Shown here piece after piece: positions 1-64,000 of a stretch of DNA of 64,000 nucleotides (position 1 is its first letter; each line of letters begins with the position of its first letter). The position numbers and the translations under genes are program-made. The notes beneath the pieces are model-generated. The model was not told the origin of the DNA, did no database searches, and saw only the letters and a list, made by a program, of their open reading frames with translations. The stretch comes from Actinomycetota bacterium (GTDB lineage Bacteria > Actinomycetota > UBA4738 > HRBIN12). The stretch spans positions 41,662-105,661 of the forward strand of contig VAYU01000026.1 in the NCBI GenBank assembly GCA_005884925.1, given 5' to 3'.

Positions 1-835
1 GGATCGGGAAGTCCGGGAAGTGGACCTGCTTCAGACCGAGATCGAACGTGCACCGCTCGGCGACCTCGAGCGTCGCATCGCAGAGGTCGGGGCGTTCGGT
101 GAACAGCGCGCGCATCTCGGCCGGTGGCTTCAGCCATCCCTCCGCGTTCGTGCGGCTCACGTTGCTGGATGCGACCGGCACGATCGCCCGCATGCACTCG
201 AGCGCGTCGGCGAGGAACGCATCGTCGGGCGTGAGGTACCGAACGGGGTTCGTCGCGACGGCGACGGCGTCGAGCTTCTCCGCGAACCGGAGCATCGTCC
301 GGATCTCGGCGGCCGAACCGGCCTCCAGACGGTGTTCGACGGCGACGACGCACCGATCGGCACCGAAGGCTTCGCGGAACGGCGCGGCCAGCCGAGTGGC
401 GGCGTCGGTGCGACCGGCGACGGCGAGCCTGCCGGGATGCGACCGCGGGCCCAGCAGGACGGTCATCCCGGCGGCGTGCGCACAGATCTGCTCGACCGCG
501 ACCCACGGATCCCCCCGCTCGCCCAACAGCTGCGCGTCGGTGAGGAGACGGCAGAGGTTCGCGTACCCGGTGTCGTCCTCGGCCACCAGGACGACGTGCG
601 CATCGCGAGGTGGTGGGGCGGGCGCACGCACGGTGAGGGAAGCGCCGAGGATGGGCTTCACACCGTTGCGTTGACACCCCGAGACGAACCGGGCGGCCCC
701 GTAGAGGCCGTCGCGATCGGTCATCGCGACCGCAGGCATCCCCAGCCCCGCGGCCTGCTCGGCCAGCTGCTCCGGGGCGAACGCTCCCTCCTTCAGCGAG
801 AAGTAGGAGCGAACATCGAGGTGCACGAAGGACAT
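1..835 (-). CDS. dnaE2: DnaE2-type (error-prone) DNA polymerase III alpha subunit, N-terminal part
   Basis: The minus frame stays open from an ATG at 835 to the window edge, so only about 278 N-terminal residues are present; the gene is missing from the ORF track because it has no stop here. The product begins FVHLDVRSYFSLKEGAF and contains AMTDRDGLYGAARF, the PHP domain of C-family polymerases. The usual HVHS metal residues read DVRS, so the PHP site looks degenerate. C-family alpha subunits polymerise DNA; the DnaE2/ImuC branch does translesion synthesis after damage. I chose DnaE2 over replicative DnaE1 because of the perfect LexA box just upstream and the nearby DUF6504 gene. The catalytic palm lies outside the window, so the subtype is inferred. 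Confidence 0.8.
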   Translation of the reverse strand, partial: MSFVHLDVRSYFSLKEGAFAPEQLAEQAAGLGMPAVAMTDRDGLYGAARFVSGCQRNGVKPILGASLTVRAPAPPPRDAHVVLVAEDDTGYANLCRLLTDAQLLGERGDPWVAVEQICAHAAGMTVLLGPRSHPGRLAVAGRTDAATRLAAPFREAFGADRCVVAVEHRLEAGSAAEIRTMLRFAEKLDAVAVATNPVRYLTPDDAFLADALECMRAIVPVASSNVSRTNAEGWLKPPAEMRALFTERPDLCDATLEVAERCTFDLGLKQVHFPDFPI

Positions 836-855
836 CGGAGGGCCCGTCTCGAAGG

Positions 856-871
856 TCGAACGTATGTTCGA
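856..871. promoter_or_regulatory. LexA (SOS) box between dnaE2 and udgX
   Basis: TCGAACGTATGTTCGA is a perfect match to the actinobacterial SOS box TCGAAC-N4-GTTCGA. It lies 20 bases upstream of the dnaE2 start (minus) and about 80 bases upstream of the udgX start (plus), so one LexA dimer could repress both divergent genes. Confidence 0.85.
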
Positions 872-953
872 GTCTGAATCCTCGGGCCATATCCGTCAAG
901 ACATCCCTCAAGCTGCGTTCCCGGTCCGATCGAACCGGGTAGGACCTTCCTGG

Positions 954-1589
954 ATGTCCGAGTACTCCGCAGACGCGTTCCTTCCTCAGGATCGGTCCCT
1001 GGATTCCCTCGCCGAGGCCGTCCAGAGCTGTCAAGGCTGCGACCTGTATCGCGACGCGACGCAGGCCGTCTTCGGGGAGGGATCGGGGCGCGCCCTCGCG
1101 ATGCTCATCGGCGAGCAACCGGGCGACCGCGAGGACGTGGAGGGCCACCCGTTCGTCGGGCCGGCCGGCGGCATCCTCGACCGCGCCTTGGAGGATGCGG
1201 GGATCGATCGCGCCGACGTCTACGTGACCAACCTGGTCAAGCACTTCCGGTGGAAGCCCGCACCACGAGGCAAGCGCCGGATCCACCGGAAACCCGACCT
1301 GCGGGAACAGCTCGCGTGCCGGCCGTGGCTGGACGCCGAGCTCGAACAGGTGCGGCCGACGGTGGTGGTGTGCCTCGGCGCGACGGCGGCGCAAGCTCTC
1401 CTGGGGCGGTCGTTCCGGGTCACGCAGGATCGAGGCCGGTTCGTCGAGTCGCCGCTCGCTCCCTTCGTGATGGCGACCGTGCACCCCTCATCGATCCTGC
1501 GCGCACCGGACGACGCACGTGAGGAAGCGATGCGGGCGTTCGTCGCCGACCTCAGGAAGGTCGCGAAGGTAGTGCGCCGAGCTGCCTGA
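954..1589 (+). CDS. udgX: UdgX-type uracil-DNA glycosylase (forms covalent uracil-DNA adduct)
   Basis: A 211-residue family-4-like uracil-DNA glycosylase. Visible motifs are GEQPGD (about residue 53), GHPFVGPAG, the insert KRRIHRKP (His at residue 111) and VHPSS near the C terminus. The KRRIH loop defines UdgX; in the Mycobacterium smegmatis enzyme the His of this loop bonds covalently to the sugar after uracil excision. CQGC and LACRPW supply cysteines expected for the Fe-S cluster. The ATG at 954 has AGGA nine bases upstream; the longer track start at 864 falls inside the LexA box and is unlikely. The SOS box at 856-871 suggests damage induction together with dnaE2. Confidence 0.9.
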   Translation: MSEYSADAFLPQDRSLDSLAEAVQSCQGCDLYRDATQAVFGEGSGRALAMLIGEQPGDREDVEGHPFVGPAGGILDRALEDAGIDRADVYVTNLVKHFRWKPAPRGKRRIHRKPDLREQLACRPWLDAELEQVRPTVVVCLGATAAQALLGRSFRVTQDRGRFVESPLAPFVMATVHPSSILRAPDDAREEAMRAFVADLRKVAKVVRRAA

Positions 1590-1627
1590 CCAACGTCGGC
1601 GCGGTCGCGACTACGCCCGAGGGGTTC

Positions 1628-1873
1628 TCAATCCCACAACCGTTCCATATGCCAACGATCATGCTGGCGATCGAAGTAGAGGTCCCACACCGCGCCACCC
1701 CGAGCCTCCACCCGCCAGTACTCACGGTCGCGGCCGTCTGCCCACCAGCGGCCCTCGATCCGCCACTTCCCGATCACGTCCACGACCTGGTAGCGCTTCC
1801 CGCGCCACTCGAACACCGAGGGCATCCCCGCGTCGCGTTCGACCCGAACCTCCTCGTCGAAGCGCTTCGTCAT
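1628..1873 (-). CDS. DUF6504-like small protein of the SOS locus
   Basis: An 81-residue protein starting MTKRFDEEVRVERD with a tryptophan-rich core (KWRIEGRWW, REYWRVE) and the ending WHMERLWD. This pattern matches my recollection of DUF6504 proteins, which in actinobacteria sit next to Y-family polymerase and dnaE2 genes. Its molecular role is unknown to me. The start at 1873 fits the family length better than the longer track ORF. A LexA box lies 58 bases upstream, and the leader carries a duplicated 11-mer (CTGATCCCTGG on the plus strand). No polymerase Y gene is visible in this window. Confidence 0.65.
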   Translation of the reverse strand: MTKRFDEEVRVERDAGMPSVFEWRGKRYQVVDVIGKWRIEGRWWADGRDREYWRVEARGGAVWDLYFDRQHDRWHMERLWD

Positions 1874-1930
1874 CGCTGATCCCTGGCTGATCCCTGGCTG
1901 GTTCCGTCCCGATCGTCTGTTCCCCAGAAT

Positions 1931-1946
1931 CGAACATATGTTCGGG
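1931..1946. promoter_or_regulatory. LexA (SOS) box upstream of DUF6504 gene
   Basis: TCGAACATATGTTCGG matches the SOS box with one change in the outer bases. It lies in the divergent gap between the DUF6504 gene (minus) and the DUF402 gene (plus). The DUF402 gene has its own -10 box about 55 bases further on, so the likelier target is the minus gene. Confidence 0.75.
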
Positions 1947-1999
1947 GTTGAAGGCGAATGTACGCCCCACCTCCGGCATCCGTCAAGACCGGTTGGGGC

Positions 2000-2005
2000 T
2001 ACGCT
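2000..2005 (+). promoter_or_regulatory. -10 box of a leaderless promoter (DUF402 gene)
   Basis: TACGCT followed by six bases and then GTG at 2012. The same TACGCT-N6-GTG spacing recurs at 25223 and 54835. Confidence 0.55.
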
Positions 2006-2011
2006 CGGTCG

Positions 2012-2662
2012 GTGGGGAAGATCCCGAACGTGCCCACCCGCGAAGCGCTCCCCCGGCACGAACCCGGCGACGTGGTGGCGATCCGGGAGCTGTGGAACGG
2101 CCGGGTCTGGTACGCGTGGCCGGCGGTGGTCGTGCGCGATGAGCCCAACCTGCAGATGCTCCACGTTCCGGCGCACGCTCGTTGCCGGCAACCGGTGGAT
2201 GCCGCCGGTCGGGCGCTCCGACTCCCGACGGACCGCTGGACCCTCCAGGACGTGCGGCGCGGATCGAGCAGCATGCTGTCGTTCGCGTTCCCCGACACGC
2301 CGTACGCGGTGATCCTGGGCTTCGACGAACGGAGCGAGCTGTTCGAGTACTACATCAACCTCGAGGAGCCGCTCACCCGCTCCGCGGCGGGCTTCGACAC
2401 CGTGGACCACGTCCTCGACGTCACGATCCCACCGGATCGCAACGGGTGGTCGTGGAAGGACGAGGATGAGCTCCGGGAGGCCGTTGCACGCGGGATCTTC
2501 TCGGAGGAAGACGCCGCATGGTTCCGGTTCTGGGGCGAGCGAGGAGCGGAGCACGTCTTGCTGCGGGAGCCTCCGTTCGATCGGGACTGGTCGACATGGC
2601 GCCCGGAGCCGGGTTGGGAGGACGCCGACCTGCCGCGGAACTGGGATCTCGCGCCGGCGTGA
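2012..2662 (+). CDS. DUF402 domain protein
   Basis: A 216-residue soluble protein. The C-terminal half has the DUF402 pattern: a strand with FEYYINLEEP, then VDHVLDVTIPPDRNGWSWKD and an acidic helix DEDELREAVARGI. The domain is shared with bacterial nucleotide phosphatases and RNA-binding proteins, but this member is uncharacterised and I assign no reaction. I prefer GTG 2012 over the track's ATG 1958 because TACGCT ends six bases before it, matching other genes here. It is monocistronic and divergent from the DUF6504 gene. SOS control by the box at 1931 is possible but less likely than for the minus gene. Confidence 0.7.
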   Translation: MGKIPNVPTREALPRHEPGDVVAIRELWNGRVWYAWPAVVVRDEPNLQMLHVPAHARCRQPVDAAGRALRLPTDRWTLQDVRRGSSSMLSFAFPDTPYAVILGFDERSELFEYYINLEEPLTRSAAGFDTVDHVLDVTIPPDRNGWSWKDEDELREAVARGIFSEEDAAWFRFWGERGAEHVLLREPPFDRDWSTWRPEPGWEDADLPRNWDLAPA

Positions 2663-2743
2663 TCACACCCGCCCTGCGAGAAACCGCATCCGGAGGGGCG
2701 TAGTATCCGGCCGTTCTCGGCCAACGGTATAGGGGGGTTTCGT

Positions 2744-3580
2744 ATGGATGATTCGGGCGGCTTCGGCGCACCACCACCGCCTCCGCCTCCGGGCGCGGGG
2801 GGTGGCGGATCGATCCCGCAGCGCGGCCTGGGTGACATCCTGTCCGTTGCGTTCGAAGTCTACAAGGCGAACGCAGCGAAGCTGATCCAGATCGTCGCGA
2901 TCGTGGTGATCCCGCTCACGTTCATCATGGCGCTGCTGACGCAGGTCGCGTTCAAGCAACACTGCGACGCGGCGCACGTGAACTCCTTGTACAACTGCAC
3001 CGCATCGTTCGGGCGGTCGCTCTTGATCAGCGCCATCACGTACTTCATCGCGGTCGCGATCCAGCAGCTCCTGATCGGCGCGCTCACGCGTGGCGCGGCA
3101 GGCGCGCTGATCGGGCGCGACGTCGACGTGAGCGCGAGCTACCAGTACGCGTTCTCGCGATTGGGTCCGTTGATCGGGCTCGCGCTCCTGGTCGCGCTCG
3201 TGGTCGGGGTGGGATTCATCCTGTTGGTCATCCCCGGCATCATCATCCTGGTGTTCCTCGCCGTTTCGGTCCCGGCGTTCATCATCGAAGGGCTCGGCGT
3301 GACGGACTCGATGTCTCGTTCCTGGAAGCTCGTGAGCGGCTCCTGGTGGCACACGCTCGCCGTGATCCTCGTGGCGGCCATCATCGCCGGGGTGATCAAC
3401 GGGATCCTCACGGCGATCGGGGGCAACTCGTTCTTCGGCGCATGGATCCTCTCCGCGATCGCGCAGATCATCACCGCGCCGTTCGTCGCCCTCGTGTCGG
3501 TGGTCCTCTACGTCGACCTTCGGGCCCGACACGAGAGCCTCACCGCGAGCACCCTCGCAGCAGACCTCGATCGAACGTAA
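2744..3580 (+). CDS. Polytopic membrane protein with proline/glycine-rich N terminus
   Basis: A 278-residue protein. It opens with a Pro/Gly-rich cytosolic tail (GAPPPPPPPGAGGGGS), followed by a short amphipathic stretch and about six hydrophobic segments (examples: IVAIVVIPLTFIMALL, LALLVALVVGVGFILLVI, LAVILVAAIIAGVINGIL). The layout resembles the membrane domain found in glycerophosphodiester phosphodiesterase-related and DUF975-like proteins, without a catalytic domain. The start follows a G-rich ribosome site, and a -10-like TAGTAT lies about 40 bases upstream. A strong hairpin closes the gene. The function is unknown. Confidence 0.65.
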   Translation: MDDSGGFGAPPPPPPPGAGGGGSIPQRGLGDILSVAFEVYKANAAKLIQIVAIVVIPLTFIMALLTQVAFKQHCDAAHVNSLYNCTASFGRSLLISAITYFIAVAIQQLLIGALTRGAAGALIGRDVDVSASYQYAFSRLGPLIGLALLVALVVGVGFILLVIPGIIILVFLAVSVPAFIIEGLGVTDSMSRSWKLVSGSWWHTLAVILVAAIIAGVINGILTAIGGNSFFGAWILSAIAQIITAPFVALVSVVLYVDLRARHESLTASTLAADLDRT

Positions 3581-3599
3581 CGACCGTCGGGTCTCTGCG

Positions 3600-3637
3600 C
3601 CGGGAAGGGGCACCCGGGAACCGGGTGCCCCTCCCGG
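3600..3637 (+). terminator. Strong GC hairpin after the membrane-protein gene
   Basis: AGGGGCACCCGG-GAA-CCGGGTGCCCCT is a perfect 12-bp stem with a 3-base loop. It is extended by an outer CCGGG/CCCGG pair with one bulged base. There is no T-tract, as is common for actinobacterial terminators. It begins 20 bases after the stop codon. Confidence 0.7.
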
Positions 3638-3684
3638 TTCCCCGGCCGTGCGGAGCGCCTTCGTCCTGTGGGACGCTTCGCGTG

Positions 3685-4905
3685 ATGACGACCCGGCACG
3701 CCGCCACCACCTTCGACGTGGAGGCCGTCCGCGCCCGCTTCCCCGCGCTCGCGCGGGCGGGCGCGGACGGCCGACCCTTCGTCTGGGCGGACGCCCCGGG
3801 GGGATCGCAGACGCCGGACAGCGTGATCGATGCCGTCGCGAGCAGGATGGCGGCCGGCGCCTCGAACACGCACGGAGCCTTCTCGCTCAGCCAAGAGATC
3901 GACGAGCTGATCGACGACGCGCACCGGGCGGGCGCCGGCTTCCTGGGGTGCGACCCGGATGAGGTCGTGTTCGGCCCGAACGCGACGACCCTGCTGCTGC
4001 ACCTATCACGATCGTTCTCCCGCACGCTCGGGCCGGAGGACGAGATCGTCGTCACGCGGCTCGATCACGACGCGAACGTTCGCCCATGGATCCTCGCGGC
4101 TCGCGACGCCGGCGCGGCGGTCCGCTGGGTCGACGTCCGCGACGACGACGTTACCCTCGATATGGCGTCCTTCGACCGGCAGCTCTCCGAGCGGACCAGG
4201 CTCGTCGCCCTCACGCTCGCCTCCAACGCCGTCGGGACGATCCCGCCGGCTGCCGACCTGGTCCGGCGGGCCAAGGCGGTCGGAGCCCTCGTGGCCCTGG
4301 ACGGTGTGCACTTCGCCCAGCACCGCGCGATCGATCTCCGCGCGCTCCACGCCGACATCGTGGCGACCTCGCCGTACAAGTTCTTCGGGCCCCACCAAGG
4401 GATGATCGGCGTCCGTCGCGAGCTTCTCGCGTCGTGGGAGCCCTACAAGCTGCGACCGGCATCCGATGCCGTCCCGGACCGCTGGGAGACCGGCACGCAG
4501 AGCCACGAATCGATGGCCGGGACGACCGCGGCGATCGAGTACATCCGTGCGCTGGGCGGGTTCGACGCCATCGCCGCCCACGAACGGGCGCTCGCGACCC
4601 GGTTCCTCGAGGGGGTCGCTCGGATCCGCGGCATGCGACTGATCGGCATCGGCGACCCGGAGCGGGTCGACGAGCGAACGCCGACGTTCGCGATCCGGCT
4701 CGGGCGGCAGCATCCGCAGGAGACCTCCGCGGCCCTCGCCCGGCAGGGCATCTTCACCTGGGACGGTCATTACTACGCGATCGAGGTGTTCGACCGGCTC
4801 GGGCTGCTCGACACCGGCGGCGCGGTTCGGATCGGGTTCTGCCACTACCACACGCTCGAGGAGGTCGATCGGGTCCTCGAGACGCTGGAGGAGCTCGCCC
4901 CGTAA
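3685..4905 (+). CDS. Cysteine-desulfurase-like PLP protein (aminotransferase class V)
   Basis: A 406-residue fold-type-I PLP enzyme. It shows the class-V features NTHGAF near the N terminus, DGVHFAQH for the cofactor-binding Asp, and SPYKFFGPHQG with the Schiff-base Lys. The C-terminal GIFTWDGHYYAIEV and absence of a SGSAC-type cysteine loop match the TIGR01976 'cysteine desulfurase-like' group, whose substrate is not established. Sulfur mobilisation is therefore only a family label. ATG 3685 follows an in-frame GTG at 3682; either could initiate. The gene stands alone between the hairpin at 3600 and sqdB. Confidence 0.8.
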   Translation: MTTRHAATTFDVEAVRARFPALARAGADGRPFVWADAPGGSQTPDSVIDAVASRMAAGASNTHGAFSLSQEIDELIDDAHRAGAGFLGCDPDEVVFGPNATTLLLHLSRSFSRTLGPEDEIVVTRLDHDANVRPWILAARDAGAAVRWVDVRDDDVTLDMASFDRQLSERTRLVALTLASNAVGTIPPAADLVRRAKAVGALVALDGVHFAQHRAIDLRALHADIVATSPYKFFGPHQGMIGVRRELLASWEPYKLRPASDAVPDRWETGTQSHESMAGTTAAIEYIRALGGFDAIAAHERALATRFLEGVARIRGMRLIGIGDPERVDERTPTFAIRLGRQHPQETSAALARQGIFTWDGHYYAIEVFDRLGLLDTGGAVRIGFCHYHTLEEVDRVLETLEELAP

Positions 4906-4982
4906 CCTCGGCGTTCTTGCAGGGTCGACGGGTACGATGAGCCCCGAAAGACCCCGAACCCAACCTTCCCGAAGGATCGTCC

Positions 4983-6146
4983 ATGCGCATCCTGATCCTG
5001 GGCGGCGACGGCTACCTCGGCTGGCCGACCGCGATGCGGTTCTCCGCACGAGGCCACGAGGTCCACGTCGTCGACAACGAGCTCCGGCGCCGCGCGCACG
5101 AGCAGGCGGGAACCGATTCGCTGACCCCGATCCAGCGGCTCCCGGAGCGTGTCGCCGCGTGGCGGGAGCTCACGGGTCGCCAGATCGGCGTCACGCTGGG
5201 CGACCTGACGGAGTGGGACGTGGTGGAGGGCGTCTTCGCTGGCTTCGGACCGGATGCGGTCGTGCATTACGGCGAGATGCCGAGCGCCCCGTACTCGATG
5301 AAGGATCGCGACCATGCCATCTTCACGCAGTCGAACAACGTGATCGGCACCCTGCACGTCCTCTTCGCGATCCGCGACCTCGCCCCGGACGCCCATCTGG
5401 TGAAGCTCGGCACGATGGGCGAGTACGGGACGCCGAACATCGACATCGAGGAGGGCTTCATCGAGATCCGTCACAACGGCAGGTCGGACTACCTCCCGTT
5501 CCCGAAGCTGCCGGGCTCGATCTACCACCTCTCGAAGGTGCACGATTCGCACAACATCCATTTCGCGTGCCGCGTCTGGGGCGTGCGCGCCACCGATCTC
5601 CATCAGGGCGTCGTGTACGGCATCCGAACGGAGGAGACGGCACTGGATGACCGCCTGCTCACGCGGTTCGACTACGACGACGTCTTCGGGACCGCGCTCA
5701 ACCGGTTCTGCCTCCAAGCCGTGATCGGACACCCGCTCACCGTGTACGGGGCCGGCGGGCAGACGCGCGGGTACCTCAACCTCGAGGACACGCTCCGCTG
5801 CGTCGAGCTCGCGGTCACGAACCCGGCGCAGCCCGGCGAGTACCGGGTCTTCAACCAGTTCACGCAGCAATACTCCGTCCTGCAGCTGGCCGAGCTGGTC
5901 CAGAAGGCGGGGGCCGAGATCGGGATGGACGTGGCGGTCCACCCGATCGACAACCCTCGCGTCGAAGCCGAACAGCACTACTACAACGCGGCGCACACCA
6001 AGCTGCTCGACCTCGGTCTCCGTCCGCACCTGCTGGACGAGACGCTCATCGAATCGATGTTCTCGACGATCGAACGGTTCAAGGATCGCGTCATCGTCGA
6101 CCACATCCTTCCGAAGGATCGGTGGCGCCCGATCCGCCCGAGTTGA
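4983..6146 (+). CDS. sqdB: UDP-sulfoquinovose synthase
   Basis: A 387-residue extended SDR enzyme very close in sequence pattern to SQD1/SqdB, which makes UDP-sulfoquinovose from UDP-glucose and sulfite for sulfolipid (SQDG). The NAD-binding motif is GGDGYLGWPTA. Family-specific blocks include GEMPSAPYSM, the exact string LVKLGTMGEYGTPNIDIEEG, HLSKVHDSHNI (Tyr-x3-Lys region), DLHQGVVYG and AEQHYYNAAHTKL. The length is typical. A -10-like TACGAT lies at 4933-4938 and GAAGGA precedes the ATG. The downstream glycosyltransferase starts eight bases after the stop and is probably co-transcribed. Confidence 0.93.
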   Translation: MRILILGGDGYLGWPTAMRFSARGHEVHVVDNELRRRAHEQAGTDSLTPIQRLPERVAAWRELTGRQIGVTLGDLTEWDVVEGVFAGFGPDAVVHYGEMPSAPYSMKDRDHAIFTQSNNVIGTLHVLFAIRDLAPDAHLVKLGTMGEYGTPNIDIEEGFIEIRHNGRSDYLPFPKLPGSIYHLSKVHDSHNIHFACRVWGVRATDLHQGVVYGIRTEETALDDRLLTRFDYDDVFGTALNRFCLQAVIGHPLTVYGAGGQTRGYLNLEDTLRCVELAVTNPAQPGEYRVFNQFTQQYSVLQLAELVQKAGAEIGMDVAVHPIDNPRVEAEQHYYNAAHTKLLDLGLRPHLLDETLIESMFSTIERFKDRVIVDHILPKDRWRPIRPS

Positions 6147-6153
6147 TGCGCGC

Positions 6154-7200
6154 GTGACCGCCGTCCGGATCCTGGGGATCGTGGCGGGGGTCGGCCTGTT
6201 CCTCATGGCCATCCAGGCGTACGACCGGCGCCGGATCAGCCGTCTCAACCTGATCACCGTGACGGTGCTGGGGACGGCGCTCGTCGTCCTGTCGCTCCGT
6301 CCGTCGGTGTACGGCCCGGTCTTCGACTGGTTCGACATCGTGCCCGGCGCGGAACGTCGGGTGATCTTCGTCCTGGTGCTCGGCGTCCTGCTCCTGTTCT
6401 TCCTCGTGCTGGGGCTGCAGTCGGGATCGGACACGAACGATCGCGGCTTGCGGCTGTTGATCGAGGCGCTCGGCCGGGAGCGGTTCGACTGGGACCGGGC
6501 CGCAGCCCTCCCCGAAGGCAGGCGCATCGTCGTGATCTCACCGGCCTACAACGAGCAGGAGAGCGTCGGCGACGTCGTGCGTGCGATCCCCCGGGAGGCG
6601 GATGGACTGCAGGTGATCCCCGTCGTTGTGAGCGACGGGAGCGACGACGCCACGGCCCGACGTGCACGCGACGCCGGGGCGCTCGTGACCGAGCTCCCGA
6701 TCCGCCGAGGCGGCGGCCTCGCGCTTCGCGTGGGCTATGAGATCGCCCTGCAACTCGGAGCCGAGATCGTCGTGACGATGGACGCCGACGGACAGCACCT
6801 CCCGTCGGAGCTCCCCGTGATGATCCGACCGATCATCGACGGGAGCGCCGACTACGTGAACGGATCGCGGATCCTCGGCGACTTCGAACGCGAGAGCCTC
6901 CTCCGCCACCTCGGCGTTCACCTGTTCGCACGGATCGTGACCGTGCTCACGGGGCGCAGGATCACCGACCCGTCCAGCGGCTACCGGGCCGCCCGCGCCG
7001 AGCTCCTGCAGCGGTTCGTGCTGGAGGAGGACCAGTTCTGGACGAGCGAGATCCTGATCGAGGCCCTCCGGCATCGAGCGCGTGTCGTCGAGGTCCCGGT
7101 CACGATCGTCGCGCGGGCGGGCGGGGAGTCCAAGAAGCCCACCAGCCTCCGCTACGGCTGGAGCTTCTCGAAGGTCATCGTCCAGACGTGGCTGCGCTGA
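6154..7200 (+). CDS. DUF2304-like/GT2 glycosyltransferase fusion
   Basis: A 348-residue protein. Residues 1-105 hold three hydrophobic segments with the look of a DUF2304 domain. Residues 125-345 form a GT-A family-2 domain with VISPAYNEQESV, VVVSDGSDD and the metal motif MDADGQHLPSE. Such proteins usually transfer a sugar from a nucleotide or polyprenyl-phosphate donor at the membrane. It begins with GTG 6154 just after sqdB, so a role in sulfoquinovose lipid or glycan assembly is plausible but inferred; known SqdX/SQD2 sulfolipid synthases are GT4 enzymes. The 3' end overlaps the convergent psuG by 26 bases. Confidence 0.82.
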   Translation: MTAVRILGIVAGVGLFLMAIQAYDRRRISRLNLITVTVLGTALVVLSLRPSVYGPVFDWFDIVPGAERRVIFVLVLGVLLLFFLVLGLQSGSDTNDRGLRLLIEALGRERFDWDRAAALPEGRRIVVISPAYNEQESVGDVVRAIPREADGLQVIPVVVSDGSDDATARRARDAGALVTELPIRRGGGLALRVGYEIALQLGAEIVVTMDADGQHLPSELPVMIRPIIDGSADYVNGSRILGDFERESLLRHLGVHLFARIVTVLTGRRITDPSSGYRAARAELLQRFVLEEDQFWTSEILIEALRHRARVVEVPVTIVARAGGESKKPTSLRYGWSFSKVIVQTWLR

Positions 7201-8086
7201 TCGCCACCGCGACCTCGGCGGCCAGGCGGGCGTTGTCCTCGAGCAGGGCGAGGTTCGCATCCAGCGACCGGCCTCCGGTCTCCTCGGCGAGCGCCCGGAG
7301 GAGGAACGGCGTGACGGCCTTGCCGACCACGCCCGCCGCGTCCATCCGGCTCTTGGCGCGCGCGGTCGCGGCCATCAGCTCATCGCGATCCAACGCGTGC
7401 TCGGGCGCGATCGGGTTGCACAGGACGATCGCCGCCTCGACCCCGAGCGAGCGGTGTGCCCGGGCGATCGCCGCGGCTGCGTCCGGCGTATCGACCCGAT
7501 GCTCCAACGCGACCGGCGCCTCCCGCGCGAGGAAGAACGGCAGCCGGTTGACGCCGTAGCCCACGAGGGCCACCCCGAGCTCCTCGAGCTTCTCGGCGGT
7601 CGCCGCAAGGTCCACGATCGACTTCGGGCCACTCGCGATCAGGACGATCGGCGTTCGGCCGAGCTCGAGGAGGTCGGCGGAAACGTCCGGCCGAGGACCA
7701 GGATGGACGCCGCCGATCCCCCCGGTCGCGGCCACCCCGATCCCGGCCCGGTGCGCCGCCCAGATCGTCGCGCTCACCGTCGTCGCGCCCAGCGAGCCCG
7801 ATGCAACGGCGACCGGAACGTCGCGACGGGCAACCTTAACGGCGGCCTCGGGCTCCGCGAAGCGCTCGAGCTCCGGTCGGTCGAACCCGACCCGGACGGC
7901 GCCGTCGACCACTCCGGTCCACCCGGGGATCGCCCCGGTGCCGCGGATCGCCGTGTCCATCCGTTCGACGCACTCGAGGTTCCGCGGGTACGGGAGACCC
8001 TGACCGATGACGCTCGTCTCCAGCCCGACCACGGCACGCCCGGCGGCGACGGCCATCGCGACCTCGTCGGATACGAGGAACGTCAC
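7175..8086 (-). CDS. psuG: Pseudouridine-5'-phosphate glycosidase
   Basis: A 303-residue PsuG/YeiN family protein. The enzyme cleaves the C-glycosidic bond of pseudouridine 5'-phosphate to uracil and ribose 5-phosphate. Family blocks include LETSVIGQGLPYP near the N terminus, GATTVSATIWAAHRAGI, TGGIGGVH and SGPKSIVD. It overlaps the upstream kinase gene by four bases (ATGA), the standard arrangement for a kinase-glycosidase pair that salvages pseudouridine from RNA turnover. Confidence 0.93.
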   Translation of the reverse strand: MTFLVSDEVAMAVAAGRAVVGLETSVIGQGLPYPRNLECVERMDTAIRGTGAIPGWTGVVDGAVRVGFDRPELERFAEPEAAVKVARRDVPVAVASGSLGATTVSATIWAAHRAGIGVAATGGIGGVHPGPRPDVSADLLELGRTPIVLIASGPKSIVDLAATAEKLEELGVALVGYGVNRLPFFLAREAPVALEHRVDTPDAAAAIARAHRSLGVEAAIVLCNPIAPEHALDRDELMAATARAKSRMDAAGVVGKAVTPFLLRALAEETGGRSLDANLALLEDNARLAAEVAVAISAATSGR

Positions 8087-8949
8087 GCGCCGGTCGCCTC
8101 GGGCCAGGTCGCATGGCTCCCCGCGACGAGCGCGCCCGCATGGCAGGCGCGGGCGAGCGCCTCTTCGGGCGCTCGCCCGCGCGCGAGCGAGGACAGGAAC
8201 ACCCCGTCGAACGCGTCGCCGGCGCCCGTCGCCTCGACCTCGTCGATCGGCTCGGCGCCGGCCCTGACGAGCCGTCCTTCGGCGATCAACGTTGCGCCGT
8301 TCCCTCCGCGCTTGACCGCGGCGAAGCGGTACCGCTCGCCGAGCACCCGCGCGGCGCCCTCACCGTCGGTGCCCGTCAGCACCCTCGCCTCGCGCTCGTT
8401 CGCGAGCATCACGTCGCACGTCGCCGTCTCCTCGACGAACCGCTCAACGCCGAACGTCTCGAGGAGTGGCCACGACGCTGCCTCGACCGCCATCAGCGGC
8501 GTCCGCGCGCCCTCGATCGCAGCGACCGCGACGTCGTGCCCGGGTTCCTGCAGGAACAGGTAACCGGACACCAGAACGGCCTCCGCGTCGATCCCCTCCA
8601 CGTCCGCCGCGGCGAGCTGCGCGTTCGCGCCGCGGTCGGCGACCATCGAACGCTCGCCGTCCTCCGTCATCACGACCATGACGCCGGTCGGCGATGAGCG
8701 CCGGACCACGCCCCCGACATCCACGCCCCGGTCCGCGACCGCTCCGACGCAGAGCGCTCCCGCGAGATCGTCGCCGACGGCCGCGATCACCGCCGCGGAC
8801 GCGCCGGCCCACGCGGACCACACGGCGGCGTTCGCCGAGGTCCCGCCCGGGCGGATCGCGACGCGGCCGTGCACGTCCCCGCCGCGCGCGAGCGCGCCGG
8901 AGGCGACGTGCACATCCAGCATCACGTCGCCGACGCAGACGAGGTCCAT
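8083..8949 (-). CDS. psuK: PfkB-family carbohydrate kinase, probable pseudouridine kinase
   Basis: A 288-residue ribokinase-family protein. The N terminus MDLVCVGDVMLDVHV and the GG-type motif RPGGTSANAAVW bind the sugar. ATGAGDAFDGVFL carries the catalytic Asp and anion hole. Specificity is inferred from the four-base overlap with psuG: PsuK phosphorylates pseudouridine before cleavage by PsuG. A TAGCGT -10 box lies nine bases upstream of the ATG, suggesting a short or absent leader. A generic ribokinase role cannot be excluded from sequence alone. Confidence 0.8.
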   Translation of the reverse strand: MDLVCVGDVMLDVHVASGALARGGDVHGRVAIRPGGTSANAAVWSAWAGASAAVIAAVGDDLAGALCVGAVADRGVDVGGVVRRSSPTGVMVVMTEDGERSMVADRGANAQLAAADVEGIDAEAVLVSGYLFLQEPGHDVAVAAIEGARTPLMAVEAASWPLLETFGVERFVEETATCDVMLANEREARVLTGTDGEGAARVLGERYRFAAVKRGGNGATLIAEGRLVRAGAEPIDEVEATGAGDAFDGVFLSSLARGRAPEEALARACHAGALVAGSHATWPEATGA

Positions 8950-8958
8950 GAGCGCACC

Positions 8959-8964
8959 ACGCTA
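8959..8964 (-). promoter_or_regulatory. -10 box for psuK-psuG
   Basis: TAGCGT on the minus strand, nine bases before the psuK ATG. Confidence 0.4.
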
Positions 8965-8990
8965 CCGGGCAGGCACCGGCGCGACCCGGC

Positions 8991-10055
8991 TCAGGCGCCG
9001 GCCGCCGTCTCGTCCGCCCAGGACCCGAACGCGCCCCAGAACGGATCGAGGCCTGGATGTTCGAGCGGCTCCTCGACCCCCTCCCGAACGAGCGTCCGGC
9101 CAGCGTCCGCGGGCAAGACCTTCCCCACGACCGCGGCCGGGATCCCGCGGTCGGTGAGCGCACGCAGGTAGGAGTCCGCACGGGCGGGCACGACCGTCGC
9201 GATCAGCGTCCCCTCGCTGATCGCGAGATACGGGTCCATGCCCACGTGCTCGCACACGGCTCGGACCTCCGGACGGATCGGGATCGCGTCCAGCTCGATC
9301 CGCATCCCGTTGCCCGAGGCCACGGCGACCTCCAGGAGCCCGCCGAGGACGCCACCTTCGGTTGCGTCGTGCATCGCCGTCACCCCAGCGTCGCGGACCC
9401 CGAAGCTGCGCGCGATCTCGGCCTCCGGAACGACCGACATCTGCTCGAACAACGCATCCGCGGCCTCGACGACGTCGGCGCCGACACCCTCGGCGAGCCG
9501 CTCCGGGAACGTCGCGGCGAACAACGCCGTCGCCTCGATCGCCGCGCCTTTCGTCACGACGATCGCGTCACCCGGTCGCGCCATCTCTGGGGTGACGTAC
9601 GCGTCGGCGGCGCCGAGTGCGATGCACGTCGCACCGCCGACCATCGGCCAGGCGCAACCGTCGTAGCGCGCTGTGTGCCCGGTGACGATCGAGATCCCGA
9701 GCGCCACGCACGTCCGGTGGAACGCGTCCCAGAGCTGGGTCAGCCCGTCGTCGTCGAGGTCCGGCGGGAGGTTGAGATCGACGGCCATCCACCGGAGCGG
9801 AAGACCGGAGGTGGCGGCATCCGACGCGAGGATGTGGACCGCGAACCACGCCGCCCGCTCCCACCCGTACGTGGGGACGACGAAGACGGGATCGGTGGTG
9901 AGCGCCATCGCTACGCCGTCGGCCACGCGGACCACACCGACGTCGACCCCGTGCCTCGGTGGCATCAGCACGTCATCGTCCCGAGCGCCGAGGCGACGCA
10001 GGATGATCCGTTCGAACAGCTCCGGGGTGGCCTTCCCGGTCACTTGTTCGGCCAT
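8991..10055 (-). CDS. AIR-synthase-related protein (HypE/ThiL/PurM superfamily) in the thiamine operon
   Basis: A 354-residue protein with the AIR synthase N domain (ALTTDPVFVV, ILASDAATSG) and C domain (MHDATEGGVLGGLLEVA). It lacks the HypE C-terminal cysteine, the GDDAA motif typical of ThiL, and the N-terminal Cys/Sec of SelD, so it is none of these by the book. It starts three bases after thiE and lies under the same TPP riboswitch. A function in thiamine phosphate metabolism is therefore a reasonable inference, perhaps as an ATP-dependent kinase or cyclase. The reaction is unknown. Confidence 0.72.
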   Translation of the reverse strand: MAEQVTGKATPELFERIILRRLGARDDDVLMPPRHGVDVGVVRVADGVAMALTTDPVFVVPTYGWERAAWFAVHILASDAATSGLPLRWMAVDLNLPPDLDDDGLTQLWDAFHRTCVALGISIVTGHTARYDGCAWPMVGGATCIALGAADAYVTPEMARPGDAIVVTKGAAIEATALFAATFPERLAEGVGADVVEAADALFEQMSVVPEAEIARSFGVRDAGVTAMHDATEGGVLGGLLEVAVASGNGMRIELDAIPIRPEVRAVCEHVGMDPYLAISEGTLIATVVPARADSYLRALTDRGIPAAVVGKVLPADAGRTLVREGVEEPLEHPGLDPFWGAFGSWADETAAGA

Positions 10056-10058
10056 AGT

Positions 10059-10703
10059 TCAGCCTCCTCGTCGTTCGAGCGAATGGTCGACGACACGCAC
10101 GAGCTCCCGCGTCGCCTCGATCGGGTCGGGAGCAGCCGCGACGGCCGAGATCACGGCCACGCCCGCCGCTCCGGCCTCCAGGACGGCCGGCGCGTTCGAG
10201 GCGTCGATCCCGCCGATCCCCACCACCGGGAGCGAGCTCTGCCCCGAGATGGCTCGGACGAGTGCGAGCCCGCCCGGCGTGGCCTCCGGTTTGGTCGGGG
10301 TCGCCCACACCGTGACGCCGAGGTAGTCGGCGCCCATATCTTCGGCCTCGCGGGCTTGCGATCCGCCCTCGACGCTCATCCCGAGGACGCGGTCCGGGCC
10401 GAGCAGCCGGCGAGCGTCCGATGGGTCGTCCTCGCGCCCGACGTGCGCGCCTGCGGCGGCGGCCGCCAAGGCGATCTGGGGACGATCGTTGACCACGAAC
10501 AACACCTGAGCATCGGCGCAGGCCCGCGCGAGCTCGGACGCGACCGCGAGCAGCTCGTCGTCGGGGAGCTCGGGTGCGCGGAGCTGGATCGAGCCGGCGC
10601 CGCCCTCGAGGGCGGCCATCGCGACGTCGCGATGCGACCTGCCGGCGAACCTCGCCGAGGTGAGCACGTAGACACGGAGCGCTCGGGGATCGAGTCGCGC
10701 CAT
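10059..10703 (-). CDS. thiE: Thiamine-phosphate synthase
   Basis: A 214-residue TIM-barrel protein joining HMP-PP and thiazole phosphate to thiamine phosphate. Motifs seen: GAGSIQLRAPE (pyrophosphate site), VNDRPQIAL, GAHVGREDDP, ADYLGVTVWATPTKPEA (close to the usual GPVFxTxTK loop) and VGIGGIDASNAP. The ATG at 10703 directly follows a TPP riboswitch, which supports both identity and start. The track ORF extends much further upstream only because the riboswitch is open in that frame. It is the first gene of a two-gene operon. Confidence 0.92.
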   Translation of the reverse strand: MARLDPRALRVYVLTSARFAGRSHRDVAMAALEGGAGSIQLRAPELPDDELLAVASELARACADAQVLFVVNDRPQIALAAAAAGAHVGREDDPSDARRLLGPDRVLGMSVEGGSQAREAEDMGADYLGVTVWATPTKPEATPGGLALVRAISGQSSLPVVGIGGIDASNAPAVLEAGAAGVAVISAVAAAPDPIEATRELVRVVDHSLERRGG

Positions 10704-10706
10704 CGT

Positions 10707-10798
10707 CCTCCCTCCGCCGGCATGATCCGGGTCAGGTTCTGCGGGTCGTGGGCGCCTGTCCCACCTCTCAGCCCGGCCATCGCCCGGGCTCCCCGGTC
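10707..10798 (-). promoter_or_regulatory. TPP riboswitch (THI element)
   Basis: On the minus strand the leader contains CTGAGAGGTGGG and, downstream, ACCTGACCCGGATCATGCCG followed by GGAGGGAGG. These are the conserved helices and internal loops of the thiamine pyrophosphate aptamer. The 3' G-rich strand sits at the thiE ribosome site, suggesting translational control by sequestration. Confidence 0.95.
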
Positions 10799-10809
10799 CG
10801 TCTCCAAGA

Positions 10810-10815
10810 AGGATA
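10810..10815 (-). promoter_or_regulatory. -10 box upstream of the TPP riboswitch
   Basis: TATCCT on the minus strand, about 12 bases before the aptamer, places the transcript start at the riboswitch 5' edge. Confidence 0.45.
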
Positions 10816-10828
10816 CCGAGGAGCGGCG

Positions 10829-11551
10829 TCAGCGGCCGCGGAGGTACTTCGCCACCGCCCGCTCGCGGCGGAACTTCTTCCAGTCGCTGGTCTTCGTCGA
10901 GAAGAGCACGTCGGTGACGATCTGTAGGACGCCGATCGCGGCCGCCGCCAGCACCGCCCATGCCGGCGCGTTGGTCGCGGGGGCGAGGGCGACGGCCACG
11001 AACGGCGCGACCTTGGTAGCGATCGCACCGGAGGCGTGGAACCACGCCCGCATCGAGGGCTCGGCGCGGAGATACGTCGCGTAGTCCGTCTTCAGACCCG
11101 GCCGGGGCGGAGGCGGTCCCCCCAGGAAGGACTCAATGAAGCGGATCCCGGCGAACCACCCGAAGACCATGTGGGTCGGGCAATGCACCCCGATCGACCA
11201 GGCGACCGCCGCCGCCAGGAGGGCGAGTCCTGCGGCCGTTCCCGTCCATCGCGCCGCCAAGACCACTGCGACTACGCCCGCCGCGATCACGCCGGCCAGC
11301 ACGAGGGTGCCGACCCAGACCGGCACCCGAACCCGCACTCGGGCGCGGAACGCCGCCCCATCGATCCTCCCGACCTGGTCGGCGTGGTCGAGCACCAACA
11401 CCGGGTCGCGCTTGATCGCGGCGACCACCCGCCAGAAGCCCAGCGTCCGAAGGTCCGTCGAGCCGGCATGGACCGCCGCCTCGATCCGGTCGAGCTCCTC
11501 TGCGATGCGGAGCGAGGCCGCCTCATGCGCGGTCGGTCGCAGTGGCTGCAC
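10829..11551 (-). CDS. Membrane protein of unknown function
   Basis: A 240-residue protein: a soluble helical N-terminal region (residues 1-70, SLRIAEELDRIEAAVHAG), a pair of hydrophobic segments (VWVGTLVLAGVIAAGVVAVVLAARW and TAAGLALLAAAVAWSIGVH), a loop with FLGGPPPPRPGLKTDYATYLR, then two more segments and a basic tail (WKKFRRERAVAKYLRGR). I do not recognise a family. GTG 11551 is the only sensible start in frame. It diverges from the PASTA kinase gene with an 80-base gap. Confidence 0.55.
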   Translation of the reverse strand: MQPLRPTAHEAASLRIAEELDRIEAAVHAGSTDLRTLGFWRVVAAIKRDPVLVLDHADQVGRIDGAAFRARVRVRVPVWVGTLVLAGVIAAGVVAVVLAARWTGTAAGLALLAAAVAWSIGVHCPTHMVFGWFAGIRFIESFLGGPPPPRPGLKTDYATYLRAEPSMRAWFHASGAIATKVAPFVAVALAPATNAPAWAVLAAAAIGVLQIVTDVLFSTKTSDWKKFRRERAVAKYLRGR

Positions 11552-11629
11552 GGTTCCGGGCCCCCATGGCCTTAGGATGCCTCCGGACGCGCTCCTCCCA
11601 GCTTGAGCGCTTCCCCGAACGGGAGGCCG

Positions 11630-13495
11630 ATGTCCAAGAGCATGACACAACCGATGGCCTCGGCGAACGGCCAAGGCCAGCGGCTCGTGACCCTCGACGG
11701 CCGCTACCACGTGCTCGAGCGGATCGCCGCCGGCGGCATGGGCGAGGTCTTCCGCGCACACGACGCCGTCCTCGCGCGCGAGGTCGCCGTCAAGGTGCTC
11801 CACCGCTCCCTATCCAGCGACCAGGGCTTCGTCGAGCGGTTCCGGCGGGAGGCTCGCGCGGCCGCCACCCTCAACCATCCGAACATCGTCGCCGTGTACG
11901 ACTGGGGCGCGGTCGACGGCATCTATTACATGGTCATGGAGTACGTGCGCGGACGGTCCGTGCGCGAGCTCCTCAACGCGGGCGGCCGTCTCGCGCCCGC
12001 GCAGGCGGCGGACATCCTGCGCCAGACGCTCGCGGCGCTCGAGCACGCGCACGCTAAAGGCATCGTCCATCGCGACCTCAAGCCCGAGAACATCCTGATC
12101 ACGACCGACGGCGTCGTGAAGCTCACCGACCTCGGCCTCGCCCGGGCCTTCGCGGACGCGAAGAACACCCGGGCCGGGGCCGTCACCGGCACGGTCCAGT
12201 ACCTCGCCCCTGAGCAGATCCGCGGCGAGCCCGCCGACCCCCGATCGGATCTCTATTCCCTCGGGATCGTCGCGTACGAACTGCTCACGGGTGACCTCCC
12301 CTACACGGGCGAGACCCCGATGGCGATCGCGTACAAACATCTGTCGGACCGGGTGCCGAAGCCGTCGAGGTCGGCGCCGGAGGTCGGCGCCGACCTCGAC
12401 GGCTTCGTGGCGAGCGCCACCGACCCGGATCGCGAGCTGCGCCCCGAGTCGGCCGCCGCGATGCGACTGGACCTCGCGTCGTTCGCCGGCTCCCTCCCCC
12501 GTGCCCGATCGCTCGGCGCGCTCGTCAGCGATCTCCCGGAGGCCGAGCAGCCGGTGGCGGCCGCTGCCGCAACCGTCACCGAGACGATCCCGCGCCTGCA
12601 GCGAGCCCAGCGCCGCCGATGGCGGCGCTGGGCCGCCGCCGTCCTGCTGGTCGTGCTGGTCGCCGGGGCCGCCTACGGTGCGTGGGCCTACGTCATCCCG
12701 CACACCCACCCGGTCCCCCGGATCGTCGGTGCGAACCTCGACGATGCCACCGGACAGCTGGGGGCGCTGGGCTTCACCGTTCGGGTCGCGCACGGCGACT
12801 TCTCACTCACCGTGCCGCGCGACGCCGTGCTCGCCGTCGATCCTCCGGTCGGAACCGCGCTCAAGGCGGGCGCGACCGTGACGGTCGTGCCCTCCTTCGG
12901 ACCGCCGCCGGTGCCCGTCCCGGACGTCACTGGTTCGTCGTTGAACGACGCCACGAACGCGATCCAGGGCTCCAGCCTCGTCCTGGGGGACGTCCATCGG
13001 ATCTATAGCTCGACCGTGACCCGGGGCAACGTGGTCCGCCAGGATCCTCCCGTCGGGAAGGCGCCGAGCGGCAGTCGCGTGGAGCTCTGGGTCAGCAAGG
13101 GTCGGGCGCCCGTTCCGATCCCGGCGGTCGTCGGGAAGAAGCAGGACCGGGCGGAAGCACTGCTCCGCCACGCGGGGTTCGTTCCCGTCGTCGAAACGGC
13201 CTTCTCGGACCAGATCGGGCGGGGGATCGTCATCTCGGTCGCCCCCGTCGAGGCGACGCCGACCACCTACGGGGACCCGGTCACGATCACCGTCTCGCAG
13301 GGTCCACAAGAGTTCCCGGCACCGACGTTCACCGGCCTCACCCCCGACGCCGCCCAGCAGAAGGCCCACCAGTACGGATTGGAGGTCTCCTTCTTCTACA
13401 TCCCAGGCACGGCGCAGCTCCGGGTCATCAGCCAGACACCCACGGCGGGCTCGACCGTCCGATCCGGGGACACGATCACGTTGTACGTCGCGTGA
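11630..13495 (+). CDS. PASTA-domain Ser/Thr protein kinase (PknB-like)
   Basis: A 621-residue membrane kinase. The catalytic domain (about residues 25-285) has the Gly loop AAGGMGEVF, VAVKVL, HRDLKPEN and APEQIRG. The activation-loop start reads DLG rather than DFG, a tolerated variant. A basic stretch and one transmembrane helix (about 338-360) lead to four extracellular PASTA repeats starting near VPRIVGANLDD, VPVPDVTGSSLND, VPIPAVVGKKQD and APTFTGLTPD. PASTA repeats sense peptidoglycan fragments and coordinate growth. GGGAGG precedes ATG 11630. No phosphatase or FtsW/PBP neighbours are present, so it lies outside the usual pknB locus. Confidence 0.92.
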   Translation: MSKSMTQPMASANGQGQRLVTLDGRYHVLERIAAGGMGEVFRAHDAVLAREVAVKVLHRSLSSDQGFVERFRREARAAATLNHPNIVAVYDWGAVDGIYYMVMEYVRGRSVRELLNAGGRLAPAQAADILRQTLAALEHAHAKGIVHRDLKPENILITTDGVVKLTDLGLARAFADAKNTRAGAVTGTVQYLAPEQIRGEPADPRSDLYSLGIVAYELLTGDLPYTGETPMAIAYKHLSDRVPKPSRSAPEVGADLDGFVASATDPDRELRPESAAAMRLDLASFAGSLPRARSLGALVSDLPEAEQPVAAAAATVTETIPRLQRAQRRRWRRWAAAVLLVVLVAGAAYGAWAYVIPHTHPVPRIVGANLDDATGQLGALGFTVRVAHGDFSLTVPRDAVLAVDPPVGTALKAGATVTVVPSFGPPPVPVPDVTGSSLNDATNAIQGSSLVLGDVHRIYSSTVTRGNVVRQDPPVGKAPSGSRVELWVSKGRAPVPIPAVVGKKQDRAEALLRHAGFVPVVETAFSDQIGRGIVISVAPVEATPTTYGDPVTITVSQGPQEFPAPTFTGLTPDAAQQKAHQYGLEVSFFYIPGTAQLRVISQTPTAGSTVRSGDTITLYVA

Positions 13496-13496
13496 G

Positions 13497-14120
13497 TTAG
13501 GACTCGAGCTCCGCTCGCGGTCCCTCCTGGTAGCTGTAGCGCTCCTCCGCGAACGGCTCCGCGTGGACGTGGTACCCGCGAACCTCCCAGAAGCCGCGCG
13601 TGTTCTTCGGGCTGAACTCGAGGCCCGTCAGCCACTTCGCGCTCTTCCACGCGTAGCGCTTGGGGACGACCAGCCGCAGCGGCCACCCGTGCTCGGGTGC
13701 CAGGTCCTCGCCGTGGTTCCTCCAGGCGACCAGCACGTCGTCGTCGTCCATCGCTTCGAGCGAGAGGTCCGAGGTGTATCCGTGGGCCGAACGCGCGATC
13801 ACCCACTTCGCCTCGGCCGTCGGCTTCGCGCGCTCGATGATCGCGCGGAACGGGACGCCCTCCCACGTGTTGTCGAGCGTCGTCCACCCGGTCACGCAGT
13901 GCATGTCCGCATCGACGGTCACGGTCGGGAGCCCCCGCAGCTCCTGGTAGCTCAGCGTGAAGGGCTCCTCGACCGATCCGAAGACCTGGAGATCCCAGTT
14001 CGCGCCGTCGAACGTGGGGATCGGACCGTAATGCAGGACCGGCCACGTCTTGACCAATCGTTGCCCCGGTGGGATCCGCCCGGCGATCTCCGGCGGATAG
14101 CTCTTCTGGAACAGGCCCAT
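13497..14120 (-). CDS. Sulfite-oxidase-like molybdopterin oxidoreductase
   Basis: A 207-residue protein of the oxidoreductase molybdopterin-binding family. It has PTFDGANWDLQVFGSVEEP, the Mo-ligand cysteine in DADMHCVTGWTTLDNTWEG, and PEHGWPLRLVVPKRYAWKSAKW. The short length matches bacterial sulfite-oxidase-like oxidoreductases that lack the C-terminal dimer domain. No Tat signal is visible, so a cytosolic role is likely. The start overlaps the stop of the threonine aldolase gene by one base (TGATG). The physiological substrate is unknown. MobA and the formate dehydrogenase in this window also show molybdenum use. Confidence 0.82.
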   Translation of the reverse strand: MGLFQKSYPPEIAGRIPPGQRLVKTWPVLHYGPIPTFDGANWDLQVFGSVEEPFTLSYQELRGLPTVTVDADMHCVTGWTTLDNTWEGVPFRAIIERAKPTAEAKWVIARSAHGYTSDLSLEAMDDDDVLVAWRNHGEDLAPEHGWPLRLVVPKRYAWKSAKWLTGLEFSPKNTRGFWEVRGYHVHAEPFAEERYSYQEGPRAELES

Positions 14121-15181
14121 CACGGCTCCTTCGCAGCGCCCGCGACGACGGAGCGCCACGCGTCGATCGCACGCGTGATCCCGTCGTCGTCCACATCGAC
14201 GTGGGTCACCATCCGCACCGCTCCCGTGACCGGGACCGCGCCCACGCCGAGGGCCGCGAGGCGTTCGATCGTCTCGAGCGCATCCAGCCCCATCGCTTCC
14301 GTGTGGACGAAGACCATGTTCGTTTCGACCATGTCCAGATCGACCCCACCCGGGAGGATGTCGGCGAGCGATCCGGCGAGCCGCCGAGCGCGTGCATGAT
14401 CGTCCACGATCCTGGCGGGGCCCTCGTCGAGGGCGACCAGACCGGCGGCGGCCATGATGCCCGCCTGGCGCCAGGCGCCACCGTAGAGGATCCAGATCCT
14501 CCTCGCCTCCCGGATCAGCTCGCCGGGCCCGCACACGAGTGAGCCGATCGGCGCGCCCAGTCCTTTCGAAAGGCAGAACATCATCGTGTCCACCTGGGAC
14601 GTCCATTCGGTGATCGGGAGCCCGGTCGCGGCGGCCGCGTTCCAGATCCTGGCGCCGTCGAGGTGGACCGGGACCCCGGCATCGACGGCGATCTGCCGGA
14701 CCTTGCGCAGCTCATCGACCGGGTAGATCGTTCCCCCATACGCGCCGACCGTGTTCTCGACCGCGAGCAGGTCGACGACCTCGACGTCGAAGGCCTCGTC
14801 CGGCTCGAGCAGGCGGCGCGCGAGCTCCGCGGTCATGTAGCCCTTCGGGGAGCCGGTCCCGGTCCGGTAGGCGATCCCCGCCAGCACCGCGCTCGTCATC
14901 ATCTCGACGGTGGCGACGTGGGACCGCTCCTCCGCCGCCACCAGATGGCCCGCCCCGTTCGCTTGGAGCCGCACCCCGATCTGGTTCGCCATCGTCCCCG
15001 TCACGACGTAGAGGGCGGCCTCCATCCCGGTCAGCTCGGCGGCGCGCTCCTGGAGCCGGTTCACGGTCGGATCGTCGCCGTACCACGCGTCGCCGACCTC
15101 GGCGTCGGCCATCGCGCGGCGCATCGCGGGGGACGGCGTCGAGACCGTATCCGAACGAAGATCCACCGGGAACCGCTGCAT
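14120..15181 (-). CDS. ltaE: Low-specificity L-threonine aldolase
   Basis: A 353-residue fold-type-I PLP enzyme. It starts [16 protein letters not shown], the hallmark of threonine aldolases, and has [25 protein letters not shown] and the PLP lysine in [11 protein letters not shown]. It splits L-threonine/allo-threonine into glycine and acetaldehyde, and in vivo often supplies glycine. A TAGACT box ends six bases before the ATG, so the message is probably leaderless. The molybdopterin oxidoreductase gene follows with a one-base overlap. Confidence 0.92.
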
Positions 15182-15187
15182 GGCGGC

Positions 15188-15193
15188 AGTCTA
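15188..15193 (-). promoter_or_regulatory. -10 box of a leaderless promoter (ltaE)
   Basis: TAGACT-N6-ATG on the minus strand. Confidence 0.55.
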
Positions 15194-15236
15194 GCGGCCG
15201 GCCGCCCAACGCCCGCCGACCACTGGCCGCCAGCGA

Positions 15237-16385
15237 TCAGTTCAGGAACATCGGCTTGCCGTCGACGTGACGGATCTTCGGCCGGTACGACTCCTGGTCG
15301 TAGAGCGCCTCGACGTCCACCCGCTTCACGCCTTGGCCGACCACCGTCAGCGGCACGTTCGCGTAGTTCCCGTCGCGAAGGGCCATCAGCCTGCCGCACG
15401 TCCCGTCGACGACCAGATCGGTGGCCATCACCGCGTAATTGATCGCGACCATGAGGTCGAGCGAATCCGGCGTTCCCGAGCGCATCAGGTAGCCGAGCTG
15501 TTGATAGATCGTCCCCTGCCCCGTGCGCTCTTTGAGCAGCTCGGCGGTCAACTGGCCGATCCCACCGAGCTTCCGGTGACCGTACGCGTCCTCCGGTCCA
15601 CCCTGCACCAGCTGCCCGCCGACCAGCGTCGCCCCCTCCGAGATCGTCATCATCGCGTAGTTGCTCGGGTTCGATCGCTGATCCCGCAGGAGCAGCTCGC
15701 CCAGCCGATCCACGTCGAACGGCACCTCGCTGATGATCGTGCGGTCGACACCCGACAGGTACGCCGAGATCAGGGATGTCTCACCGCTGTAGCGTCCGAA
15801 GACCTCCACCACCGTGAGTCGCTCGTGCGAGCCCGCGCTGGTCCGCAGCTGATGGACGAAGTTCACCGTCCGGGTGACCGCCGTGGAGAACCCGATGCAG
15901 TAGTCCGTGCCGTAGACGTCGTTGTCCATGGTCTTGGGGATCGCGACGACGGGAACGCCTTCCTGGTGCAGGCGGAGCGCGAAGGACAGCGTGTCGTCAC
16001 CACCGATCGGGATCAGGGCGCCGAGCCCGAGCTGCTCGATCGCCTTCAGCACATGGCCGGTGTGATCGCGAGGGGCGTCATCGGTGCGACCCTCGCGGAG
16101 GAACGCCGGCTCGTCGTCCGGCTTGACCCTCGCCGGGTTCGTTCGCGATGTATGGAGGAAGGTTCCACCGGTCCGATCGATCGTCCGCACGGTGGAGACG
16201 TCGAGCGGGATCGTGTTCACCGAGGCGGACAGCGGGTTCGCGAGGTCGACGTCCAGCAGGCCCGCCCATCCCCTGCGGATGCCGAGCACCTGATGACCCT
16301 CGGCCGCGGCGCGCGTGACCACGGCCTTGATGCACGCGTTCAGCCCGGGGACGTCGCCACCGCCGGTGAGGACACCGATCTTCAC
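15237..16385 (-). CDS. pfp: 6-phosphofructokinase, residues of the PPi-dependent type
   Basis: A 382-residue PfkA-family enzyme (fructose 6-phosphate to fructose 1,6-bisphosphate). The N terminus [17 protein letters not shown] is typical. Two donor-determining sites read GGDDT and PKTMDND. ATP enzymes carry Gly at the last Asp of GGDG and at the Lys of PGTIDND, whereas PPi-dependent enzymes (such as that of Amycolatopsis methanolica) carry Asp and Lys. That points to pyrophosphate as donor and a reversible step. Initiation is at GTG 16385, with TAGGCT eight bases upstream. Confidence 0.85.
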
Positions 16386-16426
16386 GGGGCAAGAGCCTAC
16401 GACGCCGTGCCGAACCGCCCCTCAGG

Positions 16427-16432
16427 TAGCAT
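16427..16432 (+). promoter_or_regulatory. -10 box of a leaderless promoter (51-aa membrane protein)
   Basis: TAGCAT-N6-GTG; supports the short gene at 16439. Confidence 0.5.
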
Positions 16433-16438
16433 CGGCAC

Positions 16439-16594
16439 GTGGAGCTGCTCGCCGTGTGGATCCCGCGACACCTCGGCTGGCTCGAGCTGATCTTCCTCGG
16501 CCTGCTCGCGTCGCTGGTCGCGATCGTCGGCATCTTCTCGCTCTACGTGATCGCGCAGCAATTCCGGAACCCTGGCCGGCCGTCGCGGCGCTGA
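16439..16594 (+). CDS. Small single-span membrane protein (51 aa)
   Basis: GTG-initiated and absent from the ORF track. The product MELLAVWIPRHLG is followed by a long hydrophobic helix (LELIFLGLLASLVAIVGIFS) and a basic tail ending in RPSRR. It sits alone on the plus strand between two minus-strand genes. The TAGCAT box exactly six bases upstream of GTG is the main argument that it is real. No family is recognised. Confidence 0.5.
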   Translation: MELLAVWIPRHLGWLELIFLGLLASLVAIVGIFSLYVIAQQFRNPGRPSRR

Positions 16595-16597
16595 GCG

Positions 16598-17536
16598 TCA
16601 GCCGGGAACCAACTCCGTCCCCTCCTCGCCGCGGAGCGCCGCCGGTGCGTCGTCCAGGTCGGCGATCACCGTCCGCGCCCCGCCCGCCTCGAGGAACCGG
16701 ATCGCCGAGCGCACCTTCGGTCCCATCGATCCTGCCCCGAACTCCCCCTGGTCGAGCAGCACCGCGGCCTCGGTCGCGGTCATCCGATCGATGTCCTCGG
16801 GCATCAACGTGCCGTAGCCGCGCTGGACCTTCTTGACGTCGGTCAGGATCAGCAGGACGGACGCCTCCACCTCTTGCGCCAGGATCGCCGCCGCCAGGTC
16901 CTTGTCGACCACGCCCTCTTTCCCGATCAGCCGAGGCCCTTCCTCGATCACCGGGACGCCGCCGCCGCCGCTCGCGATCACGATGACGCCGTCGGCGACC
17001 AGCGCGCGGATCACCGGTGTCTCGACGATCGAGTAAGGCTCCGGGCTCGGCACGACGCGACGCCAGCCCCCGTGCGGATCGGCCTTCATCACCCATCCGC
17101 GTTGCTCTTCGAGCTTCCTCGCCTGTGGTTCGGTGAAGTAGGGCCCGATGAACTTCGTCGGCTTCCGGAACGCTCGGTCGTTCGGATGAACGCGGGTGAG
17201 CGACAGGATCGTGACGACGGGCCGCTCCATCCCGCGCTCGAAGAACACATCCCCGATCGTTAGCTGGAGCAGGTACCCGATCTGACCCTGGGACTCCGCT
17301 CCACAGACGTCGAGGGGCATCGGGTGCACCTGCCTCGCGGCCGCCTCCTGCTGGATCAAGATCCGACCCACCTGGGGGCCGTTGCCGTGGGTGACCACGA
17401 CCTCCCAACCGTCGGCGGCGATCTCCGCGACGCGCTCTGCCGCGACGCGGGCGGCGCGATACATCTCCTCGTAGGTGTCCTCCGCGCCCCGGCGGAGCAA
17501 GGCGTTGCCGCCGAGGGCGACGACGACCCGCTCCAC
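16598..17536 (-). CDS. arcC: Carbamate kinase
   Basis: A 312-residue amino-acid-kinase-fold enzyme. It begins VVVALGGNALLRRG and contains THGNGPQVG, LDVCGAESQGQIGYLLQ, ASGGGGVPV and KDLAAAILAQEV. It makes ATP from carbamoyl phosphate (or the reverse). No arginine deiminase genes are near; instead it follows, ten bases downstream, a cyclic-2,3-diphosphoglycerate-synthetase-like gene. GGGAGGG precedes the GTG start. Confidence 0.93.
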   Translation of the reverse strand: MERVVVALGGNALLRRGAEDTYEEMYRAARVAAERVAEIAADGWEVVVTHGNGPQVGRILIQQEAAARQVHPMPLDVCGAESQGQIGYLLQLTIGDVFFERGMERPVVTILSLTRVHPNDRAFRKPTKFIGPYFTEPQARKLEEQRGWVMKADPHGGWRRVVPSPEPYSIVETPVIRALVADGVIVIASGGGGVPVIEEGPRLIGKEGVVDKDLAAAILAQEVEASVLLILTDVKKVQRGYGTLMPEDIDRMTATEAAVLLDQGEFGAGSMGPKVRSAIRFLEAGGARTVIADLDDAPAALRGEEGTELVPG

Positions 17537-17546
17537 CAGACCCTCC

Positions 17547-18857
17547 CTACAGGACCGGCGCCAGGATGTCGGCCAGCTGGGGCGAGTCCGGGAGCACGTC
17601 GAGGTCGTAGCGGACCCGCACGGCGGGCTTGCGGATCTCGATCACCCCGCGAAGGTCGATCGGGGTACCGATCACCACGAGGTCGACGTCGGCCTCATCG
17701 ATGATCTTGGACATCTCATCCAGCTGCCCTTCGCTGTAACCCATCGCCGGCAGCACCGCGCCGACGTCGTACTTCTCGAACGTCTCGGCGATCGTTCCGA
17801 TCGCCCACGGGCGTGGATCGACGATCTCCGCCGCACCCAGCCGCTGCGCGGCCACCACGCCCGCTCCGATCTTCATGTTGCCGTGGGTGAGCGTCGGCCC
17901 GTCTTCCACCACGAGCACACGCTTGCCCCGCACCGCATCGGGATCGTCACACGTGACCTCCGAGTTCGCCTTGACCACGACGGCCTCGGGGTTGACCTCC
18001 GCGATCGTCCGCTCGAGCTGGCTGACCTGCTCCGGGTTCGCGGAATCCATCTTGTTGATCAGGATGACGCCGGCCGCCCGGAGGTTGGTCTCCCCGGGGT
18101 GGTACCGGAGCTCGTGTCCGACACGGAGCGGATCCACCAACGTGATCCACACCGTGGGGCGGTAGAACGGGATGTCGTTGTTGCCACCGTCCCACAGCAG
18201 CACGTCGCATTCGGCCTGCGCCTGTTCGAGGATCGCTCCGTAGTCGACGCCCGCATAGATGACGGTCCCCGACATGATGTGCGGCTCGTACTCCTCGCGT
18301 TCCTCGATCGTGCACTCGTAACGGTCCAGGTCCGCGAGCTCGGCATACCGTTGCACGCGTTGCGCGGCCAGATCCCCGTACGGCATCGGGTGCCGCACGG
18401 CGACGATGCGCTTGCCCGCCGCCTTGAGGGCCTCCGCGATCGCGCGGGTGGTCTGCGACTTCCCGACGCCCGTGCGCACCGCCGTCACCGCGACGGTCGG
18501 GACGGTCGGTTGCAGCATGGTCGCGTTCGGTCCGAGGAGGACGAAGTTCGCTCCGGCCGCCAACGCCGTGGAGGCCTTGTGCATCACCTCGTCATGGCTC
18601 ACGTCCGAGTAGCTGAACACGACGTCATCGACCCACAGCTCGCCGATCAGCCGGACGAGCTCGGACTCGTCGTGGATCTGGATCCCGTCCGGGTACCGCT
18701 CGCCTGCCAGCGACGGCGGATATCGGCGGTCGTCGATGAACGGGATCTGGGTCGCCGTGAACGCGACCACTTCCGTGTCGGGATCATCGCGATAGACGAC
18801 GTTGAAGTTGTGGAAGTCCCGCCCTGCGGCTCCCATGATCAAGACGCGACGCGGCAT
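17547..18857 (-). CDS. Cyclic 2,3-diphosphoglycerate synthetase-like P-loop protein
   Basis: A 436-residue protein. An N-terminal Rossmann-like domain (RRVLIMGAAGRDFHNFN) is followed by a P-loop domain with VRTGVGKSQTTRAIAE, LLWDGGNNDIPF and INKMDSA. This is the architecture annotated as cyclic 2,3-diphosphoglycerate synthetase from the archaeal enzyme; bacterial members are not well characterised. Pairing with carbamate kinase suggests a shared catabolic or carbamoyl-phosphate-linked role, which is inference. AAAGGA precedes the ATG. Confidence 0.75.
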   Translation of the reverse strand: MPRRVLIMGAAGRDFHNFNVVYRDDPDTEVVAFTATQIPFIDDRRYPPSLAGERYPDGIQIHDESELVRLIGELWVDDVVFSYSDVSHDEVMHKASTALAAGANFVLLGPNATMLQPTVPTVAVTAVRTGVGKSQTTRAIAEALKAAGKRIVAVRHPMPYGDLAAQRVQRYAELADLDRYECTIEEREEYEPHIMSGTVIYAGVDYGAILEQAQAECDVLLWDGGNNDIPFYRPTVWITLVDPLRVGHELRYHPGETNLRAAGVILINKMDSANPEQVSQLERTIAEVNPEAVVVKANSEVTCDDPDAVRGKRVLVVEDGPTLTHGNMKIGAGVVAAQRLGAAEIVDPRPWAIGTIAETFEKYDVGAVLPAMGYSEGQLDEMSKIIDEADVDLVVIGTPIDLRGVIEIRKPAVRVRYDLDVLPDSPQLADILAPVL

Positions 18858-18921
18858 GCCGGCGATCCTTTCCGCTGGAGGTCGTCTGATGCGCGGGAAG
18901 GTCGCCCGGGCCCCGCCACGG

Positions 18922-18938
18922 GCCCCGCTCTTCGGGGC
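18922..18938 (-). terminator. Hairpin after the formate dehydrogenase/mobA/MBL gene run
   Basis: GCCCCG-N5-CGGGGC lies six bases beyond the MBL gene stop on the minus strand. It separates that gene from the cDPG-synthetase-like gene. No T-tract follows. Confidence 0.5.
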
Positions 18939-18944
18939 GTGATG

Positions 18945-19751
18945 CTACTCGAGCCAGCCCTTCGATCCCACCGATCCGAACGGTCGCGCGAAGTGCGGAA
19001 CCGCGACCCGCCACCCATCGTGGGCAGCTCGCCACAGCAGCAGCCGTCGCGAGGCCGCCCCGAGCTGCGGGTCCTCGTCGTGCGATGACCACCACCCGGG
19101 ATGCGCCGCTTGCGTCGGGAGATGCAACAGATCGCCAGTGAGGAGGATCACGTCGTTCCCGTGGCTGAGGATCACGCTCCGATGGCCGGGCGTGTGCCCG
19201 GGTGTATGGCGGAGCTGCACACCGGGGACCACCTCCCGGTCGGTATCGGTGATCGAGATCATCCCGAGCTCCAGGAGCGAGCTCATCGCATGACGCGCTA
19301 CGTAGTCATCGGCATCCGTACTTCCCGCGAACGCGGACCAGTCCGCTTCGTGCACGTGCACCATCGCGTTCGGGAAGGCGGGCGCACCGCCGATCACGGT
19401 GCCCCCGGCGTGGTCGGCGTGCAGGTGCGTCACCAGGACGTGACGAACCTCGGCAGCCTCCACGTCGGCCCACGGGTCCTCGACGGACTCCTCCCACGGC
19501 GCGTAGGGCGGGAAGTCGCCGACCCCCGTGTCGACGACCACGATCATGCCGGACGGGAGCCGGACCACGAACGCGTGCACGTGCCAGCGCCACCGGTCGG
19601 ACCCGAAGAACGCCCAGGGGCGGCGCTCGCGCTCGCCGTCCCAGTCGACGGTCTGCCCGGGGGATTCGTCGGCGAGCGCGAGCGCCGCCCACCCCTCACA
19701 GATCGTCCGGATCTCGATCGGCCCCACGCGGACCGGCTGGACGTGCGACAT
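18945..19751 (-). CDS. MBL-fold metallo-hydrolase
   Basis: A 268-residue metallo-beta-lactamase-fold protein. Metal ligands are visible: HLHADH (VTHLHADHAGG), a later His in HTPGHTPGH, and the Asp in LTGDLLH. The substrate is unknown; it resembles lactonase/quorum-quenching-like MBL proteins only in general form. It lies downstream of mobA but has its own leaderless-type box (TAGGCT, eight bases before ATG 19751), so it may be expressed apart from the formate dehydrogenase genes. The longer track start runs into mobA. Confidence 0.85.
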   Translation of the reverse strand: MSHVQPVRVGPIEIRTICEGWAALALADESPGQTVDWDGERERRPWAFFGSDRWRWHVHAFVVRLPSGMIVVVDTGVGDFPPYAPWEESVEDPWADVEAAEVRHVLVTHLHADHAGGTVIGGAPAFPNAMVHVHEADWSAFAGSTDADDYVARHAMSSLLELGMISITDTDREVVPGVQLRHTPGHTPGHRSVILSHGNDVILLTGDLLHLPTQAAHPGWWSSHDEDPQLGAASRRLLLWRAAHDGWRVAVPHFARPFGSVGSKGWLE

Positions 19752-19759
19752 CGCGCCGC

Positions 19760-19765
19760 AGCCTA
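19760..19765 (-). promoter_or_regulatory. -10 box of a leaderless promoter (MBL hydrolase)
   Basis: TAGGCT-N8-ATG; the first three bases are also the mobA stop codon. Confidence 0.45.
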
Positions 19766-20353
19766 GCGCTCCAGGTCCTCGGGCCGATCGACGTCGAACA
19801 GCGATCGGCGGCCGGGATCCATCGCGATCCATGTCGTCTCGTCGATCACCACGGTGTCGAGGACGTCCAGCACGTCACCCAGGCGACGGCGGCCGGCGTG
19901 CAGGAGCGTATGGACCGCGTCGGCCGCCGGCCAGGTGCGCAACGCGATCGGGAGCGGACTCCGGCCATCGGCAGTGGCGAGCGCCGCGGCGTCTCCCGGG
20001 CCGTCGTGGAGGGCTCCGACCATCGCGTGGAGCACCGCCGGCTGCAGATCGGGCATGTCGCCGCCCACCACCATGGCGAGGTCCGAGCGGACCGCCGCCA
20101 GGAGCCCGGCATGCAGCCCGGCCAGCGGCCCCTCCCCCTCGCTCGAGTCGCGCACCACCCTCGCGCCCGAGGGCAGGCCCGGATCGGGGGCGGCCGGGCT
20201 CATCACCACGATGACCTCGTCGCTCACCTCGCCGACACGGTTGATCGCTCGATGCAGGAGCGGGGACCCGCGGTACGGAACGAGCAGCTTGTCCGAGCCG
20301 AACCTGGTGGACCGTCCACCGGCGAGGACGATCCCGGCGACGTTCACGGGCAC
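19763..20353 (-). CDS. mobA: Molybdenum cofactor guanylyltransferase
   Basis: A 196-residue nucleotidyltransferase. The GTP-binding loop reads VLAGGRSTRFGSDK, followed by GPLAGLHAGL and the metal motif GGDMPDLQ. MobA adds GMP to molybdopterin to form the bis-MGD cofactor needed by formate dehydrogenase. It begins five bases after the Fe-S subunit gene of formate dehydrogenase and is evidently part of that operon. It starts with GTG 20353. Confidence 0.92.
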   Translation of the reverse strand: MPVNVAGIVLAGGRSTRFGSDKLLVPYRGSPLLHRAINRVGEVSDEVIVVMSPAAPDPGLPSGARVVRDSSEGEGPLAGLHAGLLAAVRSDLAMVVGGDMPDLQPAVLHAMVGALHDGPGDAAALATADGRSPLPIALRTWPAADAVHTLLHAGRRRLGDVLDVLDTVVIDETTWIAMDPGRRSLFDVDRPEDLER

Positions 20354-20357
20354 GACC

Positions 20358-21308
20358 TCAGGTACGGTCCTTCTTCCTCCGCTGCACGTACTGGAACCCG
20401 AATCGGCCCTTGATGCACAGGTGTCCGCTCGTCACGTCGTTGTCGGTGGGGGAGGTGACCTTCACGATCGCGTTGTCCTGGACGTGGAGCTCCAGCTCGC
20501 ACCCGACGCCGCAATAGGGACAGATCGTGTTCGTGACGGTCTGTCGATCCTCGTCCCACGTCCCGGCGGCACGCATGTCGTGCTCGCTCGAGAACATCAA
20601 TGCGCCGGTCGGACACACGCCGATGCAGTTGCCGCAGTACACGCACGCCGACACGTCCAGTGGGACCGCGTACTCGGTCGAGATCCTCGCGTCGAAGCCG
20701 CGACCCGCGACCGCGATCGCGAACGTGTGTTGGGCGTCGGTCCCGCACGCCTCCACGCACTTGTAGCAGAGGACGCATCGGCCGTAGTCACGGACGTAGA
20801 GCTCGTTGTCCACCTTGACGGGTTGCGAGACCGTCTCGGCCCGGGACGGGTCCGGCGACCCGTGGTGATGCCCGGCCCATCTCCGATCCCGCTCGCCGGC
20901 CTCCATCGGGTCCGTCGGAGCGCCGAACCGATCGGGGGCCGCCGCGTACTCGTCCTGCCAGCGATGCCAGTCGGACGATGCGAGGGAGGTGTCGACGCTC
21001 GATCCGAGCAGCTCCATCACGAGCCTGCGGGAGTGACGGACGCGATCGGTGTCGGTCCGGATCTTCATGCCGGCTTCGACCGTGCGCGAGCACGCGGGGA
21101 CGAGGGTGCGGGCGCCCTCGACCTCGACCACGCACACGCGGCATGCGTTGATCGGCGTCAGGTTGTCCGCGTAGCACATGGTGGGGGTGTCGATCCCTTG
21201 GTCGCGGCAGGCGTCCAGGATCGTCGCGCCCTCCGGTACGCGGACGACAACACCGTCGACCTCGGCGTCCAGCAGCCGCCGCGGCGGGGCGACCGGGACC
21301 GCGCTCAT
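20358..21308 (-). CDS. Formate dehydrogenase iron-sulfur chain (split N-terminal part of FdhA)
   Basis: A 316-residue protein matching the N-terminal Fe-S half of NAD-linked FdhA. In order: a 2Fe-2S domain (CYADNLTPINACRVC, then PACSRTVEAG), two 4Fe-4S clusters (RCVLCYKCVEAC and ACVYCGNCIGVCPTGAL), and the 4Fe-4S domain that normally heads the molybdopterin chain (CPYCGVGCELE, then LCIKGRFGF). It stops about 15 residues after LCIKG. In known FdhA proteins the Mo domain continues from there; here that domain is a separate gene (23122-25038). Its start overlaps the NuoEF-like gene by four bases. It should carry electrons between the Mo site and the flavin. Confidence 0.88.
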   Translation of the reverse strand: MSAVPVAPPRRLLDAEVDGVVVRVPEGATILDACRDQGIDTPTMCYADNLTPINACRVCVVEVEGARTLVPACSRTVEAGMKIRTDTDRVRHSRRLVMELLGSSVDTSLASSDWHRWQDEYAAAPDRFGAPTDPMEAGERDRRWAGHHHGSPDPSRAETVSQPVKVDNELYVRDYGRCVLCYKCVEACGTDAQHTFAIAVAGRGFDARISTEYAVPLDVSACVYCGNCIGVCPTGALMFSSEHDMRAAGTWDEDRQTVTNTICPYCGVGCELELHVQDNAIVKVTSPTDNDVTSGHLCIKGRFGFQYVQRRKKDRT

Positions 21309-23122
21309 GCGCCGCTCCCGTCGAACAACCCGAACGTCGAGATGGCCGAGCCCACGGCGGCCGCCGCCGTCTGTCCCAGCCCGCAGATCGAAGCGTCGCG
21401 CATCACGTCGGCGACATCTTCCAGCAGCGCGAGCTCGTCCGCCCGCGTCCCCAACGTGCGTCCGGAGACCAGGCGGAGCAACGCTTCCTCCTGTCGGACG
21501 GTCCCGACGCGACAGGGCACGCACTGCCCGCACGATTCGTCGCGGAAGAACCGCGCGATCCGCAGGACGAGGTCGACCAGGTCGGTGTCCTCGTCGAAGA
21601 CCATGATCACGCCCGACCCGAGCGTGTAGCCGCCGGCCCGCGCGTCCTCGAACGTGAGCCGCGCGTCGAGCCGATCGGGTCCCACGAAGCCGCCGGCGGC
21701 GCCGCCGAGGAGGACCGCCTTCAGACGCTTCCCCCCACGGACGCCGCCGGCCGACACGATCGCGTCGCCGAGCGTCACCCCGTGCGGATGCTCGTAGACC
21801 CCCGGACGCTCGACGTGGCCGGAAAGGCAGAACAACCGCGTGCCCGTCGAGTCCTCCGTGCCCACCGACGAGTACCCCTGCGCGCCGAGCTCGAGGATCG
21901 GGAGCACGTTGATCAGCGTCTCGACGTTGTTGATCGCCGTCGGCTTGCCGAAGACGCCGCTCGTCACCGGGAACGGCGGCTTGTTCCTCGGTTCGCCCCG
22001 CTTGCCCTCGAGCGAGTTGAACAGCGCCGTCTCCTCCCCGCAGATGTACGCGCCGGCGCCACGGCGGAGCTCGATGTCGAAGCGGAACCCGTGCTCCATG
22101 ACGTCGTCCCCGAGGTACCCGTGGACGCGCGCCTCCGCGACCGCCCGCTCCAGCCGCTCCGTCGCGAGCGGGTACTCACCGCGGATGTAGACGTAGCCCC
22201 GTTCGGCGCCGGTCGCGTAGCCGGCGATCGTCAGCGCCTCGACCACGGAGAACGGATCGAGCTCCATCACGAGACGGTCCTTGAACGTGCCCGGTTCGGA
22301 TTCGTCGGCGTTGCAGATCACGAAGTGTGGCCGGGCCGACTGCTCCGCGACCGCCTTCCACTTGACGCCGGTGGGGAACGCCGCTCCGCCGCGACCGAGG
22401 AGCGTGGCGTCGGTGATCTCGCGGATCGTGCCCTCGGAGCCCAGGTCGATCGCGCGCCGGAGCGCCGCGTAGCCCCCGGCCGCACGGTAGGCATCGATCG
22501 ATGAAGGATCGACCTCGCCGAGCCGTCGGAGCAACCGGAGCCCGGCACGGACGACTGGATCCCACACCTGCGGGGCGGTGACACCCCCCGCACACGTCAC
22601 CGTCGAGTCCGGCGCGACGGCCGCCCGGACGGTCGCGACGGTCGCCTCCCCGAGCGACACGTCCGGGCGGCCGGCGCGCTGCGCGAAGATCGCCGGCGCC
22701 TGCTCGCACATGCCCAGGCAGGGGCTCCTCGTCCACGTCCAATCGCCGTCGGCGCCGAGCGCCTCCAGCTCGGCGACCAGCGCGTTCCCGCCCTGGATCC
22801 GGCAGGCGATGTCGTCGCAGACATGCACCACGGTCTTCGGCTGGGGCTGCACGCTGAACATGGCGTAGAACGTCGCCACCCCGTACGCCTCGGCCGGCGG
22901 CACCGTGAGCCGCTCGCAGATGTAGTTGAGCCCCCCTTCGCTGATCCAGCCTTCGGCGGCATGGAGCGCATGCAGCGCGGGGAGCAACAAGGTCCGGTCC
23001 GCGCGGGTCTCGTGTCCACCGCGAACCACGCGATCGTTCATCGCTGGCTCAGGTCCGAGCAGCCCGTCCACCGCGCGACGCTCCTCGTCGGTCGGCCTGG
23101 CCGTCATCAGATGGAGGTCCAT
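21305..23122 (-). CDS. Formate dehydrogenase diaphorase subunit (NuoE-NuoF fusion)
   Basis: A 605-residue fusion. Residues 1-170 are NuoE-like with a 2Fe-2S site (CDDIACRIQGG, CLGMCEQAPA). The rest is NuoF-like: GRGGAAFPTGVKWK (NADH/FMN), NADESEPGTFKDR, YICGEETALFNSLEG, and the 4Fe-4S ligands SCGQCVPCRVGT. It reduces NAD+ with electrons from formate. ATG 23122 shares one base with the stop of the catalytic gene, and the stop overlaps the Fe-S gene, so all three are translationally coupled. Confidence 0.93.
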   Translation of the reverse strand: MDLHLMTARPTDEERRAVDGLLGPEPAMNDRVVRGGHETRADRTLLLPALHALHAAEGWISEGGLNYICERLTVPPAEAYGVATFYAMFSVQPQPKTVVHVCDDIACRIQGGNALVAELEALGADGDWTWTRSPCLGMCEQAPAIFAQRAGRPDVSLGEATVATVRAAVAPDSTVTCAGGVTAPQVWDPVVRAGLRLLRRLGEVDPSSIDAYRAAGGYAALRRAIDLGSEGTIREITDATLLGRGGAAFPTGVKWKAVAEQSARPHFVICNADESEPGTFKDRLVMELDPFSVVEALTIAGYATGAERGYVYIRGEYPLATERLERAVAEARVHGYLGDDVMEHGFRFDIELRRGAGAYICGEETALFNSLEGKRGEPRNKPPFPVTSGVFGKPTAINNVETLINVLPILELGAQGYSSVGTEDSTGTRLFCLSGHVERPGVYEHPHGVTLGDAIVSAGGVRGGKRLKAVLLGGAAGGFVGPDRLDARLTFEDARAGGYTLGSGVIMVFDEDTDLVDLVLRIARFFRDESCGQCVPCRVGTVRQEEALLRLVSGRTLGTRADELALLEDVADVMRDASICGLGQTAAAAVGSAISTFGLFDGSGA

Positions 23123-25038
23123 CAAGGCACCTCCGCGAGAAGCTTGTCGATCCGGATCGCGGTCGCCTTGAACTCCGCGGTCCCGGACTTCGGGTCCGCG
23201 GCCTCGATCGTGAGTCGGTTGGTCTCGACCTCGTCGGGGAAGTGCAGCGTCATGAACGCGAGTCCCTGCCGCAGGGCCGAGGAGATGTGCACCGGCGCCT
23301 CGACCTCGCCCCGCCGGGACGACACGAGCACCCGCTCCCCCTCGACGACGCCGAGCGCCTCCGCGTCCGCCGCCGAGAGCTCAACGGCTTCCGGACGCCG
23401 GAGCGGCGAGGTGTAGCCGGCCGTCTGGACCCCGGTGTTGAAGGACTCCAGTCGCCTGCCGGTCGTCAGCCGGATCGGATACTCCTCGCTCAGCAGATCG
23501 ACCGGCGGATCGTCCACCACGACGCTGAAGGGCGCTTTGCGCCCTTGCCGCGCGGGGTCGTCGAAGGCCCACAGCCTTGCGTGCAGGAACTGCGCCCCAT
23601 CCGGGAACTCGTCGTTGCACGGCCATTGCACGCCGCCGCGCTCCTCGATCAACCCCCACGACATGTTCGCGTGCATCGGCGAGAGCGACCGAAGCTCTTC
23701 CCAGGCATCGTAGGCCGTGAGGTCGCCCCAGTCGTAGCCCAACCGGCGCGCGAGCTCCGCGATGATCCAGATGTCGTCCTTCGCCTCTCCGGGAGGATCG
23801 AGGGCCTTGCGGACCCGCTGAACGCGTCGTTCGGAATTGGTGACCGTCCCGTCGGACTCGAACGCGGCGTTCGAGGCAGGGAGGATCACGTCGGCGATCT
23901 CGGCGGTCTTCGTCATCACGATGTCCTGCACGATCAAGGTGTCGAGGTTCTCGAGGAGCGGTGTCGCGTGCGTCGCGTCCGCCTCGGAGCTCACCGGGTT
24001 CTCGCCGATGCAGTAGATCGCGGTGAGCTCGCCGCGATCCATCGCGTGGAACATGTCCGTGAGGTGCCAGCCGTACCGGGGGATGATGGGACGTCCCCAG
24101 GCGGCTTCGAACCGCGCACGTGCATCGGGATCTTCGACGATGTCCTGGAAGCCCGGGAGCTTGTTGGGGATCGCACCCATATCCCCGCCGCCCTGGACGT
24201 TGTTCTGCCCCCGCAGCGGGTTCAGCCCGCTCCCGTACTTGCCCACGTGGCCGGTGAGGAGCCCGAGGTTGATCAAGGCGAGCACGTTGTCGACGGCGGT
24301 GTGGTGCTCGGTGATCCCGAGGGTCCAGCAGATCATGGCCCGGTCGGCCTGCGCGTACAGGTGCGCGACCTCACGGATCACCTCCGCGGGAACGCGCGTG
24401 ACCTCCTCGCCGCGTTCGAGCGTCCACTCCGCAACGCTCTCCGCGTACTCCTCGAAGTTCTCGGTGGCGTTCGCAACGAACGCATGATCCTGCAGGTCGT
24501 TCGCGATGATCTCCTGCGCGATCGTGTTCGACAGCGCGATGTCGGTGCCGACGTCGATCCCGAGCCAGAGGTCCCCGAACGCCGCGGACTCGGTCCGCCG
24601 TGGGTCGACCACGATCAGCTTCGCCCCCCGTTCGAGGGCGCGCAGCACATGGTGGAAGAAGATGGGGTGTGCCGCGCGGGCGTTCGAGCCCCACAGCACG
24701 ATGAGGTCGCTGTTCTCGACCTCCTCATATGAGCTGGTACCGCCACCGGCACCGAAGACCGTGGCCAGACCGACCACGCTTGGAGCGTGTCAGGTGCGGT
24801 TGCAGCTATCGACGTTGTTCGTGCCCAGGACCTGGCGAGCGAACTTCTCTGCGACGAAGTTCATCTCGTTGGTCGCCTTCGAGCACGAGAACAGGCCCGC
24901 TCCCCATCCCGGGTTCCGCTCGACGGCTCGCAGCAGCCCCTCGGCGGCCCGGTCGAGGGCCTCCTCCCAGGTGGCGGTGCGGAGCTCGCCGTTCTCGCGG
25001 ACCATCGGCTCGGTGAGCCGGGTCGGTGCCATCGCCAT
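23122..25038 (-). CDS. fdhF: Formate dehydrogenase catalytic subunit, selenocysteine-containing, read through TGA
   Basis: The ORF track splits this gene into 23122-24777 and 24790-25047, but both are one frame interrupted only by TGA at 24790-24792. The junction reads DSCNRT-U-HAPSVVGL, the exact site of the active-site Sec/Cys plus His in formate dehydrogenases, so the TGA is read as selenocysteine (residue 83). Later blocks are GLNPLRGQNNVQGGGDMG, IGENPVSSEAD, ILPASNAAFESDGT and a C-terminal molybdopterin dinucleotide domain (LTTGRRLESFNTG). It begins MAMAPTRLTEPMV, just after where the Fe4S4 domain would end; that domain is on another gene. ATG 25038 has AAGGAG nine bases upstream, better than ATG 25047, which abuts it. 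638 residues. Confidence 0.93.
24760..24792 (-). promoter_or_regulatory. Selenocysteine codon (TGA 24792-24790) and SECIS hairpin
   Basis: Eleven bases after the TGA comes CGUGGUC-GGUCU-GGCCACG, a seven-base-pair stem (one U-G pair) with the apical loop GGUCU. The E. coli fdhF SECIS has the same GGUCU loop recognised by SelB. Position and loop are what a bacterial SECIS requires. Confidence 0.88.
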
Positions 25039-25080
25039 CGACGCCATCTCCTTGTCCGCCGGACCGTCCGGCAGGTCTCG

Positions 25081-25086
25081 ATTCTA
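25081..25086 (-). promoter_or_regulatory. -10 box of the formate dehydrogenase operon
   Basis: TAGAAT on the minus strand, about 42 bases before the fdhF start. No clear -35 is visible. Confidence 0.4.
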
Positions 25087-25222
25087 GGACCACGGCCTCC
25101 GCAGGCGGGGCCGGCGCGCTTTTTGGCGGCGCGCACGTCGATCAGGGCCGTGCCCGGACGAAACCGCTCTCGGGGTTCGAGCGCGTGCCGAGCGCGATCT
25201 TGCAGAGGACAACCAACGCGCC

Positions 25223-25228
25223 TACGCT
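25223..25228 (+). promoter_or_regulatory. -10 box of a leaderless promoter (120-aa secreted protein)
   Basis: TACGCT-N6-GTG, identical spacing to 2000 and 54835. Confidence 0.5.
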
Positions 25229-25234
25229 CGCAGC

Positions 25235-25597
25235 GTGACCCGCCTCGACGGCCCGCCTTGGCGCGCCGCTCTCGTGATAGCTCTCGCTCTCTTCGGCTGG
25301 TTCGCTGCGCCGCGATCGAGCGCCGAGCAGTCCGTCGGCCACTCGTTGCCGCCTGTCGCCTCAGCGATCGAGTCACTGCCGTCGGTGCTCGGCGCGGCCT
25401 CTGACCGACCGATCCGTTCCCTCCACACGAGGTTTGGCGAAGGCCAGCGTGCACTCTGGATCATGACGGTGAGCGTTCCCGCCACGGTATCCCTGTCGGT
25501 GCGGAGGAGCTTCCGCTCTCCTCCCTCGTTCCTATCGGCCGGGCCGATCGCGCTGGGCCTCGCCGGTCGAGCCCCGCCTTCGTCGATCAACGCTTGA
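25235..25597 (+). CDS. Small exported protein of unknown function
   Basis: A 120-residue GTG-initiated ORF. The N terminus MTRLDGPPWRAALVIALALFGWFAAPRSSA looks like a signal peptide with a cleavage site after SSA. The rest is low in recognisable structure and rich in Ser, Pro and Arg. The leaderless TACGCT box six bases upstream supports expression. The last 20 residues may be degenerate. No family is recognised. Confidence 0.45.
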   Translation: MTRLDGPPWRAALVIALALFGWFAAPRSSAEQSVGHSLPPVASAIESLPSVLGAASDRPIRSLHTRFGEGQRALWIMTVSVPATVSLSVRRSFRSPPSFLSAGPIALGLAGRAPPSSINA

Positions 25598-25651
25598 ACA
25601 GCGCCCGGATGGCGTGAGCTCGTTCGCGTCTGATCGATCGAGGGAGGACCG

Positions 25652-25879
25652 ATGACTACTGGAGATATCGTGAGAGAACGGGCGCTGGAGCTCGCTCGCT
25701 CAGAGACGGACCGAGAGCAAGCCGTGTCCGAGTTGCTGATGAGCTGTGGTGGACGGCGAGTGCCCGTGGTCAGTGCCCGTCAACATCTCTTGGCGTCGCT
25801 CGATAGCGTGCCTGATCCGGCAGACGCGATGCAGGCCATCGAGTTCTTGGACGAGTTGCTCGAGAAGCTTCCGATCTAG
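25652..25879 (+). CDS. Small hypothetical protein (75 aa)
   Basis: The ORF has a strong ribosome site (GGGAGGACCG just before ATG) and ordinary amino-acid use: MTTGDIVRERALELARSE, then a middle with VPVVSARQHLLASLD, and an acidic helical end FLDELLEKLPI. It is predicted all-helical and cytosolic. It is not recognised; it lies in the gene-poor stretch between fdhF and fdhD. Confidence 0.55.
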   Translation: MTTGDIVRERALELARSETDREQAVSELLMSCGGRRVPVVSARQHLLASLDSVPDPADAMQAIEFLDELLEKLPI

Positions 25880-26001
25880 CGGGGGCATCCTCGCTCGAGG
25901 CTCGTAAGACCCTGGATCGGTCGACTCCGCCAACCCCCCCGTCCCAAACGGCGCATCGGAACAGCCGACACGAGCGACGACGATAGGTCGGCGACCTCGA
26001 G

Positions 26002-26163
26002 TCAGTCGTGGGTCTTGCGCTCGCCGCGGGCGAAGTCCGGTCCCTCATCGGGGGTCGGATTCGTGCGCTCGCCGGGGGCGAAGTCCGGTCCCTCATCGGG
26101 GGTCGGATTCGTGCGCTCGCCGGGGGCGAAGTCGCCCCCTCCCGGGCGCTTCTTCTTGGTCAT
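26002..26163 (-). CDS. Small repetitive protein (53 aa) with DFAPGERTNPTPDEGP repeats
   Basis: The ATG at 26163 has a very good ribosome site (AGGAGGAGGTCCGAGG). The product starts MTKKKRPGGG, then carries two identical 16-residue repeats DFAPGERTNPTPDEGP and a third partial copy DFARGERKTHD. It is disorder-prone, with a basic head and acidic repeats. The repeats come from a 48-base tandem duplication. No family is recognised. Confidence 0.5.
   Translation of the reverse strand: MTKKKRPGGGDFAPGERTNPTPDEGPDFAPGERTNPTPDEGPDFARGERKTHD
26031..26126. repeat. Two tandem copies of a 48-bp unit
   Basis: The unit beginning CGAAGTCCGGTCCCTCATCG occurs at 26031-26078 and again, apparently unchanged, at 26079-26126. 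A third copy breaks off after about seven bases. The length is a multiple of three and keeps the small ORF open. Confidence 0.9.
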
Positions 26164-26503
26164 CCTCGGACCTCCTCCTGTTTCGACCAAGAGACTGAGA
26201 GGAGTCATCGGGCCTCGATCGCCTCCGAGACACTCGATGCGACTGACGCTTCCGCGCAAGTCCTGGGGCTTCGACCACTCCCGACGCATCGAGGGTTACC
26301 TCGTTCCCAGTTTCCGACCGACCTCGCCGAAGCGCAAGGCACGTCTCTAGGCGCGCAGCAGGCGCTGCTCGAGGCGGGAGCCGGTGCCAGGTCTGGAGCC
26401 ACAGGAACTGCTGGGAGCCGAGCGGGACGCCAGGCACTGGGACCGCAAGTCAGCAACGAGGCCGCTCCCCCGAACCTCTCCTAGGCCAGCCGTTTCGGTG
26501 CTG

Positions 26504-26583
26504 CTACTGGATCTCCACCTCCACCCCACGGAAGCAGGTCGTGAGGTGGTCATTCACAAGACCGCACGCCTGCATGAAGGCGA
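26504..26583 (-). pseudogene. Remnant of the 3' end of tag (DNA-3-methyladenine glycosylase I)
   Basis: The minus frame reads FMQACGLVNDHLTTCFRGVEV and then stops, matching the C terminus of the intact tag gene at 28123 (FMQACGLVNDHLTTCFRWVEI). In the best-conserved ~58 bases the two copies differ at only about three positions. Upstream of this the similarity ends, so only about 25 codons survive. Both copies point the same way, 1.6 kb apart. Confidence 0.85.
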
Positions 26584-27275
26584 GGGTCCTCCTACATCCC
26601 CCATAGAAGCTGAGCGAGCACGAAAGAGCAAAGACCAGCGAGGATCAGATCCACAACGCCGATGATGCGAACGCGATGCAACGTTGAGGCTCTTGCGTTG
26701 CTTTAGGGTCAGGTATCTCACCGGTGATTCCTTCGAAGAAGCGACCGACATAGGCGGCACCGGATCGGCCTCGCTTCCGCATCAGGATCCTCCGCCGCCA
26801 CCGGCTGATCCGAGCTGGCACGAGGATCTCGCCGAGGGCGACCGCGACCCACCCAGCCACGACGGCGACCGCCAGGACATCGAACAGGCAGATACCGGTT
26901 CACCTCGTGCCCTCGGTCGCGCTGCATCTCGCACCCGTACCCGACCCCGACGGAAGTCCTGGTCAGAACAGCGCTGCGACTTCCCGAATCGAAGGGTCCG
27001 CTCAGGCGTAAGGATCCACGATCTCCTGGGATCGGAAGCATGACGCTGCGTGCGAATCGACCATAACTCTCTCGGCTCTCGTGGAATACCTGAGCGCGAC
27101 GCTGATCGGCCACATGGCCGACCACGACAAGCCATCGGAGGCAGCGTTTGAGATGCGGTACCCCGGCCAGGACGGCTGATCAGGGCGGTATCTCCCTGGG
27201 GCCCGCTGCCCTCCCGTGACACGCCGGCCGGCGGCGGGGTCCTGGGGCCGGCGATCGCGCGGCGGTTACGGGACG

Positions 27276-27281
27276 TAGAGT
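27276..27281 (+). promoter_or_regulatory. -10 box of a leaderless promoter (73-aa protein)
   Basis: TAGAGT-N7-ATG. Confidence 0.5.
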
Positions 27282-27288
27282 GCCGGCC

Positions 27289-27510
27289 ATGGCAGACAAA
27301 CCCACCCCAGCCGAGGACGCACGGCGAGTGGTCGCGCAGGCCCAGCAGATCACCGCCAACATCCGGCAGAACGAGCAGGCGATCCTGGCGATGACCGATG
27401 ACGAGCTGAGCACATTCAAGTCCGATCTCGAAGTCGCGTACGCCACGATCGAGGCCGCGCTCGCGCAGACCAGGACGCTGCTTGCCGTGCGCCGCCCCGA
27501 CGACACGTGA
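27289..27510 (+). CDS. Small helical protein of unknown function (73 aa)
   Basis: MADKPTPAEDARRVVAQA begins a protein that is almost entirely helical and rich in Ala, Gln and Glu, with a coiled-coil look (ITANIRQNEQAILAMTDDEL). A TAGAGT box ends seven bases before the ATG, supporting a leaderless start there rather than the track's GTG at 27280. The stop overlaps the GTG of the next frame by four bases (GTGA), so the two form a small operon. No family is recognised. Confidence 0.55.
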   Translation: MADKPTPAEDARRVVAQAQQITANIRQNEQAILAMTDDELSTFKSDLEVAYATIEAALAQTRTLLAVRRPDDT

Positions 27511-27694
27511 ACGTTCGCGAGCTGATCGTGCGCTCGGTGCGCTCGACCCGACGCTGCCCGTCGTCGCGGAGATCGTCGAAACCGGAGAGTCGATCCCGAT
27601 CGACGTCGTGGCGGTGGCCGGCGTGATTTACGAAGACGAACCGGCGCACGATGTCGCGGTCCTCAGGCCATTGGAGGACTGGCAGGCGGGCTGA
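27507..27694 (+). pseudogene. Small protein gene with an apparent frameshift
   Basis: GTG 27507 opens with MNVRELI. The coherent continuation ALGALDPTLPVVAEIV and the ending AVLRPLEDWQAG lie in the -1 frame, entered near base 27530. Restoring one base gives a 62-residue protein resembling small 'ELI..ALDP.LPVV' proteins common in actinobacteria and their phages. Frame 0 alone becomes Arg/Ser-rich and ends early. It could be a decayed gene or a sequence error. Confidence 0.5.
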
Positions 27695-27794
27695 CGCCGC
27701 GACCGGGGCGGCCTCCCGTCCACCCGGCCCGGTGGTGCGTCGCGCGGCTACGTCGTGATCGAGACGGTGAACGCCACGAGCGATCCGGTAAGGA

Positions 27795-27998
27795 TCACGG
27801 TACGTTCGGCCGAAGTGCCACCGATCGTGCGGCCGTAGCCTGCAGAAGCTCGATCGCGTGGTCAACGCAGGCCACGTCGATGAACGAGTGGGTGATCTCC
27901 TGAGCCGCTTCGGCTCGGGGGTCGCCCTTCGTGTAGCCGGCCAGATCGGCGGCCGCCTGCTGCAACGCGACGGTGAGGTGAACCAACATCCTGTCCAT
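27795..27998 (-). CDS. Small helical protein of unknown function (67 aa)
   Basis: ATG 27998 lies nine bases after AGGAGGAAA, which decides the start over the track's 28019. The product MDRMLVHLTVALQQAAADL continues as a helical protein with ITHSFIDVACVDHAIELLQA. It may be a helical bundle; nothing more can be said. It stands alone upstream of the convergent frameshifted ORF. Confidence 0.5.
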   Translation of the reverse strand: MDRMLVHLTVALQQAAADLAGYTKGDPRAEAAQEITHSFIDVACVDHAIELLQATAARSVALRPNVP

Positions 27999-28122
27999 GG
28001 TGCGCTTTTCCTCCTGCACCGGCGCTTGTTGCGCCGCTTGGCACCAACAGTGTGAACAGCGCCCCCGACATGGAAACGGCCGGTGGATAAGTCAGGGGGA
28101 TGCGGGTGGCGTCCGGGTACTG

Positions 28123-28686
28123 CTAATGGATCTCGACCCAACGGAAGCAGGTCGTGAGGTGGTCATTCACGAGACCGCATGCCTGCATGAAGGCGTAGCA
28201 CACGGTCGGCCCGACGAAGGCGAACCCTCGTCGCTTCAGTTCCTTCGACATCGCTCGGGATGCCGGCGTCTCGGCCGGGATGTCACCCATCCGCTTCCAT
28301 CGGTTCACCGTGGGGACGCCATCGACGAACGACCACACGAACTCATCGAGCGGACCGTCGGCGCCCAGATCGAGGATCGCGGCGGCGTTCCGAACGATCG
28401 ACTCGACCTTCATCCGGTTCCGCACGATGGATGGATCCTCGAGCAAGCGCTCCACTCGGGAGGACGTGAATCGGGCAACCTTCGCCGCATCGAACGACGC
28501 GAACGCCCGGCGGTACCCAGCCCGCTTGTGCAGGATCGTCGACCATGACAGACCGGCCTGCGCACCCTCCAGGCTGAGCATCTCGAAGAGCCGAGCCTCG
28601 TCGTGCACGGGCACGCCCCACTCCTCGTCGTGATAGGCGAGGTATTCAGGATCGTTCGTTGGAGCCCATGAGCAGCGGACGGGCAC
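28123..28686 (-). CDS. tag: DNA-3-methyladenine glycosylase I
   Basis: A 187-residue Tag family protein. It removes 3-methyladenine from alkylated DNA. RCSWAPTNDPEYLAYHDEEWGVP matches the family start, including the N-terminal zinc Cys, and is followed by FEMLSLEGAQAGLSWSTIL. The C-terminal CYAFMQACGLVNDH and HLTTCF supply the remaining zinc ligands. GTG 28686 begins three bases after the fdhD stop, so it is co-transcribed with fdhD. A 3' fragment of the gene is duplicated at 26504. Confidence 0.95.
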   Translation of the reverse strand: MPVRCSWAPTNDPEYLAYHDEEWGVPVHDEARLFEMLSLEGAQAGLSWSTILHKRAGYRRAFASFDAAKVARFTSSRVERLLEDPSIVRNRMKVESIVRNAAAILDLGADGPLDEFVWSFVDGVPTVNRWKRMGDIPAETPASRAMSKELKRRGFAFVGPTVCYAFMQACGLVNDHLTTCFRWVEIH

Positions 28687-28689
28687 GGC

Positions 28690-29526
28690 TCAGATCACGC
28701 GGGCGGCGTGCGTGTAGACGTTGCACCGACCGTCGCGGACGAACCCGATCACCGTGACGCCGAGGCGCTCGGCGGCATCGACGGCGAGCGACGAGGGCGC
28801 GCCGACCGCGCTCACGACCGGGATCCCCGCCACCGCCGCTTTCTGCACGATCTCGAACGAGACCCGGCCCGACACCTGCACGATGCGCTCGGAGAGCGGA
28901 ACGGCGTCGGCCAGCAACTGCTCGCCGATCACCTTGTCGATCGCGTTGTGACGGCCAACATCCTCGCGGACGCTCACGAGCTCGCCGTCGGCCGAGAACA
29001 GCCCCGCGGCGTGCAGCCCGCCCGTCCGGTCGAACACCCGCTGCGACGACCGGAGCCGGTCCGGGAGCTCGACGATCGTCGCCACCGGGACCGTGAACCC
29101 GAGCGGGATCGGGGCGCAGCGAACCTCCACGTCCTCGAGCGCCGCCTTCCCGCACACGCCGCAGGATGAGGTCGCGAAGAAGTTGCGGTGCAAGACGGTC
29201 TCGTCGAAGCGCTCCGTGAGCGCGACCGTGACGACGTTGTACCGCTGCTCTTCGGTGTCGACGTCGTCGCAGTACGCCACCTGACGGACGTCGCCCGGCC
29301 GGGTCAATCCTTCGGTGAGCAGGAAGCCAACGGCCAGCTCGAAGTCGCCGCCGGGCGTCCGCATCGTCACCGCGACACGCACGGCCTCCTGACCGGGCCC
29401 ATGTGCCCGGATCTCCATCGGCTCTTCGGTGGCGAGCGCGTCCGCGCGTTCGCTGCGCGTCCCGTCCCGGAGCGCGACGACACGAACGGGCGTCACGTTC
29501 TTCCGCAGCGGTTCGGAGACGGCCAT
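28690..29526 (-). CDS. fdhD: Formate dehydrogenase accessory sulfurtransferase
   Basis: A 278-residue FdhD protein, which passes sulfur from a cysteine desulfurase to the Mo cofactor of formate dehydrogenase and is essential for its activity. The active CxxC is seen in SSCGVCGKAAL. Other family blocks are AVGFLLTEG, REDVGRHNAIDKV and SGRVSFEIVQKAA. A GATACT box ends six bases before ATG 29526. The track's 802-residue ORF is an artefact of reading far upstream across fhs. It serves the enzyme encoded 4 kb away. Confidence 0.95.
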   Translation of the reverse strand: MAVSEPLRKNVTPVRVVALRDGTRSERADALATEEPMEIRAHGPGQEAVRVAVTMRTPGGDFELAVGFLLTEGLTRPGDVRQVAYCDDVDTEEQRYNVVTVALTERFDETVLHRNFFATSSCGVCGKAALEDVEVRCAPIPLGFTVPVATIVELPDRLRSSQRVFDRTGGLHAAGLFSADGELVSVREDVGRHNAIDKVIGEQLLADAVPLSERIVQVSGRVSFEIVQKAAVAGIPVVSAVGAPSSLAVDAAERLGVTVIGFVRDGRCNVYTHAARVI

Positions 29527-29532
29527 GCCCCA

Positions 29533-29538
29533 AGTATC
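29533..29538 (-). promoter_or_regulatory. -10 box of a leaderless promoter (fdhD)
   Basis: GATACT-N6-ATG on the minus strand. Confidence 0.5.
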
Positions 29539-29613
29539 GTCCCTCGTACCGGAACGTGACCCCGCTGCGCTATCGTCCGGGCACCCACCGAACCACGAGG
29601 AGTGCTTCCCGTC

Positions 29614-31284
29614 ATGAAGTCCGGGCTCGAGATCGCACAGAACGCGGAGCTGACGCCGATCGCGGAGATCGCCGCGGCGGCCGGGATCCGGCCGGAGGAG
29701 CTTCGTCCGTACGGGACCTACCGGGCGAAGGTCGCGCTCTCCGTCCTGGACCGCTTGCGCGACGGTCCCGACGGCAAGCTCGTGATCACGACCGCGATCA
29801 CCCCGACCAAGGCCGGCGAAGGCAAGACGACGACGTCCGTCTCGCTCACCCAGGGGCTGGGCGTCCTGGGGAAGAAGGTCGCGCTCGCGCTCCGCGAGCC
29901 GTCGATGGGCCCGGTCTTCGGGATCAAGGGCGGTGGGACCGGCGGGGGCTATGCACAGGTCGTACCGATGGAGGACATCAACCTCCACTTCAACGGGGAC
30001 TTCCACGCGGTCACCGCGGCGCACAACCTCCTGGCCGCGGCGGTCGACGCCTCGATCTTCCACGGCAACCCGCTCGGGATCGATCCCCAGACCATCACGT
30101 GGCCGCGCACGATGGACGTGAATGACCGCGAGCTCCGTCGCACGGTCGTCGGGTTGGGCGGGAAGGCGCACGGGATCCCGCGCGAGAACGAGTTCGTGAT
30201 CACGGCGGCGTCGGAGATCATGGCGATCCTCGCGCTCGCCGAGGACCTGCCAGACCTCCGGGCGCGTCTCGGCCGCGTGGTCGTCGCGTCCACGTACGAC
30301 GCCGAACCGGTGATCGCCGATCAGCTGCGCGTCGCCGGTGCGATGACGGTGGTGATGCGCGACGCGATCGAACCCAACCTGGTGCAGACCCTCGAGCATC
30401 AGCCGGTCTTCATCCACGCCGGGCCGTTCGGCAACATCGCGCACGCGAACAACTCCATCATCGAGGATCGGATCGCCCTCAAGCTCGCGGACTACGTCGT
30501 CACCGAGGCCGGGTTCGGCAGCGATCTCGGCTTCCAGAAGTTCTGCGACATCGTGTGCCGGCTCGGGGGATTCGCCCCGTCGGCGGGCGTCCTGGTCACG
30601 ACGGTTCGCGCGACGAAGTCCCACGGCGGCATGCCGTTCGCGGAGCTCGGCAGCGAGGATCTCGACGCGCTCCGGCGGGGCATCGACAACCTCGAGGCGC
30701 ACATCGGGATCATCCGGCGGTACGGCTTGCCGTGCGTCGTGGCGATCAACAACTTCCCGACCGACACGGATGCGGAGCTTGAGCTGATCAACGAGCTCGC
30801 GATCGGCGCCGGCGCCGAGACGGTGGTCGTGAACCGTGGCTTCGCCGAGGGCGGCAAGGGGGCCGTCGACCTGGCGGAAGCCGTGATCGCCGCGTGCGAA
30901 CGGTCGAGCTCGTTCCATCAGCTCACGCCCGACGGAACCCCGCTCCGCGACCAGATCGACGCGATCGCGACCACGTTGTACGGCGCCGTCGGCATCGACT
31001 TCCTGCCCCAAGCCGAGGCCGACCTCGCACGGATGGATCGTCTCGGTTTCGGGACCGTCCCCGTGTGCATGGCCAAGACGCACCTGTCCCTCAGCCACGA
31101 GCCCACGTGGCTCAACCGGCCGCGGGGCTATCGGCTCCCGGTGCGAAGCGTCGTCCCCGCGGCGGGCGCGGGGTTCGTGGTGGTGCTGTGCGGAGAGATG
31201 CAGCGCATGCCGGGGCTGGGACGAACCCCGAACTTCACCGGCGTGGACCTCGGGCCCGACGGCCGCACGATCGGCTTGTTCTGA
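29614..31284 (+). CDS. fhs: Formate-tetrahydrofolate ligase
   Basis: A 556-residue ATP-dependent enzyme making 10-formyl-THF from formate. The P-loop is TPTKAGEGKTTTSVSLTQG. Other signatures are EPSMGPVFGIKGGGTGGGYAQV, FNGDFHAVTAAHNLL and TEAGFGSDLGFQKFCDI. Length and termination (TGVDLGPDGRTIGLF) are typical. CACGAGGAG precedes ATG 29614, and a TATCGT -10-like box lies 40 bases upstream. It diverges from fdhD, linking formate oxidation and formate assimilation in one place. Confidence 0.97.
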   Translation: MKSGLEIAQNAELTPIAEIAAAAGIRPEELRPYGTYRAKVALSVLDRLRDGPDGKLVITTAITPTKAGEGKTTTSVSLTQGLGVLGKKVALALREPSMGPVFGIKGGGTGGGYAQVVPMEDINLHFNGDFHAVTAAHNLLAAAVDASIFHGNPLGIDPQTITWPRTMDVNDRELRRTVVGLGGKAHGIPRENEFVITAASEIMAILALAEDLPDLRARLGRVVVASTYDAEPVIADQLRVAGAMTVVMRDAIEPNLVQTLEHQPVFIHAGPFGNIAHANNSIIEDRIALKLADYVVTEAGFGSDLGFQKFCDIVCRLGGFAPSAGVLVTTVRATKSHGGMPFAELGSEDLDALRRGIDNLEAHIGIIRRYGLPCVVAINNFPTDTDAELELINELAIGAGAETVVVNRGFAEGGKGAVDLAEAVIAACERSSSFHQLTPDGTPLRDQIDAIATTLYGAVGIDFLPQAEADLARMDRLGFGTVPVCMAKTHLSLSHEPTWLNRPRGYRLPVRSVVPAAGAGFVVVLCGEMQRMPGLGRTPNFTGVDLGPDGRTIGLF

Positions 31285-31287
31285 GGC

Positions 31288-31701
31288 TCACGCCACGTCG
31301 TCATCCGGAGGCATCACGCAGAACTCGTTGCCCTCCGGGTCGAGCATCACGCACCACATGCCACCATCGCCCTCGGCCCAGTTCCGGATGGACGCCCCCA
31401 GCCCCTCGAGCCGTTCCACCTCGGCCTCCAGGTCCTCCCCGGCCTGGAGGTCCAGGTGCATCCGGTTCTTGACGACCTTCTCCTCCGGCACCTCCACGAG
31501 GAAGATCACGGGCAGGTCCGAGTCGTCGGGCGGCTCGACCATCACGGTCGGATCTTCCTCGGGATCGAAGATCCCCTTCGAAGCGAGACGCGCGAGCTCC
31601 TCCTCGTCGTACGGGGCGACGCGCCACTCGAGCGCCGCGGCCCAGAACCGTGCGAGTGGGGCCGCGTCGCGGCAGTCCAACACGACCGCGTCGATCCTCA
31701 C
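31288..31701 (-). CDS. VOC (glyoxalase/bleomycin-resistance-like) family protein
   Basis: A 137-residue protein with two beta-alpha-beta-beta-beta units. It has DAVVLDCRDAAPLARFWAAAL at the start, a central NRMHLDLQAGED and LDPEGNEFCVM at the end, all typical of the VOC fold. His and Glu ligands are present, but the substrate is unknown. It is convergent with fhs and ends three bases from its stop. It starts at GTG 31701. Confidence 0.82.
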   Translation of the reverse strand: MRIDAVVLDCRDAAPLARFWAAALEWRVAPYDEEELARLASKGIFDPEEDPTVMVEPPDDSDLPVIFLVEVPEEKVVKNRMHLDLQAGEDLEAEVERLEGLGASIRNWAEGDGGMWCVMLDPEGNEFCVMPPDDDVA

Positions 31702-31758
31702 CTTCGCAGCCTGCCGCGACGCGGCCCCGCGCGCAAGCCCCGGTCGGCGCCCGCGGGC

Positions 31759-32490
31759 TCAGGTGTGGACGGCGATCACGAACGCCTCGCCCACGTCACG
31801 CAAGATCGACTGCGCCCGGTTCCGGAGCGAGCTCGCGGAATCCGACAGCTCGCGCTGCCGCGTCTTGTCGATGAACGTGATCGCGTTGATGTCGACGTTC
31901 GCGAGCGCCGACAGCGCGGCCGCGTGCAACGCCGCGGCCGCGCTGTACGCGTCGGATGCGGCGTTGGGATTGCCCGAGGTGATCGCTTCCTCCGCGATCC
32001 CCATCAGGTAGACCGAACGCCGGGCGATCTCGAGCGGCACGTCGGCCGCGTCCTCGAGCGCGTGCTGGAGCGTGTAGGTGCGGATCTGCTGGTCTTCCGT
32101 CGTTTCCTTCGGCAGCTTGTAGGCGGCCATCACGCTCCGATAGGCAGCCGCGTCGCGATCGGCCAGGCCCAGCAAGATGTGCCGCTCCTCGTCGCACTCC
32201 TCGGCCATGGCCGCCATCCGCCCGGCCACCTCTTCGTACCCCTTCTTCTTGAGCGTCAGACGAGCGACCATCGAGATCAGCGACGCACCGGCGGCCGCCG
32301 AGACGCCGGCCCACGCGCCTCCCCCCGGGGTCGCGGCGTCGGACCCAAGCTCGTCGAGGAACCGCTGGATCCGCTGGCCGCCGACCGGGACATCCACCAC
32401 GATCGCGGGTTGCGGCATCGCGACGCTCTTGCCGGTGCTCCAACCCGCCGACGACCGTTCCGGCGTGGTCCCTTCGTCCATGTCGCTCAT
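31759..32490 (-). CDS. fchA: Formimidotetrahydrofolate cyclodeaminase
   Basis: A 243-residue all-helical FTCD C-domain protein, converting 5-formimino-THF to 5,10-methenyl-THF plus ammonia. Family features are FLDELGSDAATPGGGAWAGV, SLISMVARLTLKKKGY and ITSGNPNAASDAYSAAAALHAAA. The first 30 residues (MSDMDEGTTPERSS) are an unusual extension. It overlaps ftcD by four bases and follows it, so the two halves of the vertebrate FTCD enzyme are separate but adjacent here. Confidence 0.93.
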   Translation of the reverse strand: MSDMDEGTTPERSSAGWSTGKSVAMPQPAIVVDVPVGGQRIQRFLDELGSDAATPGGGAWAGVSAAAGASLISMVARLTLKKKGYEEVAGRMAAMAEECDEERHILLGLADRDAAAYRSVMAAYKLPKETTEDQQIRTYTLQHALEDAADVPLEIARRSVYLMGIAEEAITSGNPNAASDAYSAAAALHAAALSALANVDINAITFIDKTRQRELSDSASSLRNRAQSILRDVGEAFVIAVHT

Positions 32491-33392
32491 CCGGCTCCTT
32501 CGATCTGCCGCTCCAGGATCTGGCGGTCCGCGTCGAATCCTCGCAGGCGAACGTGGGCGGTGTCTCCCTTGCCGAGCGCCGCCTCCGGAACCAGACCCAC
32601 GATCTCAGAATCCGTGATCCGCAGCCCCCCTGCTGCGGCTTCCCGGGCGACCGCGTCGAACGCGTCGATGATCCCTGTCACCTCATGGTCGACGAGGTTC
32701 ATCGATACGGTGACGCATCCCCGCTCCGGCACCAGGAAGCCGATCGCCCGGAGCGCCGGGAGCCCCCCGCCCGACGTCCTGACCGTCCGGGCGATCGCGC
32801 GCGCAGCACCCTCGTCCGCGGCATCGAGATAGACGTTGAACGCGATCAGCGGCTTGCGCGCACCGACGGCGGTCGCGCCGGCCGCGCCGAGCGCATGCGG
32901 CCCGAAGTCCGGCAGACGCTCCCCGCGAGCGACGGCGTCGCGGAGCCCTTCGAACTCGCCCCTGCGCACCTCGGCGAGGGACGCGCGTTCGGGAACGAGC
33001 GCCGCCCGATCGTAGAGATACACCGGAAGGTCCAGCGACGTCGCCAGCTCCTTCGCGAAGCTCCTCGCGAGCTCGACGCAATCGTCCATCGTGACCCCAC
33101 GGACCGGCATGAAGGGGATCACGTCGGCGGCGCCCATCCGCGGGTGCCCGCCGGAATGGTGTTCCATGTCGATCAGGGCGACGGCGACGCGCGCGCCGGA
33201 GAGCGCCGCGCGCGCGACGGCGTCCCGATCCCCGAGCGCCGTCGTGTCGAGGCGGTTGTGGTCCGGGTCGGCCTGGCGGTAGACGAGGTGAGCACCGGGG
33301 ACCTGCAGTGCCCGGCAGATGGCGTCGATCACGTCGGTCCGGCGACCTTCGCTGAAGTTGGGAACGACGCCGAACAGCTGTTCCGCGACCAC
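32487..33392 (-). CDS. ftcD: Glutamate formimidoyltransferase
   Basis: A 301-residue enzyme moving the formimino group from formiminoglutamate to THF. Motifs are VPNFSEGRR, DPDHNRLDTT, HSGGHPRMGAADVIPF (the substrate loop with its histidines) and TVSMNLVDHEVT. It starts at GTG 33392 with TAGAGT six bases upstream. It heads the ftcD-fchA pair, feeding histidine-derived one-carbon units into the folate pool next to fhs. Confidence 0.95.
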   Translation of the reverse strand: MVAEQLFGVVPNFSEGRRTDVIDAICRALQVPGAHLVYRQADPDHNRLDTTALGDRDAVARAALSGARVAVALIDMEHHSGGHPRMGAADVIPFMPVRGVTMDDCVELARSFAKELATSLDLPVYLYDRAALVPERASLAEVRRGEFEGLRDAVARGERLPDFGPHALGAAGATAVGARKPLIAFNVYLDAADEGAARAIARTVRTSGGGLPALRAIGFLVPERGCVTVSMNLVDHEVTGIIDAFDAVAREAAAGGLRITDSEIVGLVPEAALGKGDTAHVRLRGFDADRQILERQIEGAG

Positions 33393-33398
33393 GGCGCG

Positions 33399-33404
33399 AC
33401 TCTA
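33399..33404 (-). promoter_or_regulatory. -10 box of a leaderless promoter (ftcD)
   Basis: TAGAGT-N6-GTG on the minus strand. Confidence 0.55.
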
Positions 33405-33412
33405 GCGTCCCC

Positions 33413-34508
33413 TCAGTCGCGCGGCCGGCGCTTCTGCGGATCGAGGATCGACAAGGGCGCGACCGTCGCCGGCGCCGTCCCGTCCCCGACGGCGACCTCG
33501 ACCTTCTCGCCGTCCGCGGCGAAGTCGGTATCCAGCACCGCGAGACCGATCGTCCCCACGCGGGGGCTGGAAGCAGGCGACGTGACGACACCCACGTCTC
33601 GGCCGTCCTGGGTGACGGCCGCCCCGTAGTCAGGCGCCGCGTCCCCTTCGATCTGGAGGGTCTTGAACCGCTTCGGTGGGTCCTCCCCTCGTTCGCGCAA
33701 CGCCGTCGCCCCGACGCATCCGGTGTCCGTCTTGATGAACGGGTCCATCGACAGGTCCCACGGGGAACGCTCGCCGGGGTCGTAGTCCACCGCGATGATG
33801 ATCAGGCCGACCTCCGTTCGAGCGAGGTCGATCGCGGTCAACCCGAACGGCACCGCCCCGGCCGCGAGGAGCGCGTCCCAGACTGCTTGCGCATCGTCCG
33901 GCGCCATGATCACCTCGTACCCGTGCTCGCCGCTGAACCCGGTGCGGGTCACCGTGGCCGGCACGCCGGCGACGGTCACCTCTTCAGGCCAGAACCGGAA
34001 GTACCTCAGCTCCCCGAGGTCGCGATCGACCAGCGGCTGCAGCGTGACCTGCGAGGTGGGGCCCTGGACGGCGATCATCCGCGAGATCATCCGTGCGGTG
34101 CTCGACGCGCGCATCCAGGTCGCTCGCGGTATCACCGAACCAGTCTTGGAGAGCCGCGGTGTTGATCATGACCCAGAAGCGATCCTCGGCGAACCGGTAC
34201 ACGTTGCCGTCGTCGACCATGGAACCGTCAGCGTTCACGAACGCGCCGTACCGGACCTGGCCGGGCTGCGTCCCGTCCACCGTGTTGGTGAACCGTCGCT
34301 GGATCGATAGCGCCGCGTCCGGCCCCGTCACCTCGTACTTGCATGTCGAGAAGAGGTCCCAGATCCCGGTGCCGGTGCGAACCGCCTCATACTCTTCCAG
34401 CGGGTCCCGACCCTCGTGAATCGTCCAGGGGTACCCGTCCTCCCATATCGTCTCGGCCCCGTTGGCCTCGTGCCACGCGTGCAGCGGCGAGCGCTTGTCC
34501 TCGGTCAT
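33413..34508 (-). pseudogene. GcvT-like aminomethyltransferase with a frameshift
   Basis: Two overlapping frames together make one GcvT-family protein. The first (from ATG 34508) runs through VTGPDAALSIQRRFTNTVDG and VRYGAFVNADGSMVDDG to about DLDARVEHRTDDLA. The family pattern then resumes in the other frame as MIAVQGPTSQ, TRTGFSGEHGYEV and the end LSILDPQKRRP. The switch falls near 34078-34085, where GATGAT-type repeats occur, and removing one base restores the frame. The neighbour at 34545 is an intact paralogue with the same block order. It may be a true pseudogene or an assembly error. Confidence 0.75.
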
Positions 34509-34544
34509 CAAGGGTGTCTCCTCCAGTCGTGGACGCCGCAGACC

Positions 34545-35630
34545 TCAGCGGCGCGGCTTCTCCTTGGCGGGGTCGTAGATCGCGAGCACGTCGACGGTAC
34601 CCGTCATCGTCCCGCCGTCGTGCTCGATCGAGACGCGGGTCCCGGGGGCAGCAAGATCCGTTGGCAGCACGGCGAGGCCGATCGGTCCGAACCGCGGACT
34701 GTCGGCCGGCGACGTCAGGACCCCGACCGCCTCGCCGCCGTCCACGATGGCAGATCCGTACTCGGGAAGGGCGTCCCCGTCCAACCGCACGGTCACGAAC
34801 CGGTTCGGCGGCGCCGCGGCCACCGCGCGCAGCTTCTCGGTTCCCATGTTCAGCTCGTGGAGCGACACGAACCGGTCGAGGCCGAGGTCGAACGGGGTCC
34901 GCTGGTGCGGCTCGTAGTCGTAGTCCGTCACGATCATCCCGACCTCCACGCGGATCGGCTCGATCACATCCGCGCCGTACGGTGTCGCGCCGGCACCTTC
35001 GACCGCCTCCCAGAGTGCCTCGGCATGCTCCGGACGCAGGAAGACCTCGTACCCCAGCTCGCCGCTGAACCCCGTTCGCGAGAGCCACACGGGCACGCCG
35101 CCGACCTGTACCTGCTCCGGCAGGAAATGGAAGTACCGGAGCGCGCCGAGGTCCGCGTCCGTGATCGTCCGCATCAGCTCGCGGCTCTTCGGGCCCTGGA
35201 TCTGCATGCTCGGAAGCTCCGGGGCGATGTATCGCACCTCGACGTCGAGGCCCTTGGATGCCGCGCTGAAGTACTCCTCGCGCTCGTCCGAGTTGGTACA
35301 CACCCACAGGTGGTCCTCGGCGAAGCGGAAGACGGTCCCGTCGTCCACCAGGAGCCCGTCTTCGTCGACGAACGGACCGTAGCGGACCTGGCCGGCGGTC
35401 ATGCCGACGATGTCGGCGGCGTGCACGCGTTGGGCGGCTTCGACCGCGTCCGGCCCGGTGAACTCCCACTTGTTGAGGGGCGACAGGTCCCACATCCCCA
35501 CCCCCTCGCGGATCGCGCGGTACTCGGCCGCGGGGTCGCCGAAGTTCGTCACCCAGAGCCACCCTGCCTCGTCCGAGAAGCCGGCGGCCTTCGTGGACGT
35601 GATGGGGTGGAACGCCGTCTCCCTCGCCAT
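34545..35630 (-). CDS. GcvT-family aminomethyltransferase/folate-binding protein
   Basis: A 361-residue GcvT-like protein. Blocks seen: MWDLSPLNKWEFTGPDA, GQVRYGPFVDEDGLLVDDG (folate-binding region), MQIQGPKSRELM, LSRTGFSGELGYEVFL and GVLTSPADSPRFGPIGLAVL. Members transfer methyl or aminomethyl groups to THF, as in the glycine cleavage T protein, DMSP demethylase and glycine-betaine or sarcosine demethylases. No gcvH or gcvP is nearby, so a demethylase-type role is more likely than glycine cleavage. The paralogue at 33413 is downstream. The start at 35630 matches the family; the 808-residue track ORF is read-through. Confidence 0.85.
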   Translation of the reverse strand: MARETAFHPITSTKAAGFSDEAGWLWVTNFGDPAAEYRAIREGVGMWDLSPLNKWEFTGPDAVEAAQRVHAADIVGMTAGQVRYGPFVDEDGLLVDDGTVFRFAEDHLWVCTNSDEREEYFSAASKGLDVEVRYIAPELPSMQIQGPKSRELMRTITDADLGALRYFHFLPEQVQVGGVPVWLSRTGFSGELGYEVFLRPEHAEALWEAVEGAGATPYGADVIEPIRVEVGMIVTDYDYEPHQRTPFDLGLDRFVSLHELNMGTEKLRAVAAAPPNRFVTVRLDGDALPEYGSAIVDGGEAVGVLTSPADSPRFGPIGLAVLPTDLAAPGTRVSIEHDGGTMTGTVDVLAIYDPAKEKPRR

Positions 35631-35662
35631 GGGCTTGTTGTACCGCACGGCTGAACCGCGAT

Positions 35663-36286
35663 TCAAGTCTGCGAGGTCGCGGCGCCGGCCTCGGAGCGGC
35701 CGGGGGTGCAGCGGATCGTCTCGGCCTCGGTGACGATGGCGTCGACGCCGAGGTCGAAGCTCCCGGCGGGAAGCTCGTGCGGCAGGACCTGGAGGTCGAA
35801 GGCGAGCGCGATCCGCGGTGCGCCCCGACGCGTACGGCGGAGGAATCGGTCGTAGAAGCCGCCCCCGTATCCGACGCGATGCCCGGACCGATCGAAGGCG
35901 ACCCCCGGCGCCACGACCAGATCGAGCGCCTCGGGCGTGAGGATCGTCCCGTCGGCCGGTTCGCGACCGCCGAACGACGTCCCCGTCAGCGGGTGTCCCG
36001 GCTCGTACACGACCGCTTCCAGATCCCTGCCACCCTCGATCCGCGGTAAACAGACCCGGATCCCACGGGCATGCAGCGCGTCGAGGAGCGGCGGAGTCGA
36101 CACCTCCGAGCCGAAGGACCAGAACCCCATCACGACCCCGACGCCCTCGAGTTCGGGAAGGGCGAGGAACCGCCGATGGATCACGGTGCTGCGCGCGATG
36201 CGCTCGGCCTCGCCGAGCGCATCGCGCGCAGCGAGCACGGACCTTCGGATGTCGCGCTTCGCCCGCTTCAGCTCGGACGCCCGCAT
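35663..36286 (-). CDS. 5-formyltetrahydrofolate cyclo-ligase
   Basis: A 207-residue enzyme converting 5-formyl-THF to 5,10-methenyl-THF with ATP. KRAKRDIRRSVLAARDAL is the substrate- and ATP-binding start. VVAPGVAFDRSGHRVGYGGGFYDRFL is the family signature. ATG 36286 shares one base with the stop of the LLM gene. It belongs to the one-carbon cluster with ftcD, fchA and fhs. Confidence 0.95.
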   Translation of the reverse strand: MRASELKRAKRDIRRSVLAARDALGEAERIARSTVIHRRFLALPELEGVGVVMGFWSFGSEVSTPPLLDALHARGIRVCLPRIEGGRDLEAVVYEPGHPLTGTSFGGREPADGTILTPEALDLVVAPGVAFDRSGHRVGYGGGFYDRFLRRTRRGAPRIALAFDLQVLPHELPAGSFDLGVDAIVTEAETIRCTPGRSEAGAATSQT

Positions 36287-37167
36287 CAGGCGCGGAGCGT
36301 CGCGGCGAGGAGCTCCGAGCGATCCGCCGGACCCGCGGCGACCGCGACCAGCCACGTGGCGCCGACGCCCTCGATCCGGTCACGGAACCGGCGGAGGTCG
36401 TCCGCGGTTCCCCGCCAGATGTCCATGGCGAGGCCCTTGCCCGCCCGCTCCGCCTCGAGCGTTGCGAGCTCGTTCGCGTCCCGGCCGACCAGCATGATCC
36501 CGGCCCAGGTGGGCGGAACCTCGGCCGGGTCCCTACGGGCGTCGGCGGCGAACCTCGCCAGATCCGCCGCACGAGCCACGAACGTGTCGGTATCGAGCCC
36601 CCACGCGTTCCACCCGTCCGCCGCCCGGGCGGCGACCCCGATCGCGGCATCCTTCGTGCCGCCCACCCAGACGGGCGGCGAGCCCGGGGGCAGGAGCGGA
36701 CCCGCGAGCGCCGGTATCCGCTGGCGGCCCGGCCACGGGCTCCCCGCGAAGAGCGCCCGGAGCGCCAGGACGGTCTCCTCCAAGAGGGCGAGGCGCTCGG
36801 GGAACGGCGGGTAATCGAGCCCGAGCGCCGCATGCTCGGCGCGGCCGTTCGCGTCACCCACCCCGAGCCCGAGGACGGCGTGGCCGCCCGTGACGTGATC
36901 GAGCGCCGCCGCTTGCTTCGCCAGCATGCCGACCGGACGGAACCCCGCCCGGGTGACGAGCACCCCGACACCGAGGCCGGGGTTCACGGCCCCGATCGCC
37001 GCCAGCAGGGTGTAGGGCTCGAGCGACGGCCGGTCGGGCGCCCCCGGCGGGAACAGGTGATCCGAGGCGAACACCGCGTCGAAGCCGGCGGCGGCGGCGC
37101 GACCCGCGGACGCCAGCGGCTTCGCGGGCTCAGCGGTGAAGACGGAGAGCACCACCCCCAGCTTCAT
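36286..37167 (-). CDS. LLM-class (F420-dependent) oxidoreductase
   Basis: A 293-residue luciferase-like TIM-barrel protein. MKLGVVLSVF, FDAVFASDHLF, LGLGVGDANGRAEHAAL, PPVWVGGTKDAAIGVAARAADGW and the C-terminal VGATWLVAVAAG follow the F420-dependent LLM pattern common in actinobacteria. The substrate is unknown. It overlaps the ROK kinase stop by four bases and the 5-FCL start by one, so it belongs to that operon. FMN instead of F420 cannot be excluded. Confidence 0.85.
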   Translation of the reverse strand: MKLGVVLSVFTAEPAKPLASAGRAAAAGFDAVFASDHLFPPGAPDRPSLEPYTLLAAIGAVNPGLGVGVLVTRAGFRPVGMLAKQAAALDHVTGGHAVLGLGVGDANGRAEHAALGLDYPPFPERLALLEETVLALRALFAGSPWPGRQRIPALAGPLLPPGSPPVWVGGTKDAAIGVAARAADGWNAWGLDTDTFVARAADLARFAADARRDPAEVPPTWAGIMLVGRDANELATLEAERAGKGLAMDIWRGTADDLRRFRDRIEGVGATWLVAVAAGPADRSELLAATLRA

Positions 37168-38111
37168 CGGTGATCCTCCAGCGCCAACAACGCGGCGCCG
37201 ATCGCCGCGCTGTCCGTCCCGAGGTGGGCCTCCACGATCGGAACGGCGGGGCGGTACTGAGCGGCTTCCACCGCATCGACGAACGCAGTGCGTGCGGGGT
37301 CCAAGAGGAGGTCGCCGGCACCGCCGACGCCGCCCCCGACGACGACGGTCGCGGGATCCAACACGTTGACCAACCCGGCGATCCCCTCCCCCAGTCGACG
37401 CCCCACTTCCGTGACGATGCCGCGCGCAACGGCATCGCCGTCGCGCGCGGCATCCACGACCATGTGTCCGGTGACGGCGTCCGGATCCCCGCCGGCACGC
37501 GCCGCGAGCGGCGCATGCCGGCGCGCCGCGGCTCGGCCCTCACGCGTGATGGCCGAGCCGCTCGCCACCGTCTCCCAGCACCCACGGTTGCCACAGCCGC
37601 AGACGGGCCCGTCCGGCTCCACGACGATGTGGCCCACCTCCGCTGCGAATCCGTGGGCGCCCCGGTAGAGCGAACCCCCGAGGATCAAGCCGCCGCCGAT
37701 CCCGGTGCCGACCCCGATGTAGAGCACATGCGCGACCCCGCGGGCCGCCCCGACCCGGTACTCGCCGTAGGCACCGGCCGTGCAGTCGTTCTCGACGATC
37801 ACCCGCGTCCCGGCCGCCCGCCCGACCACCTCGGCGATCGGGGCATCGCGCCAGGCGAGGTTGGGCGCGAACCGCAGGACGCCCGTGCCCTCCTCGACGA
37901 GCCCGGCGGCCCCTACGCCGACCGCGACGACGTCGGGGTCCGACACGTCGCCGAGTGCCGCGACCAGGGTCGCGAGTGTGGCGTCCATGTCGTCGGCGGG
38001 TGTCGGACGCACGGATCGCGCCAGCTCCTTGCCCTCGTCCGTCACCCGCAACGCAACGATCTTCGTGCCGCCGACATCGATGCCGACGGCCTGAGATGCC
38101 GCCTCGCTCAT
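37164..38111 (-). CDS. ROK-family glucokinase
   Basis: A 315-residue sugar kinase. The ATP motif is VGIDVGGTKIVALRV. The catalytic region reads VENDCTAGAYGEY and GVGTGIGGGLILGG. The ROK zinc motif is seen as CGCGNRGCWE, and the second phosphate motif as DPATVVVGGGVG. Glucose is the likely substrate by similarity to actinobacterial GlkA. It overlaps the small cysteine protein upstream by four bases. Confidence 0.9.
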   Translation of the reverse strand: MSEAASQAVGIDVGGTKIVALRVTDEGKELARSVRPTPADDMDATLATLVAALGDVSDPDVVAVGVGAAGLVEEGTGVLRFAPNLAWRDAPIAEVVGRAAGTRVIVENDCTAGAYGEYRVGAARGVAHVLYIGVGTGIGGGLILGGSLYRGAHGFAAEVGHIVVEPDGPVCGCGNRGCWETVASGSAITREGRAAARRHAPLAARAGGDPDAVTGHMVVDAARDGDAVARGIVTEVGRRLGEGIAGLVNVLDPATVVVGGGVGGAGDLLLDPARTAFVDAVEAAQYRPAVPIVEAHLGTDSAAIGAALLALEDHR

Positions 38112-38419
38112 CCGATGTCGATCTTCTCGAGCCGCGTGGGGCCTGGCTGCGCCCCCTCGGTGGGGTGCATCTCATCGGCTCGGGCGTCGATCACCCCGCG
38201 GAACGCGAGCAGCATCTCCGTGCCCGCCTTCAGCAGGTGTTCGATCACTTCGGGCTTGAGCGGTTGGACGGCGGTGACGGCCATGCAGATAGGGCACCAC
38301 GCGACCGGGCATCCACCCTGCACATGGGGACCGTCCGACGCAGCGGGGTCCGGCACGTCGCTCGCCGGCACGTGGGCGCTCGTCCGCCTCGCGCGCCCGT
38401 CCTTCGCGGCCTCGGCCAT
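38108..38419 (-). CDS. Small protein with a CPVAWCPIC cysteine cluster (103 aa)
   Basis: A disordered N-terminal third leads to GGCPVAWCPICMAVTAV, then two helices (PEVIEHLLKAGTEMLLAFRG). The three cysteines could bind a metal. Small proteins of this shape sit between ROK glucokinase, ArsA ATPase and SRPBCC genes in other actinobacteria (possibly DUF5304, from memory). The function is unknown. It lies two bases from the ArsA stop and overlaps the ROK start. Confidence 0.65.
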   Translation of the reverse strand: MAEAAKDGRARRTSAHVPASDVPDPAASDGPHVQGGCPVAWCPICMAVTAVQPLKPEVIEHLLKAGTEMLLAFRGVIDARADEMHPTEGAQPGPTRLEKIDIG

Positions 38420-38421
38420 CG

Positions 38422-39615
38422 TCAGCCCCTTTCCGGGTCTGCGGGTTGGGACCCGCGACCGAACATGATCTCCAGATGGTCGCCCGCGAAGTTCGCCTCG
38501 CGGACGACCATGCGTTTGAGCGACTGCGGGAGGATCAGGTTGCGCTTGTACGACCCCACTCGGACCACCAGCTCCTCGCCGCGCCGGTGGATGTCCATGT
38601 CATCGCGGGAGACGAACGGGAGCCGCATCCGCAACACGTACCCGTCGTCGCGCTTGCGCACCCTGATCGGGTCGTCGTGATGGAGGATCGAGACGGCGTT
38701 CAGTTCTCCGTAGACCTCCTCCGCCATCTCCTCGAGCAGGGGGATCCCCACCATCTCGCGATCGAACAATCGGGACAGGAGGATCGGCACGGGCTCGAAC
38801 GACTCGTGCACCGTCGCCAGATGTTCCGCCTGGATGTCCTTCCATTTCCCGAAGTACGGGTCTGTGACGTCGGGCGGCAGGACCCTGTTGACGACCACGG
38901 CGTCGACGCGATAGCCGAAGAGTCCCAGGTACGTGTAGGTCCGGCGGGCCTCGCTGATCACCATCTTCTCGGGGTTGACCACCAACCGGACCGAGGAGAC
39001 GGCCTCGTCGGTCAGGATGCCCTTCACCGCATCCAGGTTCCGGTGGAGCCGTTCCACCGCCTCGAAGACCTGATCCGACGCGATGGGGAGCGAGGTCATC
39101 CTCGACACGAGCGGGCGGACCGCCTTCACCACTTTTCGCTCCACGGGGAAGATTCGCTCGATGTACCAGCTCATGATCTCGGGCAGGGACAAGAGCCGCA
39201 GCGTCTCGGCCGTGGGTGCGCAATCGACGACGAGACAGTCGTACTTCCCGCTCTGGACGTGGGTCTTCACATCGATCAACGCGAAGATCTCGTCGAGACC
39301 CGGGATCACGGTCAGCTCTTCGGCCTGGATGGTCTCGGTGCCCGCCCAGTTCATCAGCTGGACCATGTAGTCCTGGATGTCGCGCCAGTTGTCCTCGAGC
39401 CGTTCCTGCGCGTCGATCTCCTGCCCCCACAGGTGCTGGATGATCGGGGTCGGGGCGCTCCCGATCCTCGTCTCGAAGGAATCCGCGAGGGAGTGCGCGG
39501 GATCGGTCGACATCACCAACGTGCGCTGACCGGCCTCGGCGGCCCGCACCGCGGTGGCCGCCGCGACGGTCGTCTTGCCGACCCCACCCTTGCCGGTGAA
39601 CAAGATGACGCGCAT
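38422..39615 (-). CDS. ArsA/Get3-family ATPase with C-terminal HSP20-like domain
   Basis: A 397-residue protein. The deviant Walker A is FTGKGGVGKTTVAAATA. Switch regions are MSTDPAHSLADSF and VDCAPTAETLRLLSLPE, and the A-loop-like VVNRVLPPDV follows. The last 90 residues (LRMRLPFVSRDDMDIHRRGEELVVRVG) form an alpha-crystallin/HSP20-like domain, as in actinobacterial and chloroplast ArsA proteins. These likely handle hydrophobic or membrane clients rather than arsenite; no ars genes are present. TAGGCT ends six bases before the ATG. Confidence 0.9.
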   Translation of the reverse strand: MRVILFTGKGGVGKTTVAAATAVRAAEAGQRTLVMSTDPAHSLADSFETRIGSAPTPIIQHLWGQEIDAQERLEDNWRDIQDYMVQLMNWAGTETIQAEELTVIPGLDEIFALIDVKTHVQSGKYDCLVVDCAPTAETLRLLSLPEIMSWYIERIFPVERKVVKAVRPLVSRMTSLPIASDQVFEAVERLHRNLDAVKGILTDEAVSSVRLVVNPEKMVISEARRTYTYLGLFGYRVDAVVVNRVLPPDVTDPYFGKWKDIQAEHLATVHESFEPVPILLSRLFDREMVGIPLLEEMAEEVYGELNAVSILHHDDPIRVRKRDDGYVLRMRLPFVSRDDMDIHRRGEELVVRVGSYKRNLILPQSLKRMVVREANFAGDHLEIMFGRGSQPADPERG

Positions 39616-39621
39616 CGAGCC

Positions 39622-39627
39622 AGCCTA
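39622..39627 (-). promoter_or_regulatory. -10 box of a leaderless promoter (ArsA ATPase)
   Basis: TAGGCT-N6-ATG on the minus strand. Confidence 0.55.
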
Positions 39628-39646
39628 GCCTCGCGACCCTCCGACG

Positions 39647-40399
39647 TCAGCGGGTCGCAAGCAGGGCGAGGACCGCGATGACGTTGATGGTCGCGTGCGC
39701 CGCGATCGAGGCGACGAGCGTCCGCCGATGTTCGAAGACCGAGGCGAGGATCACACCCATCAGCGCGAGCCCGAAGAACCGGATCGGCTCGACGTGCACG
39801 AACGCGAAGAACGAACCCGAGAGGAGCGCGGCCCGAACGAACCGCATCCGGCCACGCAGTCCCTGGAACAGGAACCCTCGGAAGTAGATCTCTTCGCAGA
39901 TCGGGGCGAGGAACACCGCCATCACGGCGTTGATCACGAGCCAGGGACCTGCGACGTCCTGGAGCGGCGTCGAGACGGTCGGCCGGTGACCGGTGATGGC
40001 GCTGACGACCTCGGTCGTGATCGCGATCGCGACCGTTCCCGCGAGCATGGCCCCTAGCCCCGCGCCGACCCCGGCGAAGACGTCGCGGGCGCGCCAACCG
40101 CCACGGCGCAGGCCGAGTGGCGCCAGCGAACCCCGGGTGCGACGGACGTAGATGACGATCGGAACGAGCAGGCTGAGCTGTTGCGCCGCCGTGACGAGAA
40201 CGGCCCCGCCGTCGGAGCCCCATCCCAGGAAGCCGAACACGAGGTAGTTCGCGAACAGCACCAACCCGAACGGCAGCAACGCGATCGGGAGGAACTCTTC
40301 GAGGTTCCACACGCCGAGGGGCCATCGGTCCGCGCCGTCCGGACGAGGCGGGACGGGTGGACCGACCGGCCGCACCGCCGCGAGCGGCTCGACGCTCAT
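39647..40399 (-). CDS. CPBP-family intramembrane protease (Rce1-like)
   Basis: A 250-residue protein with about seven hydrophobic segments. The conserved motifs are CEEIYFRGFLFQGL (catalytic Glu pair and Arg), FFAFVHVEP and the final HATINVIA. These are the three CPBP/Rce1 motifs. The natural substrate is unknown; bacterial members process or immobilise small peptides or protect against bacteriocins. It overlaps the SRPBCC gene by one base. Confidence 0.9.
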   Translation of the reverse strand: MSVEPLAAVRPVGPPVPPRPDGADRWPLGVWNLEEFLPIALLPFGLVLFANYLVFGFLGWGSDGGAVLVTAAQQLSLLVPIVIYVRRTRGSLAPLGLRRGGWRARDVFAGVGAGLGAMLAGTVAIAITTEVVSAITGHRPTVSTPLQDVAGPWLVINAVMAVFLAPICEEIYFRGFLFQGLRGRMRFVRAALLSGSFFAFVHVEPIRFFGLALMGVILASVFEHRRTLVASIAAHATINVIAVLALLATR

Positions 40400-40839
40400 C
40401 AGCCCATCTCGACGCGTCGCTTCAGACGTTCGAGCGCGTTCTCGATGACCCGACGGGCTCCCTCGGTCCTGATGAACCCGGGAACGAGCGGTCCGAGCTC
40501 GACGGCCAGACGGTAGGTGACCTGGGTCGTGTCCGGATCGACCTCATCGAGGAGGTACTCGCCGCGCACGTCGCGGACGGCTCCGTGGGCATCGGTGGAA
40601 TCCCACGAGATGGCGGTGTCTCCGGGCGCGTACCGATAGCGAAGCGTGTAGGACGCCTTGCCGAGGACGGGGACGTCGACCTCGAACGCGACCTCGGTCG
40701 GCCGGCCGCCTTCGCCCCGCTCGCGGACGTCCGCGGACCGGACGTCGGCCCATTCCGGGTAGGCCTCGTAGTCCTCGATCACCTCGACGACGTCGTCGAT
40801 GGGCGCCTCGATCAGGATCGACCCCTCGGCGTGTTCCAT
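40399..40839 (-). CDS. SRPBCC-family (START-like) protein
   Basis: A 146-residue protein beginning EGSILIEAPIDDVVEVIEDYEAYPEWAD, the standard opening of polyketide-cyclase/START-like domains. The long C-terminal helix (GARRVIENALERLKRR) closes the hydrophobic cavity. It probably binds a lipid or hydrophobic ligand. TAGCAT lies seven bases before the ATG and overlaps the stop of the upstream zinc-ribbon gene. Location near ArsA and CPBP genes suggests a membrane or lipid theme, which is inference. Confidence 0.85.
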   Translation of the reverse strand: MEHAEGSILIEAPIDDVVEVIEDYEAYPEWADVRSADVRERGEGGRPTEVAFEVDVPVLGKASYTLRYRYAPGDTAISWDSTDAHGAVRDVRGEYLLDEVDPDTTQVTYRLAVELGPLVPGFIRTEGARRVIENALERLKRRVEMG

Positions 40840-40846
40840 GAGAGCA

Positions 40847-40852
40847 ATGCTA
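40847..40852 (-). promoter_or_regulatory. -10 box of a leaderless promoter (SRPBCC gene)
   Basis: TAGCAT-N7-ATG; its TAG is also the stop codon of the upstream gene. Confidence 0.5.
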
Positions 40853-41488
40853 CCGGTGGGTCGCGGTCACGACGCCGAACACCAGCAGCCCCACGCCGAC
40901 GAACACCACACCGACGAGCGCCCACATCAAGACCTTCGTCTCCACGATCAGGTCGCCGCCCTGTGCCAGCCGGTGCGCCTCGACCGCGGACATCGCGTAG
41001 ACGCTGACCCCCGCGACGAGGAACAACGCGAACGCAGCGACGAGCGCTCCGGAGCCGGCGGCAGCGATCGCCAGCAAGACGCCGAGGCCGAACGTGACCG
41101 CGAACAACACCCCCCGCGCGAGCCCGTCGATCCCGCGGCCGAGCGCACGGTGTCCGAGCCCGGGGAAGATCAACGAGCGGATCGCCGCGTCGCGAGGCTC
41201 GATCCGTGTCCGTTCCCCGGGGGCCCGCATCACCTGGGCGAACGGCGTGCCACACGTCGCGCAGGAATCGAGCTGGATCGGGTTCTTCCCACCGCACACG
41301 GGGCATGGCCAGAAGGGCATCGGTCGTTCTGCCCGCTCGGTGGTCGCGCCGGTCGCTATCTCCGTCGGCTGCGCGGCGGGAGGAGGTTCGGGAGCTCGAC
41401 CGAGCGGCGCGAAGCACTGACCGCACCACGCTGCGTCCTCGGAAACCAATGCGCCGCAGTTGGGACACCGGAGGTCGTCGTCGGGCAC
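40850..41488 (-). CDS. Zinc-ribbon membrane protein
   Basis: A 212-residue protein with two zinc ribbons: CPNCG with CGQC (residues 8-28), and CPVCGG with CATCGTPF (about 65-90). Three or four hydrophobic helices follow (GVLFAVTFGLGVLLAIAA, AFALFLVAGVSVYAM, VLMWALVGVVFVGVGLLVFG). It looks like a sensor or scaffold at the membrane; no family function is known to me. The GTG at 41488 is supported by TACCCT exactly six bases before it. The track ORF's longer start is not needed. Confidence 0.75.
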   Translation of the reverse strand: MPDDDLRCPNCGALVSEDAAWCGQCFAPLGRAPEPPPAAQPTEIATGATTERAERPMPFWPCPVCGGKNPIQLDSCATCGTPFAQVMRAPGERTRIEPRDAAIRSLIFPGLGHRALGRGIDGLARGVLFAVTFGLGVLLAIAAAGSGALVAAFALFLVAGVSVYAMSAVEAHRLAQGGDLIVETKVLMWALVGVVFVGVGLLVFGVVTATHR

Positions 41489-41494
41489 GGCCGA

Positions 41495-41500
41495 AGGGTA
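41495..41500 (-). promoter_or_regulatory. -10 box of a leaderless promoter (zinc-ribbon protein)
   Basis: TACCCT-N6-GTG on the minus strand. Confidence 0.5.
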
Positions 41501-41529
41501 CCCCTCGGGCGATACGCGATGAACGACCT

Positions 41530-42663
41530 TCAGCCGACCGCGGCGCGGAGCCATCCGGCGAGCCGGCCGGCGATCACCGGCCAGCTGTGCGACCGGACGA
41601 CGCGCGCGCGTCCAGCCTCGCCCATCTTCCGCGCGAGACCGGGGTCGGCGAGCAGCGTGGCCACCGCGTCGGCGACCGCGTCGACGCGGCGACCGTCGAC
41701 GCACAACCCGGTCTCACCGTCGATGAGGCTCTCCGGGGCACCGCCGGAGTCGCCGACGACGACCGGACGGCCGCACGCGGCCGCCTCGATGAAGACGTTG
41801 CCCCATCCTTCGACCTCCAGACCGGCGGCGCGGGTCCGGCAGGGCATCGCGAACACGTCCCCGACCGCGTAGTACCCGGGGAGGTCCTCCTCGCTCACCT
41901 CGCCGGCGAAGATGACCGAACCCGCCGGCGCCGCGGTCGCCATGGCGCGCAGCTTCGCGCCGTAGGGGCCCTCCCCCACGATCAGCAGCATGGCGTCGGG
42001 AACGCGGGCCCGGATCGATCCCATCGCGCGGATCAACACGTCCTGTCCCTTGCGAGGGACCAGCCTGCTGACGCACACGACGAGCGGCCGGTCACCGACG
42101 CCCAGCGCGCTTCGGATCCCGTCGGTCTCGAGGTCCGGCCTGAACCGCTCGATGTCGGCACCCGGGTAGAGCACCGAGACGGGAACGTCGACGGGCACCG
42201 CGGTCCGCACGGTCCGAGCGATGAACGCCGAACACATCACGGCGACCCGAGAAGCGCGTGAGGTGGCGCGCCGGATCGCCGCATGCGTCCCCGGAGCGAT
42301 CGATAGCCAGTACTCGAAGCCGTGCGCTGCGGCGATGTAGGGATACCCGTCCTCGGCCAGCCCGGGCCCCAGGAGGGCCAGCGGATAGGTCGCGCCGAAC
42401 AGGACGACCTCGGCGCCCAGCTCGCGCGCGGCCGCGCGTACCCGTCGCCCGACGCTCCGGGTCGGCCAGAGGGACCCTTCCGGCTGGCGGAAGACCGGGA
42501 ACGCGGCCTCCGCGTCGTATCGGGTCGGATCGCCCGTGCTCGGACAGAAGACGCCGACCCGGTCCCCCGGCAACGCTCCCACGAGCGCCCCGAGCGTTCG
42601 CTCGATGCCTCCCACGCGGGGCGGGAAGTCGTTCGTGACGAGGAGGGTGGTCGGAACGTCCAC
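41530..42663 (-). CDS. GT4-family glycosyltransferase
   Basis: A 377-residue GT-B enzyme. The N terminus LLVTNDFPPRVGGIERTL and the C-terminal donor site VSRLVPRKGQDVLIRA, VGEGPYGAKL, GWGNVFIEAAACGRPVV and GDSGGAPESL are classic GT4 features, close to phosphatidyl-inositol mannosyltransferases of actinobacteria. The acceptor is unknown. GTG 42663 starts the gene; an AT-rich ATTATC, shared with the divergent ygfZ region, lies six bases upstream. Confidence 0.88.
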   Translation of the reverse strand: MDVPTTLLVTNDFPPRVGGIERTLGALVGALPGDRVGVFCPSTGDPTRYDAEAAFPVFRQPEGSLWPTRSVGRRVRAAARELGAEVVLFGATYPLALLGPGLAEDGYPYIAAAHGFEYWLSIAPGTHAAIRRATSRASRVAVMCSAFIARTVRTAVPVDVPVSVLYPGADIERFRPDLETDGIRSALGVGDRPLVVCVSRLVPRKGQDVLIRAMGSIRARVPDAMLLIVGEGPYGAKLRAMATAAPAGSVIFAGEVSEEDLPGYYAVGDVFAMPCRTRAAGLEVEGWGNVFIEAAACGRPVVVGDSGGAPESLIDGETGLCVDGRRVDAVADAVATLLADPGLARKMGEAGRARVVRSHSWPVIAGRLAGWLRAAVG

Positions 42664-42690
42664 GGTGCCGATAATCGCAGAGGGAGCCCG

Positions 42691-43605
42691 ATGAGCCCGG
42701 GCAACGAGGGGGTGGGAACGAGCATGGATCAGGGAGCCGGCACCGAGCTCGCAGCGCTGGAGGAAGAGCGTGCCTTCCTGGATCGTTCCTCCTGGCGCAA
42801 GGTCCGGGTCACCGGCGGCGACGCGGTCATCTGGCTCGGCGATCTGCTCACAGCCGACATCGCAGGGCTCGAGCCGGGCCAGGGACGTCGCTCGCTCCTG
42901 CTGACCCCGACGGGCCGGATCCGCGCCGACGTCCAGGTCGCGCGGCGCGAGGGCGATGTCGTCCTGCTCCAGGCGCCCGAGCAGCCCGAGCACATCGGAC
43001 TGGCCCTGAGTGCCTACGTCTTGTCCTCCGACGTCTCGCTCGATGACCGAACCAGCGACCTCGCGTTGTTCACCGTGCCGGGTCGTGCCGCATCCCTCGT
43101 CGGGATCCACGGCGCGACGGAACCTTCGAGCGTCGGGCCCGGCATCGACGTGCTCGTCGGTGCCGAGAAACCGTCATGGCGCTTCGTGGAAGCATGCATC
43201 GCCGCCGGCCTCGAAGAGGCCGGCGGCGACGCCTACGAGGTCTGGCGCGTGCGCCGTGGGATCGCGCGGATGGGACCGGACTTCGACGAACGCTCGCTCC
43301 CTGCCGAGGCCGGTCTCGAGGCCACGATCGCTTCCGACAAAGGATGTTTCCTCGGCCAGGAGGCGGTCGCGCGAGTACGCAACCTGGGCCATCCGCCGCG
43401 GCTCCTCCGTCACCTCCACGGTCCTGGATCGATCGCCGCCGGCGAGCCCGTCTTCGCCGGACCGAACGCGGTCGGCGAGGTCACCAGTGCGGCCCCCGAC
43501 GGGCAGGGAAGCGCGCTCATCGTCCGGGTCCGATGGGACGCTGCGGCCCTGCCGCTGACGGTCTCGGGCGGCCGTTCCCTCGAAGGAGCGCTCGCGAGGG
43601 GCTAG
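42691..43605 (+). CDS. ygfZ: YgfZ/CAF17-like folate-binding protein
   Basis: A 304-residue GcvT-related protein with the YgfZ signature KGCFLGQEAVARVRNLGHPPR. YgfZ uses folate to help repair or assemble certain Fe-S proteins. Upstream folate-site blocks are LLTADIAGLEPGQGRRSLLLTPTGRI and WRVRRGIARMGPDF. ATG 42691 (after GGGAG) and ATG 42724 are both possible. The minus GT4 gene diverges 27 bases away, with GATAAT between them. Many Fe-S enzymes in this window (formate dehydrogenase, korAB) could be clients. Confidence 0.9.
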   Translation: MSPGNEGVGTSMDQGAGTELAALEEERAFLDRSSWRKVRVTGGDAVIWLGDLLTADIAGLEPGQGRRSLLLTPTGRIRADVQVARREGDVVLLQAPEQPEHIGLALSAYVLSSDVSLDDRTSDLALFTVPGRAASLVGIHGATEPSSVGPGIDVLVGAEKPSWRFVEACIAAGLEEAGGDAYEVWRVRRGIARMGPDFDERSLPAEAGLEATIASDKGCFLGQEAVARVRNLGHPPRLLRHLHGPGSIAAGEPVFAGPNAVGEVTSAAPDGQGSALIVRVRWDAAALPLTVSGGRSLEGALARG

Positions 43606-43748
43606 CCCGTTCGGGTGATTTCACGTCCCCCTGTCAGGTGAGGGCGCAATGGGTGCCTTCGACCCCTTCCCTTGGTGCCGAGCGCTCTGATATGAATCGG
43701 CCCCGGCCTGCGCGCGGCCGGCGAAGGGAGGGTGCGACGAAGGTGAGG

Positions 43749-44021
43749 ATGGACCGGTTCCCCGACGTTGACGTAGAGGCACTTCCGGCGAACCCGTCCC
43801 CCCCGGATCTCTGGCAGGACCGCGCCGCCTGCTTCGGGATCGACCCCGATGTCTTCTTCCCCATCTCCGAGGAAGAGGCCGGGCCGGCGCTCGCATTCTG
43901 CAGCGTCTGCACCATCCGCGAGGAGTGCCTCGCGTGGGCGCTCAAGAACGGCGAGCGCTACGGCGTGTGGGGCGCGACGACCGAGCAACAACGCCGTCGG
44001 TTGCAACGGAACGTCGCCTGA
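43749..44021 (+). CDS. WhiB-family Fe-S transcription factor
   Basis: A 90-residue Wbl protein. Four cluster cysteines are at 28 (AACFG), 51, 54 and 60 (CSVCTIREEC), followed by the turn GVWGATTEQQRR and a basic DNA-binding tail. The family is restricted to Actinomycetota and their phages. GTG 43743 is an alternative start, and ATG 43692 would add a basic tail but overlaps a TATGAA -10-like box. The leader is about 50 bases or less. Confidence 0.93.
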   Translation: MDRFPDVDVEALPANPSPPDLWQDRAACFGIDPDVFFPISEEEAGPALAFCSVCTIREECLAWALKNGERYGVWGATTEQQRRRLQRNVA

Positions 44022-44074
44022 CGCGCGGTCGGTCGCGCCCGGACCGCCGGTCGCCAGCGCTTCGGCGTGCCCCC

Positions 44075-44080
44075 TAGACT
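44075..44080 (+). promoter_or_regulatory. -10 box of a leaderless promoter (hddA-gmhB-gmhA)
   Basis: TAGACT-N7-ATG 44088; decides the hddA start over the track's 44067. Confidence 0.5.
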
Positions 44081-44087
44081 GCCTCGT

Positions 44088-45134
44088 ATGGAGCCTGACC
44101 GCGCGCCGATCGATGCCGTCGCCCCGCTCCGGATCAGCTTCGTCGGTGGCGGCACCGACCTCCCTCATTGGTACGAGGAGCATGGCGGGGCGGTGCTCTC
44201 CGCAACGATCGATCACTCGGTCCGCGTTCGCCTCGTCCCGCGTGACGATCGGGAGATCAGGGTCCGCTCGCTCGACCTCGGCCACATGGTCGCGTACCAC
44301 CTCGATCGGGGGCCGGCTTACGACGGCATCATGGACCTGCCCAAAGCCGCGATCCTGCGGATGGGCATCACGACGGGCGTCGATCTCCAGATCGAGAGCG
44401 ATGCACCGCCGGGGAGCGGCCTCGGTGGTTCGTCCGCACTCGTGACCGCCGTCGTCGCGGCCCTCGCGATGCTGACGGATCGCCGGCTGACGGCGCACGA
44501 GGTGGCGCGACTGTCCCACCGCATCGAACGCGAGGACCTTCGGATCAGTGGTGGATGGCAGGACCAGTACGCGGCCGCGTTCGGCGGCTTCAACTTCCTC
44601 GAGTTCTCGCGCAGGGACGTGGCCGTGAGCCCGGTGCGCGCCAGCCCGCAGACGCTCGCCGCGCTCGCCCGGCAGCTGCTCCTGTGCTACACGGGGAGCG
44701 TCCGGCGGAACGTCGGGCTGATCGACCGGCAGATCCAGCTCCACCGCGAAGGGCGCGAGGAGACGATCCTCGGGATGAAGCGCCTCCAGGAGATGGCTTT
44801 CGCGATGCGGCAGGCCGTCGAGCGCGGCGACCTCGATGTCCTCGGCTCGTTGCTGGACGAAGCCTTCGTCGCGAAGAAGCAGATGAACCCGTTCATCGCC
44901 GAGCACACCCCCATCGAGGAGATGCTCGCCGCCGCCCGCTCCGCCGGAGCGACCGGGGGCAAGATCTGCGGAGCGGGCGGCGGCGGCTACCTGCTGCTGG
45001 CGGCCCCACCCTCCGCGCATGAGGCGATCAGGGTCGCCCTCGCGCGGTCGGGAGGGCAGTTCGCCGCGTTCACCTTCTCGAGCGACGGGGTGCGAGCCAG
45101 GCGCGGGCGCCACGTCTGGGCACCATCGGCATGA
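44088..45134 (+). CDS. hddA: GHMP kinase, probable D-glycero-alpha-D-manno-heptose-7-phosphate kinase
   Basis: A 348-residue GHMP-family kinase. LRISFVGGGTDLPHWYEEHGG is the HddA-type N terminus, PPGSGLGGSSALVTAVVAAL the ATP loop, and GATGGKICGAGGGGYLL the third GHMP motif. It phosphorylates C1 of heptose 7-phosphate. It heads an operon with gmhB (four-base overlap) and gmhA (one base apart). The next enzyme, HddC guanylyltransferase, is not in the window. A fucokinase-like specificity is less likely given the neighbours. Confidence 0.87.
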   Translation: MEPDRAPIDAVAPLRISFVGGGTDLPHWYEEHGGAVLSATIDHSVRVRLVPRDDREIRVRSLDLGHMVAYHLDRGPAYDGIMDLPKAAILRMGITTGVDLQIESDAPPGSGLGGSSALVTAVVAALAMLTDRRLTAHEVARLSHRIEREDLRISGGWQDQYAAAFGGFNFLEFSRRDVAVSPVRASPQTLAALARQLLLCYTGSVRRNVGLIDRQIQLHREGREETILGMKRLQEMAFAMRQAVERGDLDVLGSLLDEAFVAKKQMNPFIAEHTPIEEMLAAARSAGATGGKICGAGGGGYLLLAAPPSAHEAIRVALARSGGQFAAFTFSSDGVRARRGRHVWAPSA

Positions 45135-45685
45135 CCCGCAGGTTCGCCCTCGTCGATCGCGACGGGACGATCAACGTCGAGCGCGACCACATCACCGATC
45201 CCGATCAGATCGAGCTGATCCCGGGATCCGCGGAGGCACTCGTGCGCCTGCGCGATGAGGTGGGGATGGGCATCGTGATCGTGACCAACCAAGCTCATGT
45301 GGGCCGTGGCGAACTCGCACCGACGGACCTCGATCGGATCCACGAGCGCTTGCTGGGGCTCCTGGCGGACGAAGGCGCGGCGGTCGACGCCATCCTGCAC
45401 TGCCCGCACTCGCCGGACGCCGGTTGCAGCTGCCGGAAGCCGGCGCCGGGTCTCGCACTGCAGGCCGCGGACCGATTCGGGTTCGACCCGTCGTCCAGCG
45501 TGGTCATCGGTGATCATGCGGGCGATGTCGGTCTTGGCCGAGCCGTGGGCGCCATGACGTTCCTCGTCCTCACGGGACATGGGCGGCAGGAACGCGCGTC
45601 GGCCGAATCCCTCGCCGACCACGTCGTACCGGACCTGGCCGCCGCGGTCGATATCATCGCGGCGATCCTGGCGCCGGAGGGGTGA
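45131..45685 (+). CDS. gmhB: D-glycero-D-manno-heptose 1,7-bisphosphate 7-phosphatase
   Basis: A 184-residue HAD phosphatase. Motif I is VDRDGTINVE. The zinc loop CPHSPDAGCSC followed by RKPAPGL is specific to GmhB. Motif II is IVTNQ and motif III VVIGDHAGDV. It removes the C7 phosphate made available by the kinase upstream. It is translationally coupled to hddA by ATGA. Confidence 0.93.
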   Translation: MTRRFALVDRDGTINVERDHITDPDQIELIPGSAEALVRLRDEVGMGIVIVTNQAHVGRGELAPTDLDRIHERLLGLLADEGAAVDAILHCPHSPDAGCSCRKPAPGLALQAADRFGFDPSSSVVIGDHAGDVGLGRAVGAMTFLVLTGHGRQERASAESLADHVVPDLAAAVDIIAAILAPEG

Positions 45686-45686
45686 C

Positions 45687-46298
45687 GTGGACAGCGACGA
45701 AGCGCGCGGACGCGCGGCCGGCTACCTGACGGAGACCGCCTCGGTCATGCAGGCGGTCGTGTCGTCGTGTCTCGACGACATCGTCGAGGCCGCCATGCGC
45801 GTGACCGCTTCGTTCCGGGGCGGCGGCGCGCTGCTGATCTGTGGGAACGGTGGGAGCGCCGCCGATGCGCAACATCTCGCGACCGAGTTCGTCAGCACCC
45901 TGACCCTCGACCATCCTCGCCCGGCGATGCGTGCGATCGCCCTGACCACGGATACGTCGCTCCTCACGGCGATCGGGAACGACTTCGGCGTTGACGCCAT
46001 CTTCGCGCGCCAGGTCGAGGCGCTGGGGCGACCCGGTGACGTCCTGCTCGGCATCTCGACGAGCGGCAACTCGGCGAACGTCCTCGCGGCGGCCGAACGC
46101 GCCGCCTCGATGGGTCTGGTCGTGCTCGCACTCACGGGACGGTCGGGCGGCAAGCTCGCGCCGCTCGCCGATATCGCGATCCAGATCCCGTCGGACGTCA
46201 CGGCACACATCCAGGAGGCCCATCTCGCGACCGAGCAGCTGCTCGCCATGCTCGTCGAGCGAGCGATCCACCCAGATCCGGTACCCGATATCGGGTAG
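45687..46298 (+). CDS. gmhA: Sedoheptulose-7-phosphate isomerase
   Basis: A 203-residue SIS-domain protein, first enzyme of heptose synthesis. LLICGNGGSAADAQHLATEFV, RPAMRAIALTTDTSLLTAIGND and LLGISTSGNSANVLAA are GmhA family blocks. It starts with GTG 45687 one base after the gmhB stop. A 16-bp palindrome overlaps its stop codon. The cluster most likely feeds a heptose-containing surface glycan. Confidence 0.93.
   Translation: MDSDEARGRAAGYLTETASVMQAVVSSCLDDIVEAAMRVTASFRGGGALLICGNGGSAADAQHLATEFVSTLTLDHPRPAMRAIALTTDTSLLTAIGNDFGVDAIFARQVEALGRPGDVLLGISTSGNSANVLAAAERAASMGLVVLALTGRSGGKLAPLADIAIQIPSDVTAHIQEAHLATEQLLAMLVERAIHPDPVPDIG
46282..46297. repeat. 16-bp perfect palindrome at the gmhA stop
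   Basis: TACCCGATATCGGGTA is self-complementary over all 16 bases and includes most of the gmhA stop codon. It lies 130 bases before the Calx-beta gene. It may be an operator or part of a terminator; with no loop it is a poor hairpin. Confidence 0.55.
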
Positions 46299-46426
46299 GT
46301 ATTTCTCCCTCACGCCTCGCCTGTACCTGATCGGCTCCCCCGCCGATATCCCCCTTCGAAGGGACATCCGGTGAACGGACGTCCCAGCCGAAGTGGTCTG
46401 GCGTTCCCGAACGGAGGGCTTTGCAA

Positions 46427-49400
46427 ATGATACGGAGAACATCTGTATCCCTACGCGTGGTGGGGGCGGTGGCGGCTGCGGCGATCGTCATGCTCGGCAT
46501 GCCGATGCCGCCGGCCTCGGCAGCCCCGCTCGACCATGTGACGATCACCGCCAACGCGCCTTCGCAGGTGGAGGGCAACAGCGGAACGACCGCGGTGACC
46601 TTCGCGATCGCCTACACGGGGCACCCCACGGCGTTCTCGATCGATTGGGCGACGGCGGACGGAACCGCGACGGCCGGCAGCGACTACGTCGCAGCGAGCG
46701 GCACCGTGATCTTCAGCGGGACCCCGTCGGACCGGACGAAGACCGCCACGGTCCTCATCAACGGCGATACGACCGCAGAACCAAACGAGACGTTCGATGT
46801 CACGATCTCGAACCCACTGCCACTCACAGGCATCGTGATCGACACCCCGACCGCGACGCAGACCATCGTCGACGACGACAGCTCAGCTTCCTTCGCGATC
46901 GCCGACGTGACGGCGGCCGAGGGGAACGCGGGCGGCTCGACGTTCTCGTTCGCGGTCACGAAGACCGGATCGACGGCGTTCACGACCAGCGTCGACTTCG
47001 CCACCGCGGACGGAACGGCCACCGTCGCGGACGGCGACTACGCCTCCACCTCCGGAACCCTGACCTTCTTGCCCGGCGACACCTCGAAGACCGCCGACGT
47101 GACGGTCAACGGGGACATGAAGAACGAGGCCGATGAGACGTTCACGGTGAACCTCAGCGGTGCCGTCAACGCCACGATCACCGACGACCAAGGTCTGGGG
47201 ACGATCACGAACGACGACCAGGTCCCCGACGTCAGCGTGGACGACCAGATCGTGGCCGAGGGCAACAGCCCGGACACCACGACGATGACCTTCAACGTCT
47301 CGCTCTCCAACCCGAGCGATCAGACGATCACGGTCGACTACACGACGAATGACGGCACCGCCACGACCGCGGACGGCGACTACGCCGCCGCGTCCGGGAC
47401 GCTGACCTTCGACCCTGGCCAGACGACCAAGACGGTGGACGTCACGGTCAACGGCGACAACACGACGGAGCCCGATGAGCACCTGACGCTCAACCTATCG
47501 AACGCGACCAACGCCACCATCCTGGATGGGTCGGGAGACGGCACGATCACGAACGACGACCCTATCCCGGACGTGGGCATCGACGACCAGCCGGTCACCG
47601 AAGGGAACGCCGGGACCTCGACGCTCACCTTCCACGTCACGCTCTCGCACCCCAGCGCGGACACGGTGACGGTCGAGTACGCGACCAACGACGGCACGGC
47701 CACGGTCACCGACGGCGACTACGCCACGGCATCCGGGACCCTCACGTTCGACCCGGGCCAGACGGCAGCGACGGTAGACGTCACCGTGAACGGGGACGCC
47801 ACACACGAATCGGACGAGACCTTCACGGTGACCCTCTCGAGCCCCGTGAACGCGGGCTTGGCGGACGACTCGGGCCTCGGCACGATCACGAACGACGACC
47901 AGGTCCCCGATGTCTCGATCGATGACCAGTCGATCACCGAAGGGAGCGCCGGAACCTCGACGCTCACCTTCCACGTCACGCTCTCCAACCCGAGCGATCA
48001 GACGGTGACGGTCGACTACGCGACGAGCGACGGCACGGCCACGGTCTCCGACGGCGACTACGCCACGACCTCCGGGACGCTCACCTTCTCCGCCGGCCAG
48101 ACCGCGAAGACCGTCGACGTCACGGTGAACGGCGACCTGACCCACGAGGCGGACGAGACCTTCACGGCGGGCCTGTCGAACGCGACGAACGCGAACCTCC
48201 TGGACGACTCCGGGCAGGGCACGATCACGAACGACGACCAGGTCCCGGACGTCTCGATCGACGATCGGTCGGTCACGGAGGGCGATAGCCCGACCACCAC
48301 CACGATGACGTTCCACGTCACGCTCTCCAACCCGAGCGATCAGACGGTGACGGTCGACTACGCGACGAGCGACGGCACGGCCACGATCGTGGACGGCGAC
48401 TACGCCGCCGCAGCCGGGACGCTCACCTTCACGGCGGGGCAGACGGCGAAGACCGTCGACGTCACGGTGAACGGCGACCTGACCCACGAGTCGGACGAGA
48501 CGTTCACGGTCGGCCTGTCGAACCCCACGAACGCGAACCTCCTGGACGACTCGGGACTCGGTACGATCCAGGACGACGACGCGTCACCGACGATCTCGGT
48601 CGGGGACGCGTCCGTCGCCGAAGGCAACGCCGGTGGCGCGACGCTGTCGTTCGACGTCACGCTCTCGGTCGCATCGGCCGGGGTCGTCACCGTCGACTAC
48701 ACGACCGATGACGGCACGGCGAACGTCGCGAACAGCGACTACGACGCCGCCTCCGGCACGTTGACGTTCACCGCCGGTCAGACCACCAAGACGGTCGACG
48801 TGACCGTTCACGGTGACGCGACGTATGAGGCCGACGAACACCTGACCCTCGATCTCTCCGGCCCGAGCGGCGCCACGATCGCGGACGACTCCGGCGCCGG
48901 GACGATCACGAACGATGACGCAGCTCCGACGTTCGCGATCGACAACGTCAGCCTCTCCGAAGGCAAGACCGGCATCACCTCGTACACCTTCACGGTGACC
49001 AAGTCCGGAGCGACCCAACTCGGCTCGTCGGTGCATTTCGCGACGGGCGGCGGAACCGCAACCGCTGGTGTCGACTACGCCGCGAACACGGGCACGCTCC
49101 CCTTCGCGCCGGGCGACACCTCGAAACCGGTCACCGTCCTCGTACACGGCGACACCGCGTTCGAGGCGAACGAGACCTTCAACGTCGTCCTTTCCGGCCC
49201 GAGCGGCGGCACGATCTCGGACGCGACCGGCGTCGGCACGATCACGAACGATGACCGGCAGCCGACGACACTCACCATCCATCGGCGGCTGACCCCGAGG
49301 ACCGTGATAGGGCGAGGGCTGCTGGAGCCCGCGACCGTCGGCTTGCGTGTCCGCGTCGCCTTCTTCCACCGCGTGCGCGGCCGGTGGTTCAGGATCGCCG

Positions 49401-49576
49401 CGAAGACCGTTCTCGTAACCGGGCTCCGGGATCGAGATCACGACGGGAAGCCGGACGCCCGCTACGTGGCCAGGTTCAAGCGACCCTCGACGCACGGCCG
49501 TTACAAGCTCCGCGCACGCTTCACCGGCTCGGCGACCCTGCGACGCTCGCATCGAGGGGTGATCTTCAAGATCTGA
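46427..49576 (+). CDS. Secreted protein with eight Calx-beta repeats
   Basis: A 1049-residue protein. Residues 1-32 are a signal peptide (RRTSVSLRVV, a hydrophobic core, PPASA). Eight Calx-beta domains of about 113 residues follow, each with an EGN/EGS-type start, TVDYATSDGTAT, DGDYA..SGTLTF, a Gly-Gln-Thr strand, a NGD loop, ADETF and the closing GTITNDD. Acidic loops suggest calcium binding. Repeats 3-6 are nearly identical in places (TLSNPSDQTVTVDYATSDGT). The last 105 residues (LTIHRRLTPRTVIG) form a basic Ig-like end. No LPxTG or membrane anchor is seen. GGAGGG lies nine bases before ATG 46427. Confidence 0.92.
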   Translation: MIRRTSVSLRVVGAVAAAAIVMLGMPMPPASAAPLDHVTITANAPSQVEGNSGTTAVTFAIAYTGHPTAFSIDWATADGTATAGSDYVAASGTVIFSGTPSDRTKTATVLINGDTTAEPNETFDVTISNPLPLTGIVIDTPTATQTIVDDDSSASFAIADVTAAEGNAGGSTFSFAVTKTGSTAFTTSVDFATADGTATVADGDYASTSGTLTFLPGDTSKTADVTVNGDMKNEADETFTVNLSGAVNATITDDQGLGTITNDDQVPDVSVDDQIVAEGNSPDTTTMTFNVSLSNPSDQTITVDYTTNDGTATTADGDYAAASGTLTFDPGQTTKTVDVTVNGDNTTEPDEHLTLNLSNATNATILDGSGDGTITNDDPIPDVGIDDQPVTEGNAGTSTLTFHVTLSHPSADTVTVEYATNDGTATVTDGDYATASGTLTFDPGQTAATVDVTVNGDATHESDETFTVTLSSPVNAGLADDSGLGTITNDDQVPDVSIDDQSITEGSAGTSTLTFHVTLSNPSDQTVTVDYATSDGTATVSDGDYATTSGTLTFSAGQTAKTVDVTVNGDLTHEADETFTAGLSNATNANLLDDSGQGTITNDDQVPDVSIDDRSVTEGDSPTTTTMTFHVTLSNPSDQTVTVDYATSDGTATIVDGDYAAAAGTLTFTAGQTAKTVDVTVNGDLTHESDETFTVGLSNPTNANLLDDSGLGTIQDDDASPTISVGDASVAEGNAGGATLSFDVTLSVASAGVVTVDYTTDDGTANVANSDYDAASGTLTFTAGQTTKTVDVTVHGDATYEADEHLTLDLSGPSGATIADDSGAGTITNDDAAPTFAIDNVSLSEGKTGITSYTFTVTKSGATQLGSSVHFATGGGTATAGVDYAANTGTLPFAPGDTSKPVTVLVHGDTAFEANETFNVVLSGPSGGTISDATGVGTITNDDRQPTTLTIHRRLTPRTVIGRGLLEPATVGLRVRVAFFHRVRGRWFRIAAKTVLVTGLRDRDHDGKPDARYVARFKRPSTHGRYKLRARFTGSATLRRSHRGVIFKI

Positions 49577-49644
49577 GCCACGCGCACCGTCGACGGCGGG
49601 GGCGCCCGGTTTCCGCGCCCCCGCCACCACGTTCGGCACCGTCC

Positions 49645-49674
49645 TTGACGACCGAACACGTGTTCGGATACGGT
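49645..49674 (+). promoter_or_regulatory. SOS promoter: LexA box between -35 and -10
   Basis: TTGACG at 49645-49650, an 18-base spacer and TACGGT at 49669-49674 form a promoter. The spacer holds CCGAACACGTGTTCGG (49652-49667), a fully palindromic LexA-type box. A bound repressor would block RNA polymerase directly. Confidence 0.8.
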
Positions 49675-49710
49675 GAGCGTCCTCGTTCGGCCCCTGCCGA
49701 CGGAGGCCCG

Positions 49711-51366
49711 ATGCTCCTCGAGCCGCTGCAGTGCACGTTGGCCGACGGTGTGAAGCTCTCCGAGGTCACGTTCGTGGTGGTGGACCTCGAGACCACCGGG
49801 GGCTCACCGACCGACCATGCGATCACCGAGATCGGGGCCGTCACCTACCGGGGCGGGGAGCGCCTGTCCGCCTTCCAGTCCCTCGTGGATCCGCGGCAGC
49901 CGATCCCTCCGTACGTCGCGCATCTGACCGGGATCGACGACCTGCTCGTGACGGGCGCACCGGAGATCCACCACGTCCTTCCGAGCTTCCTCGAGTTCGC
50001 GCGCGGCGCGATCTTCGTCGGGCACAACGCGTCGTTCGACTTCGGCTTCCTGAACGCCAACCTGCTGCGCCTGGACTACGACCCCCTGGAGGGGCCGCCG
50101 ATCTGCACCGCCAGGCTCGCCAGGCGCGTCGTGTGGCCGGACGTACCGAACGTGCGGCTCGCGACGCTGGCCCGGTACTTCCGGACGCGCACGATCCCGG
50201 TGCACCGCGCCCTCGCCGACGCCGAGGCCACCGCCGAGGTGCTCAACGGTCTCATCGAGCTCGGCGGCCGGTTGGGGATCACCTCGCTCGGCGACCTCCG
50301 CGAGGCGTGCACCGCACGAGGGCGACCGAACTTCGGGAAGATCCGCCTGGCCGACCTGCTTCCCCGGTCCCCCGGCGTGTACCTCTTCGAGGATCGGAGC
50401 GGGAGGGTGCTGTACGTGGGCAAGGCCGTCGACCTCCGCGCCCGCGTGCGGTCCTACTTCTACGGCGATGAGCGCAAGAAGGTGCAGGATCTCCTCGGCG
50501 CCGTGCAGCACGTCCGCGGCATCCCGACGCCGAACGGGGAAGCCGAGGCACTCGTGCTGGAGGCCCGGCTCATCGCCCGCCACGAACCGCCCTTCAACGC
50601 CCACGGCAAGCGATGGCGGCGCTACGCGTACGTCAAGATCGACCCGGCGGAGGCCTGGCCCAGACTCAAGGTGGTCCGGACAGCATCCGCCGACGACGGA
50701 TGTAGCTACCTCGGCCCGTTCTCCTCCTCCGCAGGGGCGCGGCAGGCGAAGGATGCGATCGAAGACGTCTTCCGCATCCGCCGATGTACGAGGTCGATGG
50801 GGGTGCGGACCCGCTTCGCCCCCTGTGCCCTCGCCGACATGGGGCGGTGCCTCGCACCGTGCGACGGAAGGACCGGCTCGGAAGGCTACGGCGAGCTCGT
50901 GGGCACACTCGTGTCGGCCCTGGGCGAACCCGCCGATCTCCTGGCGAAGCTCGAGGCGCGGATGGACGGCTTGGCCGCGCACGAGCGGTTCGAGGAAGCC
51001 GCGCTCGCCCGTGATCGCCTCCGGTCGGTCGCGGGGTCGCTCCGGCGACTCCGGATCGACCGGTGGCTCACGGCCGGGCGGCTGATCCTCCGAGGAGCCG
51101 CGGGCGAGCGGCTCGAGCTGATCGGGGGGGCGCTCGCGCGGGGCGGCGAGCCGGCGCCGGAGCCGATCGGATCGCCCGTCCCGCGCGAGCGCGCCGACGA
51201 GCTCGCGGCGATCCGTTCGTGGATCAGCCGTCATCCGACCCGGGTCGAGCTGTGCGAGGTTCCTCCGTCGGAGCCCGTCGACGGAGGGGCGGCGTTGGCG
51301 CGTATCCTGAGCGCGCTGCGCGAGAGCGGCCGCACACCGGGCGGCCGTCCGAAAGGCGGCCGGTAA
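49711..51366 (+). CDS. DEDDh exonuclease-UvrC/Cho-like endonuclease fusion
   Basis: A 551-residue repair protein. Residues 1-190 are a DnaQ-like 3'-5' exonuclease (VVDLETTGG, HNASFDFGFLN and HRALADAEAT carry the DEDDh residues). Residues 225-305 are a GIY-YIG nuclease as in UvrC/Cho (GVYLFEDRSGRVLYVGKAVDL). A cysteine region (RRCTRSMG, CALADMGRCLAPCDG) and a UvrB-binding UVR helix (ERFEEAALARDRL) follow. The UvrC RNase-H-like 5'-incision domain is absent. Similar fusions occur in mycobacteria. The SOS promoter fits with E. coli Cho, which is also LexA-controlled. GGAGG precedes ATG 49711. Confidence 0.93.
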   Translation: MLLEPLQCTLADGVKLSEVTFVVVDLETTGGSPTDHAITEIGAVTYRGGERLSAFQSLVDPRQPIPPYVAHLTGIDDLLVTGAPEIHHVLPSFLEFARGAIFVGHNASFDFGFLNANLLRLDYDPLEGPPICTARLARRVVWPDVPNVRLATLARYFRTRTIPVHRALADAEATAEVLNGLIELGGRLGITSLGDLREACTARGRPNFGKIRLADLLPRSPGVYLFEDRSGRVLYVGKAVDLRARVRSYFYGDERKKVQDLLGAVQHVRGIPTPNGEAEALVLEARLIARHEPPFNAHGKRWRRYAYVKIDPAEAWPRLKVVRTASADDGCSYLGPFSSSAGARQAKDAIEDVFRIRRCTRSMGVRTRFAPCALADMGRCLAPCDGRTGSEGYGELVGTLVSALGEPADLLAKLEARMDGLAAHERFEEAALARDRLRSVAGSLRRLRIDRWLTAGRLILRGAAGERLELIGGALARGGEPAPEPIGSPVPRERADELAAIRSWISRHPTRVELCEVPPSEPVDGGAALARILSALRESGRTPGGRPKGGR

Positions 51367-51369
51367 ACT
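51364..51369 (+). promoter_or_regulatory. -10 box of a leaderless promoter (thiolase)
   Basis: TAAACT-N6-ATG; its TAA is also the stop codon of the upstream repair gene. Confidence 0.55.
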
Positions 51370-51375
51370 CCGTCC

Positions 51376-52548
51376 ATGGAGACGGCGGTCATCATCGAGG
51401 GAGCCCGCACCCCGATCGGCAGGTTCCTCGGCTCGTTCGCCGATACCCCGGTGGTCGAGCTCGGAACGCTGGCGGCGCAGGAGGCGATGCGGCGCGCCGA
51501 CGTCGATCCCGGGCAGATCGACCAGACGATCCTCGGACACGCCCGCCAGGCCGGGAACGGCCCCAACACCGGACGACAGGTCAGCGTTCGCGCCGGGGTG
51601 CCGACCGAGGTCGCTGCGTACAACGTCAACATCGCGTGCGGCTCGGGGATGAAGGCAGTGCAGCTGGCCGCACAACAGATCGCGCTCGGCGACGCCGACA
51701 TCGTGCTCGCGGGCGGGATGGAGAACATGAGCCGGGTGCCGTACCTCCTCCCGGACCTGCGACGCGGCCTGCGGCTGGGCGACTCGAAGATCGTGGATGC
51801 GATGTATCGCGATGGGCTCCTCGACCCGCTCTGCGGGCTGGTCATGGGTGAGACCGCGGAGAACCTCGTCGAGCGGTACGACATCACGCGCGAAGAGCAG
51901 GACGAGTTCGCCCTGGGATCGCAGCACAAGGCCGCCGCAGGAACGGCGCGCCGGACGAAGGAGATGTTCCCGGTCGAGACCGTGCTGGGCGGCCGGCCGG
52001 TGACGGTGGCGGACGACGAGCACCCGCGGCCCGACACCACGCTGGAGGGCCTGGCGAAGCTGAAGCCGGTGTTCCGCGAGGGCGGGTCGGTCACGGCCGG
52101 GAACTCGAGCGGGATCACCGACGGCGCGGCGGCGATGGTCGTGATGTCCGCGACACGGGCCAAGGCCGAGGGGCGGGAGCCGCTCGCGCGGATCGTCGCC
52201 TGGAGCTGGGCCGGCGTTCCACCGGAGATGATGGGCATCGGCCCCGTCCCCGCCACCGCGAAGGTCCTGGACAAGACCGGGCTCACGATCGCCGACTTCG
52301 ATCTGATCGAGATGAACGAGGCGTTCGCGGCACAGGTCATCGCGTGCGAGCGCGAGCTCAAGTTCGATCGAGACCGTCTCAACCCGAACGGCGGAGGGAT
52401 CAGCCTGGGTCACCCGATCGGTATGAGCGGCGCGCGGATCATCCTCGCACTCGCGTACGAACTCCGGGCGACCGGCAAGTCCCTCGGGCTCGCGACCCTC
52501 TGTATCAGCGGCGGGCAGGGGCTCGCCGTCGTCCTCGAACGCTCGTGA
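51376..52548 (+). CDS. Acetyl-CoA C-acetyltransferase (thiolase)
   Basis: A 390-residue thiolase. The acylated cysteine is in NIACGSGMKAVQLA. GGMENMSRVPYLL, NEAFAAQV, GHPIGMSGARI and the C-terminal cysteine in LCISGGQG complete the active site. It condenses or cleaves acetoacetyl-CoA or 3-ketoacyl-CoA; direction is unclear because no neighbouring beta-oxidation or PHB genes exist. An Lrp-type RAM gene follows 13 bases later. Confidence 0.94.
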   Translation: METAVIIEGARTPIGRFLGSFADTPVVELGTLAAQEAMRRADVDPGQIDQTILGHARQAGNGPNTGRQVSVRAGVPTEVAAYNVNIACGSGMKAVQLAAQQIALGDADIVLAGGMENMSRVPYLLPDLRRGLRLGDSKIVDAMYRDGLLDPLCGLVMGETAENLVERYDITREEQDEFALGSQHKAAAGTARRTKEMFPVETVLGGRPVTVADDEHPRPDTTLEGLAKLKPVFREGGSVTAGNSSGITDGAAAMVVMSATRAKAEGREPLARIVAWSWAGVPPEMMGIGPVPATAKVLDKTGLTIADFDLIEMNEAFAAQVIACERELKFDRDRLNPNGGGISLGHPIGMSGARIILALAYELRATGKSLGLATLCISGGQGLAVVLERS

Positions 52549-52561
52549 GGAGGTCCGTGCC

Positions 52562-52849
52562 GTGAGCGTCCATGCGGTCGTCCTGATCCAGTGTGACGTC
52601 GACGAGATCGGGGACGCGGCGGAGGCGATCGCCGACGTCGACGGCGTATCCGAGGTGTACTCCGTTGCGGGCGAGTTCGACCTCGTCGCCATCGTCCGCG
52701 TGCCCGCGCACGACGACCTGGCGAAGGTGATCCCCGGTGGGATCGCCCGCGTCGAAGGTGTGCAGCGGACCGAGTCCTTGATCGCGTTCCAGGTCTACTC
52801 CAAACACGACCTGGAGCGGATGTTCTCGATCGGCTTCGACGAAGGCTGA
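52562..52849 (+). CDS. Stand-alone Lrp/AsnC ligand-binding (RAM) domain protein
   Basis: A 95-residue protein consisting only of the RAM fold: VHAVVLIQCDVDEIGDAAEAI, VSEVYSVAGEFDLVAIVRV and VQRTESLIAFQVYSK. There is no helix-turn-helix. Such proteins bind amino acids or other small effectors and may modulate full-length Lrp proteins or enzymes. It starts at GTG 52562 after GAGGAGG and is co-transcribed with the thiolase. Confidence 0.88.
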   Translation: MSVHAVVLIQCDVDEIGDAAEAIADVDGVSEVYSVAGEFDLVAIVRVPAHDDLAKVIPGGIARVEGVQRTESLIAFQVYSKHDLERMFSIGFDEG

Positions 52850-52866
52850 ACGGCCCGCCGTTGCGG

Positions 52867-53226
52867 CTACTCGGCCGGGCGCCACGCGATCGCGACCGGC
52901 AAGGACGTCCGTGCCCACTCCGTGAGGTTCTCGCCGCCGCCGTACTTCTCGAGCAGCAGTCGTCGGGCGAGCGCGTCCTCGTCCGAGCCGGGATCGACCA
53001 CCCTTGCGTGCGTCAAGCGCTTCACGTCACCGATCTCGAGCACGACCTGCGGCGACACGAGCACGTTCCGGACCCAGTCGGCGTGATCGCGGCCGCCGGA
53101 GAGCAGGTAGACGACCTCGTCATGGAGCGCGAACCAGATCTCGATCCGATGCGACCGACCCGTGACACGTCCCGTCGTCGTGAGGAAGCAGAACGGCTGC
53201 GATCCGAGGGCGGGGTCTTCGGTCAC
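52867..53226 (-). CDS. F420/FMN-dependent nitroreductase-family (Ddn-like) protein
   Basis: A 119-residue split-barrel protein with FCFLTTTGRVTGRSHRIEIWFALHD and YLLSGGRDHADWVRNVLVSPQVVLEIGD, the core of deazaflavin-dependent nitroreductases. GTG 53226 overlaps the stop of the mini membrane gene by four bases (GTGA), which I prefer to the track's 53244. It ends the four-gene operon starting at 54037. The substrate is unknown. Confidence 0.82.
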   Translation of the reverse strand: MTEDPALGSQPFCFLTTTGRVTGRSHRIEIWFALHDEVVYLLSGGRDHADWVRNVLVSPQVVLEIGDVKRLTHARVVDPGSDEDALARRLLLEKYGGGENLTEWARTSLPVAIAWRPAE

Positions 53227-53336
53227 GAACCGAAGAACGCCCACGCGACCAGCACGCCGATCACGATCACCGCGGCGATCAGGAAGACCAGATCACCACG
53301 CTTGACCTTCCCCGGCTGCATCGCGTTGAAGCCCAT
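53223..53336 (-). CDS. Mini membrane protein (37 aa)
   Basis: Absent from the ORF track. MGFNAMQPGKVKRGD is followed by one transmembrane helix (LVFLIAAVIVIGVLVAWAFF). A strong ribosome site (CAGGAGGTGGG) directly precedes ATG 53336, and the stop overlaps the next start by four bases. These features make it a real gene. It sits between a zinc-ribbon gene and an F420-type reductase gene. Confidence 0.7.
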   Translation of the reverse strand: MGFNAMQPGKVKRGDLVFLIAAVIVIGVLVAWAFFGS

Positions 53337-53348
53337 CCCACCTCCTGA

Positions 53349-53636
53349 TCAGCCTTGCCGGACCAGGTTCTGCTCGAGCGAAGCGATGCTCCGGTTGAGC
53401 GCTCCGAGCACCGAGTCACGATCCAGGGTGAACGCCGGATGGATATCGGCGATCTCCTCCAGCGCTCGTTCCAACCTCGTCCCGAACATCTGCGCCGCCT
53501 TGAGCGCGTCGACCAACACCATCGCGTAATCGGCGGTGAACGGTTCGCCATCCCAGGGACACCGTCCACCATCGTCGATGACCTGATCCGCGAGGAACTC
53601 CCGGCCGCAGCGTTTGCAGGTTCCCTTGATCCTCAC
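53349..53636 (-). CDS. Zinc-ribbon protein of the receiver operon (95 aa)
   Basis: It begins VRIKGTCKRCGREFLADQVIDDGGRCPWDG: a CxxC...C zinc site. A helical remainder follows (VLVDALKAAQMFGTRLERALEEIADIHPAF). GTG 53636 overlaps the receiver gene stop by four bases, and AGGAGGAA lies upstream. No enzyme motif is visible; it may be a small nucleic-acid- or protein-binding partner of the receiver-like protein. Confidence 0.72.
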   Translation of the reverse strand: MRIKGTCKRCGREFLADQVIDDGGRCPWDGEPFTADYAMVLVDALKAAQMFGTRLERALEEIADIHPAFTLDRDSVLGALNRSIASLEQNLVRQG

Positions 53637-54037
53637 ACCCGTTCCTCCTGGGGCAGCAGGCCCCTGCGCTCGAGCAGTTCCCACAAGCGATCAGCGACCT
53701 CGAACGGGTCCGGAGGCTTCACGAACCAAGCGTCGGCTCCCGACCACCGGGCGAGCCACGCATCCTGCGGACGCTCGAGCAGGATCATGATCACGCCGGT
53801 GAACGGATCCCCGTCATCGCGCAACGTCTTGGCCAGTGCGAAGGCGCCCGCGCGAGAAGCGATCTCGTCGGCGACGATCACCTGCGGGCGATCCCGGAGG
53901 GCGGCCTTGATCCCCAGGTCACCGTTGGCCGCGGCGCGGAAACGCAGCTCGTCTCCCAGTCGTCGTTCGATGCTGCGCACGGTGAGGGCGGTCAGTTCCC
54001 GTGACCGAGGGTCGGGCGAGACCAGCAGCACATCCAC
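53633..54037 (-). CDS. Receiver-like (CheY-fold) protein with altered phospho-site
   Basis: A 134-residue protein. VDVLLVSPDPRSRELTAL replaces the usual IVDDD start, QVIVADEIASRAGA stands where the phospho-Asp normally is, and FVKPPDPFEVADRLWELL keeps the conserved Lys-Pro. The acidic pair is reduced, so phosphorylation is uncertain; it could be a pseudo-receiver. No output domain is attached. GTG 54037 has TAGCCT eight bases upstream. It heads a four-gene overlapping operon. Confidence 0.72.
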   Translation of the reverse strand: MDVLLVSPDPRSRELTALTVRSIERRLGDELRFRAAANGDLGIKAALRDRPQVIVADEIASRAGAFALAKTLRDDGDPFTGVIMILLERPQDAWLARWSGADAWFVKPPDPFEVADRLWELLERRGLLPQEERV

Positions 54038-54045
54038 GGTTGGGG

Positions 54046-54051
54046 AGGCTA
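54046..54051 (-). promoter_or_regulatory. -10 box of a leaderless promoter (receiver operon)
   Basis: TAGCCT-N8-GTG on the minus strand. Confidence 0.45.
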
Positions 54052-54131
54052 CCACGGGCCCTCCAGGCGCTTTGCCGCGCACCGGACCCTCGGCTACGGT
54101 TCGGACGAGCACACATGGCCGCGGAGGGCAC

Positions 54132-54815
54132 GTGGAGGACACCGGCAAGGCAGCGGTTGCCGAGTTCGTCGGCACGTTCGCGCTCATCTTCTTCGGGGCG
54201 GGGACGATCATCGCAACCGGCAACACGGATCAGCTGGCGATCGCGCTCGCCCATGGCTTGACGATCGCCGTCATGGTGTCACTGATGGTGCACATCTCGG
54301 GTGGGGTGTTCAACCCGGCGATCCAAGCCGCCCTGTGGGTGACCGGCAAGATGCCGACCGTGCGGAGCGCCGTGTACATCGTGGCGCAGCTGGCAGGTGC
54401 CATCGCTGCCGCCTGCCTCCTGAAGTACTTCACTCCATCGGCCGCGTTCGACTCGGTGAACGGTGGCACGCCGAGCGTGATGTCGGGCTACGCGATCGGG
54501 AAGGCGGTGCTGGTCGAGTCGGTCGCGACCTTCTTCCTGGTGTGGGCCGTCTTCGCCACCGTCGTCGATGAACGAGGCCCGTTCGCGAAGACCGCGGGGT
54601 TCACGATCGGTCTCGTGATCACGATCGACGTCCTCGCCGTCGGGCCACTCACGGGTGCGGCCATGAACCCTGCGCGCTGGTTCGGACCGGCCCTGGTGAC
54701 GGGCACATGGACCGATTGGTGGGTGTGGGTGGCCGGGCCGATCGCCGGCGGCATCATCGCGGGGATCGGATACTGGTACCTCTACCTCCAGGGGCGGGAG
54801 CCCGCCACCCCGTAG
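54132..54815 (+). CDS. MIP-family channel (aquaporin/glycerol facilitator)
   Basis: A 227-residue channel with six helices. Both pore motifs are present: [12 protein letters not shown] and [15 protein letters not shown]. Absence of the extra loop that marks GlpF points to a water-type aquaporin, though gas or small-solute transport is possible. The first NPA has GGVFN where GAHFN is usual. GTG 54132 follows GGAGGG; a TACGGT -10-like box lies near 54095. Confidence 0.9.
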
Positions 54816-54834
54816 GACCGCGAGGCACGAAGGC

Positions 54835-54840
54835 TACGCT
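54835..54840 (+). promoter_or_regulatory. -10 box of a leaderless promoter (NifS-like gene)
   Basis: TACGCT-N6-GTG. Confidence 0.55.
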
Positions 54841-54846
54841 CTGTCC

Positions 54847-56055
54847 GTGACGATGGGAGCGGTCTATCTCGACGCGGCATCGGCGATGCCTCTTCGCCCC
54901 GAGGCTCGGGCTGCGGTGGTCGACGCGTTGGAGGCCTTCGGGGACCCCCTGACGATCCACGAACCGGCCCGCGCAGCCCGAGCGATCATCGATGACGCGC
55001 GCGTAACCATCGGTCGGCTGATCGGAGCACAGGCCGATGAGATGGTCTTCACGTCGGGCGGCACCGAGTCGGTCGCGCTCGCGATCGGGGGCGCCGTCCG
55101 AGCCCACCGAGAGCTCGGGAACCGGATCGTCGTGAGCGCCGTCGAGCACCCCGCGGTGCGTGGGATCTGCAACGTGCTCGGGTCCGATGGGTTCGAGGTG
55201 ACGCTGATCCCCACGGACGGGACGGGTCGGGCGGACCTCGACCGCTTCGCGGTCGAGGTCCGCCGACCCGGCACGCTCCTGGCGAGCCTTCAGCACGCCA
55301 ACCACGAGCTCGGCACGCTGCAACAGGTGGCCGAGGCAGGTCGGCTCGCACGGGAGGCCGGCGTCGTCTTCCACACCGACGCGTGCCAGACGGTCGGCCG
55401 CCTGCCGGTGGACGTGGCGTCGCTGGGGGTGGACCTGCTTTCGCTCTCCGCGCACAAGTTCGGCGGCCCGCCGGGTGTCGGCGCGCTCTACGTGCGACGC
55501 GGTGTCGGGATCTCCGCATACCCCTGCGGCGACGATCGGGAGCGGAGGCGGCGCTCCGGGATGGAGAACACGCCGGGCATCGTCGGCATGGCTGCCGCGT
55601 TGGAGGCAGCCGCGGCCACCATGGCCGACGAGGCGGCCCGCCAATGGCCGCTCACCGCGACGATCCGCGAACGGATCGGCTCGGAGGTCCCGGGGGCGAC
55701 GGTGTTCGGTCACCCGACGCACCGAGCGCCCCATCTGGTTGCGTTCGTGGTCGATGGGCTGGACCCGGCTACGTTGGCGATGGCCCTGGACGATGCGGGG
55801 TTCCGTGTGGGGGCCGGCTCACCCAGCAGCGGTCGCCCGGAGGACCCGTCGCCCGTGCTCGAACAGATGGGCGTCCCCGGCGCGGGAGGGTTCCGCGTGA
55901 GCCTCGGCCCGGCGACGACGGACCAGGACGTCCACCGATTCCTGGGGACGCTCCCCGACCTCGTGCGCCGGCTCCAACGGGTCGAGCGGATCTCCACCGA
56001 CGCCCTTGCGCGGTTCCACCCGCCCGAGGATAACCCGACGAGCCCGGGCCGATGA
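54847..56055 (+). CDS. NifS/IscS-like PLP protein lacking the usual catalytic cysteine
   Basis: A 402-residue class-V aminotransferase-fold protein. [53 protein letters not shown] and the PLP lysine in [17 protein letters not shown] follow cysteine desulfurases. The loop that should read SGSACTSG instead reads GAGSPSSG, so the persulfide cysteine is missing. Cysteine desulfuration by the normal mechanism is therefore unlikely; another PLP reaction is possible. A 59-residue membrane-protein gene overlaps the stop. Confidence 0.82.
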
Positions 56056-56231
56056 GCGGCGGCCGTAGCGGCTCGCTGCTTCCGACGCCGGTCTGGCTGG
56101 TGCTCGGCGCCGCGCTCGGCGCCGCGATCGGATCGGGCGGAGGCGACAGCTCGGCCGGATTGGCCCTCGGACTCGTCATCGGAGCCTGTGGTGGCGTCGG
56201 CCTCGCCTACTGGCTCGGCCGACACCGCTGA
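56052..56231 (+). CDS. Small glycine-rich membrane protein (59 aa)
   Basis: Absent from the ORF track. ATG 56052 overlaps the NifS-like stop by four bases (ATGA). The product has two glycine/alanine-rich transmembrane helices ([18 protein letters not shown] and [21 protein letters not shown]), like small glycine-zipper proteins. No family is recognised. Confidence 0.6.
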
Positions 56232-56241
56232 GCCGTTCCGC

Positions 56242-57273
56242 TCACCCGACGGTCCAGGTGTCTCCGCCGTGCAGGAGCGCCTTCAGATCACCGGGCCCTA
56301 GCCGTTCCACCGCGCGCTCGAGCTGTGATCGCACCGCCTCCCCGTAGGTGGGTCGGTCCTCCTCGTGGAACACGCCGATGCACGTGGGTTCGGTCGGACC
56401 ATGCGAGAGGTGCGCCAGCGCGAAGGCGAGGGAGGGACGGCCGTGGATGTCATGGGTGACGATGGAGCTGGGGTCCGACTCCGCAACCGTGGCGATCTCG
56501 AGTCGGCCGTTCTCGCCGACCCGGACGCAGCGCGTTCCCTCATCGAACACGATCGGCTCCCCGTCGACCAGACGGATCTGGTTGTGCACGCCTTGCTGCT
56601 TGTCCCGGATCAGGTCGAACGCGCCGTCGTTGAACACGTTGCAGTTCTGGTAGATCTCGACGAAGGCTGACCCCGGGTGCTCCGTCGCCTGTCGCAACAC
56701 GTCGGTCAGATGCTTCCGATCGTTGTCGACCGTTCGAGCGACGAACGTCGCCTCGGCTCCCAGCGCCAACGCGACCGGGTTGAAGGGGTGGTCGACGGAG
56801 CCGAACGGTGTCGACTTCGTCACCTTGCCCACTTCGGAGGTCGGCGAGTACTGGCCCTTCGTGAGCCCGTAGATCTGGTTGTTGAACATCAGGATCTTGA
56901 TGTTCACGTTCCGCCGCAGCGCGTGGATCAGATGATTCCCACCGATCGACAGCGCGTCGCCGTCCCCGGTAACGACCCAGACGTGCAGGTCGGGGTTGGC
57001 CGTCGCGACACCCGTCGCGATCGCAGGCGCCCGACCGTGGATCCCGTGGAAACCGTAGGTGTCCATGTAGTACGTGAACCGACCGCTGCAGCCGATCCCG
57101 GAGATGAACACGGTGTTGTGGGGCTCGATCCCCAGCTCCGGCATGAATCCCTGCACGGCCGCGAGGATCGCGTAATCGCCGCACCCGGGACACCATCGCG
57201 GTTCCTGGTCGGATGTGAAGTCCTTCTTCGTCAGCGTGGCGATCCCGCCGACGTCACCGTTCTCCTCAGCCAT
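56242..57273 (-). CDS. korB: 2-oxoacid:ferredoxin oxidoreductase beta subunit
   Basis: A 343-residue thiamine-diphosphate subunit. WCPGCGDYAILAAVQ binds the cluster or interface. The ThDP motif is VVTGDGDALSIGGNHLIHALRRN with NIKILMFNNQIYGLTKGQ. The substrate is probably 2-oxoglutarate (KorB type) by similarity to actinobacterial KorAB. It overlaps korA by eight bases. The absence of a fused ferredoxin domain is normal for this type. Confidence 0.92.
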   Translation of the reverse strand: MAEENGDVGGIATLTKKDFTSDQEPRWCPGCGDYAILAAVQGFMPELGIEPHNTVFISGIGCSGRFTYYMDTYGFHGIHGRAPAIATGVATANPDLHVWVVTGDGDALSIGGNHLIHALRRNVNIKILMFNNQIYGLTKGQYSPTSEVGKVTKSTPFGSVDHPFNPVALALGAEATFVARTVDNDRKHLTDVLRQATEHPGSAFVEIYQNCNVFNDGAFDLIRDKQQGVHNQIRLVDGEPIVFDEGTRCVRVGENGRLEIATVAESDPSSIVTHDIHGRPSLAFALAHLSHGPTEPTCIGVFHEEDRPTYGEAVRSQLERAVERLGPGDLKALLHGGDTWTVG

Positions 57274-59125
57274 GCAACATCCTCACGATCGCATCCTCCA
57301 GCTCATCGGCCCAGATCGGCAGCCCCTGGACCTTCGAGAAGGTCTTCGCATCGGCGAGGAACCGGGCCCGGATCAACATCGTGAGCTGTCCCGAGTTGAG
57401 CTCCGGGATCAGGACCTGCCGGTACCTCGTCACGATCTCACCCGTGTTCGCCGGCATCGGGTTCAGCCACCGCAGGTGCGCCGTGGCGACCCGCTCCCCG
57501 GATCCGCGGACGCGCTGGACCGCGGCGCGGACCGTACCGGCCGTGGAACCCCAGCCGAGCACCAACAGCTCCGCATCGCCCGTCGGGTCGTCGACCTCGA
57601 GGGGCGGGATGTCCGCGGCGATCCCTTCGACCTTCTCCCGTCGGATGTGCGTCATCCGCTCATGGTTGTCGGCCTCGTAGCTGATGTCGCCCGTCCGGTC
57701 CTCGCGCTCGAGGCCACCGATCCGATGTTCGAGCCCGGGCGTCCCCGGGATCGCCCACGGTCGCGCGAGCCGCTCGTCCCGCGCGTACGGGAGGAACTCC
57801 GAGCCGTTCGCCCTCGCGAACATGGGGTCGATGGTCGGCAGCGCATCGACGTCGGGGAGCAGCCAGGGTTCGGACGAGTTCTGCAGGAAGCTGTCCGAGA
57901 GCAGGATGATAGGGGTCCGGTAGCGGATCGCGACGCGTGCGGCCTCCATGGCCACGGAGAAGCAATCCGCCGGCGATGACGGGGCCACGATCGGGATCGG
58001 CGACTCGCCGTGGCGACCGAACATCGCGTGCAACAGGTCTCCTTGCTCGTTCTTGGTCGGCATCCCGGTGGAAGGACCGGCGCGCATCACGTCGACCACG
58101 ATCATGGGCAGCTCCGTGATCACGGCGAGACCGACGGTCTCGGCCTTCAGGTCGATGCCCGGCCCGCTCGTCCCCGTCACGCCCAGGTGACCGGTGAACG
58201 CCGCGCCGAGGGCCATGTTGGCCGCGGCGATCTCGTCCTCAGCCTGGATCGTCACCACGCCGAAGTTCTTGTGCTTCGACAGCTCATGGAGGAGGTCGGA
58301 TGCGGGGGTGATCGGATAGCTCGCGTAGAACAGGGGCACGCCGCTGCGGACCGACGCCGCGATCAGTCCCCACGCGAGCGCCTGGGACCCCGCGACGTTC
58401 CGGTAGGTCCCCTCGATGACCGGCGCGGCCGGCACGTGGATCTGGTGCGCGAAGAGCTCGGTCGTCTCGCCGAAGTTGAAGCCGGCGTTGAACGATGCGA
58501 CGTTCGCCTCGTAGATCTCGGGCTTGCCGCCGAACTTCTTCTCCAACCACCTGAGCGTGACGTCGACCGGGCGCCCGTACATCCACGAGACGAGCCCGAG
58601 GGCGAACATGTTCTTCGATCGCTCGGCCTCCTTCTTGCCCACACCGAGGCTCTCGACCGCACGAACCGTGATCGACGTCATCGGGACCGGGTAGATCTGG
58701 TACCCGTCCAGGGTCCCGTCCGTGGTTGGGTCGGACGCGTACCCCGCCTTCTCGAGGTTGCGCTGGGTGAACGAATCCTCGTTGATGATGATGGTCCCAC
58801 CCCGCGCCACCTTGTCCAGGTCGGCTCTGAGCGCCGCGGGGTTCATGGCCACCAGGACGTCCGCGTGGTCGCCCGGGGTGGTGATGTCGGTGCTCGCGAA
58901 CTGGATCTGGAAGGCGGATACCCCATGCACCGTGCCGGCCGGAGCCCGGATCTCGGCCGGGAAGTCCGGCAGCGTCGCAAGATCGTTCCCGAGGATCGCA
59001 GTCGCATTGGTGAACCGGTCACCGGTCAATTGCATGCCGTCTCCGGAATCACCTGCGAATCGGATGACGACGTGGTCACGCTCTTCGACGGTCTTGCTCA
59101 TCGAACCGGTTGGCTGCGGGGCCAT
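57266..59125 (-). CDS. korA: 2-oxoacid:ferredoxin oxidoreductase gamma-alpha fusion
   Basis: A 619-residue fusion. Residues 15-200 are the gamma domain (VVIRFAGDSGDGMQLTGDRF). Residues 220-600 are the alpha (pyrimidine) domain with LFYASYPITPASDLLHELSK, GTSGPGIDLKAE and GMPTKNEQGDLL. It oxidises 2-oxoglutarate to succinyl-CoA with ferredoxin, or runs in reverse. ATG 59125 has AAGGAG just upstream; a TACGCT box at 59167-59172 lies too close to the track's ATG 59164 for that start to fit. The ferredoxin gene is not nearby. Confidence 0.92.
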   Translation of the reverse strand: MAPQPTGSMSKTVEERDHVVIRFAGDSGDGMQLTGDRFTNATAILGNDLATLPDFPAEIRAPAGTVHGVSAFQIQFASTDITTPGDHADVLVAMNPAALRADLDKVARGGTIIINEDSFTQRNLEKAGYASDPTTDGTLDGYQIYPVPMTSITVRAVESLGVGKKEAERSKNMFALGLVSWMYGRPVDVTLRWLEKKFGGKPEIYEANVASFNAGFNFGETTELFAHQIHVPAAPVIEGTYRNVAGSQALAWGLIAASVRSGVPLFYASYPITPASDLLHELSKHKNFGVVTIQAEDEIAAANMALGAAFTGHLGVTGTSGPGIDLKAETVGLAVITELPMIVVDVMRAGPSTGMPTKNEQGDLLHAMFGRHGESPIPIVAPSSPADCFSVAMEAARVAIRYRTPIILLSDSFLQNSSEPWLLPDVDALPTIDPMFARANGSEFLPYARDERLARPWAIPGTPGLEHRIGGLEREDRTGDISYEADNHERMTHIRREKVEGIAADIPPLEVDDPTGDAELLVLGWGSTAGTVRAAVQRVRGSGERVATAHLRWLNPMPANTGEIVTRYRQVLIPELNSGQLTMLIRARFLADAKTFSKVQGLPIWADELEDAIVRMLHG

Positions 59126-59223
59126 ACGCTCCTTCTCGTTGCGGACGGCGTTGCGCTTGAGCATCTAGCGTAGCGCGCCACGTGGGCAGCGACCGGCAGG
59201 GACGCGTTGTGTTTGTATGTGGC

Positions 59224-60162
59224 ATGCACACACAGCGGTTGGGGGCCAAGGGTCCCGAGCTCTCGGTGATCGGCTTCGGGGCGTGGGAGGCCGGCGGCAT
59301 CGACTGGGGTCCCAATCGGTCGGAATCCGACGTGATCGATGCGATCCGTGCCGGGTTCGAGGCGGGGATGAACTGGGTCGACACCGCTGAGGTGTACGGC
59401 GATGGCGTGTCCGAGCTCTTGGTCGGCAAGGCACTCGCCGGGCGAGGGGACGGGGTTCTCCTGGCCACCAAGGTGGCCCCGGCGCCGGAGGGAACGGGGT
59501 TCCGGCCAGAGCAGGTCCGGGCGGCCTGCGACGCTTCCCTCGGTCGTCTCGGGATCGACGCGATCGACCTCTACCAGCTGCACTGGCCGGATGGGACCGG
59601 TGTCCCGGTCGAAGACACCTGGGGGGCGATGGGCGGACTGGTCGATGCCGGCAAGGTCCGCTGGGTCGGGGTCTCGAACTTCGATCGGACCCTCATCGGG
59701 CGGTGCCGCGCGATCCGGGACGTCGACTCGCTGCAGCAGGAGTTCTCGCTGGTTCACCTGGACGATCGGGAGCTGATCGGTTGGTGCGGCGAGGTGGGGA
59801 TCGGCGTCCTCAGCTACTCACCGCTCGGCGCCGGGCTCCTGACCGGAGCCCTGCACCGCGAGGATGCGGAGCGGATCGACGATTGGCGGGCCTCGGACGG
59901 ACTCACGTCCGCCGCCCACCTCGACCGAGCGTTCGCCCTGGTCGACGGGATGCGACCCGTGGCCGAACGGCTCGGCGTGAACGTGCCGCAGCTGGCCCTG
60001 GCATGGAACCGGCATCAGCCGGGCGTGACCAGCGCCATCGCGGGAAGCCGAGACGCCGAACACACCCGATCGAACGCCGCGGCGGGAGATCTGGAGCTCG
60101 ACGCCGCCACGCTCGCCGAGCTCGAGGCGCTCATCGAGCGGGGCGGAACCGACCGGTCCTAG
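59224..60162 (+). CDS. Aldo/keto reductase
   Basis: A 312-residue TIM-barrel AKR. Catalytic tetrad residues are seen in WVDTAEVYGDGVSE (Asp, Tyr), LLATKVAPAP (Lys) and LYQLHWPDG (His). VGVSNFDRTLI and the C-terminal cofactor segment AIAGSRDAEHTRSNAAAG bind NADPH. The substrate is unknown. It is convergent with the cyclic-nucleotide-binding gene, overlapping by four bases. ATG 59224 gives the standard family start; the longer track start adds non-homologous residues. Confidence 0.9.
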   Translation: MHTQRLGAKGPELSVIGFGAWEAGGIDWGPNRSESDVIDAIRAGFEAGMNWVDTAEVYGDGVSELLVGKALAGRGDGVLLATKVAPAPEGTGFRPEQVRAACDASLGRLGIDAIDLYQLHWPDGTGVPVEDTWGAMGGLVDAGKVRWVGVSNFDRTLIGRCRAIRDVDSLQQEFSLVHLDDRELIGWCGEVGIGVLSYSPLGAGLLTGALHREDAERIDDWRASDGLTSAAHLDRAFALVDGMRPVAERLGVNVPQLALAWNRHQPGVTSAIAGSRDAEHTRSNAAAGDLELDAATLAELEALIERGGTDRS

Positions 60163-60659
60163 CCGGAACGACGCTCCACCTGGCGGATCCGCCGGACGAC
60201 CCCATCGAGGATCTTGGTCGCGAGCTGGGGTTCGCCCTCGAGCAGCTTCCGGAGCGTCCGTCGGAACAGCCGCACGACCCGGATGGGCGTCACGGCCGTG
60301 ATCGACGCCGTGCGCGGCCCGCCGTCGATCGTCGACAGCTCACCGAAGAAGTCGCCGGGCAGGACCTCGCCGACCCGCCGACCGTTCCGGGTGACCTTGG
60401 CTCTGCCCTCCATGACCACGAAGAGGGTCTCCCCGAGCGAACCCTCCCGCACGATCTGCTCGCCGGGCGTGAACGCCAGCTCGTCGGCCTCGTGCGCCAG
60501 CCACCGGAGATGCTTCTTGGGAAGGTCCGCGAACAGCGGGACGCCGGCGAGGGCGACGGCGGTCTCCCGCTTCGTGCGAGACGCGCGCACCTCGGGCTGG
60601 CGGGCCCTCGATGGCCCTTTGGTATCGCGCATCACCATGTCCGGGAGGCTTTGGGTCAC
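60159..60659 (-). CDS. Cyclic-nucleotide-binding domain protein (no HTH)
   Basis: A 166-residue protein. After a basic 35-residue tail, a CRP-like cNMP domain is seen: VPLFADLPKKHLRWLA, GEQIVREGSLGETLFVVMEG and the phosphate cassette GDFFGELSTIDGGPRTASITA. There is no DNA-binding helix-turn-helix, so it is a sensor or partner protein. GTG 60659 has TAGGCT six bases upstream. Confidence 0.88.
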   Translation of the reverse strand: MTQSLPDMVMRDTKGPSRARQPEVRASRTKRETAVALAGVPLFADLPKKHLRWLAHEADELAFTPGEQIVREGSLGETLFVVMEGRAKVTRNGRRVGEVLPGDFFGELSTIDGGPRTASITAVTPIRVVRLFRRTLRKLLEGEPQLATKILDGVVRRIRQVERRSG

Positions 60660-60665
60660 CGGCGG

Positions 60666-60671
60666 AGCCTA
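60666..60671 (-). promoter_or_regulatory. -10 box of a leaderless promoter (cNMP protein)
   Basis: TAGGCT-N6-GTG on the minus strand. Confidence 0.55.
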
Positions 60672-60722
60672 GCGGGTCTCCGGTCCAGGGTGCCAGCGAC
60701 GGTCTTCGCAGGTCGCTGCCGT

Positions 60723-60728
60723 TAGTCT
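60723..60728 (+). promoter_or_regulatory. -10 box of metH
   Basis: TAGTCT ends ten bases before ATG 60739, so the leader is very short or absent. No cobalamin riboswitch fits in the 79-base gap. Confidence 0.45.
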
Positions 60729-60738
60729 TTGTTCACCG

Positions 60739-64000
<3,262 letters not shown>

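Follow-up and report, generated by a model that had tools for sequence, protein, structure and literature searches.

The short gap between the divergent dnaE2 and udgX genes raises the question of whether a single regulatory site controls both an error-prone polymerase and a uracil-DNA glycosylase that bonds covalently to DNA, and whether that glycosylase acts in mutagenic repair. The window analysed here is a 64,000-nt stretch (G000:C25:41662-105661) of the genome under study, G000, which belongs to the phylum Actinomycetota and is a draft assembly of 2.70 Mb in 112 contigs that is 92% complete. Within it, the start of dnaE2 on the minus strand and the start of udgX on the plus strand are 118 bp apart (836-953). 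As the initial annotation had reported, a perfect LexA box, TCGAACGTATGTTCGA, lies in this gap at 856-871. The ATG of dnaE2 is 20 bp away from it and that of udgX 82 bp. Under a first-order Markov model, TCGAACN4GTTCGA is expected 0.010 times per 64 kb, 1.6e-5 times per 119-bp gap and 0.43 times per genome. The box is identical in the congeners G107 and G235, which together with G000 make up the genus within a 17-genome family comparison, and it has the form expected of the actinobacterial LexA/SOS regulon, a palindromic CGAACN4GTTCG operator near a promoter. On these sequence grounds, we regard 856-871 as a real LexA operator.

The two genes that flank this operator can be assigned with some precision. 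The window holds the first 278 codons of the dnaE2-type gene (1-835, minus strand, ATG at 835; Pfam PHP, DNA_pol3_alpha, finger, HHH_6 and OB). The gene leaves the window and is complete at L018:11144-14497, where it encodes 1117 aa and is followed by dinB. G000 encodes another DnaE (C25:5191-7704) with 35% identity to the dnaE2 product, which is thus the second DnaE of the genome. The best NCBIfam model for this product is the error-prone DNA polymerase (790 bits, under the cut-off of 939), with the replicative model close at 762 bits, and the assignment to DnaE2 is based on that best model together with the second-copy status, the LexA box and the dinB/ImuB-C context. The DinB-type protein encoded next to it, one of two Y-family genes in G000, carries the catalytic motifs HVDLDAFYASVE and SLDEAFLDV, with its catalytic acids intact, and ends in a RecA-NT-like tail (IERRFGRGS).

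The plus-strand gene (954-1589, 211 aa) is, by all its sequence features, a bona fide UdgX. Its product scores 262 bits against TIGR03914 (cut-off 190) and matches the Mycobacterium smegmatis UdgX structures at an E value of about 1e-68, with GKRRIH aligned. Motif A reads GEQPGD, so that it is of the GEQPG and not the GE(A/G)PG type, and the histidine of the cross-linking KRRIH R-loop (H111) is invariant in 22 homologues. An earlier start at 864 was rejected: it falls within the box itself, and alignments with homologues begin only around residue 35 of the longer open reading frame, which makes ATG 954 the likely start. G000 also has a separate, ordinary family-4 UDG (L288), with GEAPG and without KRRIH. 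This second enzyme may cover routine excision and leave UdgX free for a special role, an arrangement that fits the non-routine function suggested in the initial annotation. Separately, an N-terminal UDG-like stretch of a 1142-residue putative DNA polymerase (PDB 9qhs_A) matches UdgX at 2e-6.

The box between dnaE2 and udgX is not the only one at this locus. A second LexA box, TCGAACATATGTTCGG, lies at 1930-1945, 56 bp upstream of the ATG of a minus-strand gene that the initial annotation had left unmentioned (1628-1873, 81 aa). This gene encodes a DUF6504 protein (PF20114, 2e-13), present in G000 as one standalone copy. By hhalign, the DUF6504 profile matches the C-terminus of acidobacterial ImuB with 95.7% probability over 81 columns, identifying it as a standalone ImuB-C; homology to mycobacterial ImuB2 was not detected. 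The predicted structure is an all-beta fold (pLDDT 92), and a fold search with the ImuB-C model returned no significant PDB match, which agrees with the published picture of ImuB-C as all-beta and lacking relatives in the PDB (PMC12926913). A putative sigma-70-like promoter, TTGACG-18-TACATT (1957-1986, minus strand), matches at 9 of 12 positions, against 0.0 expected in shuffles. Among 30 actinobacterial DUF6504 loci, the exact box CGAACN4GTTCG occurs within 400 bp upstream in 24, against 0.92 expected; the effect is large, and since related genomes were counted separately the P value is indicative only. For two of the six loci without the box (L230, L235), truncation of the contig led the scan to the wrong stretch. 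Since DUF6504 is an ImuB-C so regularly preceded by a box, we identify the locus with the putative SOS mutasome already known from Actinobacteria, DnaE2-PolY-[ImuB-C], here with udgX placed between its imuB-C and dnaE2 genes. The LexA box on nearly all examined actinobacterial copies of standalone ImuB-C is a firmer by-product of this work. On the opposite strand, a FomD/DUF402-family gene (1958-2662) begins 13 bp past the second box and could share it.

For these boxes to function, the organism must have a working LexA, and the absence of LexA from the genome had been named at the outset as grounds for giving up joint control. The genome-wide motif scan that had been recommended finds 20 exact-core palindromic sites in G000, against 7.7 expected under a Markov model fitted to the window. 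Some of them lie upstream of recA, ruvC and the genes for an SplB-like radical SAM protein, a DUF222-HNH protein and a UvrD-like helicase. In the window, another exact-core box, CCGAACACGTGTTCGG (49652-49667), precedes a plus-strand gene for an exonuclease with a GIY-YIG (Cho-like) part (about 49711-51366). The lexA gene is present and has two boxes of its own, the second near-perfect. Its frame is broken in the G000 assembly (C49:23506-24079; L019:3507-4080), where 29 nt that G107 and G235 have are missing between the DNA-binding and peptidase domains. Taken at face value, this break would mean that LexA is non-functional, the boxes unoccupied and dnaE2 and udgX constitutively on. We consider this very improbable. 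The assembly is a draft in many contigs, lexA is in one unbroken frame in 16/16 other family genomes (the G268 copy being cut by a contig end), and the boxes of G000 are intact; the break is therefore more likely an assembly error or a strain variant than a real lexA-null state. Apart from it, the set of boxes has the composition of a typical, coherent SOS regulon.

Which of the divergent genes does the operator serve? On the dnaE2 side, a putative promoter (871-899, minus strand) consists of TTGACG (899-894) and CAGACT (876-871), 17 nt apart, with the -10 hexamer abutting the box. This promoter scored under threshold in a consensus promoter scan, and both hexamers are kept in G107 and G235 at a spacing of 17-18 nt. 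Given the position of the box relative to these conserved hexamers, repression of dnaE2-dinB is the expected outcome. For udgX, no promoter was recognised; a block directly upstream of its start is conserved between congeners and could hold one. It is possible, though the less probable reading, that the operator belongs to dnaE2-dinB only, that udgX was inserted in the opposite orientation between DUF6504 and dnaE2 with a constitutive promoter of its own in the 82 bp that separate its ATG from the box, and that the apparent co-control is an accident of adjacency. Set against this is the size of the gap, which is short enough for bound LexA to affect both promoters.

Comparison with relatives bears on the same choice. 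In 3/3 genomes of the genus, udgX and dnaE2 diverge around the same box (udgX of G235 is cut by the contig end). Other family members have DUF6504 followed by dnaE2 on one strand, an order from which udgX appears to have been inserted between imuB-C and dnaE2. In these relatives the box stands before DUF6504, before dnaE2 or before both; each of the 14 family genomes checked has the exact box 19-35 bp ahead of the ATG of dnaE2, ahead of a DUF6504 gene lying shortly upstream, or at both places. Retention of the box where udgX is missing from the locus is what an operator for dnaE2 alone would predict. The same is true of the family relative G074 (L091), in which a YCII/sigma-factor pair precedes udgX and about 2 kb separate it from the dnaE2 box; the box has remained with dnaE2, udgX having none. 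In G050, G225 and G139, too, udgX is without an exact box.

A survey of 127 distinct UdgX loci, drawn from many phyla, places the arrangement in a wider setting. An exact box occurs within 700 bp upstream in 6 of them, against 0.94 expected (P 4e-4, a value that ignores relatedness, the six loci falling in about three lineages). The other 121 have none, as would also be the case if the operator were for dnaE2 only. With one mismatch allowed, 9 of the 127 loci have a box, against 6.8 expected, which is no enrichment, and the LexA motifs of Alphaproteobacteria and Verrucomicrobia are no commoner than background ahead of UdgX genes. A shared box as a general rule for UdgX is thus rejected, and the rarity of the box means that SOS control is not a general property of this enzyme. 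Conserved adjacency of dnaE2 and udgX, for which a survey had been called for, is rejected as well: only 5/127 UdgX loci have a DnaE match within 5 kb. At L074, a divergent glyoxalase-like gene separates the two genes. A gene that looks DUF72-like by its sequence is a commoner neighbor than dnaE2, lying within 1.5 kb of udgX at nine loci (L060, L064, L070, L071, L076, L122, L157, L170, L175).

Outside the family, udgX comes after DUF6504 in three genomes (L063, L080 and L172, the last an Egibacteraceae MAG), and a perfect box precedes the pair. This is a second actinobacterial lineage with an independent udgX-DUF6504 tandem. If the link between udgX and the mutasome genes were accidental, it would have to be so twice, which argues against co-control as a single accident. 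The joint SOS control proposed in the initial annotation thus survives in part. The presence of lexA, the regulon, the conservation of the box in the genus and the second lineage speak for it; the tie of the box to the dnaE2 promoter, the unrecognised udgX promoter and the behavior of G074 speak against. The box clearly serves the polymerase, and it probably, though not certainly, serves the trapping enzyme too. Shared SOS control of dnaE2 and udgX is likely in this lineage and specific to it.

We therefore favor, with a probability of about 60%, a reading in which LexA cleavage releases dnaE2-dinB, DUF6504 and udgX together. On the dnaE2-dinB promoter, bound LexA would cover the -10/+1 region; in a gap of just 118 bp it would also hinder divergent udgX transcription. 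Upon damage, RecA-driven cleavage of LexA would free these genes, DUF6504 from its own box. DnaE2, the active DinB-type polymerase with its RecA-NT-like tail and ImuB-C would then form an ImuA-less mutasome, of a type already proposed for Actinobacteria. UdgX would excise uracil and remain covalently bound at the abasic site, and during the SOS response it would shield abasic sites in single-stranded gaps against cleavage until recombination or bypass. Both the repression of udgX by LexA and a role for UdgX in mutagenic repair are inferred. The most specific form of the idea, that UdgX is an SOS-induced partner of the ImuA-less DnaE2/DinB/ImuB-C mutasome and converts uracils in gapped or damaged DNA to covalently shielded abasic sites, which escape cleavage and are kept until they are bypassed or recombined, is a tentative one, and we think it doubtful as it stands.

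It has also to be asked whether UdgX simply replaces SRAP (YedK/HMCES), the SOS-linked cross-linker of abasic sites. SRAP is absent from 17/17 family genomes, and SRAP genes adjoin ImuB-C and DinB in SOS operons (PMC3765255). Over 397 actinobacterial genomes, however, UdgX and SRAP are independent (22/49 vs 151/348, Fisher P 0.88), and most family members have neither; so weakened, replacement of SRAP seems improbable. UdgX is in use as a tool for uracil mapping and base editing. Its cellular role is still described as largely unknown (PMC10359453), and the genomic link of udgX to an SOS mutasome offers a concrete and cheap test.

Several known systems come close to the proposed arrangement. 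M. smegmatis UdgX shares the KRRIH R-loop and the GEQPG and HPSS motifs with the present enzyme; it is proposed to protect abasic sites during stress, and the text describing it (PMC10359453) does not connect it with SOS, LexA or translesion synthesis. No paper naming UdgX together with dnaE2 was found in our literature search, nor was DUF6504 found under that name. An SOS-regulated COG1573-COG4277 UDG/radical-SAM operon is known from Bacteroidetes, Verrucomicrobia and Alphaproteobacteria, and its authors link the UDG to error-prone polymerases (PMC8565304). As is probable here, a family-4-like UDG is under LexA, a likeness at the level of the UDG family, whether or not those enzymes are of the cross-linking UdgX type; there, however, the UDG is paired with a COG4277 gene and is not divergent from dnaE2.

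On the polymerase side, LexA control of dnaE2-dinP has been demonstrated in Streptomyces venezuelae, where the boxes are bound and the operon is induced (PMC9380542). In both organisms a dinB-type gene comes after dnaE2, and the LexA boxes ahead of the pair share one consensus, but ImuB-C and UDG go unmentioned in that study, as do the words "uracil" and "glycosylase". The present locus departs from the canonical ImuA-ImuB-DnaE2 mutasome in that the Y-family protein at dnaE2 is catalytically intact and ImuB-C occurs only as standalone DUF6504, in a comparison that covered the Y-family and DUF6504 genes of G000. ImuA-less mutasomes with standalone ImuB-C have been published (PMC3765255, PMC6511836, PMC12926913, PMC8072749). 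Another known system, at L265, likewise has ImuB-C, a Y-family protein and DnaE2 under LexA, but in one operon with lexA, with an inactive ImuY and without udgX. Among the closest are the putative actinobacterial DnaE2-[ImuB-C]-PolY-RecA mutasome (PMC12926913, whose text mentions neither UDG nor uracil) and the ImuB-C/PolY/DnaE2 variants (PMC6511836), which share with the present locus DnaE2, standalone ImuB-C and a Y-family polymerase whose catalytic acids are intact and whose tail is RecA-NT-like. What sets the present locus apart is udgX, which stands on the opposite strand in between imuB-C and dnaE2. LexA-controlled dnaE2-dinP, ImuA-less mutasomes and SOS-controlled COG1573 UDGs are thus already known; the placing of udgX in the mutasome locus is the part without a precedent in the literature searched.
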